The notes beneath the pieces were generated by a model. The model made no database searches. It saw only the letters and a program-made list of their open reading frames with translations, and was not told the origin of the DNA. A stretch of 32,420 nt of DNA, taken from Anaerobranca gottschalkii DSM 13577. GTDB lineage: Bacteria; Bacillota; Proteinivoracia; Proteinivoracales; Proteinivoracaceae. The stretch's first letter is position 1. The number at the start of each line of letters is the position of its first letter. The stretch lies in the NCBI RefSeq assembly GCF_900111575.1, contig NZ_FOIF01000024.1, positions 1 through 32,420 on the forward strand, written 5' to 3'. The translations under genes were made by a program, and so were the position numbers. Below, one piece after another: positions 1 through 32,420 of this stretch.

Positions 1-36
1 TAGTGTGTCTAAAATTAGAACAAAGGGGATGAACTG

Positions 37-282
37 ATGAGTAAGAAGAAAAAAGGTAACAAGAAAAAGAGTCCACAAAAAGTGAACTTAAAGAATTTTA
101 TAGAGTATGTTTGTTTGGGGTGCAAGATTGTAGAAAAAGTTCCCAAGGAAGTAGTGGAATACTTTGATATGATGGATGATGGAGATACATCAATACCACC
201 TAGATTTAGCTGTGAGAGTTGTGGAGCAGAAATGTATCCCAAAGATTATATAGGAGTTCATGGAGAGCACTATAAAATATAA
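37..282 (+). CDS. small zinc-ribbon-like hypothetical protein
   Basis: An 81-aa protein with an ATG start preceded by an AAAGGGGATG ribosome binding site. The first 16 residues are strongly basic (runs of Lys). Two Cys pairs, a CxxC at about residues 27-30 and another at 59-62, are spaced like a zinc ribbon. I do not recognise a named family. A nucleic-acid-binding or ribosome-associated role is only an inference from the basic tail and the Cys pairs. A compact terminator follows 10 bases after the stop, so this is the last gene of its transcript; the window edge cuts the upstream context. Confidence 0.7.
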   Translation: MSKKKKGNKKKSPQKVNLKNFIEYVCLGCKIVEKVPKEVVEYFDMMDDGDTSIPPRFSCESCGAEMYPKDYIGVHGEHYKI

Positions 283-290
283 ATGAATTT

Positions 291-316
291 AAGTGCGCCG
301 AATGGCGCTTTTTTTA
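291..316 (+). terminator. intrinsic terminator after the zinc-ribbon gene
   Basis: GCGCC (295-299), loop GAAT, GGCGC (304-308), followed directly by seven T. Flanking A/T pairs extend the stem. It separates the first gene from the gat operon. Confidence 0.85.
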
Positions 317-328
317 TTTGTACATCTA

Positions 329-356
329 TTTAGTTAACACTAAAATATGATATAAT
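329..356 (+). promoter_or_regulatory. candidate gat operon promoter with inverted repeat
   Basis: A consensus -10 TATAAT (351-356) lies 16 bases after TTTAGT (329-334), a poor -35. TTTAGT is also the left arm of a perfect 6-bp inverted repeat, TTTAGT-TAAC-ACTAAA (329-344), so a repressor or other protein could bind across the -35. The -10 is convincing; the rest is inference. Confidence 0.4.
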
Positions 357-378
357 TTTTCTGTAGGAGGTGGACTAT

Positions 379-651
379 TTGCCGATATCATTAAGTGAAA
401 CAAAGGAATTAGCAAAGGCTTGTAAATTTTATTTTAGTGATGAAGAGTTGGTTCAAATACAAGAAAAGATAAATAATATTTTAAGAGAAGTAGAAAAATT
501 AGAAAGGTTAGATTTAGAGAAATCGGAAAAGGAAAACAACCAAAATAATAATTTAAGAAAGGATATAGAAGAAACACCTTTAACTTTAGAAGAAGTTTTT
601 CAAAACACTAATAATAGGGATGGAGATTACTTTAGGGTAACTAACAGTTAG
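379..651 (+). CDS. gatC: Asp-tRNA(Asn)/Glu-tRNA(Gln) amidotransferase subunit C (GatC)
   Basis: GatC stabilises the GatA-GatB complex that converts misacylated Glu-tRNA(Gln) and Asp-tRNA(Asn) to Gln-tRNA and Asn-tRNA. The protein is short (90 aa), helical and highly charged. Its N-terminal pattern (SLSETKELAKACKFYFSDEE) matches the GatC 'hVAKLARLxLSEEE' region, and gatA and gatB follow at once. A longer GTG start at 370 lies inside the Shine-Dalgarno TAGGAGG (364-370), so the TTG at 379, eight bases after GGAGG, is the better start. The middle is rich in Glu, Lys and Asn and poorly conserved, as is common in the family. The gatA start is 12 bases after the stop. Confidence 0.88.
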   Translation: MPISLSETKELAKACKFYFSDEELVQIQEKINNILREVEKLERLDLEKSEKENNQNNNLRKDIEETPLTLEEVFQNTNNRDGDYFRVTNS

Positions 652-662
652 GATGGTGGAAG

Positions 663-2102
663 ATGTTTATAAAAAAAATTAACAAAATCCTTAATAATAA
701 AGAAATTTCACCAGTAGAGTTAACTAAAACTTTTTTATCTAGAATAGAAGGATTAGATACTAAAATTGATAGTTTTTTACAAGTTACAATAGAGCAGAGC
801 ATTAAAATCGCTGAAGAAGTTGAAAAAAAGATCATGGATGGGAAAAAAATCAATTTATTAGAAGGCATCCCTATGAATTTAAAGGACAATATCTCTACAA
901 AGGGAATTAAAACTACAGGGGCCTCCCTATTTTTACAAGATTATATTCCCCCATATAGTGCTACAGTTTATCAAAAACTCAAAGGTTGTCCTTTGTTGGG
1001 GAAAGTTAATTTAGATGAGTTTGCTATGGGAACATCTACTGAAACTTCAGCTTATAAAAAGACTAAAAATCCTTGGGATTTAACAAAAGTTCCCGGAGGG
1101 TCTAGTGGTGGCTCCGCCGCTTCAGTAGCTGCCGGTTTCGGTGTTTTTTCTTTAGGAACAGATACAGGTGGTTCCATTCGTCAACCGGCTTCTTTTTGTG
1201 GCGTAGTCGGTTTGAAACCAACTTATGGTCTAGTATCGAGATATGGTGTTTTCCCTTTAGCTTCTTCTTTAGATGTAGTAGGTCCATTGACGAAAACTGT
1301 AGAGGATTGTGCCCTAGTATTAGGGGAAATAAAAGGGAAAGACCCTAAAGATCCTATGACGGTAGAGGTAGATGGAGATTATGAAAAAGCTCTAGCGAGG
1401 GGAATTAAAGGGATTAAATTAGGTATTGCTCCCCAATTTATACCTAAAGAAACTCAGCCCGATGTTTTAAAAGCCTTTTGGGATAGTGTTAAATTACTAG
1501 AGGATTTAGGAGGAGAAATTGTAGAAATAAACTTACCCCATCTAAGTTATGGCATAGATGTTTACAGTATATTAGCCTACGGAGAAGCTGCAAGTAACTT
1601 AGCTAGACTTGATGGAATAAGATATGGATTTAATAAAGGGGATATAACCTATAACAGAACAAAGGGTCTGGGATTTGAAGTTAAACGAAGGATTATGTTG
1701 GGAACCTATTTTTTAAAAGGGGAAAATTATGAAAGATATTATTTAAAAGCTAAAGCTGTTCAGCAGCAGATTAAAAGAGACTTTCAAAAAGCCTTTGAAA
1801 AATGTGATGCAATCCTTTCACCTACTACAATTAACACTGCCTTTGACTTAGGAGCTAAACTTGAACCCCATATAATGGCATACAACGATTTACTGACAAT
1901 ACCGGTAAATTTAGCAGGAATACCTGCTTTATCCCTCCCCTGTGGTTTTGATCAAAGGAATTTGCCTATTGGACTTCAAATAATCAGTAATAGTTTCAGA
2001 GAGGATCTTTTATTTACTGTAGGTCACAATTATCAGCTCCATACTAATTATCATCTCCTTAAGCCACCTTTTATAGAAGGAGTGGACATATATGGATTAT
2101 AA
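663..2102 (+). CDS. gatA: Asp-tRNA(Asn)/Glu-tRNA(Gln) amidotransferase subunit A (GatA)
   Basis: The glutaminase subunit of GatCAB releases ammonia from glutamine and passes it to GatB. The 479-aa length is normal. The amidase signature is intact: Lys74 in MNLKDN, cis-Ser Ser147 in PGGSSGGSAAS, and nucleophile Ser171 in GTDTGGSIRQP. The Ser-Ser spacing of 24 is that of the family. A small oddity is the segment LKGCPLLGK (about 106-114), which is two residues shorter than the usual 'LKEAGAVLLGK', giving a Lys-to-Ser distance of 73 rather than the common 75. The gene sits between gatC and gatB and overlaps the start of gatB by 11 bases, so translation is probably coupled. Confidence 0.96.
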   Translation: MFIKKINKILNNKEISPVELTKTFLSRIEGLDTKIDSFLQVTIEQSIKIAEEVEKKIMDGKKINLLEGIPMNLKDNISTKGIKTTGASLFLQDYIPPYSATVYQKLKGCPLLGKVNLDEFAMGTSTETSAYKKTKNPWDLTKVPGGSSGGSAASVAAGFGVFSLGTDTGGSIRQPASFCGVVGLKPTYGLVSRYGVFPLASSLDVVGPLTKTVEDCALVLGEIKGKDPKDPMTVEVDGDYEKALARGIKGIKLGIAPQFIPKETQPDVLKAFWDSVKLLEDLGGEIVEINLPHLSYGIDVYSILAYGEAASNLARLDGIRYGFNKGDITYNRTKGLGFEVKRRIMLGTYFLKGENYERYYLKAKAVQQQIKRDFQKAFEKCDAILSPTTINTAFDLGAKLEPHIMAYNDLLTIPVNLAGIPALSLPCGFDQRNLPIGLQIISNSFREDLLFTVGHNYQLHTNYHLLKPPFIEGVDIYGL

Positions 2103-3531
2103 TAATTATAAGCCGGCAATAGGATTAGAAATCCATGTAGAGCTAGCCACAAAGACTAAAGGATTTTGTGGATGCCTTAATAAATTTGGTTCCCATCCCA
2201 ATACCAACACCTGTCCTGTTTGTTTAGGATTGCCCGGTGCTTTACCGGTGTTAAATGAACAGGTAGTGGAGTTAGCGGTAAAGGCAGGGCTTTTACTAAA
2301 CTGCAAAATTCAGAAAAGAAGTGGCTTTGACAGAAAAAATTACTTTTATCCCGATTTGGTTAAAGGTTATCAAATTACCCAATACTATCAACCAATAGCT
2401 ATCAATGGGTTTTTAGATTTTAAAACTGGAGGTAAAGATAAAAGAATTAAGATAGAACGGATCCATATTGAAGAAGATACAGGAAAAGCCCTTTATCAAA
2501 GGGAAGGGGTTTTATTAGATTTTAACCGTTCTGGAGTACCATTATTAGAAATAGTAACAGCTCCAGACTTTAATAATGCTGAAGAAGTGAAGGATTTTTT
2601 AGAAACTTTAAGGCTTTATCTACTACACGGTGAAATTTCCCATTGCAAGTTAGAAGAAGGGAATATGCGAATAGATGTTAATATTTCTTTAGCAACGGAA
2701 GGTACCCTTGGTGTTAAAAGGGAAATAAAGAATTTAAATTCCTTTACTAATGTGGTAAAGGGGATAAATGAAGAATTAAATAGGCAAATTAGAAACTTAA
2801 CGTTGAAAAAAGAGATAAAAAGGGAAACTTTGAAATGGGATGAAGAAAAAAATACTTTAGTTACTTTAAGGGAAAAAGAAAATCCTTCCAATTATATGTA
2901 TTTTCCCGAATATGACCTTCCCCACATAGTATTAACCGAGGAATATATTCAAAAAATAAAGGATAGGTTATCAAAAACTCCAGTAGAAAAAGAAAGGGAG
3001 TTAAAAAAATTAGGATTGGCAGCAGAGGATGTAGAATTTTTGATTAAAGATAAGGATTTGTTAAAATTATTCGATGAAACGGTAAAATATTTCAATGGAG
3101 CTAAAGAAATTGTCAATATTTTTAAAGGGGATTTAACCAGATATCTAAAGGAACAGGGAAAAAAATTAGAGGATTTAAATTTAGATCCCCAAAATTTTGC
3201 TAGTACTATAGAAGTTCTTAACAGCTTACAATACTCTAACTCAATTAAAAGAAAAATTTTATTCACTTACTTGGAAGAAGGGAAAGAACTAAAGGAAATA
3301 TTAAAGCTTCTAAATTTAAAAAATTCTCCCGCTGATGAAGAGGTTTTGGAAGTTATTAAAAAGGTAATAGAAGAAAATCCTCAAGGAATCGTAGATTATT
3401 TAGAGGGGAAAAAGAAAGTTGTAGGTTATTTTATGGGCCAAATTATGAAGGAAAACAAAAGTTTTAATCCGCAGAAGGTAGAGGAATTGTTATTAAGTGA
3501 ATTAAATAATTTAAACCCTCCAGTATTATAA
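2092..3531 (+). CDS. gatB: Asp-tRNA(Asn)/Glu-tRNA(Gln) amidotransferase subunit B (GatB)
   Basis: GatB binds the misacylated tRNA, activates its carboxyl group with ATP and performs the amidation. The 479-aa protein has the family marks in order: GLEIHVEL (11-18), a zinc-site pattern with Cys26, Cys28, Cys41 and Cys44 (the last pair in CPVCLGLPGALPVLN), DRKNYFYPDLVKGYQ, HIEEDTGKALY and DFNRSGVPLLEIVT. A helical YqeY-like tail for tRNA binding ends in VVGYFMGQIMKEN. The ATG overlaps gatA and is preceded by GAAGGAGTGG. The stop codon lies inside the terminator hairpin. Confidence 0.96.
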   Translation: MDYNNYKPAIGLEIHVELATKTKGFCGCLNKFGSHPNTNTCPVCLGLPGALPVLNEQVVELAVKAGLLLNCKIQKRSGFDRKNYFYPDLVKGYQITQYYQPIAINGFLDFKTGGKDKRIKIERIHIEEDTGKALYQREGVLLDFNRSGVPLLEIVTAPDFNNAEEVKDFLETLRLYLLHGEISHCKLEEGNMRIDVNISLATEGTLGVKREIKNLNSFTNVVKGINEELNRQIRNLTLKKEIKRETLKWDEEKNTLVTLREKENPSNYMYFPEYDLPHIVLTEEYIQKIKDRLSKTPVEKERELKKLGLAAEDVEFLIKDKDLLKLFDETVKYFNGAKEIVNIFKGDLTRYLKEQGKKLEDLNLDPQNFASTIEVLNSLQYSNSIKRKILFTYLEEGKELKEILKLLNLKNSPADEEVLEVIKKVIEENPQGIVDYLEGKKKVVGYFMGQIMKENKSFNPQKVEELLLSELNNLNPPVL

Positions 3532-3547
3532 TAATTGGAGGGTTTTT
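3513..3547 (+). terminator. intrinsic terminator of the gat operon
   Basis: AACCCTCCA (3514-3522) pairs perfectly with TGGAGGGTT (3536-3544), followed by a T run. The left arm overlaps the last codons of gatB. It could also act weakly on the convergent small gene that ends at 3573. Confidence 0.85.
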
Positions 3548-3572
3548 GCTATTAAACTATAAAATTAGACAA

Positions 3573-3746
3573 TTATTTTTTATGATAGTCAACGATTATA
3601 GCTATGATACCTAGAATAAATGCGGCAGCAGGAATTAAATAATATATTTTTGGGAAAAAAACACTATGGGGATGCAAAAAGGTAATTATTAAACCTATTG
3701 CCGTTAGGAAAAGTCCAGTAATAAAATAAGGGGTACCCTTTTCCAT
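3573..3746 (-). CDS. small two-helix membrane protein, 57 aa
   Basis: Reading the minus strand between gatB and hslO gives an intact 57-aa frame starting MEKGTPYFITG and ending IVDYHKK. It contains two hydrophobic segments (about residues 7-24 and 36-52) separated by a short polar loop (HPHSVFFPK), a typical two-pass small membrane protein. The ATG is preceded by GAAGGG at nine bases' spacing. A good promoter, TTGCTT-N17-TAAAAT, lies about 40 bases further upstream. I do not recognise the family and give no function. The hydrophobic pattern, ribosome binding site and promoter together make a real gene likely. Confidence 0.65.
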   Translation of the reverse strand: MEKGTPYFITGLFLTAIGLIITFLHPHSVFFPKIYYLIPAAAFILGIIAIIVDYHKK

Positions 3747-3786
3747 AAAACCATTCCCTTCATATTAATTTGCTACCTTTCCTTAA

Positions 3787-3815
3787 ATTTTAACAAACTT
3801 TATTTAATAAAGCAA
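3787..3815 (-). promoter_or_regulatory. promoter for the 57-aa membrane protein
   Basis: On the minus strand, TTGCTT (3815-3810) and TAAAAT (3792-3787) are 17 bases apart, upstream of the small gene and downstream of the hslO terminator. Confidence 0.5.
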
Positions 3816-3880
3816 TATAATATTTTTAATTTTAATAATTATTTAACATTAAGGTGTAGGGGAGATCTGTAATAAATTAA

Positions 3881-3919
3881 TAAAAATATAAAAACAGGGG
3901 GCAAAACTGCCTCCTGTTT
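3881..3919 (-). terminator. intrinsic terminator of hslO
   Basis: A 10-bp stem (plus-strand arms 3894-3903 and 3908-3917, one G-U type pair) with a 4-base loop begins at the hslO stop codon. On the minus strand it is followed by TTTTATATTTTT. Confidence 0.85.
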
Positions 3920-4787
3920 ATAATTCTTCAACAATTTTCCTTAATTCTTCAGAGGTAAATTGGTATTTTTCATTACAAAAACTGCAAACTAGTTGAATTT
4001 GTTCTTCTCTAGATAATTCTTCTAATTCTTCTTTGCCTAAACTGATTAAACTTGAAATGTATTTTTCTTTACTACAGTTACATTTATAGGTTAGTTGTTG
4101 CTTATCTAAAATTTGGGGGTTTAAGTCGCCCACTAACCAATTGATGATTTCTTCTGGAGTTTTAAGATCTAAAATTAAATCAGTTACCCCTTTTAATAAT
4201 GATAATTTACCTTCAATAATTTGAAGCTCTTCTTCGGTAGCTCCTGGCATAACACTAATTAAAAAACCTCCTGCAACAATAATTGAACCATCGGTATCCA
4301 CTAAAACTCCTAATCCAAAGGAAGAAGGTTTTTGTTCTGATTTAGCGTAATAGTATGTTAGATCTTCCGCTATTTCACCAGATACTATCGGTAAACTAGA
4401 GGAATATGGCTCCTTTAATTTAAGGTCTTTTATAACATAAATGTTTCCTTTACCTACACCCTTGGACACATCTATTTTCCCTAGGCTGTTAGGTGGTAAT
4501 TGAACATGGGGATTGTGAACATACCCTCTAACTTCCCCTACTTTAGCATCAGCGAAGACTACCCCTAGTGGACCATCTCCATCTAGTTTTAAATTAATTT
4601 TTTCTTCACCTTTAAACTCAGCAGAAGCCATTAGTAAAGCTCCTGTCATCAATCGTCCTAAAGCTGCAGAAGCTACAGGGTATAATTCATGCCTATTTCT
4701 AGCTTCATTTACTAGATTGGTTGTTACAGCAGCTAAACAACGGATATGGCCATTGGCAGCTGTACTGTGTACTAAGTAATCTTTCAT
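3918..4787 (-). CDS. hslO: redox-regulated holdase chaperone Hsp33
   Basis: Hsp33 is a cytosolic chaperone that is inactive while zinc is held by four reduced cysteines. It becomes a holdase when oxidised and unfolded. The 289-aa protein has the N-terminal core (DYLVHSTAANGHIRCLAA; GRLMTGALLMAS; PGATEEEL) and the complete C-terminal zinc switch: Cys236-x-Cys238 and Cys268-x2-Cys271. The ATG follows GGAGG with proper spacing. The gene has its own promoter, which overlaps the 3' end of the upstream HD-GYP gene, and a strong terminator. It can therefore be expressed separately from its neighbour. Confidence 0.96.
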   Translation of the reverse strand: MKDYLVHSTAANGHIRCLAAVTTNLVNEARNRHELYPVASAALGRLMTGALLMASAEFKGEEKINLKLDGDGPLGVVFADAKVGEVRGYVHNPHVQLPPNSLGKIDVSKGVGKGNIYVIKDLKLKEPYSSSLPIVSGEIAEDLTYYYAKSEQKPSSFGLGVLVDTDGSIIVAGGFLISVMPGATEEELQIIEGKLSLLKGVTDLILDLKTPEEIINWLVGDLNPQILDKQQLTYKCNCSKEKYISSLISLGKEELEELSREEQIQLVCSFCNEKYQFTSEELRKIVEEL

Positions 4788-4806
4788 AGATATAGCCTCC
4801 TAATCT

Positions 4807-4847
4807 AATACTAAAAGTATTATATCAAAGTATTCATAGACTCACAA
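4807..4847 (-). promoter_or_regulatory. hslO promoter with inverted repeat at the start site
   Basis: On the minus strand TTGTGA (4847-4842) lies 17 bases from a perfect TATAAT (4824-4819). AATACT-AAA-AGTATT (4807-4821) forms a 6-bp inverted repeat just past the -10 and could be an operator or a small leader hairpin. The -35 lies at the stop codon of the HD-GYP gene. Confidence 0.65.
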
Positions 4848-5888
4848 GGAGACGATATCGACAATTCTAACCTTTTCTTTTCGTAGATCTAAAAAGGTAT
4901 TATCGTTAATTTTTATTACCGGTCTATGGGTATCACTGGGATTAATGTAAATAATATCTCCAGTTCTGCCATCACTTAACAAAACTTTATTACCGACATA
5001 AAATCTCGTGATATTATCTAAGAAAATTCTAGATACCTTAGGATCTAATGTGCCAAAACTACTTTTTGAAATTTCCTCTGCAATGATGAAGGGGGAGTGT
5101 TTTTCTCGATAGGTTTTATTTGAACTCATAGCATCAAAGACATCGGCGACAGCAATAATTTTGCCAAATAGGTGAATACTATCTCCCTTTAAACCATGGG
5201 GATATCCAGAACCGTCAACCCGCTCATGGTGGGATAAGACCCCTAAAGTTATATCTTTACTTATTTCCGGTCGGGTTGCTAGCATTTGAAAACCAAAGAC
5301 CGGGTGTTTTTGTATTTCTTTAAATTCTTCTTCAGTTAATTTTGAAGGTTTATCTAAGATGCTTTTCGAAATTTTAAGTTTGCCAATATCATGGAGTATA
5401 CCGGAATAAATTAACCTTCTGATTTCCCCATCTTTAAGTTCAAGCCATTTACCCATAGCACCACTTAATATACCAACATTTAAAGAATGTTTGTTTAGAT
5501 ATGTAGTTTCCGTTCTCTGATTTAATATTCTGCCCCAGAGGTTAGTTGTATTACGGAGTATTTCTAAAACAATACAGGCTATTTCCCTAAGTAATTCTAA
5601 AGAAAATTTTTTTCCCTCTTCTATGGAGTCTAGGAGTTGGCTTGTTAGAATAAGGCACTGTTGGTACTTATCGTTAAAGGTTATGACATCTTCCCTTTCA
5701 TTTGGTGGTTCACTTTTTTGAAGAAACTCAGTTTCGACAAAAACTTCAGTTATTCCCATTTCTTTAAGGCGATTGATTAAGTATTCAGTTAAAACTGTTC
5801 CTTGCGTCAATAAAATGCTACCGTGTTTTGTTAAAATATCTTTACCTACCTTTGTACCCGGTGTTAAATCACTAATTTTTACCCACAT
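4842..5888 (-). CDS. HD-GYP domain cyclic-di-GMP phosphodiesterase-like protein
   Basis: The HD-GYP family hydrolyses cyclic di-GMP (some members cGAMP) at a metal centre. In this 348-aa protein, residues 1-60 form a small beta-rich N-terminal domain like those before other HD-GYP proteins. The catalytic domain spans about 125-290: His134, HDIGK at 166-170, KHPxxG with His195, SHHERVDGSGYP at 219-230 (with the GYP triad) and Asp249. All motifs look intact. The C-terminal 55 residues resemble a small SH3-like barrel. No membrane segment or receiver domain is visible, so the input signal is unknown. A GTG nine bases upstream lies in the ribosome binding site (AAGGTG), so the ATG at 5888 is chosen. 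Confidence 0.92.
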   Translation of the reverse strand: MWVKISDLTPGTKVGKDILTKHGSILLTQGTVLTEYLINRLKEMGITEVFVETEFLQKSEPPNEREDVITFNDKYQQCLILTSQLLDSIEEGKKFSLELLREIACIVLEILRNTTNLWGRILNQRTETTYLNKHSLNVGILSGAMGKWLELKDGEIRRLIYSGILHDIGKLKISKSILDKPSKLTEEEFKEIQKHPVFGFQMLATRPEISKDITLGVLSHHERVDGSGYPHGLKGDSIHLFGKIIAVADVFDAMSSNKTYREKHSPFIIAEEISKSSFGTLDPKVSRIFLDNITRFYVGNKVLLSDGRTGDIIYINPSDTHRPVIKINDNTFLDLRKEKVRIVDIVSL

Positions 5889-6031
5889 CGTAATCACCTT
5901 TTTTTAAAGTTTATTTTTTTATAAATTTCGACTTTAATAGATTTTTTTCCTTCTTTTGGGAATAGTTTTTTTAATACTTTAGTAATAATAAAGATTTAAA
6001 AAAGGGAAATTAAGATAGAGGAGGTGATAAT

Positions 6032-6202
6032 GTGGAAGAGAAAAGAACATTTGAAGTTGGTGGAATGAGGGTGACAAAACTAGTTAATCAGAAGGAAATT
6101 GATCAGTTTGTACAAAATTTGCCAGAAGAAAGTAAACAAGATGTTAAAGATGTAATAATGGCCCTCCATCAACAAGGGTTAATTAAAATTGAAGAAGTAT
6201 AA
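6032..6202 (+). CDS. small hypothetical protein, 56 aa, GTG start
   Basis: A strong ribosome binding site GAGGAGGTGA precedes GTG at 6032, opening a 56-aa frame (MEEKRTFEVGGMRVTKLVN... to QGLIKIEEV). The overlapping ATG at 6030 reads only 12 codons. The protein is charged and probably helical, with no Cys, no membrane segment and no signal peptide. The strong site and the perfect 14-bp terminator just after the stop argue for a translated gene. I do not recognise the family. It is isolated between the divergent HD-GYP gene and the dehydrogenase. Confidence 0.75.
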   Translation: MEEKRTFEVGGMRVTKLVNQKEIDQFVQNLPEESKQDVKDVIMALHQQGLIKIEEV

Positions 6203-6206
6203 ATTT

Positions 6207-6257
6207 AAAATACTCGACATTATTTTCCAGGAAATATGTCGAGTATTTTCCTTTATG
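6207..6257 (+). terminator. intrinsic terminator after the 56-aa gene
   Basis: Perfect 14-bp stem: AAAATACTCGACAT (6207-6220) with ATGTCGAGTATTTT (6236-6249), then CCTTT. The arms end in A/T runs on both sides, so it may work in both directions. Confidence 0.88.
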
Positions 6258-6306
6258 ATATAATTATCAATAAAAAAAGTGGTAATAATTTGAAAGGAGA
6301 GAAAAC

Positions 6307-7071
6307 ATGGTCAGTTATAATGGAATAAAGGAATATTTAGATAAAGTGGTAATTGTAACAGGAGGGGGAAATGGAATAGGTAGGGGCTTATGTGAAGCCT
6401 TTGCTAGTCAAGGGGCCAAAGTGGTTATAGCTGAGATTGATAAAGTTAAGGGAAAAGAATTAGAAGACATTTTAAATTCTAATGGTTACATAGCACATTT
6501 TATTTATACAGATATGGGAAATCCTGATTCAATAATAGAAATGGTAGAAAAGGTAGAAAAAATGTGGGGTAAACTAGATATTTTAGTCAACAATGCCGCT
6601 GTAGGCCATAATTCTCCTCTATGGGAGAGGGATGATAGAGATTGGGAAAGGGTTATTGCAGTAAATTTAAGTGGTCCCTATTATGCTGCTAAATATTGTT
6701 CAAAACTCATGGCAAAGGGAAAGGGAGGAGTAATTATAAATATTGCTTCTACTAGGGCCTTTATGTCAGAGGAAAATACTGAGCCATACTCTGCATCTAA
6801 AGGTGGAATTATTGCTTTAACCCATAGTCTAGCTATTAGTTTAGGAAAATACAATATTAGGGTTAATTCTATCAGCCCTGGCTGGATTCATACTGGAGCT
6901 GAATCTGAATTAACTGAAGGAGATCATCGACAACATCCTGTAGGTCGGGTGGGAAAGATAGAAGATATAGTTTCTACTTGTCTGTACTTAACTTCAGAGA
7001 GAGCTGGATTTATCACAGGAGAAAATATAATCATTGATGGTGGTATGACCAAAAAGATGATTTATATATAA
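6307..7071 (+). CDS. short-chain dehydrogenase/reductase (SDR), classical type
   Basis: A cytosolic NAD(P)-dependent oxidoreductase of 254 aa. The Rossmann motif TGGGNGIG (18-25), NNAA (95-98), Asn120, Ser148 and the YxxxK catalytic pair (Tyr161, Lys165) are all present. It resembles the glucose-1-dehydrogenase/3-oxoacyl-ACP-reductase group, with the usual ending 'GFITGENIIIDGGMT'. An acidic residue at the end of the second strand (IAEIDK, about 41-46) suggests a preference for NAD(H). The substrate cannot be read from sequence. The ATG follows AAGGAGAG. It is a single gene: a terminator precedes it and the next gene has its own promoter. Confidence 0.93.
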   Translation: MVSYNGIKEYLDKVVIVTGGGNGIGRGLCEAFASQGAKVVIAEIDKVKGKELEDILNSNGYIAHFIYTDMGNPDSIIEMVEKVEKMWGKLDILVNNAAVGHNSPLWERDDRDWERVIAVNLSGPYYAAKYCSKLMAKGKGGVIINIASTRAFMSEENTEPYSASKGGIIALTHSLAISLGKYNIRVNSISPGWIHTGAESELTEGDHRQHPVGRVGKIEDIVSTCLYLTSERAGFITGENIIIDGGMTKKMIYI

Positions 7072-7121
7072 AGAAAAATTGTATTTCCTAAAATGTTTAT
7101 AATAAATTTATAATTGTATAA

Positions 7122-7182
7122 TTGACTAGGGATATGGAATAATATACAATTAGAATTACCGACCGACCGTTCGGTCGGTAAT
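7122..7182 (+). promoter_or_regulatory. RND/tetR operon promoter and TetR-type operator
   Basis: TTGACT (7122-7127), 17-base spacer, TACAAT (7145-7150). Starting four bases after the -10 is a long palindrome: ATTACCGACCGA (7155-7166), CCGT, TCGGTCGGTAAT (7171-7182), perfect 12-bp arms. A second overlapping palindrome, ACCGACCG-TT-CGGTCGGT (7162-7179), is centred two bases further on. Its position over the start site and the tetR gene at the end of the operon indicate autoregulation by that TetR. Confidence 0.85.
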
Positions 7183-7205
7183 ATTTGTGTAGAAGGAGTG
7201 AAAAA

Positions 7206-10200
7206 ATGTTATCTAATTATAGTGTGAAAAAACCATACACAGTAGTTGTAGGAGTAATAATAGTTGCCCTATTAGGGGTTGTATCTTTAATGAATATGAC
7301 TACTGACTTGTTGCCAAGCTTGAATTTACCCTATGCGGTAATTTCTACAACTTATATAGGAGCTAGTCCTGAGGAAGTAGAAACAGTAGTGACAAGGCCC
7401 ATAGAACAAGCTATGGCTTCATTAAATAACCTCAAGAATATCTCCTCTATTTCTAGAGAGAACATGTCTTTAGTTATTTTAGAGTTCACCGCTAGTGCCA
7501 ATATGGATTCAGCTTTTGTAGAGATGCGGGAAAGTTTAGATATGATCATGGCTTATATGCCTGATGGTGTAGGAAATCCCATAATGTTAAAACTAAACCC
7601 TGATATGATGCCTATAATGGTGTTATCAGTGGCTATGGAAGGAATGGAAATTGGGGAATCTTCCCAATTTGTTTCAGATAATATAATCCATGAATTTGAA
7701 AGTATTGAAGGGGTAGCCTCTGTATCGGCATCAGGTTTAGTGGAAAGTGGTATCCATATTATCCTTAGGGATGAAAAAATAGAGGAAGTCAATCAAAATT
7801 TAGCTAATTTCTTTAGAATGACTGTTCCCCATATGCCAGCACCTAATATTTCTATCAATAGAGAAATGGTCTCTGGTATTTTAAAAGGTCAAAATTTTTC
7901 AATGCCAGCAGGTTATATCACTGAAGATGGTGTTAGTTATTTAGTAAGAACAGGAGATGCCATCAAAGATATAGATGAACTGAAAAATTTGCCGATAATA
8001 ACTTTACCTTTCCCTAACTTAGAACCAATAACGTTACAAGATGTTGCAGAGATTATAGTAACAGATAATTCTGATACGATGTACACCAAACTTAATGGCA
8101 ATAATGCTGTTATATTAAATATTCAAAAGCAATCGGAATACTCAACAGCGGATGTAGCTAATAGGGTAAGGGAAAGAATTGCAGTTTTAGCAAATCGATA
8201 TCAAGGTTTAGATATAGTTCCATTGATGGATCAAGGGATCTATGTAGATATGGTTGTCAGTTCTATATCTAATAACCTAATCTTTGGTGGTATTTTAGCT
8301 GTTGCAATTCTCTTGTTATTTTTACGGGATATCAGACCAACTATAGTAGTAGGATTTGCCATCCCGGTAAGTTTAGTTACAGCACTAGTGATGATGTATT
8401 TTAGTAATGTAACACTAAACATTATTTCAATGGGTGGTTTAGCTTTAGGGGTAGGAATGTTAGTAGATAATTCCATAGTTGTGATTGAAAACATCTATAG
8501 GATGAGGAGTGAAGGAAAAAGCCCTAAAGAGGCAGCGGTGGAAGGAGCTGTAGAGGTTTCTGGAGCGATAATGGCTTCAACTTTAACTACGGTATCTGTA
8601 TTTGCACCAATTCTCTTTACCCAAGGGATAACAAGGCAGCTCTTTACTGATATGGGATTAACAATTGCTTATTCCCTCTTTGCTAGTTTAATCATTGCGT
8701 TAACCCTTGTACCGATGATGGCTTCGAATATAATAGTTAAAGAGGTAAATAGGGAAAATAAGGTTTTGGATAAAGTTAAAGGAATATATACTAATATTCT
8801 AGAATTTTCCTTAAGGAAAAAATGGCTAGTAATAATTTTGGTTACAGTCCTTTTTGTTACTAGTATAGTTAGTGCCTTTAGTTTAGGAACGGAGTTTTTC
8901 CCAGCAACCGATACAGGTCAGATAATGGTTGATATAACCATGCCGGAAGGAAGTTCCTTTAAAGATACTGTGAATATCGCCGATGAAGTTATGGAAATAG
9001 TTAAAGATATTCCCTATGTTGCTCATGTGGGAGGAACTATAGGCGGTAGGATGGGCTTCGGTTTTATGGGGGGTAGAAGATCGGGGGATAATGCTTTAAT
9101 ATATGTATTAGTAGATGAAGAAAACATTAATAAAACTCCAGAAATTATTAGGGAAATTCGGGAAAAGGTTAAAGATATTCCCGCTGAAATCAGTGTTAGG
9201 GATAGTGGTTCAGATATGAGTGCCATGACAGGAGGTAGAGGTATAGCCATTTCTGTCATGGGTAGAGATTTTCATATCCTTGAAAATATTGCTAAAGATA
9301 TAGCCCAAATCGTAGAAAGTGTAGAAGGAACAACAGAAGTATTTGATGGCATTGATAGAACAGAACCGGAAATAAGGGTGGTTGTAGATAAAGAGAAGAG
9401 TATTGCTTATGGTTTAACTGTCGCACAAGTTTTTATGGAGATTAATAATTTACTTCGCAGTCCCGGTGTAGATACAACTATTACTATAGGAAATATTGAT
9501 TATGGCATTAGAGTTAAAGATGAAAAAGCTACCAAAGGGATAACAAGGGAAGAGCTGGAAAATTTAGTTATAAAAGGTCCTAATGGAGAAGTGCCATTAA
9601 AAGATATTGCGAAAATTGAAGATGGTTGGGGCTATGGTTCAATTAGAAGGGAAAATAGCCAAAGGTTATTGACAGTAACGGCTGAACTTGAAGAAGGGTA
9701 TAATATTGGTTTAGTAAACAGGGAAATTAGTAGGAAATTGTCAGATTACCAATTGCCAGAAGGTTATAGAATTAAAGTTGGGGGCGAACAAGAAGCAATT
9801 GATAATGCATTTAGAGATTTATTCTTTATGTTAGCCTTGGCTGTAGCTTTGATTTACTTAATTATGGTAGCTCAATTCCAATCTTTACTATCACCTTTTA
9901 TCGTTATGTTTACTATTCCATTAGCCTTTACTGGAGGATTTTTTGCTCTAAGAGTTACAGGAAATCCTGTGAGTATTGTAGCCTTTATCGGTCTAATAAT
10001 TTTATCGGGGGTAGTAGTTAATAATGGTATAGTTTTTATCGACTATATAAACATTTTAAGGAGAAGAGGTCTAACAAAGAGGGATGCCATTATTACCGCT
10101 GGTAATGTCCGTTTAAGACCGATAATAATGACAGCTTTAACGACTATAATAGCTTTATCTACTATGTCTGTTGGTATGGGTACTGGAACAGAAATGATTC

Positions 10201-10319
10201 AGCCTATGGCGATAACTGCTATTGGCGGGTTGATTTATGCAACATTATTAACCTTAATTTTTATACCAGTACTATACGATATTTTTAATAGAAAAGAATA
10301 TAAAAAGGATGTGGCTTAA
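7206..10319 (+). CDS. RND-family efflux transporter, HAE1-like
   Basis: A 1037-aa inner-membrane transporter with the RND layout: TM1 near the N-terminus, a large extracytoplasmic loop, TM2-6, TM7, a second large loop, TM8-12. The proton-relay segment reads GMLVDNSIVVIENI with Asp421-Asn422, where AcrB has Asp-Asp. At the TM10 Lys of AcrB the protein has Asn939-Asn940 (SGVVVNNGIVFID). Such changes occur in Gram-positive and related RND proteins, so coupling may differ but activity is plausible. No membrane-fusion protein gene lies beside it. The start at 7206 fits GAAGGAGTG; a TTG seven codons earlier lies upstream of that site. The tetR ATG follows the stop codon directly. Confidence 0.93.
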   Translation: MLSNYSVKKPYTVVVGVIIVALLGVVSLMNMTTDLLPSLNLPYAVISTTYIGASPEEVETVVTRPIEQAMASLNNLKNISSISRENMSLVILEFTASANMDSAFVEMRESLDMIMAYMPDGVGNPIMLKLNPDMMPIMVLSVAMEGMEIGESSQFVSDNIIHEFESIEGVASVSASGLVESGIHIILRDEKIEEVNQNLANFFRMTVPHMPAPNISINREMVSGILKGQNFSMPAGYITEDGVSYLVRTGDAIKDIDELKNLPIITLPFPNLEPITLQDVAEIIVTDNSDTMYTKLNGNNAVILNIQKQSEYSTADVANRVRERIAVLANRYQGLDIVPLMDQGIYVDMVVSSISNNLIFGGILAVAILLLFLRDIRPTIVVGFAIPVSLVTALVMMYFSNVTLNIISMGGLALGVGMLVDNSIVVIENIYRMRSEGKSPKEAAVEGAVEVSGAIMASTLTTVSVFAPILFTQGITRQLFTDMGLTIAYSLFASLIIALTLVPMMASNIIVKEVNRENKVLDKVKGIYTNILEFSLRKKWLVIILVTVLFVTSIVSAFSLGTEFFPATDTGQIMVDITMPEGSSFKDTVNIADEVMEIVKDIPYVAHVGGTIGGRMGFGFMGGRRSGDNALIYVLVDEENINKTPEIIREIREKVKDIPAEISVRDSGSDMSAMTGGRGIAISVMGRDFHILENIAKDIAQIVESVEGTTEVFDGIDRTEPEIRVVVDKEKSIAYGLTVAQVFMEINNLLRSPGVDTTITIGNIDYGIRVKDEKATKGITREELENLVIKGPNGEVPLKDIAKIEDGWGYGSIRRENSQRLLTVTAELEEGYNIGLVNREISRKLSDYQLPEGYRIKVGGEQEAIDNAFRDLFFMLALAVALIYLIMVAQFQSLLSPFIVMFTIPLAFTGGFFALRVTGNPVSIVAFIGLIILSGVVVNNGIVFIDYINILRRRGLTKRDAIITAGNVRLRPIIMTALTTIIALSTMSVGMGTGTEMIQPMAITAIGGLIYATLLTLIFIPVLYDIFNRKEYKKDVA

Positions 10320-10928
10320 ATGTCACAAGAGAAAAAAGAACTACTATATGGAGCTACCTTAAGTTTAATCGCTGAAAGTCATCACTTAGGGAGTATAAAA
10401 GTAGCAGATATTGCAGCAAAGGCTAATATGGGAAAAAGTACCGTATACGAATACTTTGATAGTAAAGAACAGTTAATAGCAGAATCTCTAATCTTTATGT
10501 TTAAAAAAGGAATTGAAGCCTTTGAAAAGATAGTGTCAGAGGATAGAAGTTTTAAAGAAACTTTTTTCATCCTACTAGATAATTTAGCAGATTGTATGGA
10601 TAAAAATAAAAGGATGTTAGATTATATGACTATGAATGAATATAACTTTGCCATCCACCAAACTGTAAAAAGTATAATGCTAGAGAAATTTGAAGAAATA
10701 CGCTTGACTTATTTTAAAGCTGTGGAAAAGTTAGTGGATAAAAGCATAAAAGAAGGCATAGTTAAGGTAAAACCGGAGAAATTTGATTGGTATATGGCAG
10801 TGGTAAATTCAATGACTTATATGTTTATTCACAAACAAAATTTTCCAGAGTTTAATCATTTAACCGATGAAGAAGTTAAAGAAAAAGCCTATTCTGCTTT
10901 TTTAACAATCCTTAATAATAATTTCTAA
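10320..10928 (+). CDS. TetR/AcrR-family transcriptional regulator
   Basis: A 202-aa protein with an N-terminal TetR helix-turn-helix (about residues 10-55; VADIAAKANMGKSTVYEYFDSKEQL), followed by an all-helical ligand-binding domain without a recognisable specificity. It starts at the base after the RND stop codon and must be cotranscribed with the pump. The palindrome at 7155-7182 is the natural binding site, giving a simple circuit in which the regulator represses pump and itself until a toxic compound binds. The ligand is unknown. Confidence 0.93.
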   Translation: MSQEKKELLYGATLSLIAESHHLGSIKVADIAAKANMGKSTVYEYFDSKEQLIAESLIFMFKKGIEAFEKIVSEDRSFKETFFILLDNLADCMDKNKRMLDYMTMNEYNFAIHQTVKSIMLEKFEEIRLTYFKAVEKLVDKSIKEGIVKVKPEKFDWYMAVVNSMTYMFIHKQNFPEFNHLTDEEVKEKAYSAFLTILNNNF

Positions 10929-10957
10929 AGAAAGAGGGATCGTGCCTCTTTCTTTAT
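10927..10957 (+). terminator. intrinsic terminator of the RND/tetR operon
   Basis: AAAGAAAGAGG (10927-10937) pairs with CCTCTTTCTTT (10945-10955), loop of 7. The left arm starts within the tetR stop codon. Confidence 0.8.
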
Positions 10958-11091
10958 TACTTTAATATAAAAAATTGATACAGATATAATTAAATTCTTA
11001 AAACAGTAAACAGTTATGATTACTATTCGGAGATTTAAAAAGCTATTTTTAATAAAAATTGGCTCAAAAATCATTTTTTTTGTTAAAAATG

Positions 11092-11120
11092 TTGACAAAT
11101 AAAAAAGATGAGGTTATAAT
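11092..11120 (+). promoter_or_regulatory. consensus sigma-A promoter of a candidate small RNA
   Basis: TTGACA (11092-11097), exactly 17 bases, TATAAT (11115-11120): a full 12/12 match to the consensus. There is no open reading frame between it and the terminator at 11202-11246. Confidence 0.85.
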
Positions 11121-11126
11121 AAATAA

Positions 11127-11246
11127 CATCAACCACATAGTGAGTAATGTTTAAGGTATAACAGCCGGTCGGAAAACATTACTACAGTAAAACTCCCTTT
11201 TCTCACCTACTAGGTAAATCTCCACTTGCCTAGTAGGTGAGTTTTT
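11127..11246 (+). ncRNA. candidate stand-alone small RNA, about 120 nt
   Basis: The transcript from the consensus promoter would start near 11127 and end at the T run after 11241. It contains a perfect 10-bp hairpin, AGTAATGTTT (11143-11152) with AAACATTACT (11174-11183), enclosing a 21-base loop that holds GG and CCGGTCGG elements. A pyrimidine-rich single strand (AACTCCCTTTTC, 11191-11202) follows, then the 13-bp terminator hairpin. The terminator loop contains ATCTCC. Both CUCCC and UCUCC can pair with Shine-Dalgarno sequences, as C-rich loops do in known Gram-positive regulatory RNAs. It matches no riboswitch class I can recall. It could instead be an attenuator for arsR, but arsR has its own promoter after the terminator. 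Confidence 0.65.
11202..11246 (+). terminator. intrinsic terminator of the small RNA
   Basis: CTCACCTACTAGG (11202-11214) pairs perfectly with CCTAGTAGGTGAG (11229-11241), followed by TTTTT. Three more inner pairs are possible, leaving the loop ATCTCCAC. Confidence 0.9.
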
Positions 11247-11251
11247 ATTTA

Positions 11252-11288
11252 TTGACTTAATTTCCCCTTTTAGTTAATATATGATTAA
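11252..11288 (+). promoter_or_regulatory. arsR promoter and possible operator
   Basis: TTGACT (11252-11257), 17 bases, TAATAT (11275-11280). A small inverted repeat TTAAT-N5-ATTAA (11274-11288) overlaps the -10 and may be the ArsR site. The operator is a weak inference in AT-rich DNA. Confidence 0.6.
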
Positions 11289-11313
11289 ACAGACATATGA
11301 AGGGGAATTTGAG

Positions 11314-11640
11314 ATGGTTGAGATTTTTAAAGGATTAAGTGATGAAAATAGGTTGAGGATAGTAAATCTTTTACTCTACCGTGAGTTGTGTGTTTGTGAT
11401 ATAGAAAAAATTCTAGAAATAAGCCAATCCAATGCATCTAGACACTTAAATAAATTAAAATCTTGTGGGATAATTGCACAAACAAAAAAGGCTCAATGGG
11501 TATTCCATAGGATTGATGAAAATTTTTTAAAGGAAAATCAGCTGCTAATTCAATATTTAAAAGTTGAACTGCAGAAAAATCCCCAAATACAAGCTGATTT
11601 AGAAAAATTAAAAGGACATACAATAACTTGTATATCCTAG
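11314..11640 (+). CDS. arsR: ArsR-family metalloregulator with the CVCD arsenic/antimony motif
   Basis: A 108-aa winged-helix repressor. The metal site ELCVCDIEKIL lies at the start of the DNA-binding helix region. The family's ArsR branch uses the two Cys of ELCVCDL to bind As(III) or Sb(III) and release DNA. The recognition helix region is ISQSNASRHLNKLKSCGII. The start at 11314 follows GAAGGGGA. The in-frame ATG at 11281 lies directly after the -10 box and has no ribosome binding site, so it is rejected. No arsenic efflux, reductase or methylase gene adjoins it: the next gene is nagA on the other strand. It is therefore an orphan regulator, perhaps acting at a distance. Confidence 0.88.
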   Translation: MVEIFKGLSDENRLRIVNLLLYRELCVCDIEKILEISQSNASRHLNKLKSCGIIAQTKKAQWVFHRIDENFLKENQLLIQYLKVELQKNPQIQADLEKLKGHTITCIS

Positions 11641-11659
11641 TTTGATTATAGGAATTTTT
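11635..11659 (+). terminator. weak candidate terminator of arsR
   Basis: TCCTA (11635-11639) with TAGGA (11649-11653), followed by ATTTTT, inside the 3' end of the convergent nagA. The stem is only 5 bp. Confidence 0.35.
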
Positions 11660-12776
11660 GTCCTTTAACAAATACTCCTTTAACATTTAAGTTTTTATCT
11701 ATTAGGACTAAATCGGCATATTTCCCTACTTTAATACTACCGGTTTTGTCAGCAACTCCGATTAATTTTGCTGGGTTAAAAGAAGCAGATTTGATAGCTT
11801 GTTCTAAAGGAATACCAAACATGTAACAGTTTTTTACACATTCCATTAAATTAGTAGTGGAACCTGCTATTGTGCCATTTTCTAATGTTGCCTTTCCATT
11901 TTTAACTATAATATTTTGTCCACCCAATTTGTAGTAACCATCTTTCATTCCACAGGCCGCCATACTATCACTTACTAAAATAACTCTATCATTACCAACG
12001 GTTTTGAATGTTGTTCTAATTACTGCTGGATGGACATGGATTCCATCACAGATTAGTTCCACTGTGACATCACTATCAAATGCTGCCCCTATAACTCCAG
12101 GGGAACGATGGTTAAAGGGAGACATAGCATTATAAAGATGGGTGATATTTTTTACTCCTAAGTTTATACTATCTAATGCCCTTTGATAGTCGGCATCGGT
12201 ATGGGCTAAAGAAAGGACCGCTTTATTTTTTACCCCTTTAATAAACTCTTCGCTGTTTTCTAGTTCTGGTGCTAAGGCACAGATTTTGATGTTTTCTCCA
12301 CTAGCTTTGTACAACCTATTGAATAATTGAATATCTGGATTTTTTAGGTGCTCTTCAGCTTGGGCACCTTTTTTATTTTTAGAGAAAAATGGACCTTCCA
12401 TATAAATCCCATGGATATATGCTCCTTCTGTTTTTTCTCCCATATAAGAATAAGCTACTTTGAAAATGTTTTCTAATTTCTCTTCTGGTAATGTCATAGA
12501 GGTGCCTAAGAAAGAAGTTATTCCATTACTGGCGAGGTAATGGGAGATGGTTTTTAGGGAGGTAATTTCTCCGTCACAAAAATCACAACCAGAACAACCG
12601 TGGATATGGATATCTATTAGACCAGGGATTAAATATAAGCCTTGGGCATCTATTGATACTTGTGAATGGATATTTTTTTCTATATTACTAATGTATTCAC
12701 CTTCAATTTCTAGATCTGACTTTTCAAATGTAAAATTTTCATTTAATACTTGGGCATTTTTAATTACTAAACCCAT
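11646..12776 (-). CDS. nagA: N-acetylglucosamine-6-phosphate deacetylase
   Basis: NagA removes acetate from GlcNAc-6-P to give GlcN-6-P in the cytosol. The 376-aa protein is an amidohydrolase-fold TIM barrel. It shows His57 and His59 in DIHIHG, the metal-binding Glu127 in YMEGPFF, His192 in SLAHTDAD, His213 in THLYNAMSPF, a substrate segment LICDGIHVHP, and the catalytic Asp270 in VSDSMAACG. It starts 12 bases after nagB with a ribosome binding site (AAGGTGGTG) that overlaps the nagB stop. It is the second gene of the leftward nagB-nagA operon and supplies NagB. The 3' end converges on arsR with only five bases between the stop codons. Confidence 0.95.
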   Translation of the reverse strand: MGLVIKNAQVLNENFTFEKSDLEIEGEYISNIEKNIHSQVSIDAQGLYLIPGLIDIHIHGCSGCDFCDGEITSLKTISHYLASNGITSFLGTSMTLPEEKLENIFKVAYSYMGEKTEGAYIHGIYMEGPFFSKNKKGAQAEEHLKNPDIQLFNRLYKASGENIKICALAPELENSEEFIKGVKNKAVLSLAHTDADYQRALDSINLGVKNITHLYNAMSPFNHRSPGVIGAAFDSDVTVELICDGIHVHPAVIRTTFKTVGNDRVILVSDSMAACGMKDGYYKLGGQNIIVKNGKATLENGTIAGSTTNLMECVKNCYMFGIPLEQAIKSASFNPAKLIGVADKTGSIKVGKYADLVLIDKNLNVKGVFVKGQKFL

Positions 12777-12788
12777 TTTTTCACCACC

Positions 12789-13556
12789 TTATTTTATGGG
12801 GTATTGTTCTATGTAATGGGGATATTTCTCTGCAATAACGGATAAAGCTGGTTCATCGGCTACAACAATCAAGTCATTGTGAAGTTGTAAAATTGAAGCT
12901 GGGACTTGTGGGGATATAGGGCCAAAAAGGGCTTGATAGAGGATCTCACTTTTTTCCTCACCACTGGCAATTAGTAGGATTTTTTTAGCTTGCATTATAC
13001 TTTTAATACCCATTGTATAAGCATGGGTAGGCACTTCTTCTAAGGATGAGAAAAAACGGGAGTTAGCTTTTATTGTTTCTTCTGCTAACTTGACACAATG
13101 GGTTTCTTTTTCAAAAGCCTCATTAGGTTCATTAAAACCAATGTGGCCATTATGCCCTAATCCTAATAGCTGTAGATCGATCCCTCCTAAACTTTTTATA
13201 ATGTTATTATATCTTTTACACTCTTTTTCTACATCTTTTTCTAATCCATTAGGGATATGGACATTTTTTAATTGGATATTTATATATTTAAAAAAATTGT
13301 GATACATGTAGTAATAATAACTTTGTTCATTTTCCCGGGAAAGGCCACAATATTCATCTAAGTTGACAGTTTTTACTTGAGAAAAATCGATATCTCCTTT
13401 TTTGTACCATTCTATCAGCTGTTGATAAATCCCAAGGGGGGTGGAACCTGTAGCTAGACCTAAAACACTTTTAGGATTTAAGATAACTTGAGCAGATAAA
13501 ATATTAGCAGCTTTTCTGCTCATTGTTTGATAATCATTGGCATAAATGATTTTCAT
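12789..13556 (-). CDS. nagB: glucosamine-6-phosphate deaminase
   Basis: NagB converts GlcN-6-P to fructose-6-P and ammonia, the entry of amino sugars into glycolysis. In the 255-aa protein, LGLATGSTPLG (32-42) is the phosphate loop and NLDEY (65-69) carries the proton acceptor Asp67. LGLGHNGHIGFNEP holds His138 and Glu143, with Asn136 where the E. coli enzyme has Asp, a common change in Gram-positive NagB. The start at 13556 is chosen because the upstream in-frame ATG at 13571 is part of the site GGAGGTG. The short length and missing C-terminal extension match the monomeric Bacillus-type enzyme rather than the allosteric hexamer. Confidence 0.95.
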   Translation of the reverse strand: MKIIYANDYQTMSRKAANILSAQVILNPKSVLGLATGSTPLGIYQQLIEWYKKGDIDFSQVKTVNLDEYCGLSRENEQSYYYYMYHNFFKYINIQLKNVHIPNGLEKDVEKECKRYNNIIKSLGGIDLQLLGLGHNGHIGFNEPNEAFEKETHCVKLAEETIKANSRFFSSLEEVPTHAYTMGIKSIMQAKKILLIASGEEKSEILYQALFGPISPQVPASILQLHNDLIVVADEPALSVIAEKYPHYIEQYPIK

Positions 13557-13594
13557 AGTAAACACCTCCATTATCTATACTTGATTTTACTTGG

Positions 13595-13623
13595 ATAGTA
13601 ACATATAGGAGAGAAAACGTCAA
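13595..13623 (-). promoter_or_regulatory. nagB-nagA promoter
   Basis: On the minus strand TTGACG (13623-13618), 17 bases, TACTAT (13600-13595). It is divergent from the murK promoter about 100 bases away. Two ACTTG copies (13579-13593) lie just downstream of the -10 and could be part of an operator. Confidence 0.7.
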
Positions 13624-13692
13624 TTTTGATTTATATATCTATTCGTTAGAATAAAAGAGAAAATTAAAGAAAGTTTAACAAAACACTTATAA

Positions 13693-13749
13693 AAATATTT
13701 TTCAAAAATTAATTTATGTATTGAAATATTTTTTCATTAATGTTATTCT
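13693..13749 (+). promoter_or_regulatory. murK operon promoter with repeated AT-rich operator-like element
   Basis: TTGAAA (13721-13726), 17 bases, TATTCT (13744-13749). The -35 is within TGAAA-N6-TTCA (13722-13736), a symmetric element. A related sequence, AAATATTTTTCA followed by AATTAAT (13693-13713), precedes AAATATTTTTTCATTAAT (13725-13742), forming an imperfect direct repeat 32 bases apart. RpiR-family regulators often use such sites, and the second gene of the operon is an RpiR/MurR. The assignment is an inference. Confidence 0.5.
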
Positions 13750-13776
13750 TTATATAGACAGAAATGGGGGAATATT

Positions 13777-14691
13777 ATGAAATGGGTTTTAGGAATAGAT
13801 GGTGGAGGCTCAAAAACTGAAGCTTATGCAGTAGATTTAAAAGGAAAAGTATTAGGTGTAACTGTTGGGGAATCTTGTAATTATTACATTATCGGCTTAG
13901 AGAAATTTATCAAAAATATTAGACAGTTGATATTACAAATTGCTAGCATGACAAATTTAAAAATAGAAGATTTAGTAATAATAAGTTTAGGTTTAGCAGG
14001 TGTAGGTAATTCAAGAGATAAAGAGTTAATTTTAAGTAAGCTAGAAGAATTGCACTTATCATGTAAATATATAGTAAATAGTGATGCGAAAATTTCTTTG
14101 TTTAGTGGAACTGGTAAGTTAACAGGAATAACAGTAATCAGTGGAACTGGTTCAATAGCTTTTGGAATTAACCAGCAAGGTAAAGAGTTTAGAGCCGGTG
14201 GTTGGGGACATATTCTAGGAGATGAAGGTAGTGGATATGATATAGGTCGAAAAGGGATAATAGCAGCAATAAAAAATTTGGAGGATAGAGGTGACCAAAC
14301 GTTATTAACAAAAATATTTCAAGAGGACCTAGGAATTACAGATTTTAGAGAGTTGATCCCTATAATATATAATGATTCAAATAATAAAAAATTTATCGCA
14401 TCTTTATCACAGACTGTTGTGAAGGCGGCTGAAATGGGAGATAGTGTAGCTAATAAAATTTTAATTGATGCTGGGAAGGAATTATCAAATTTGGTTTTCA
14501 GTGTAATTCAAAGGGGTTTTGATGGTAAATTCTTTGGAAAAGTTGTTGTTAATGGAAGTATTTTGTTAAAAGTTGATATTGTTAGAGAAGCGTTTACTAA
14601 TTTAGTTAAAGAAAAGCATGAAGGAATTCAAGTAGTATTTCCACAATATAGTCCAGCCTTAGGTGCAGCTTTGTTGGCAATAAAAATGTAA
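13777..14691 (+). CDS. murK: BadF/BcrA-family amino-sugar kinase, MurK-like
   Basis: A 304-aa ASKHA-fold kinase. It has the N-terminal phosphate-binding loop GIDGGGSKTEA (6-16), a middle GLAGVGN, the second phosphate motif VISGTGSIAFG and the BadF hallmark GGWGHILGDEGSGYDIGRKGI. The family includes eukaryotic GlcNAc kinase and clostridial MurK, which phosphorylates both MurNAc and GlcNAc at O-6. Its place as first gene of an operon with murR, murQ and anmK fits MurK well: it would feed free MurNAc to MurQ and the GlcNAc released by the GH4 enzyme to NagA. The ATG follows GGGGGA. Exact substrate preference cannot be read from sequence. Confidence 0.82.
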   Translation: MKWVLGIDGGGSKTEAYAVDLKGKVLGVTVGESCNYYIIGLEKFIKNIRQLILQIASMTNLKIEDLVIISLGLAGVGNSRDKELILSKLEELHLSCKYIVNSDAKISLFSGTGKLTGITVISGTGSIAFGINQQGKEFRAGGWGHILGDEGSGYDIGRKGIIAAIKNLEDRGDQTLLTKIFQEDLGITDFRELIPIIYNDSNNKKFIASLSQTVVKAAEMGDSVANKILIDAGKELSNLVFSVIQRGFDGKFFGKVVVNGSILLKVDIVREAFTNLVKEKHEGIQVVFPQYSPALGAALLAIKM

Positions 14692-14720
14692 ACAGATTTT
14701 GATGGAAGAGGTGAAACTTA

Positions 14721-15569
14721 GTGAGTGTTTTGGTTAAAATTAGGCAAGGGTTAGAAACCTTTAGTCCGTCAGAACAAAAGTTAGGTAAATTTATATTAGA
14801 AAATTCCCAAGAAGTTTTAAATATGCCTATAACAAAATTGGCAGATCAAAGTGGAGTTAGTGAGGCTACAATAGTCAGGTTTTGTAGAACTTTAGAGTTA
14901 AAGGGTTATCAAGAACTAAAAATAGCTTTATCTACTGAAATAGCAAAGCCCTTAGAAGAACAACAAATAAGATATGAATATATTGAAAGGAATGATTCGA
15001 TTGAAAATATAATTCATAAAATTTCTTTGGGAAATTATATAGCTATTCAAGATACGTTGAAAGTTTTAGATCATCAACAAATGGAAGAGGCAATAGAATT
15101 GATTCATAAAGCTGAAAAGGTATATATATATGGTGTCGGTGCTTCTTCTGTGGTTGGGTTAGATCTGCAATATAAATTTATGAGGATCAATATTCCTACA
15201 TTTATGTATTTTGATTCCCATATACAGCTAACATCTGCAGTTCATATTAAAAAGGGTGATGTAGTGATTGGAATTTCAAATTCGGGGAGAACAAAGGAAA
15301 TTATTGAAGTTTTGGCAATTGCTAAAGAGCAAGGTGCTGACACGATTGTTATTACACAATATGGTGACTCTCCCATTTTAGAAGTTGCTGATGTTAAGCT
15401 GTTTACAGCTTCAGTAGAAAACAATTTTAGAAGTGCAGCTATGGCATCTCGCATTGCTCAGTTAAATATTATAGATTGTATATATATTGGCTTAGCATGT
15501 AAAAGATATGATGAAGTAATAGGACATTTAAATAAAACAAGGGAACTATTAGAATACAAAAAAAGATAA
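14721..15569 (+). CDS. murR: RpiR-family regulator with SIS domain, MurR-like
   Basis: A 282-aa regulator with an N-terminal HTH_6 domain (residues 1-77; ITKLADQSGVSEATIVRFCRTLELKGYQELK) and a C-terminal sugar isomerase (SIS) domain (about 115-245; YIYGVGASS, then GISNSGRTKEI). SIS regulators sense sugar phosphates; MurR of E. coli responds to MurNAc-6-P. Its place between murK and murQ makes MurNAc-6-P or GlcNAc-6-P the likely signal. It starts at GTG 14721 after GAAGAGGTGA. It probably regulates its own operon through the repeated element at 13693-13749, and perhaps nagBA as well. Confidence 0.88.
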   Translation: MSVLVKIRQGLETFSPSEQKLGKFILENSQEVLNMPITKLADQSGVSEATIVRFCRTLELKGYQELKIALSTEIAKPLEEQQIRYEYIERNDSIENIIHKISLGNYIAIQDTLKVLDHQQMEEAIELIHKAEKVYIYGVGASSVVGLDLQYKFMRINIPTFMYFDSHIQLTSAVHIKKGDVVIGISNSGRTKEIIEVLAIAKEQGADTIVITQYGDSPILEVADVKLFTASVENNFRSAAMASRIAQLNIIDCIYIGLACKRYDEVIGHLNKTRELLEYKKR

Positions 15570-15585
15570 AAAGGGGGTGGAGTTA

Positions 15586-16548
15586 TTGCTACAAGAAATT
15601 AGTAATTTGTTAACAGAACAAGTAAATGAAAATACAAAGGATATAGATAAAAAATCAACCCTCGAAGTTCTAGAGTTGATAAATAGTGAAGATAAAAAAG
15701 TTGCTTATGCTGTAGAAGAGCAATTGCCTAAAATAGCTAAAGTTATTGATAAAATAGTTACAATGATTAAAAAAAATGGGAGAATAATTTATGTGGGAGC
15801 AGGAACTAGTGGAAGAATTGCAATACTAGATGCAGCTGAATGTCCACCGACATTTGGCACTCCTCCCGAACTGGTTATGGGAATAATAGCAGGAGGAGAA
15901 AAGGCTCTAACTCAAGCTATTGAAGGTGTAGAAGACTGTAAGGAAGAAGCAGTAAAACAATTAGAAGAAATAAATTTAAATCCAAAAGATGTTGTTATAG
16001 GTTTAGCTGCCAGTGGTAGAACACCTTATGTATTAGGAGCAATAGAATATGCTAAAAGTTTAGGTTGTTATACAGTAGGTATAAGTTGTACCCAAAATTC
16101 TCTTTTGAGCAGATTAGCTGATGATGGAATAGAAGTAATAGTTGGACCTGAGGTTGTATCTGGTTCTACAAGATTAAAAGCAGGAACTGCTCAAAAAATG
16201 GTTTTGAATATGATTTCGACAACTACAATGATTTTACTAGGTAAAGTCTATGGTAATTTAATGGTAGATGTACAACCAAGTAACTTAAAGTTAAAGGAAA
16301 GGGCAAAAAAAATAGTGATGGAATCAACAGGAATTGATTACAAGAAAGCTGAGGAAATTTTAGAATCTGTCAACTTTAATATTAAATTAGCTATAATTAT
16401 GGTTAAAACTGGTTGTAACAAGGATATTGCTGAAGAATTACTAGAAGAATCAGAAGGATTTATTCATAAAGCATTGTTTATTTATAAAAATAAGAGAAAG
16501 GGGGGAAAAAATGAGAGTATTAATGGTATGTTCAGGTGGTATGTCTAG
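15586..16548 (+). CDS. murQ: N-acetylmuramic acid 6-phosphate etherase
   Basis: MurQ cleaves the lactyl ether of MurNAc-6-P to GlcNAc-6-P and D-lactate. The 320-aa protein has the N-terminal TEQVNENTKDID motif, a SIS fold with GAGTSGRIAILDAAECPPTFG (71-91), catalytic Glu85 and Glu116 (in IEGVEDC), GLAASGRTPYV and the GSTRLKAGTAQK signature near the middle. A GTG at 15577 is inside the site AAGGGGGTGG, so TTG at 15586 is the start. The last 38 bases overlap the EIIB gene in another frame, adding a short tail (NESINGMFRWYV) probably not needed for activity. MurQ here implies that MurNAc from peptidoglycan is used. Confidence 0.95.
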   Translation: MLQEISNLLTEQVNENTKDIDKKSTLEVLELINSEDKKVAYAVEEQLPKIAKVIDKIVTMIKKNGRIIYVGAGTSGRIAILDAAECPPTFGTPPELVMGIIAGGEKALTQAIEGVEDCKEEAVKQLEEINLNPKDVVIGLAASGRTPYVLGAIEYAKSLGCYTVGISCTQNSLLSRLADDGIEVIVGPEVVSGSTRLKAGTAQKMVLNMISTTTMILLGKVYGNLMVDVQPSNLKLKERAKKIVMESTGIDYKKAEEILESVNFNIKLAIIMVKTGCNKDIAEELLEESEGFIHKALFIYKNKRKGGKNESINGMFRWYV

Positions 16549-16819
16549 TGCTATAGTTGTAAAAGCCATAGAAAAGGAAGCTAAAGCTCAAGGTATTGAA
16601 ATGGTTGTTAAAGCAGTAGGAACTGGAGAGTTTGAAGATGAAGCAAAAAATGGTTGGGATGTTTTACTAGTTGCACCACAAGTTAGACATAGAATGCCAG
16701 TATTTGAAGGTGTAGCTAAAGAATTAAACTTACCTATAGCTGTAATTTCACCACAAGGGTATAGTCCATTGGGAGGAAAAATAGTTCTAGAGGAAATTAA
16801 GAAATTAAAAAAAATGTAA
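16511..16819 (+). CDS. chbB: PTS EIIB component, lactose/cellobiose/chitobiose family
   Basis: A 102-aa cytosolic phosphocarrier. The phosphorylated cysteine is Cys7 in the P-loop-like MVCSGGMSSA. It accepts phosphate from EIIA and gives it to the sugar bound by EIIC. The family (Lac family IIB) includes ChbB and CelA. Its start lies within the end of murQ, 38 bases before the murQ stop, behind AAAGGGGGG, so translation is probably coupled. Separate IIB, IIC and IIA proteins and the chbG and GH4 genes nearby suggest a beta-linked amino-sugar disaccharide as substrate. Confidence 0.92.
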   Translation: MRVLMVCSGGMSSAIVVKAIEKEAKAQGIEMVVKAVGTGEFEDEAKNGWDVLLVAPQVRHRMPVFEGVAKELNLPIAVISPQGYSPLGGKIVLEEIKKLKKM

Positions 16820-16833
16820 GGGGGAGTTACTTA

Positions 16834-18120
16834 ATGAATGCTTTTTTCACATTTTTGGAGAAAGTCTTGATGCCACCTATGACGAAACTTTCTGAACAAA
16901 GACATTTACGGGCAATAAGAGACGGTATTATCTCAACTATACCTTTAATAATTATTGGTAGTTTCTTTTTGATTTTTGCATTTCCACCAATACCTGCTTT
17001 GGCAGATATGGTAGCACCTCATATAGGTAAAATATTGTATCCATTTAGATTGACGATGGGTTTAATGGCCCTCTATGCTTCTTACGGAATCGGTTATAGT
17101 TTAGCTAAATCCTATAAAATTGACGGTGTTTCTGGTGGAGTGCTAGCGATGACTGCTTTTATACTGACCTCTCTACCAGTGGCTGTTGATGGACATGGTT
17201 GGGTATTACCGATAGCTAATTTAGGTGGGGCAGGCATGTTTGTAGCTATAATTATGTCAATATTTGCAGTAGAAATTTTAAGGTTAACAAAAGAGAAAAA
17301 TTTAATGATAAAAATGCCTGAAGGTGTACCAGATTCAGTAGCCAGATCATTTGAAGCACTGATTCCAGCAGCAATTGTAATTGTTTCAATTTGGATTATT
17401 AGACATCTTTTGGATTTTAATATTCAAGCTTTTATTATGGATTTATTTAAACCATTAGTTACAGCTGGGAATACGCTGCCAGGTGTTTTAGTGCCAATAT
17501 TATTAATCACTTTATTATGGGCAGCGGGAATTCATGGCGTATCTGTAGTTGGTGCAATAGCTAGACCGATTTGGTTAGCTTTATTAGATGCAAATGTTGA
17601 GGCAGCGGCAGCTGGTGAAGCATTACCGGCGATTGCTCCAGAGCCTTTCTTCCAATGGTTTGTATGGATAGGAGGTTCTGGTGCTACAATAGGTTTAGTA
17701 TTTTGGATGATTTTCTCAAAGTCTAAATATCTTAAAAATATAGGAAGAGCTTCTTTGTTACCTGGGATTTGTAACATTAACGAACCAGTAATTTTCGGTG
17801 TGCCAATAATGTTAAATCCAATTTTAGCTATCCCCTTTATTGTTGGACCTCTAATTACCGGAACTTTAACCTATTTTGCAATGTATTTTAACTTAATTGC
17901 CAGACCTAGTGTTATTCCACCTTGGACACTACCTGCTCCTATTGGTGCTTATTTAGCAACAGGCGGAGATTGGAAGGCAGTAGTTATGGTGTTTATTAAT
18001 ATAGCAATTATGATGGCAATATATTATCCATTCTTTAAAGCTTATGAGAAAAAAATGTTAAAAGAGGAAAAGGTTAATACAGAAGAGGAAACTATAGTTT
18101 CTAAAAGTCAAACTGCATAA
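16834..18120 (+). CDS. chbC: PTS EIIC permease, lactose/cellobiose/chitobiose family
   Basis: The membrane permease of the system, 428 aa with about ten hydrophobic segments. Family features include the N-terminal RHLRAIRDGIISTIPLIIIGS, the loop PEGVPDSVARSFEALIPA, AAGIHGVSVVGAIARPIW and the substrate-site region PGICNINEPVIFGVPIMLNP, whose NEP motif is typical of cellobiose/chitobiose EIIC. It starts 15 bases after EIIB behind AAGGGGGAG. The sugar cannot be decided from the sequence: chitobiose is the default, and a GlcNAc-MurNAc disaccharide is possible given murQ in the operon. The EIIA gene is separated from it by a strong hairpin. Confidence 0.93.
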   Translation: MNAFFTFLEKVLMPPMTKLSEQRHLRAIRDGIISTIPLIIIGSFFLIFAFPPIPALADMVAPHIGKILYPFRLTMGLMALYASYGIGYSLAKSYKIDGVSGGVLAMTAFILTSLPVAVDGHGWVLPIANLGGAGMFVAIIMSIFAVEILRLTKEKNLMIKMPEGVPDSVARSFEALIPAAIVIVSIWIIRHLLDFNIQAFIMDLFKPLVTAGNTLPGVLVPILLITLLWAAGIHGVSVVGAIARPIWLALLDANVEAAAAGEALPAIAPEPFFQWFVWIGGSGATIGLVFWMIFSKSKYLKNIGRASLLPGICNINEPVIFGVPIMLNPILAIPFIVGPLITGTLTYFAMYFNLIARPSVIPPWTLPAPIGAYLATGGDWKAVVMVFINIAIMMAIYYPFFKAYEKKMLKEEKVNTEEETIVSKSQTA

Positions 18121-18153
18121 AAGATAGCACCGAGTAAACTCGGTGCTATCTTT
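18120..18153 (+). other. strong intra-operon RNA hairpin between EIIC and EIIA
   Basis: A perfect 15-bp stem, AAAGATAGCACCGAG (18120-18134) with CTCGGTGCTATCTTT (18139-18153), closing a TAAA loop. It is followed by AAAAAGC and not by a T run, so it is a poor full terminator. It may be a partial terminator, an mRNA 3'-end stabiliser or a processing site. It starts at the chbC stop codon and lies 59 bases before chbA. Confidence 0.8.
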
Positions 18154-18212
18154 AAAAAGCTGGGAAAGATCCTGTTTTTAAGGATAGTTATTTAACAAGA
18201 GGAGGAGTTAAA

Positions 18213-18548
18213 TTGGAGGAAAAAGTAATTTTTGAAATAATTCTTCATGCAGGAAATGCCCGGGCAGAGGCATATGAAGCATTAAAGTGGGCTGAACAAG
18301 GTGAGTTTGACAAAAGTAAAGAACATATGAGAAAAAGTGATGTTGAGATTGGTATTGCCCATAAAGCTCAGACAGATATGATACAAAAAGAAGTGGCAGG
18401 AGAAAAAATAGATATATCACTTTTATTTGTTCATGCTCAGGATCATCTGATGACTGCAATCGCTGAAAAAACTTTGATAGAAAATCTAGTTAAGATGCAT
18501 GAGAAGTTTAAAAAATTAGAGGAAAGGTTAGGGGGTAATGATGAATAA
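18213..18548 (+). CDS. chbA: PTS EIIA component, lactose/cellobiose/chitobiose family
   Basis: A 111-aa helical phosphocarrier that moves phosphate from HPr to EIIB. The family motif is clear: LLFVHAQDHLMTA with His74 as the likely phosphorylated residue, and the N-terminal ILHAGNARAEAYEALKWAEQG. It begins at a TTG (18213) behind AGAGGAGGAG; no ATG is better placed. It follows the hairpin at 18120-18153 and overlaps the GH4 gene by 8 bases. With EIIB and EIIC it makes a complete three-protein sugar-specific unit; general EI and HPr must be encoded elsewhere. Confidence 0.93.
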   Translation: MEEKVIFEIILHAGNARAEAYEALKWAEQGEFDKSKEHMRKSDVEIGIAHKAQTDMIQKEVAGEKIDISLLFVHAQDHLMTAIAEKTLIENLVKMHEKFKKLEERLGGNDE

Positions 18549-19854
18549 ATTATTGAAAATAGCAGTTATAGGTGGAGGGAGTAGCTATACACCAGAGATA
18601 ATAGAAGGTTTTATTAAAAGGGCAAATGAATTACCAGTAAAAGAGATTTGGTTAGTAGATATTAAAGAGGGAGAAGAAAAATTAAATATAGTGGGAAAAC
18701 TTGCCCAAAGGATGATAGAAAAAGCAAAGTTAGATACTAAAGTTTTTTTAACCTTAAATAGAAGAGAAGCTTTAAAGGATGCAGACTTTGTTATAACTCA
18801 GTTTAGGGTTGGTGGTTTAGAGGCGAGACTTAGAGATGAAGAATTTCCATTAAAATATGGTGTAATAGGTCAAGAAACAACTGGACCTGGTGGTTTTGCA
18901 AAAGCTTTAAGAACTATTCCTGTTATTCTAGACATTTGTAAAGATATTGAGGAATTAGCACCAAGGGCATGGTTAATTAACTTTACTAACCCGGCAGGTA
19001 TTATAACAGAAACTATTAGTAAATATACTAAGGTGAAAACAATTGGATTATGTAATGTTCCAATAACTATGGAGATGACTATATCAAAATTACTTGAAGT
19101 AGATAAAAAAGATATATTTGTCGAATTTATAGGTTTAAATCATTTAGTATGGGGAAAAAGAGTTTTGTTGCGAGGAGAAGATATTACTGAAAGAATTATA
19201 AAAACAATGTTAGATGGAAGTCAGCTGAATATGAAAAATATTCCTGATCTTAAATGGGATAGAGAATTTGTAAAAAATCTTGGGATGATACCCTGTCCTT
19301 ACCATAGGTATTATTATATGAGCGATTTATTACTAAAAGAACAACAAAGTTCTCTTTCTCAAAAAGGAAAAGGTAGTAGGGCTCAACAAGTAATGGAAAT
19401 AGAAAAGAAGTTATTTGAAATTTATAAAGATGAAAACTTAGATGAAAAACCAAAGGAACTAGAAAAAAGAGGAGGTGCTTATTATTCTGATGCAGCGGTT
19501 TCATTAATAAGTGCAATTTATAATGATAAAAAGGAAATACATGTTGTTAATGTAAAAAACAATGGTACAATTTCCTTTTTGCCAGATGATGCTATAATTG
19601 AAACAAATTGTGTCGTGGGTAATAATGGTGCAGTGCCGTTAATTTTTGGTGATGTTCCTAAAGAAATAGTAGGTTTAATAAATCAAGTTAAGATTTATGA
19701 ATCATTAGCAATCGAAGCAGGGGTAACAGGAGATAAAGATAAAGCTGTAATGGCTTTAGTTAATCACCCCTTGGTTTTATCAGTTGAAAAAGCGAGGAAG
19801 TTAGTTGATGAATTATTAAATATTAATAAACAATATTTACCTCAATTTAAATAA
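18541..19854 (+). CDS. chbF: GH4 family 6-phospho-glycosidase, ChbF/LicH-like
   Basis: GH4 enzymes use NAD+ and Mn2+ to hydrolyse phosphorylated disaccharides by an oxidation-elimination route. In the 437-aa protein the Rossmann loop is [10 protein letters not shown] (10-19), followed by [18 protein letters not shown] and NFTNPAG. The metal ligands are Cys171 in CNVP and His201 in GLNHLVWG. The CNVP form is typical of the 6-phospho-beta-glucosidase/ChbF branch, against CDMP in alpha-glucosidases such as GlvA at 27648. The second of two adjacent ATGs (18541) has better spacing from GGGGG. Context predicts chitobiose-6-P after ChbG deacetylation, or a MurNAc-containing phospho-disaccharide. Confidence 0.85.
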
Positions 19855-19867
19855 TGGGGGATTACAA

Positions 19868-20629
19868 ATGTTAAAATTAATAGTTAATGCAGATGATTTT
19901 GGACTTACAAAGGGTTGTAATGAAGGGATAATTAAATCTATAAAAGAAGGAATTGTAACAAATACAACAATTATGATTAACATGCCGTTGGCGGAAGAAG
20001 CTATAAATTTAGCTAAAAGTAATGGAATAGAACAATTAGGGATTCACTTCAATTTGACTTGTGGCAAACCAATTTCTACCGATGTCTTAAGTCTTATTGA
20101 TGATCAAGGTGCCTTTTATAAAAGGTTTGCAATTCTTAAAGAAAAGATGAATTTAGAAGAAGTGGAAAAGGAATTGAGAGCTCAGTTGACAAAATTTAAA
20201 TCTACTGGTGTAAAATTAACACATATTGACAGTCATCATCATATCCATATGTATCCAGGTGTAGCTGAAATAATTGCCGATATTGCTTTAGAGGAAAAGG
20301 TTCCATTACGTAATGCAAATGAATATGTAAATAAAATTGTTAAGGAAAAAAGAATTCTTACTACAGAGTATTTTAGTATGGATTTTTATGATAAGAAGGT
20401 TACACTAGAAAATTTGAAAGCAATAATAAGTAATAGAAAAGATGGAATTTTGGAGATTATGACTCATCCAGCTCTAATAGATAATGAATTGTTATCTTTG
20501 AGTTCCTATACCTATCCAAGGGAAAAAGAATTAGAAATTCTAATGTCAGAAGAAATTAAATTATGGTTAAATGAGCACAAAATAGAACTAATTAGATTTG
20601 AGGATATACGAGATGGAAAAATTGGTTAA
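19868..20629 (+). CDS. chbG: YdjC/ChbG-family deacetylase
   Basis: ChbG removes one acetyl group from chitobiose-6-phosphate (and chitotriose-6-P); in E. coli this is required for induction and cleavage by ChbF. The 253-aa protein shows the family metal motif VNADDFGLT (6-14, with Asp9 and Asp10), GIHFNLTCG, and THIDSHHHIHMYPG with the metal-binding His residues. MTHPALID near the C-terminus is also conserved. It lies 13 bases after the GH4 gene and overlaps anmK by 17 bases. Its presence is the best evidence that the PTS imports an N-acetylated disaccharide and not cellobiose. Confidence 0.9.
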   Translation: MLKLIVNADDFGLTKGCNEGIIKSIKEGIVTNTTIMINMPLAEEAINLAKSNGIEQLGIHFNLTCGKPISTDVLSLIDDQGAFYKRFAILKEKMNLEEVEKELRAQLTKFKSTGVKLTHIDSHHHIHMYPGVAEIIADIALEEKVPLRNANEYVNKIVKEKRILTTEYFSMDFYDKKVTLENLKAIISNRKDGILEIMTHPALIDNELLSLSSYTYPREKELEILMSEEIKLWLNEHKIELIRFEDIRDGKIG

Positions 20630-21773
20630 GTTGTATAATAAGAAGGAAAAATTAATAATAGGTTTAATGTCTGGAACTTCATTAGATGGAATAGACGCTG
20701 CTTTAGTAAGAGTTAAAAATAGTGGGTTAGATACTGAAATAGAATTAATTGGTTTTGAAACTTTTCCATATACTTCGGAAGAAAGAAATGAAATAAATAA
20801 AGCGTGTTCTGTTTCTGAGTCAAATGTGGAGTTAATATGTCAACTTAATTTTTATTTAGGGAAGAAATTTGGAGAAGCAGCTATTTCTATTGCGAAAAAA
20901 TGTAATATTAAACTAGACAGAATTGATCTTGTGGGTTCCCATGGACAGACAATATATCATATACCTCAAAACAGTACGTTGCAAATAGGTGAACCCAGTG
21001 TGATTAAGGAAATGACGGGAATAACTACTGTGGCTGATTTTAGGGTTATGGATGTAGCGGCTGGCGGCCATGGTGCTCCTTTGGTTCCATATACGGAGTA
21101 CTTACTATACAGAAATTCAGAAAAGACTATAGCACTACAGAATATCGGAGGTATAGGGAATGTAACAATCCTTCCTAAAATGTGTAATGTATCTGATGTA
21201 ATTGCATTTGATACAGGGCCTGGGAATATGATGATAGATACTTGTATAGAAATTATGACTGATGGAGAGAAAAATTATGATGAAAATGGAATTATCGCTT
21301 CTAAAGGTAAATTAAATAGTGAATTGTTAGATGAGTTAATGTCAATACCTATAATTAAAGCTAAACCACCAAAAACTACAGGGAGAGAGCAGTTTGGTAA
21401 GGACTTTACTGTAAAAATGATAAATAAATATAGAGAGAAAGGTGTAACTTTTGAAGATATAGTAAACACATTTACAAGGTTTACTGTAAAATCTATAGCT
21501 TATAATTATAATTTGTATTTAAAAGATTTAGTTATAGATGAAGTTGTTGTAAGTGGTGGAGGAAGTTATAATCCTATTATTATGCAAATGCTAAAAGAGG
21601 AACTATATTATACTAAAGTATTTACACAAGAAGAAAAGGGTTATAGAAGTGATGCTAAAGAAGCGATTGCCTTTGCTATTTTAGCCAATGAAAGTATATC
21701 AGGAAATCTTAACAATTTACCTTTAGTAACTGGTGCAAAGAAAGCAGTGATTTTAGGTAAAATAATACCTTAA
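20613..21773 (+). CDS. anmK: anhydro-N-acetylmuramic acid kinase
   Basis: AnmK opens and phosphorylates 1,6-anhydro-MurNAc with ATP, yielding MurNAc-6-P for MurQ. In the 386-aa protein the ASKHA motifs are intact: GLMSGTSLDGIDAAL near residue 17, SHGQT, TLQIGEP, the catalytic Asp segment TTVADFRVMDVAAGGHGAPLVP, NIGGIGNVT, AFDTGPGNMMID and VVSGGGSYNP. The ATG at 20613 follows TGAGGATA; the longer TTG frame (20598) has no such site. Anhydro-MurNAc comes only from lytic transglycosylases, which in Firmicutes are best known from sporulation (SpoIID) and germination (SleB). The gene thus hints at recycling of wall made or broken during the spore cycle. Confidence 0.95.
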   Translation: MEKLVKLYNKKEKLIIGLMSGTSLDGIDAALVRVKNSGLDTEIELIGFETFPYTSEERNEINKACSVSESNVELICQLNFYLGKKFGEAAISIAKKCNIKLDRIDLVGSHGQTIYHIPQNSTLQIGEPSVIKEMTGITTVADFRVMDVAAGGHGAPLVPYTEYLLYRNSEKTIALQNIGGIGNVTILPKMCNVSDVIAFDTGPGNMMIDTCIEIMTDGEKNYDENGIIASKGKLNSELLDELMSIPIIKAKPPKTTGREQFGKDFTVKMINKYREKGVTFEDIVNTFTRFTVKSIAYNYNLYLKDLVIDEVVVSGGGSYNPIIMQMLKEELYYTKVFTQEEKGYRSDAKEAIAFAILANESISGNLNNLPLVTGAKKAVILGKIIP

Positions 21774-21777
21774 TCAT

Positions 21778-21808
21778 ACTCCCAAATATTTAGGGAGTTC
21801 TTTTTTTT
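21778..21808 (+). terminator. intrinsic terminator of the murK-anmK operon
   Basis: ACTCCC (21778-21783) with GGGAGT (21793-21798), then C and a run of eight T. Confidence 0.85.
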
Positions 21809-21862
21809 AGATCTCCAAAGATATATAATAAACATAAAAACTGCTTTTCAAGGAGGCTAAAT

Positions 21863-22216
21863 ATGTATAACGAAAAATTCTGGTTATCTTTAGAGAAGTT
21901 AGTTAAAGAAAGTGAAATTGTAATAGATAGGCCTAAGGGAAGTAGGCATCCAAGGTTAAAAGAAATAGTTTATGAAGTTGATTATGGTTATTTAAAAGGG
22001 ACTTCTTCTGGGGATGGAGAAGGAATAGACCTTTGGTTAGGTTCTGATAAAGATAAAAAATTAGATGCAATAATGTGTACAGTAGACCTAGATAAAAAAG
22101 ATACTGAAATAAAATTGCTAATTGGTTGTACAGAAAGGGAAAAAGAAAAGATATATACTTTTCACAATCAATTGGATTTTATTGGGGGAATATTAGTAAG
22201 ACGATGGGATAAGTAA
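21863..22216 (+). CDS. small inorganic pyrophosphatase-like protein
   Basis: A 117-aa protein with an IDRPKGSRHPRLKEIVYEVDYGYLKGT region followed by SSGDGEGIDLWLG. This resembles the core of family I soluble pyrophosphatases (DYGYI..T.SGDGDPxDV), with Asp residues in similar places. It is much shorter than a normal pyrophosphatase (about 170-180 aa) and lacks an obvious third metal-site segment (typically 'DxKL'). Similar short proteins are often annotated as pyrophosphatase in clostridia. Whether this one is a true pyrophosphatase is uncertain. It is preceded by AAGGAGG and stands alone after the anmK terminator. Confidence 0.7.
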   Translation: MYNEKFWLSLEKLVKESEIVIDRPKGSRHPRLKEIVYEVDYGYLKGTSSGDGEGIDLWLGSDKDKKLDAIMCTVDLDKKDTEIKLLIGCTEREKEKIYTFHNQLDFIGGILVRRWDK

Positions 22217-22302
22217 AAAGTTTATAATTTGTTTATTGTTAATTAAGGTAATTAACTATATTATATTAATAAAGAAAAAGTTGCTACATAGGGGGAGAAG
22301 AG

Positions 22303-22941
22303 ATGAATAATAGAATAACAAAGGAAGGGCTTGTAAGTTTATCCTATTTACTGTTAATTCCAGGGTTGAAACTGATTTATTTTTTTCTTAATCGGATACC
22401 TAGACCTGCCACCAGTGTATTGACACCTGTTGATAATTATATTCCCTTTATACCTGTATTTGTAGTTCCTTATGTGATTTTTTATCCCTTTGTTTTATTA
22501 GGTTTAATATATCTATTTAAAAATAATAGGGAAGTGTATATCCATACTATTAAAGCTTATTCCCTTGGCTTAGTTGTGTGTTATCTAACTTATCTATTCT
22601 TTCAGACAACTATGCCTAGACCGGAAGTTACTGGAAATGATATATTTTCAAAAATAGTAGCTTGGATATACTATATAGACGAACCTTATAATGCATTGCC
22701 AAGTATCCATGTTTTGGGAACAATGATTACAATGTTAGGTTTAAAAGAGGGGAAATATAGTAATCTCCTGATTAATCTTTTAGGTTGGTCAATTATACTT
22801 TCAACTGTTTTTATAAAACAGCATGGGATATTAGATGTAATAGCTGCCTTAGTTTTATGTCACTTTGTATTTAACACATTTACAAGTACAGAAACAGTTG
22901 GGGAAGATGTTCCTGTTAGAATAGGTAATAAAGGAATGTAA
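22303..22941 (+). CDS. PAP2-type membrane phosphatase family protein
   Basis: A 212-aa protein with about five or six membrane segments. The PAP2 signatures are partly kept: RPEVTG (motif 1 end), NALPSIHVLG (motif 2, PSxH) and KQHGILDVIAA (motif 3, with His and Asp). Motif 2 reads PSIH where the classical form is PSGH, as in the inositol-phosphorylceramide-synthase/PAP2_3-like branch. Probable role: dephosphorylating a lipid phosphate or transferring a head group at the membrane. ATG 22303 follows GGGGGAG. A terminator follows the stop codon, so it ends a transcription unit; nothing in the neighbourhood tells the substrate. Confidence 0.8.
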   Translation: MNNRITKEGLVSLSYLLLIPGLKLIYFFLNRIPRPATSVLTPVDNYIPFIPVFVVPYVIFYPFVLLGLIYLFKNNREVYIHTIKAYSLGLVVCYLTYLFFQTTMPRPEVTGNDIFSKIVAWIYYIDEPYNALPSIHVLGTMITMLGLKEGKYSNLLINLLGWSIILSTVFIKQHGILDVIAALVLCHFVFNTFTSTETVGEDVPVRIGNKGM

Positions 22942-22947
22942 AAAAAG

Positions 22948-22972
22948 AAGACCTCGTGGAGGTCTTTTTTTA
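22948..22972 (+). terminator. intrinsic terminator after the PAP2 gene
   Basis: AGACCTC (22949-22955), loop GTG, GAGGTCT (22959-22965), then a run of T. Confidence 0.88.
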
Positions 22973-23081
22973 GTACCTTTTTTGTACCAATTAAATTCTA
23001 AAGATAGTAATAATCAGACGAAATAATAGATAACCACGAATTTTGGTTTTAATTTTTTTAATGCCAATTTTCCAAAATAGG

Positions 23082-23110
23082 TTGACACATAATATATTCT
23101 TTAGTACAAT
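23082..23110 (+). promoter_or_regulatory. promoter of the symporter gene
   Basis: TTGACA (23082-23087), 17 bases, TACAAT (23105-23110): close to consensus, leaving a leader of about 90 bases with no clear structure. Confidence 0.8.
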
Positions 23111-23204
23111 AAATCATAAAAGTAAAAAGGTTGTTTATTTAAAATAAAATATATATTCATGCAATTGATTTTATTTTTTATTAATCAGATGGGGAGGAAT
23201 GAGA

Positions 23205-24494
23205 ATGACAAAGTTGACATCGAAAATTTTAAAGGGTTTATTTTTAGGGATGATAATTGGTTTAATACTAAACTTCATGCCTGAAAATTATGTTAAAGAT
23301 GTAGTAATTATTGATGGAATTTTATACCTTATAGGACAAATTTTTTTGAGGGCTATTATGATGATGGTAGTTCCATTAGTATTTATTTCGCTAGTAAATG
23401 GTTCTTCTGGTGTTGGTGATATTAAGAGGTTAGGAAGGATTGGAGGAAAAACCCTCTTATTTTACATCTTATCTACTACTGTTGCTATAACTATTGGGCT
23501 TGGTTTAGGATTATTAATTAAACCAGGTATTGGTATAGACTTGGCAAATAATGTTCAAAGCCAACCTAACATTAATGAAAACCTTCCTTTGGTAGAAGTA
23601 CTGCTTAATATGGTTCCTAGAAATCCAATAGAAGCATTAGCTAATGGTAATATGTTACAAGTCATAGTATTTGCTATTTTTACTGGTTTAGCTCTATCTA
23701 GTATTAAAGAAAAAGCTGAAAATATTATTAAAATCTTTGAATCATTAAATGAATTAGTTCTAAAAATGGTGGAATATGTAATGTATATAGCGCCTGTAGG
23801 TGTATTTGCTTTGATGGCAAGAACTTTTGCTACACAAGGTTATCAGTTAATGTTACCATTGTTAAAATACATGTTTGCAGTTATAGCTGCATTGGTAATA
23901 CATGGATTAGTAGTTTATGGTGGAATGTTAAAAGTCTTTACCCGCTTAAGTATAGTGAAATTTATCAAAAACTTTGCCCCAGCTTTATCTGTAGCCTTTT
24001 CAACGGCTAGCAGTGGAGCAACATTACCTGTAACCTTAGATACTGTTGTAAAAAGGCTAGGAGTTTCACCAAAAGTTGCTTCCTTTACTATACCTTTAGG
24101 GGCAACAATCAATATGGATGGAACTGCTTTAAAACAAGGGATTGCCACAGTATTTATAGCGCAAGTATTCGGTATAGAATTAACTTTTTCAGCAATTTTA
24201 ACAGTTATTTTGACAGCGACTTTAGCTTCCATAGGAACTGCAGGAGTACCGGGAGTAGGACTTATAATGCTTTCAATGGTTCTTAAATCAGTAGGTTTAC
24301 CGGTAGAAGGTATAGCCTTAATTATGGGTATAGATAGGCTTTTAGATATGTCAAGAACTGCTATTAATATTATGGGAGATGCTGTATGTACTGTAATTAT
24401 ATCTAAAATGGAAGGGGAATTTGATCAAAGTGTATTTGAAGCAGAGCCAGAAAAAGAAGAGAATTTTGAGAGTAGAAAAGCTCAACTAGCCTAA
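23205..24494 (+). CDS. dicarboxylate/amino acid:cation symporter (DAACS family)
   Basis: A 429-aa membrane transporter of the GltP/GltT/SstT type that takes up glutamate, aspartate or C4-dicarboxylates with Na+ or H+. It has eight membrane segments plus two re-entrant hairpins. The first hairpin carries TASSGATLPV, TM7 has NMDGTAL, the second hairpin has TAGVPGVG, and TM8 has DRLLDMSRTAINIMGDA. The Asp-Met-Ser-Arg in TM8 fits glutamate/aspartate carriers, but the exact substrate is uncertain. ATG 23205 is seven bases after GGGGAGG; the ATG two codons earlier is too close to that site. It has its own promoter and terminator. Confidence 0.93.
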   Translation: MTKLTSKILKGLFLGMIIGLILNFMPENYVKDVVIIDGILYLIGQIFLRAIMMMVVPLVFISLVNGSSGVGDIKRLGRIGGKTLLFYILSTTVAITIGLGLGLLIKPGIGIDLANNVQSQPNINENLPLVEVLLNMVPRNPIEALANGNMLQVIVFAIFTGLALSSIKEKAENIIKIFESLNELVLKMVEYVMYIAPVGVFALMARTFATQGYQLMLPLLKYMFAVIAALVIHGLVVYGGMLKVFTRLSIVKFIKNFAPALSVAFSTASSGATLPVTLDTVVKRLGVSPKVASFTIPLGATINMDGTALKQGIATVFIAQVFGIELTFSAILTVILTATLASIGTAGVPGVGLIMLSMVLKSVGLPVEGIALIMGIDRLLDMSRTAINIMGDAVCTVIISKMEGEFDQSVFEAEPEKEENFESRKAQLA

Positions 24495-24498
24495 AAAT

Positions 24499-24532
24499 TA
24501 ACCCTCCCTAAATTTCGGGAGGGTATTTTATT
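24499..24532 (+). terminator. intrinsic terminator of the symporter gene
   Basis: ACCCTCCC (24501-24508) with GGGAGGGT (24517-24524), followed by ATTTTATTATT. Confidence 0.85.
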
Positions 24533-24538
24533 ATTAAT

Positions 24539-24598
24539 TTGCAGGAATTATCTAGTAAATATAGAATAACTAATTATTAAAAATGAGAATAATTATTA
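24539..24598 (+). promoter_or_regulatory. possible Fur-box and weak promoter before the crtQ-crtO-uvdE cluster
   Basis: TGAGAATAATTATTA (24584-24598) matches 13 of 15 positions of the Fur 7-1-7 consensus TGATAATNATTATCA. Upstream, TTGCAG (24539-24544), 17 bases, TAGAAT (24562-24567) is a weak promoter candidate that would place the box just after the start. In AT-rich DNA this can be chance. Confidence 0.3.
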
Positions 24599-24740
24599 GT
24601 GTTTACAGGTGATTTGATGTTAAGTGAGGAATAAGTTTTATCCATCTAGCTAAATTAGAAGGAGGATTAATAATTGTAAGTTTAACAAATTTAAAGAAGT
24701 AAGGATCAGTAAGTTAAAAAATTTTAGGAGGAGGGGGAAG

Positions 24741-25829
24741 ATGACGGTATTTAGAATTATTATGTGGCTTTGTGGTTTGTGGTTATTGTTTAAAATACCC
24801 AATTTTATTTCAATAAGAGAAGGTTTGGAAGAAGAGTTGAAGGATGTATCTATAATAATACCGGCAAGGAACGAAGAAAACAGGTTGCCAGGATTATTAA
24901 AATCCCTAAAAGAACAAAGGGTTTATCCTAAAGAAGTAATCGTGATAGATGATCAGTCTACAGATAGGACCGTGGAGATTGCTAAAGATTACGGAGCAAA
25001 AGTAGTAAAGGGTAAACCATTACCTTCAGGATGGCAAGGAAAGTCATGGGCCCTCTGGCAAGGGGTAGAAAGCTCTACAGGAGAAATACTAATCTTTTTA
25101 GATGCTGATACCAGGATTGAACAGGATGGGCTAAAGAAGATATACACAGAATTTCTAAAAGAAAAAACTCCATTATCTATTCAACCGTATCATAAAATGG
25201 AGAAACTTTATGAAAATCTATCTGCTATTTTTAATTTAATTCTAATGATGGGTACTAATGTTTTTACACCACTAGGTAGAAGATTAAAACCTTTAGCCTT
25301 TTTCGGACCTTGCCAAATTATGACTAGGGAGGATTATTATAAAGTAGGTGGCCATAGTATGGCTAAGGGAAGTATTTTGGAAGACATAAGTTTAGGGAAA
25401 AATTTTTTGAAACAAGGAATACCTATAAGGTGTTTTGGTGGTAAGGGGGCTATTTCATTTAGGATGTATCCTGGAGGAATAGGGGAGATAATTGAAGGAT
25501 GGAGTAAAAATTTTGCATCTGGAGCTGGTCAAGTAGGGATTATTAATTTATTACTTATAAGTTTATGGGTTACAGGAATGGTGGGTATAACTATAAATAC
25601 TTTTAAGACCCTTTTAGTTGGGGAATATTTATTAGAAGTTTATGGTCTTTTTTTACTATATGGCTTACAACTTTACTGGTTTCTAGTTAAAATCGGTAAT
25701 TTTTCCCCTTTTATAATAATTTTCTTTCCTATCAACTTAATATTTTTCATTTATGTTTTTGTCCGGTCCATAGTAATGACCTTCATTTTAAAAAGAGTTA
25801 GTTGGAAAGGAAGAAAAATTAAAGTATAG
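24741..25829 (+). CDS. crtQ: CrtQ-like family 2 glycosyltransferase
   Basis: A 362-aa membrane-linked GT-A enzyme. TM1 covers about 1-20. The catalytic domain has PARNEE (41-46), VIDDQSTDRT with Asp70/Asp71, DAD (121-123), the segment LSIQPYHKMEKLYENLSAIF, acceptor-site Glu-Asp (214-215), FRMYPGG and EGWSKNFASGAG (252-263, with the Trp of the processive-like motif). Three C-terminal membrane helices follow, and the end is VSWKGRKIKV. This order and wording closely resemble S. aureus CrtQ, 4,4'-diaponeurosporenoate glucosyltransferase of staphyloxanthin synthesis. No carotenoid backbone genes are in the window, so the acceptor could be another lipid. The next gene is a crtO homologue. Confidence 0.85.
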   Translation: MTVFRIIMWLCGLWLLFKIPNFISIREGLEEELKDVSIIIPARNEENRLPGLLKSLKEQRVYPKEVIVIDDQSTDRTVEIAKDYGAKVVKGKPLPSGWQGKSWALWQGVESSTGEILIFLDADTRIEQDGLKKIYTEFLKEKTPLSIQPYHKMEKLYENLSAIFNLILMMGTNVFTPLGRRLKPLAFFGPCQIMTREDYYKVGGHSMAKGSILEDISLGKNFLKQGIPIRCFGGKGAISFRMYPGGIGEIIEGWSKNFASGAGQVGIINLLLISLWVTGMVGITINTFKTLLVGEYLLEVYGLFLLYGLQLYWFLVKIGNFSPFIIIFFPINLIFFIYVFVRSIVMTFILKRVSWKGRKIKV

Positions 25830-25841
25830 ATGGTGATAAAA

Positions 25842-26345
25842 ATGAGGATATTTTATTTTTCAACGGCAACAACAATTATTTTAAATATTTTCTTGTGGTT
25901 TATTATCCATATGACTTTTGGTTTTTTTGGCAATAAGTTTCCTAAAAAGTGGTTCGAAGGAAATAGAGGAATTTATAAAAGTTTTTCTTGGGAAGATGAA
26001 GGAAGGTTTTATGAAAGGGTTTTTAAAATAAAAAGGTGGAAAAAGTATTTACCAGATGGGGGAGATTTTTTTTCTAATGGTTTTGCTAAAAAACATTTAA
26101 AGACTAGAAACTATGAATATTTAATTACTTTTTTAGAAGAAACAAGGAGAGCAGAATTGGTTCACTGGTTACAAATTATACCAGTAATTATATTTTTCCT
26201 TTTTAACCTCTGGTGGGTAGGGCTAATAATGGTTATTTATGCCCTAGCTGTCAACCTCCCTTGCATTATTGCTCAGCGATATAATCGGCCAAGATTACAA
26301 AAGATAATAGATAGAGAAAAGTGTGAATTGGAGAAGGTGATTTGA
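25842..26345 (+). CDS. crtO: CrtO-like glycosyl-carotenoid acyltransferase
   Basis: A 167-aa protein with an N-terminal membrane helix (about 7-28), a charged cytosolic segment (KSFSWEDEGRFYERVFKIKRWKKYLPDG) and two further hydrophobic stretches (112-123 and 126-144). RAELVHW (103-109) and QRYNRPRL (145-152) are the strongest marks of CrtO, which in S. aureus esterifies the C6 hydroxyl of the glucosyl-carotenoid with a fatty acid as the last step of staphyloxanthin synthesis. The ATG at 25830 lies upstream of the GGTGAT site, so 25842 is chosen; it also matches the S. aureus N-terminal length. The pair crtQ-crtO would glycosylate then acylate one acceptor. Confidence 0.85.
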   Translation: MRIFYFSTATTIILNIFLWFIIHMTFGFFGNKFPKKWFEGNRGIYKSFSWEDEGRFYERVFKIKRWKKYLPDGGDFFSNGFAKKHLKTRNYEYLITFLEETRRAELVHWLQIIPVIIFFLFNLWWVGLIMVIYALAVNLPCIIAQRYNRPRLQKIIDREKCELEKVI

Positions 26346-27595
26346 TGGCTATCGGCTATGCATGTATTACATTAGGGATAAAAGATTCTTTAAAAGGTTG
26401 TGTTTTAAAAAATGCTACAGAAAGGAAATTATTAGAAATCATTGAGCACAATTTAGGGGTTTTAGAAAGACAAATAGAATATAATCTGGAAAATAATATC
26501 AGACTTTTTAGAATTAGTTCAGATATAATTCCCTTTGGTTCCCATATTATAAATGAGTTAAAATGGTGGGAAATATTTAAAGAAAAGCTAGAAAAAATAG
26601 GGGACAAAATAAAGGATAATGGGATTAGGGTATCTATGCATCCCGGTCAATACACAGTTTTAAATTCCCCTAATGAAGAAGTTGTAAGAAATGCTGTCAG
26701 AGATTTAGAATATCATTGCAGATTTTTAGATAGTCTAAAAGTTGATAAAGCCTGTAAGGTGATTTTACATATTGGAGGTATTTATGGTGACAAAAGGAAA
26801 GCCTTAACTAGGTTTTCCAAAAATTACTCTAAGTTAGGTGATAATTTAAAAAAAAGATTGGTTATAGAAAATGATGAAAAGGCTTTTAATATTAAAGAAG
26901 TATTAGATCTAGGGGTAAGTTTAGGAATACCAGTTGTTTTTGACAATCTTCACCATACTATAAATAAGCCAGAAGGAGAAAAAGGAGATCTATACTGGAT
27001 AAAAAAGGCAGGAGATACATGGGAAGATGGCGATGGAAAGCAAAAAATCCATTACTCGCAACAAAAAATAGGGGGGAAAGTAGGTAGCCATTCAGACACC
27101 ATTTTTGTACAAGATTTTTTTGATTACTATAAAGAAATAGGTGGAGATAATTTTGATATTATGTTAGAAGTCAAAGATAAAGACTTATCGGCAATTAAAT
27201 GTATTAATTGTATTGAAAAGGCAAGTATAACCGAGCTGGAAAAGGAGTGGGCAAAATATAAATATATTGTTTTAGAAAAATCAGCTAAAATATACGGGGA
27301 AATACGGAACTTATTGAAAGATAAAAGTAACCCTCAACCTTTAGTATTTTATAATTTAATAGACACTGCATTAAAATTGCCGGAAAATAAAGGGGGAGCA
27401 GTTAATGCTTTAGAACATATATGGGGATATTTTAAAGATAAAGCTACCCCTAAAGAAAAGGAAAAATTTTTTCTATTATTAAATGAATATAAAATAGAAG
27501 ACAAACCGTTGGAGAAGGTTAAAAATTACTTAGCCAGCTTATCAAATAAATATCAAGAGAACTATCTTCTCCGATCTTATTATTTTCTTTATTAA
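26345..27595 (+). CDS. uvsE: UV damage endonuclease UvdE/UvsE with C-terminal DUF1722-like domain
   Basis: UvdE nicks DNA 5' of cyclobutane dimers, 6-4 photoproducts and abasic sites. In the 416-aa protein, the TIM barrel spans about 1-290. Metal-site residues match the Thermus enzyme one for one: His99 (SMHPGQ), His142, Glu175 (IENDE), Asp200 and His203 (FDNLHHT), His236, His249 (GSHSD) and Glu275 (LEVKDK). Residues about 325-416 add a second region (VNALEHIWGYFKDKATPKEKEK ... LLRSYYF) resembling DUF1722 (YbgA), a domain found beside photolyase genes. Typical Bacillus UvsE is about 320 aa. The ATG overlaps the crtO stop codon by one base (TGATG), so the three genes are coupled. Confidence 0.88.
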   Translation: MAIGYACITLGIKDSLKGCVLKNATERKLLEIIEHNLGVLERQIEYNLENNIRLFRISSDIIPFGSHIINELKWWEIFKEKLEKIGDKIKDNGIRVSMHPGQYTVLNSPNEEVVRNAVRDLEYHCRFLDSLKVDKACKVILHIGGIYGDKRKALTRFSKNYSKLGDNLKKRLVIENDEKAFNIKEVLDLGVSLGIPVVFDNLHHTINKPEGEKGDLYWIKKAGDTWEDGDGKQKIHYSQQKIGGKVGSHSDTIFVQDFFDYYKEIGGDNFDIMLEVKDKDLSAIKCINCIEKASITELEKEWAKYKYIVLEKSAKIYGEIRNLLKDKSNPQPLVFYNLIDTALKLPENKGGAVNALEHIWGYFKDKATPKEKEKFFLLLNEYKIEDKPLEKVKNYLASLSNKYQENYLLRSYYFLY

Positions 27596-27601
27596 TATAT
27601 A

Positions 27602-27627
27602 TAAGCCAAGGAAAAATCCTTGGCTTA
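27602..27627. terminator. hairpin terminator between convergent uvsE and glvA
   Basis: TAAGCCAAGGA (27602-27612), loop AAAA, TCCTTGGCTTA (27617-27627): an 11-bp perfect stem between two converging genes. Neither side has a long T run, so efficiency is uncertain. Confidence 0.65.
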
Positions 27628-27647
27628 GTAAGTTTTAAAGATGAGGT

Positions 27648-28991
<1,344 letters not shown>

Positions 28992-29032
28992 TTACTGATT
29001 TTGACACAATTTCGTATATAACAATAATCATA

Positions 29033-29094
29033 GGGATTCGCCTCATGGTTAATTTGTTTTTTGGCAATTTTCATTTCACCCGAGGCGTAATACC
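29033..29094 (-). other. imperfect stem-loop in the glvC-glvA spacer
   Basis: CGCCTC (29039-29044) pairs with GAGGCG (29082-29087), and flanking GGGATT / AATACC bases extend the stem imperfectly, closing a 37-base loop. No T run follows on the minus strand. It may affect mRNA stability or processing between the transporter and enzyme genes. Confidence 0.45.
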
Positions 29095-29109
29095 TTTTAT
29101 TAACAGTGA

Positions 29110-30660
29110 TTATTTCAATAAACCTTCAAAATGCTCCCTTACTTGAGAAACAGATAATCCAACAATTACTTGGATACTATTTTCTTTTACTACTAATCCA
29201 TGGGCACCAATACTTAAAAAGTATTTATCATCTTTAACTAAAGAAGGATCTTTCACAGTTACCCTTAACCTTGTAGCACAACTGGTAACATCGACTATAT
29301 TATCTTTTCCACCTAATCCAACTAAAATATCCTTAGCTTTCCCAGCAAAAGAGTTGGATTTTCCTTGTTGATAATCTTTTTTAGTATAAAGTTTTGTTTC
29401 ATCCTCATCTTTTTGACGGCCTGGTAATGGAATATCTAATTTGAGGATTAAGTATCTAAATAGGAAGAAATAGATAGCAGTGAAAGCTAGACCTATTAAT
29501 ATTTGGATTAAATAAGTAGTCCAATGGTTAGCAAATAAAGGAACCCAGTTCATAAAAGCAAATTCTATTAAACCTCCACCAAAATTACCGACAACTCCAA
29601 AGGCATACATAGTTGCAGCCATAGTAGCAGCTAACACTGAATGAATGGCGAATAAATAAGGTGCAATAAATAGGAAAGTAAATTCGATAGGCTCAGTAAT
29701 ACCAGTAACTACAGAGGTTAAAGTAGCGGCTAAAAGTAAACCACCAACTTTTTTACGGTTTTGAGGTTTTGCAGTTAAATACATAGCTAAAGCTATACCA
29801 GGAACACCAAAAATTTTAGAGTTACCATGAAGGGCAAAACCATATGGGAACATCTCTCTTAATGGTTCAGTGCTTTGAGCAAGGGCTGGTAAATTTTCAA
29901 TCCATTGAGCAACAATACCACCTTCAACAACAGCAGGACCAAACAAGAATGGGGCATAAATAAAGTGATGTAATCCAGTTGGTATAAGTATCCTTTCTAA
30001 GAAAGTATATAACCAAACCCCAAAGACTCCAGAAGATACCATTAAACCTTGTAGTGAAGTAATTCCCTGTTGAATTACAGGCCATACAAAACAAGTAAAT
30101 AATGCTATTGGGAACATTAGTATAAAAGCTACAATTGATACTAAAGGAGTTCCCTGGAATATACCTAACCATTCAGGTAGTTCTTTTTCAAAGTATTTAT
30201 TGTGTAACCATATCATAATGGCGGCGACAACAATACCACCTAAAACACCGGTATCTAATGTTCTTCTTCCTGCAACTTCCGTTACACCAATTAATCCATC
30301 GGCAGTAAGGAAATTTTCATATCCAAAAAAATCTCCCCAATGGGCTAAAATTCCATTGATGTAGTAATTGAATACAACATAACCAACAAAAGATACAAAA
30401 ACTGCTCTACCTGGGGCTTTCTTAGCCAAAGCAATTGGAAGACCTAAAACAAATATAAATGGCATATTTTGAAAAATAGTTAAGCTGGCAATAAGAACAG
30501 TATCCCAAAATCCATGCCAGATTGTACCTTCTTGGGCTAGAGAAGGAAAAAGTGATGTATTAAGCATAACAACTGAAAGCCCTAACATCGCCCCAAAGAA
30601 TGGGAACAATAGAACCGGTGCCATCATGGCACTGCCAAAACGTTGAAGTTTACCTCTCAT
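29110..30660 (-). CDS. glvC: PTS EIICB, maltose/alpha-glucoside specific
   Basis: A 516-aa fused transporter. The EIIC domain (about 1-415, roughly ten membrane segments) has the glucose-family marks GLHHFIYAPF, FALHGNSKIFG and TSVVTGITEPIEFTFLFIAP. A linker (about 420-440) leads to the EIIB domain with the phosphorylated Cys in DVTSCATRLRVTV. There is no EIIA domain, as in Bacillus GlvC, so an EIIA(Glc)-type protein encoded elsewhere must supply phosphate. The start at 30660 follows GGGAGG; an in-frame upstream start has no such site. It imports maltose as maltose-6'-phosphate for GlvA. Confidence 0.94.
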   Translation of the reverse strand: MRGKLQRFGSAMMAPVLLFPFFGAMLGLSVVMLNTSLFPSLAQEGTIWHGFWDTVLIASLTIFQNMPFIFVLGLPIALAKKAPGRAVFVSFVGYVVFNYYINGILAHWGDFFGYENFLTADGLIGVTEVAGRRTLDTGVLGGIVVAAIMIWLHNKYFEKELPEWLGIFQGTPLVSIVAFILMFPIALFTCFVWPVIQQGITSLQGLMVSSGVFGVWLYTFLERILIPTGLHHFIYAPFLFGPAVVEGGIVAQWIENLPALAQSTEPLREMFPYGFALHGNSKIFGVPGIALAMYLTAKPQNRKKVGGLLLAATLTSVVTGITEPIEFTFLFIAPYLFAIHSVLAATMAATMYAFGVVGNFGGGLIEFAFMNWVPLFANHWTTYLIQILIGLAFTAIYFFLFRYLILKLDIPLPGRQKDEDETKLYTKKDYQQGKSNSFAGKAKDILVGLGGKDNIVDVTSCATRLRVTVKDPSLVKDDKYFLSIGAHGLVVKENSIQVIVGLSVSQVREHFEGLLK

Positions 30661-30691
30661 AAAACAACCTCCCTTTTTTATTGACAATTAG

Positions 30692-30721
30692 ATTTTACTA
30701 AAAGAAAAGGAATTTCTTCAA
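30692..30721 (-). promoter_or_regulatory. glvC-glvA promoter
   Basis: On the minus strand TTGAAG (30721-30716), 18 bases, TAAAAT (30697-30692). GAAGAAATTCC overlaps the -35, and GGGAAATTTC occurs about 70 bases upstream (30780-30789); these related blocks could be sites for the RpiR regulator encoded just before. Confidence 0.55.
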
Positions 30722-30791
30722 TATTTTTAGATAATTAAGATAAATATAAAATCAAAAGATAAATTTTCCCTTTTTCTGAGAAATTTCCCAC

Positions 30792-30817
30792 GAAAAAAGG
30801 TAGGTTTTTACCTACCT
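30792..30817 (-). terminator. intrinsic terminator of the glv regulator gene
   Basis: AGGTAGGT / ACCTACCT (plus-strand arms 30798-30805 and 30810-30817), loop of 4, then TTTTTT on the minus strand. It separates the regulator transcript from glvC-glvA. Confidence 0.85.
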
Positions 30818-30825
30818 AGTGTCCT

Positions 30826-31575
30826 TTAAGTTTTTTTATGTAATGCAAGATACAATCTTGTCAATGCTTCTACGACAATATAAAAAGTAGCAAAGGTCCA
30901 GTAATGTTGTTCTTTGTTAACTGGGATGTAAGAAGAAATTGCATATAAATTACAGTCTGCCATAGAAGAAAGGTAATTACTTTTTAAATTAGTTAAAGAA
31001 ATGGTTTTTATATTTCTGCTTTTTAGTTGTTTCATCACATGTTTTAATCGATCTGTTTCTCCAGATAAGGAAATAACAAAAAAGACATCTTCGGAGGTTA
31101 AATCATTAAGGATTAAATTAAATTCTGTGTTATCATAAACTATATGTAAAAATTTGTTACATATAACTAAATTTCTTTGTAACTCTTTGGCTATATTGTA
31201 TTGGGCTAACCCAGTTACATAAATAAATCCCCTTTTAGAATTCTTAAGCAATTGGCAGGCCTTTAATAAACTATTATCATCAATACTTTTTATAGTTCTT
31301 TTTATATCCATAAAAAGCCCTTCTTTATACCGCATAGGATTTCCTGATGAATTTTCCCCTTCCATCTGTTGTTTTAAGTAATAGCGAAATTCACTATAAC
31401 CGGAAAAACCTAATTTTTTTGCAAAACGCAAAATGGAGGATTTGGATATGTTACACTTTTCCTCTAATTCTGTGATTGTCAATTTATAACTGTTTTTGTT
31501 AGATAAAATATAGTTAAGGATATGTAAATCTGTGGGGTTTAGATCATTATAATACTTATTTATTAACTTATCCAT
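30826..31575 (-). CDS. glvR: RpiR-family regulator, GlvR-like
   Basis: A 249-aa regulator with an N-terminal HTH_6 domain (residues 1-70; LTITELEEKCNISKSSILRFAKKLGFSGYSEFRYYLKQQ) and a C-terminal SIS domain (about 110-235; GFIYVTGLAQYNIAK, then VISLSGETDRLKHVMKQL). Bacillus GlvR (YfiA), of the same family, activates the glv operon in the presence of maltose. This gene is first in a cluster with glvC and glvA on the same strand, but its own terminator separates it. GAGGGGA precedes the ATG. Likely ligand: maltose-6'-phosphate or another sugar phosphate. Confidence 0.88.
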   Translation of the reverse strand: MDKLINKYYNDLNPTDLHILNYILSNKNSYKLTITELEEKCNISKSSILRFAKKLGFSGYSEFRYYLKQQMEGENSSGNPMRYKEGLFMDIKRTIKSIDDNSLLKACQLLKNSKRGFIYVTGLAQYNIAKELQRNLVICNKFLHIVYDNTEFNLILNDLTSEDVFFVISLSGETDRLKHVMKQLKSRNIKTISLTNLKSNYLSSMADCNLYAISSYIPVNKEQHYWTFATFYIVVEALTRLYLALHKKT

Positions 31576-31746
31576 GAAAATCCCCTCCTAATAGGATTAT
31601 ACAAAATTTTAACATTAATTTAGAAGTAAAGAAAGGGTAGGTATTTAATTATATTTCCTTAAATTAGAGACTTACAAATAAAAATAGAAATTTTATTTTT
31701 AGGAAATACTAAATTTGAAATAAAATTAGAAGGGAGGGAAAATAAG

Positions 31747-31905
31747 GTGAAGGTAAATAAAAGCATTGCTTGCACAGTAAATGAATGTAAATATCATGCT
31801 AAAAGCGAGTCTTATTGTAGTTTAGATCATATAAATGTTGTTAAACATGAAGCAAGGGCAAGAAACCAAGAAGCTACTGACTGTGGCAGCTTTGAAACCG
31901 AATAA
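31747..31905 (+). CDS. DUF1540 small cysteine protein
   Basis: A GTG at 31747, eight bases after GGGAGGG, opens a 52-aa frame. It contains the DUF1540 pattern: IACTVNECKYHAKSESYCSLDHINV, then EATDCGSFE, with Cys9, Cys14, Cys24 and Cys46. The four Cys suggest a single bound metal ion, though this has not been shown for the family as far as I know. DUF1540 proteins are common in clostridia and bacilli and have no established function. A long hairpin terminator follows, so the gene is a single unit, divergent from the glv regulator. Confidence 0.88.
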   Translation: MKVNKSIACTVNECKYHAKSESYCSLDHINVVKHEARARNQEATDCGSFETE

Positions 31906-31915
31906 AAAGGGAATT

Positions 31916-31952
31916 AAAAGTTATGCTGACATCAAGTTGGCATAACTTTTTT
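31916..31952 (+). terminator. intrinsic terminator of the DUF1540 gene
   Basis: AAAAGTTATGCTGAC (31916-31930) with GTTGGCATAACTTTT (31936-31950), two G-U pairs, loop of 5, then TT. Confidence 0.85.
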
Positions 31953-31978
31953 GATTATTATTTATTGAAAAACAATTG

Positions 31979-32037
31979 TTGACGAATAAATATATTTATG
32001 TTATATTAAAAGAAATTGAGCAACCGTTTGCACAATT
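31979..32037 (+). promoter_or_regulatory. promoter with LacI-type operator, no gene visible downstream
   Basis: TTGACG (31979-31984), 17 bases, TATATT (32002-32007). From 32014 to 32037 lies a 24-base dyad: AATTG, A, GCAA, C, CG, T, TTGC, A, CAATT; 20 of 24 positions are symmetric and the CG centre is that of LacI/GalR operators (GCAANCGNTTGC). It covers the expected start site. No open reading frame follows in the plus direction before the inverted repeat at 32171. Confidence 0.75.
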
Positions 32038-32170
32038 ATATTTGTCAATTCAATAAGTTTTTCATATCCTAAGATGAGTTGACATTAGTAATCAGTATCG
32101 GTAATGTAAAAAGTTCTATGAAAAAATAGATTAAATACCACACGAACAGATTAGCATAAAGAAAAATAAC
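32038..32170. other. intergenic stretch without a recognisable gene
   Basis: AT-rich DNA between the LacI-type operator and the inverted repeat. It holds a weak promoter-like pair, TTGACA (32079-32084) and TAATGT (32102-32107), and a short dyad ACATTA / TAATGT. I find no reading frame with a ribosome binding site. Confidence 0.5.
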
Positions 32171-32319
32171 GTAATCGCTCTTGACAAACAGTCTTAAAAG
32201 GCTAATTCAAAGATACAAGGGCGAAGGGAACAAAAGAAAGGCATAACAAATAAGCCCTTGACGTTACCAATTTTAGCCTTTTAAGACTTCGGTTTGTCAA
32301 GAGTTCGCAAGCCGATTAC
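32171..32319. repeat. long interrupted inverted repeat, possible end of a mobile element
   Basis: Three blocks pair in order: GTAATCG (32171-32177) with CGATTAC (32313-32319), CTCTTGACAAAC (32178-32189) with GTTTGTCAAGAG (32292-32303), and GTCTTAAAAGGCTAA (32191-32205) with TTAGCCTTTTAAGAC (32273-32287). That is 34 pairs with small unpaired insertions on the right arm. Inside, CAAGGGC (32216-32222) pairs with GCCCTTG (32254-32260). There is no T run. It lies next to the 3' end of a partial minus-strand gene. Confidence 0.85.
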
Positions 32320-32350
32320 TAGTTCCTGCCCGGGCTCTGCTAAACAAAAG

Positions 32351-32420
32351 CTAGGCTGTTTCTTCTGTAATCCATTGTTGGGCTAATTTAATAAGTTTTG
32401 CCCACTTTGCAGGCATAGTA
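32351..32420 (-). CDS. 3' end of an unidentified gene, running off the window
   Basis: On the minus strand the last 22 codons read ...TMPAKWAKLIKLAQQWITEETA and end in TAG at 32353-32351. The amphipathic, Lys-rich helical ending looks like real coding sequence, but 22 residues are too few to assign a family. With the inverted repeat 32 bases downstream of the stop, a transposase or other mobile-element gene is a reasonable guess and no more. The 5' part is outside the window. Confidence 0.4.
   Translation of the reverse strand, partial: TMPAKWAKLIKLAQQWITEETA

What the first reader, a model, noticed from the sequence alone, without database searches (positions are those of the whole stretch)
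26345..27595. UvdE fused to a DUF1722 (YbgA)-like C-terminal domain
The barrel ends near residue 290 with all metal ligands present, yet about 90 more residues follow. Their pattern (N-A-L-x-H-x-x-GYF, EKxxF, Y-LL-x-x-YY) resembles DUF1722, whose genes sit beside photolyase phr in E. coli. A physical fusion with a UV-damage endonuclease would link this uncharacterised domain directly to UV repair, perhaps in lesion recognition or in passing the nicked product on.
Basis: partly seen in the sequence, partly recalled or inferred. Interest (0 to 1): 0.68.

Follow-up and report, generated by a model that had tools for sequence, protein, structure and literature searches.

The report
UV-repair nuclease with DUF1722 tail
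This bacterial gene encodes a UV-damage DNA endonuclease permanently joined to a small helical domain of uncertain function (DUF1722); the same domain turns up fused to, or beside, two other unrelated enzymes that repair UV-damaged pyrimidines, so it is probably a helper module for UV repair, and the fusion is common rather than unique.

Summary
Window 26345-27595 (+) encodes 416 aa: a UvdE barrel (PF03851, E 6.5e-69) followed by a full DUF1722 domain (PF08349, E 6.5e-24, residues 306-414). It is not a lone fusion or an artefact: 12 of 299 sampled genomes of the phylum and about 80 named species (output cap; Clostridia, Lactobacillales, spirochaetes) carry the same ~417-aa protein. The fused UvdE domains form one clade, while stand-alone UvdE lacks the tail. 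AlphaFold predicts a SacUVDE-like barrel plus a rigid all-helical domain with no solved relative. New here: DUF1722 of the same subfamily is also fused to T4-endonuclease-V-like pyrimidine-dimer glycosylases (2 genomes), or encoded end-to-end with one (one genus); the RudS/YbgA branch adjoins photolyase. UvdE and PDG never co-occur in 295 genomes of one order, and DUF1722 tracks either. DUF1722 is not wholly uncharacterised: in RudS (TudS-DUF1722) it helps bind tRNA (PMC11417400), but that branch is deeply separate (SH-aLRT 100). Most likely function: an accessory nucleic-acid-docking module of a working UV endonuclease. The architecture and association are shown; the function is inferred. New variant of a known kind, mainly useful because it makes the role of DUF1722/ybgA testable.

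The parts
26345..27592 (+). UvdE-DUF1722 fusion protein, 416 aa (coding part; stop codon at 27593-27595)
   Evidence: ATG at 26345 agrees with the start M-x-I-G-Y-A-C conserved in the relatives
26345..27214 (+). UvdE TIM-barrel endonuclease domain, residues about 1-290
   Evidence: PF03851 and TIGR00629; the predicted fold superposes on SacUVDE 3tc3, rmsd 1.2 A, TM 0.96 by target
27260..27586 (+). DUF1722 (PF08349) domain, residues 306-414, all-helical
   Evidence: AF2 of the domain alone pLDDT 97.0; no PDB or BFVD match at E<=0.001
27602..27627 (.). inverted repeat after the gene, terminator-like (11-bp stem); also usable from the opposite strand
   Evidence: consensus match only
25830..26345 (+). 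upstream gene, CrtO-type glycosyl-carotenoid acyltransferase family (PF18927), overlapping the fusion start by one base; probably co-transcribed
   Evidence: same order in the sister genome G129 (L033)
24741..25829 (+). upstream gene, family-2 glycosyltransferase, first gene of the probable three-gene unit
   Evidence: terminator-like hairpin at 24501-24524 before it

Best explanation
The protein is a working UV-damage endonuclease that nicks DNA 5' of pyrimidine photoproducts with its UvdE barrel, as Thermus and Sulfolobus UVDE do. Its C-terminal DUF1722 domain is an accessory nucleic-acid-docking module, rigidly attached to the barrel, that holds the substrate away from the active site and so helps lesion search or binding. 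This would parallel RudS, where DUF1722 grips the tRNA anticodon arm while the TudS domain acts at s4U8. DUF1722 is therefore a portable helper that evolution has attached to several pyrimidine-photoproduct enzymes. Shown: the fusion, its conservation, its probable single origin, the predicted fold, and the genomic association with UvdE, PDG and photolyase. Inferred: the nicking activity of this member, DNA binding by DUF1722, and the docking role.
For: Domain scores. All barrel ligands present in the window protein, and all but H67 invariant in the fusion clade. Confident two-domain model, pLDDT 94.9 and pTM 0.90, which implies a defined domain arrangement. ~417-aa architecture in 12/299 phylum genomes and ~80 named species. 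UvdE tree: fused domains form one clade, SH-aLRT 89, with 98 for 31 of 34 rows. The same DUF1722 subfamily is fused to Pyr_excise in two genomes and encoded end-to-end with Pyr_excise throughout most of genus g212. RudS genomes lacking the fusion have photolyase in 5 of 6, background 16/293, p 6e-6; two are directly adjacent. In one order DUF1722 without UvdE goes with PDG 47/76 against 25/161. RudS DUF1722 mutants S243M and R244M lose tRNA desulfidation activity (PMC11417400 Table 2).
Against: No biochemistry on any UvdE-DUF1722 protein was found. The UvdE-fused DUF1722 belongs to a branch deeply separate from RudS/YbgA, so tRNA binding cannot simply be carried over. The domain is only mildly basic (net charge -1 to +10 across fusions, +4 in the window). 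29 of 76 genomes with DUF1722 but no UvdE also lack PDG, and photolyase could not be checked there. Genomes are not independent samples; outside g212 the DUF1722-PDG link weakens to p about 0.004-0.02. H67 is Ser in 60% of fusions, so activity may differ from classical UVDE.
Confidence: 0.5

Rival explanations
1. DUF1722 is a protein-protein adaptor that couples the UV-incision enzyme to the next step (exonuclease, polymerase, ligase) or to another cell component; it does not touch nucleic acid itself.
For: Small all-helical domain with conserved aromatic residues (W302, Y305, Y307, Y317, Y336, W360), only mildly basic; it occurs both fused and as a separate gene, as adaptors do.
Against: In RudS, mutations in DUF1722 loops reduce activity on tRNA and docking places it on the anticodon arm (PMC11417400). 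No constant neighbour gene that could be the partner was seen around the fusions or the stand-alone copies.
Confidence: 0.22
2. DUF1722 keeps an RNA (tRNA) binding role, so UvdE-DUF1722, PDG-DUF1722 and photolyase-linked DUF1722 act on, or are steered by, photodamaged tRNA or translating/transcribing regions rather than free DNA.
For: RudS precedent; the PMC11417400 authors report ThiI in 94% of species with a DUF1722 domain gene; K306, N354, H358 and G361 are shared across both DUF1722 branches.
Against: 5 of 12 fusion genomes lack a full ThiI match (one has none at all), so s4U made by canonical ThiI is not required. The partner enzymes (UvdE, PDG, photolyase) are DNA-repair families. Deep split from the RudS branch.
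Confidence: 0.13
3. The tail is a structural cap that stabilises or redirects an altered UvdE barrel (first metal ligand often Ser); it has no separate function.
For: Strict co-inheritance: intact fusions all have about 141-149 residues after E275, the few shorter ones being broken frames; H67 is lost in most fusions but kept in 17/17 stand-alone UvdE; confident fixed interface.
Against: DUF1722 exists alone and on unrelated enzymes, so it is an independent domain; the window protein keeps H67 and still carries the tail.
Confidence: 0.13
4. The match is an artefact: an assembly or frame error, or a subdomain that all UvdE proteins have.
For: None found.
Against: Single open frame, same architecture in many independent assemblies, significant PF08349 score, absent from stand-alone UvdE.
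Confidence: 0.02

Closest known systems
UvdE / UvsE UV-damage endonuclease (PF03851, TIGR00629; 3tc3/4gle SacUVDE, 2j6v TthUVDE)
   Same: Barrel fold (rmsd 1.2 A to 3tc3), all metal ligands in the window protein, the lysine carboxylated in Thermus UVDE, and the HPGQY probe loop
   Different: About 125 extra residues forming a DUF1722 domain; the clade often replaces the Thermus H69 ligand by Ser
RudS (TudS-DUF1722 tRNA 4-thiouridine desulfidase, PMC11417400)
   Same: C-terminal DUF1722 on a catalytic domain linked to UV/light stress; shared K-N-H-G residues
   Different: The catalytic domain is an endonuclease, not an Fe-S desulfidase; its DUF1722 lies on the other side of a branch with SH-aLRT 100
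YbgA (E. coli b0707), stand-alone DUF1722 in the ybgA-phr operon
   Same: PF08349 domain (E 5e-35) next to a pyrimidine-dimer repair enzyme
   Different: Separate gene, photolyase partner, RudS branch of the tree
Pyrimidine-dimer DNA glycosylase (PF03013, T4 endonuclease V family) fused to DUF1722 (G253, G258)
   Same: Photoproduct-incision enzyme with a C-terminal DUF1722 of the same branch
   Different: Unrelated catalytic domain and chemistry (glycosylase/lyase)

Membership tests
UvdE / UvsE (PF03851, TIGR00629) | Significant match to the curated models | tested here: met
   232.7 bits against cut-off 24; TIGR00629 211 against 124
UvdE / UvsE (PF03851, TIGR00629) | Metal ligands, the lysine carboxylated in Thermus UVDE, and the probe loop | tested here: met
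   All present in the window protein; H67 not conserved across the fusion clade
UvdE / UvsE (PF03851, TIGR00629) | UVDE-type TIM barrel | tested here: met
   Model matches 3tc3 at rmsd 1.2 A, TMt 0.96
UvdE / UvsE (PF03851, TIGR00629) | Nicks DNA 5' of CPD and 6-4 photoproducts | not testable with these tools
   needs an enzyme assay
DUF1722 (PF08349) | Score above the curated cut-off over most of the profile | tested here: met
   84.9 bits against 22.5, profile positions 1-113 of 117
DUF1722 (PF08349) | Residues conserved across RudS, YbgA, PDG-fused and stand-alone members (K306, N354, H358, G361) | tested here: met
   invariant in a 16-sequence alignment across both branches
RudS | N-terminal TudS (PF04463) domain with Fe-S cysteines | tested here: not met
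   N-terminal domain is UvdE; no PF04463 match in this protein; stand-alone TudS elsewhere in the genome
RudS | DUF1722 of the RudS/YbgA branch | tested here: not met
   window domain falls in the other branch, split with SH-aLRT 100
RudS | tRNA binding through DUF1722 | not testable with these tools
   needs a binding assay

The most novel reading that the evidence does not exclude
DUF1722 is a general pyrimidine-photoproduct module: evolution has joined it, by fusion or operon, to UvdE, to T4-endonuclease-V-like glycosylases and to photolyase, and (as RudS) to the enzyme that removes the tRNA near-UV chromophore s4U. It would work by engaging the distorted photodamaged nucleic acid itself. 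This would give a function to E. coli ybgA and a whole Pfam family of unknown function.
Probability: 0.3. Interest if true: 0.75.

Novelty: new variant of a known kind. Interest (0 to 1): 0.55.

Why it matters
DUF1722 has a described role only in RudS. PMC11417400 states that 74.4% of DUF1722 is TudS-fused and 21.4% stand-alone; the passages read do not mention UvdE or PDG partners, and the word 'endonuclease' is absent from that paper. Three unrelated pyrimidine-dimer repair enzymes tied to the same small domain suggest a common, unrecognised step in UV repair. The fusion offers a one-polypeptide system (full length against barrel) to test it, and gives the E. coli ybgA-phr operon a concrete hypothesis.

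Tried and rejected
Artefact and 'all UvdE share it' readings: rejected. A conserved neighbour gene as a functional clue for the fusions: none in ORF maps of 11 fusion loci; most stand-alone DUF1722 genes also lack a shared neighbour. Fold-based inference for DUF1722: no solved or viral relative, in line with the Dali result in PMC11417400. Viral homologues of the fused DUF1722: none confirmed; viral UvdE hits lack the tail. A diverse DUF1722 alignment could not seed a viral scan. Avoidance of photolyase by fusion genomes (0 of 12): background is only 7%, so uninformative. Mapping the RudS_KT mutants onto this domain was left out because the KT2440 sequence was not at hand.

Full report
Observation. 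The frame at 26345-27595 (+) is open and gives 416 aa. Pfam finds UvdE at residues 25-261 (E 6.5e-69) and DUF1722 at 306-414 (E 6.5e-24, 84.9 bits, cut-off 22.5, nearly the whole profile); the tail alone scores the same. TIGR00629 extends the UvdE match to residue 285. It is the only UvdE and the only DUF1722 in this 2.3-Mb genome.

How common it is. In 299 genomes spread over the phylum, 12 carry the full-length fusion, in several families (alignment of 11). A scan of one genome per species returned 80 relatives (the output cap), most about 417-421 aa, at 46-65% identity: Clostridia, Lactobacillales (Trichococcus, Alkalibacterium, Desemzia, Jeotgalibaca), spirochaetes (Treponema parvum, Pleomorphochaeta), and MAGs labelled as other phyla, whose labels may be binning errors. 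In the order of G292 (probably Lactobacillales) 49 of 58 UvdE genomes also hold DUF1722, nearly always as the fusion; the nine without DUF1722 are all one genus. A few copies are broken frames; no clean loss of the tail was seen in the fusion clade. Stand-alone UvdE has 17-43 residues after the last ligand, fusions about 142. A tree of UvdE domains puts the fused ones in one clade (SH-aLRT 89; 98 for 31 of 34 rows), which fits one fusion event followed by spread.

Active site. The window protein has every UvdE ligand position: H67, H99, H142, E175, D200, H203, K234, H236, H249, E275, and the QY probe residues. The first (Thermus H69) is His in only 21 of 80 fusions (Ser in 48) but His in 17 of 17 stand-alone enzymes; the others are invariant in the fusions wherever that stretch is present. 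The ligand assignments rest on established knowledge of Thermus UVDE; numbering was transferred through the alignment.

Structure. AlphaFold2 on 60 fusions gives pLDDT 94.9 and pTM 0.90. The barrel superposes on SacUVDE (3tc3, also the 6-4PP complex 4gle) at 1.2 A; the helical tail has no counterpart there. The tail modelled alone reaches pLDDT 97.0 and has no PDB or viral match at E<=0.001. The best sequence match of YbgA in the PDB is insignificant.

Other places of DUF1722. In the phylum sample DUF1722 occurs as RudS (eight matches), as the UvdE fusion, and in rarer forms. Two of the rare forms, in G253 and G258, are fusions of Pyr_excise (PF03013, pyrimidine-dimer DNA glycosylase) with DUF1722. 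In G292 a stand-alone DUF1722 gene ends exactly where a Pyr_excise gene begins; the same end-to-end or slightly overlapping pair recurs in nearly all sampled genomes of that genus, g212. RudS follows photolyase with a 4-base overlap in G197 and converges on it in G052; a 264-aa DUF1722 protein follows photolyase in G605; Aeromonas has RudS-MerR-phrB; E. coli has ybgA-phr. Of six genomes with RudS but no fusion, five have photolyase against 16 of 293 others (p 6e-6). In 295 genomes of the G292 order UvdE and PDG never co-occur (14 expected), and DUF1722 without UvdE goes with PDG in 47 of 76 against 25 of 161 (p 1e-12). Outside g212 this weakens to 16 of 44 (p 0.004-0.02, depending on the unknown size of g212). 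Relatedness inflates these p values.

Tree of DUF1722. 95 domains split with SH-aLRT 100 into a RudS/YbgA/photolyase-linked branch and a branch with the UvdE-fused, PDG-fused and most stand-alone domains. K306, N354, H358 and G361 are shared across both; columns are few, so inner forks are weak.

Mechanism. PMC11417400 shows that RudS removes s4U from tRNA and that DUF1722 substitutions (S243M, R244M, N203M) impair it; docking puts DUF1722 on the anticodon arm. By analogy the tail of UvdE is most likely a docking arm for the nucleic-acid substrate. This is inference: the branch differs, charge is only mildly positive, and no assay exists. Adaptor, RNA-targeting and structural-cap rivals remain open.

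Context in the window. A glycosyltransferase gene (24741-25829), a CrtO-type gene (25830-26345) and the fusion form a probable three-gene unit between terminator-like hairpins at 24501-24524 and 27602-27627; the sister genome G129 keeps the order, the other fusion loci examined do not. PMC11417400 notes RudS near carotenoid clusters, so the neighbour is suggestive only.

Literature. No held paper joins DUF1722 with UvdE or pyrimidine dimers; ten mention DUF1722 at all. The library lacks most subscription journals, and domain databases may already list the architecture, so the novelty claim covers description and interpretation, not first sight.

Noticed in passing
L230 5439-6197; L231 5351-6067; L229 5656-6399: Pyrimidine-dimer glycosylase fused to, or encoded end-to-end with, DUF1722.
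   Followed up: yes
order of G292, 295 genomes: UvdE and T4-endonuclease-V-like PDG never occur in the same genome (58 and 72 genomes, 14 overlaps expected), as if they replace one another.
   Followed up: partly
fusion clade, residue H67 of the window protein: The Thermus H69 metal ligand is Ser in 48 of 80 fusions but kept in 17 of 17 stand-alone UvdE; the metal site may be changed.
   Followed up: partly
IMG/VR loci L125-L204 (20 aligned): Viral UvdE has Leu or Cys where bacterial UvdE has the carboxylated lysine (20 of 20) and mostly Glu at the H69 position (16 of 20).
   Followed up: no
window 24741-26345: Glycosyltransferase and CrtO-type acyltransferase genes directly upstream, probably co-transcribed with the fusion; whether the genome has carotenoid genes was not checked.
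   Followed up: partly
G061:C37, G164:C51, G189:C37: In family f18 a ThiI-like PP-loop gene (about 330-360 aa) lies next to stand-alone TudS, and no full ThiI is found.
   Followed up: no
NZ_CP113425.1 (L309) 3274-7500: A Lactiplantibacillus plasmid carries stand-alone DUF1722 about 2.5 kb from a Y-family DNA polymerase; other plasmids with DUF1722 show different neighbours.
   Followed up: partly
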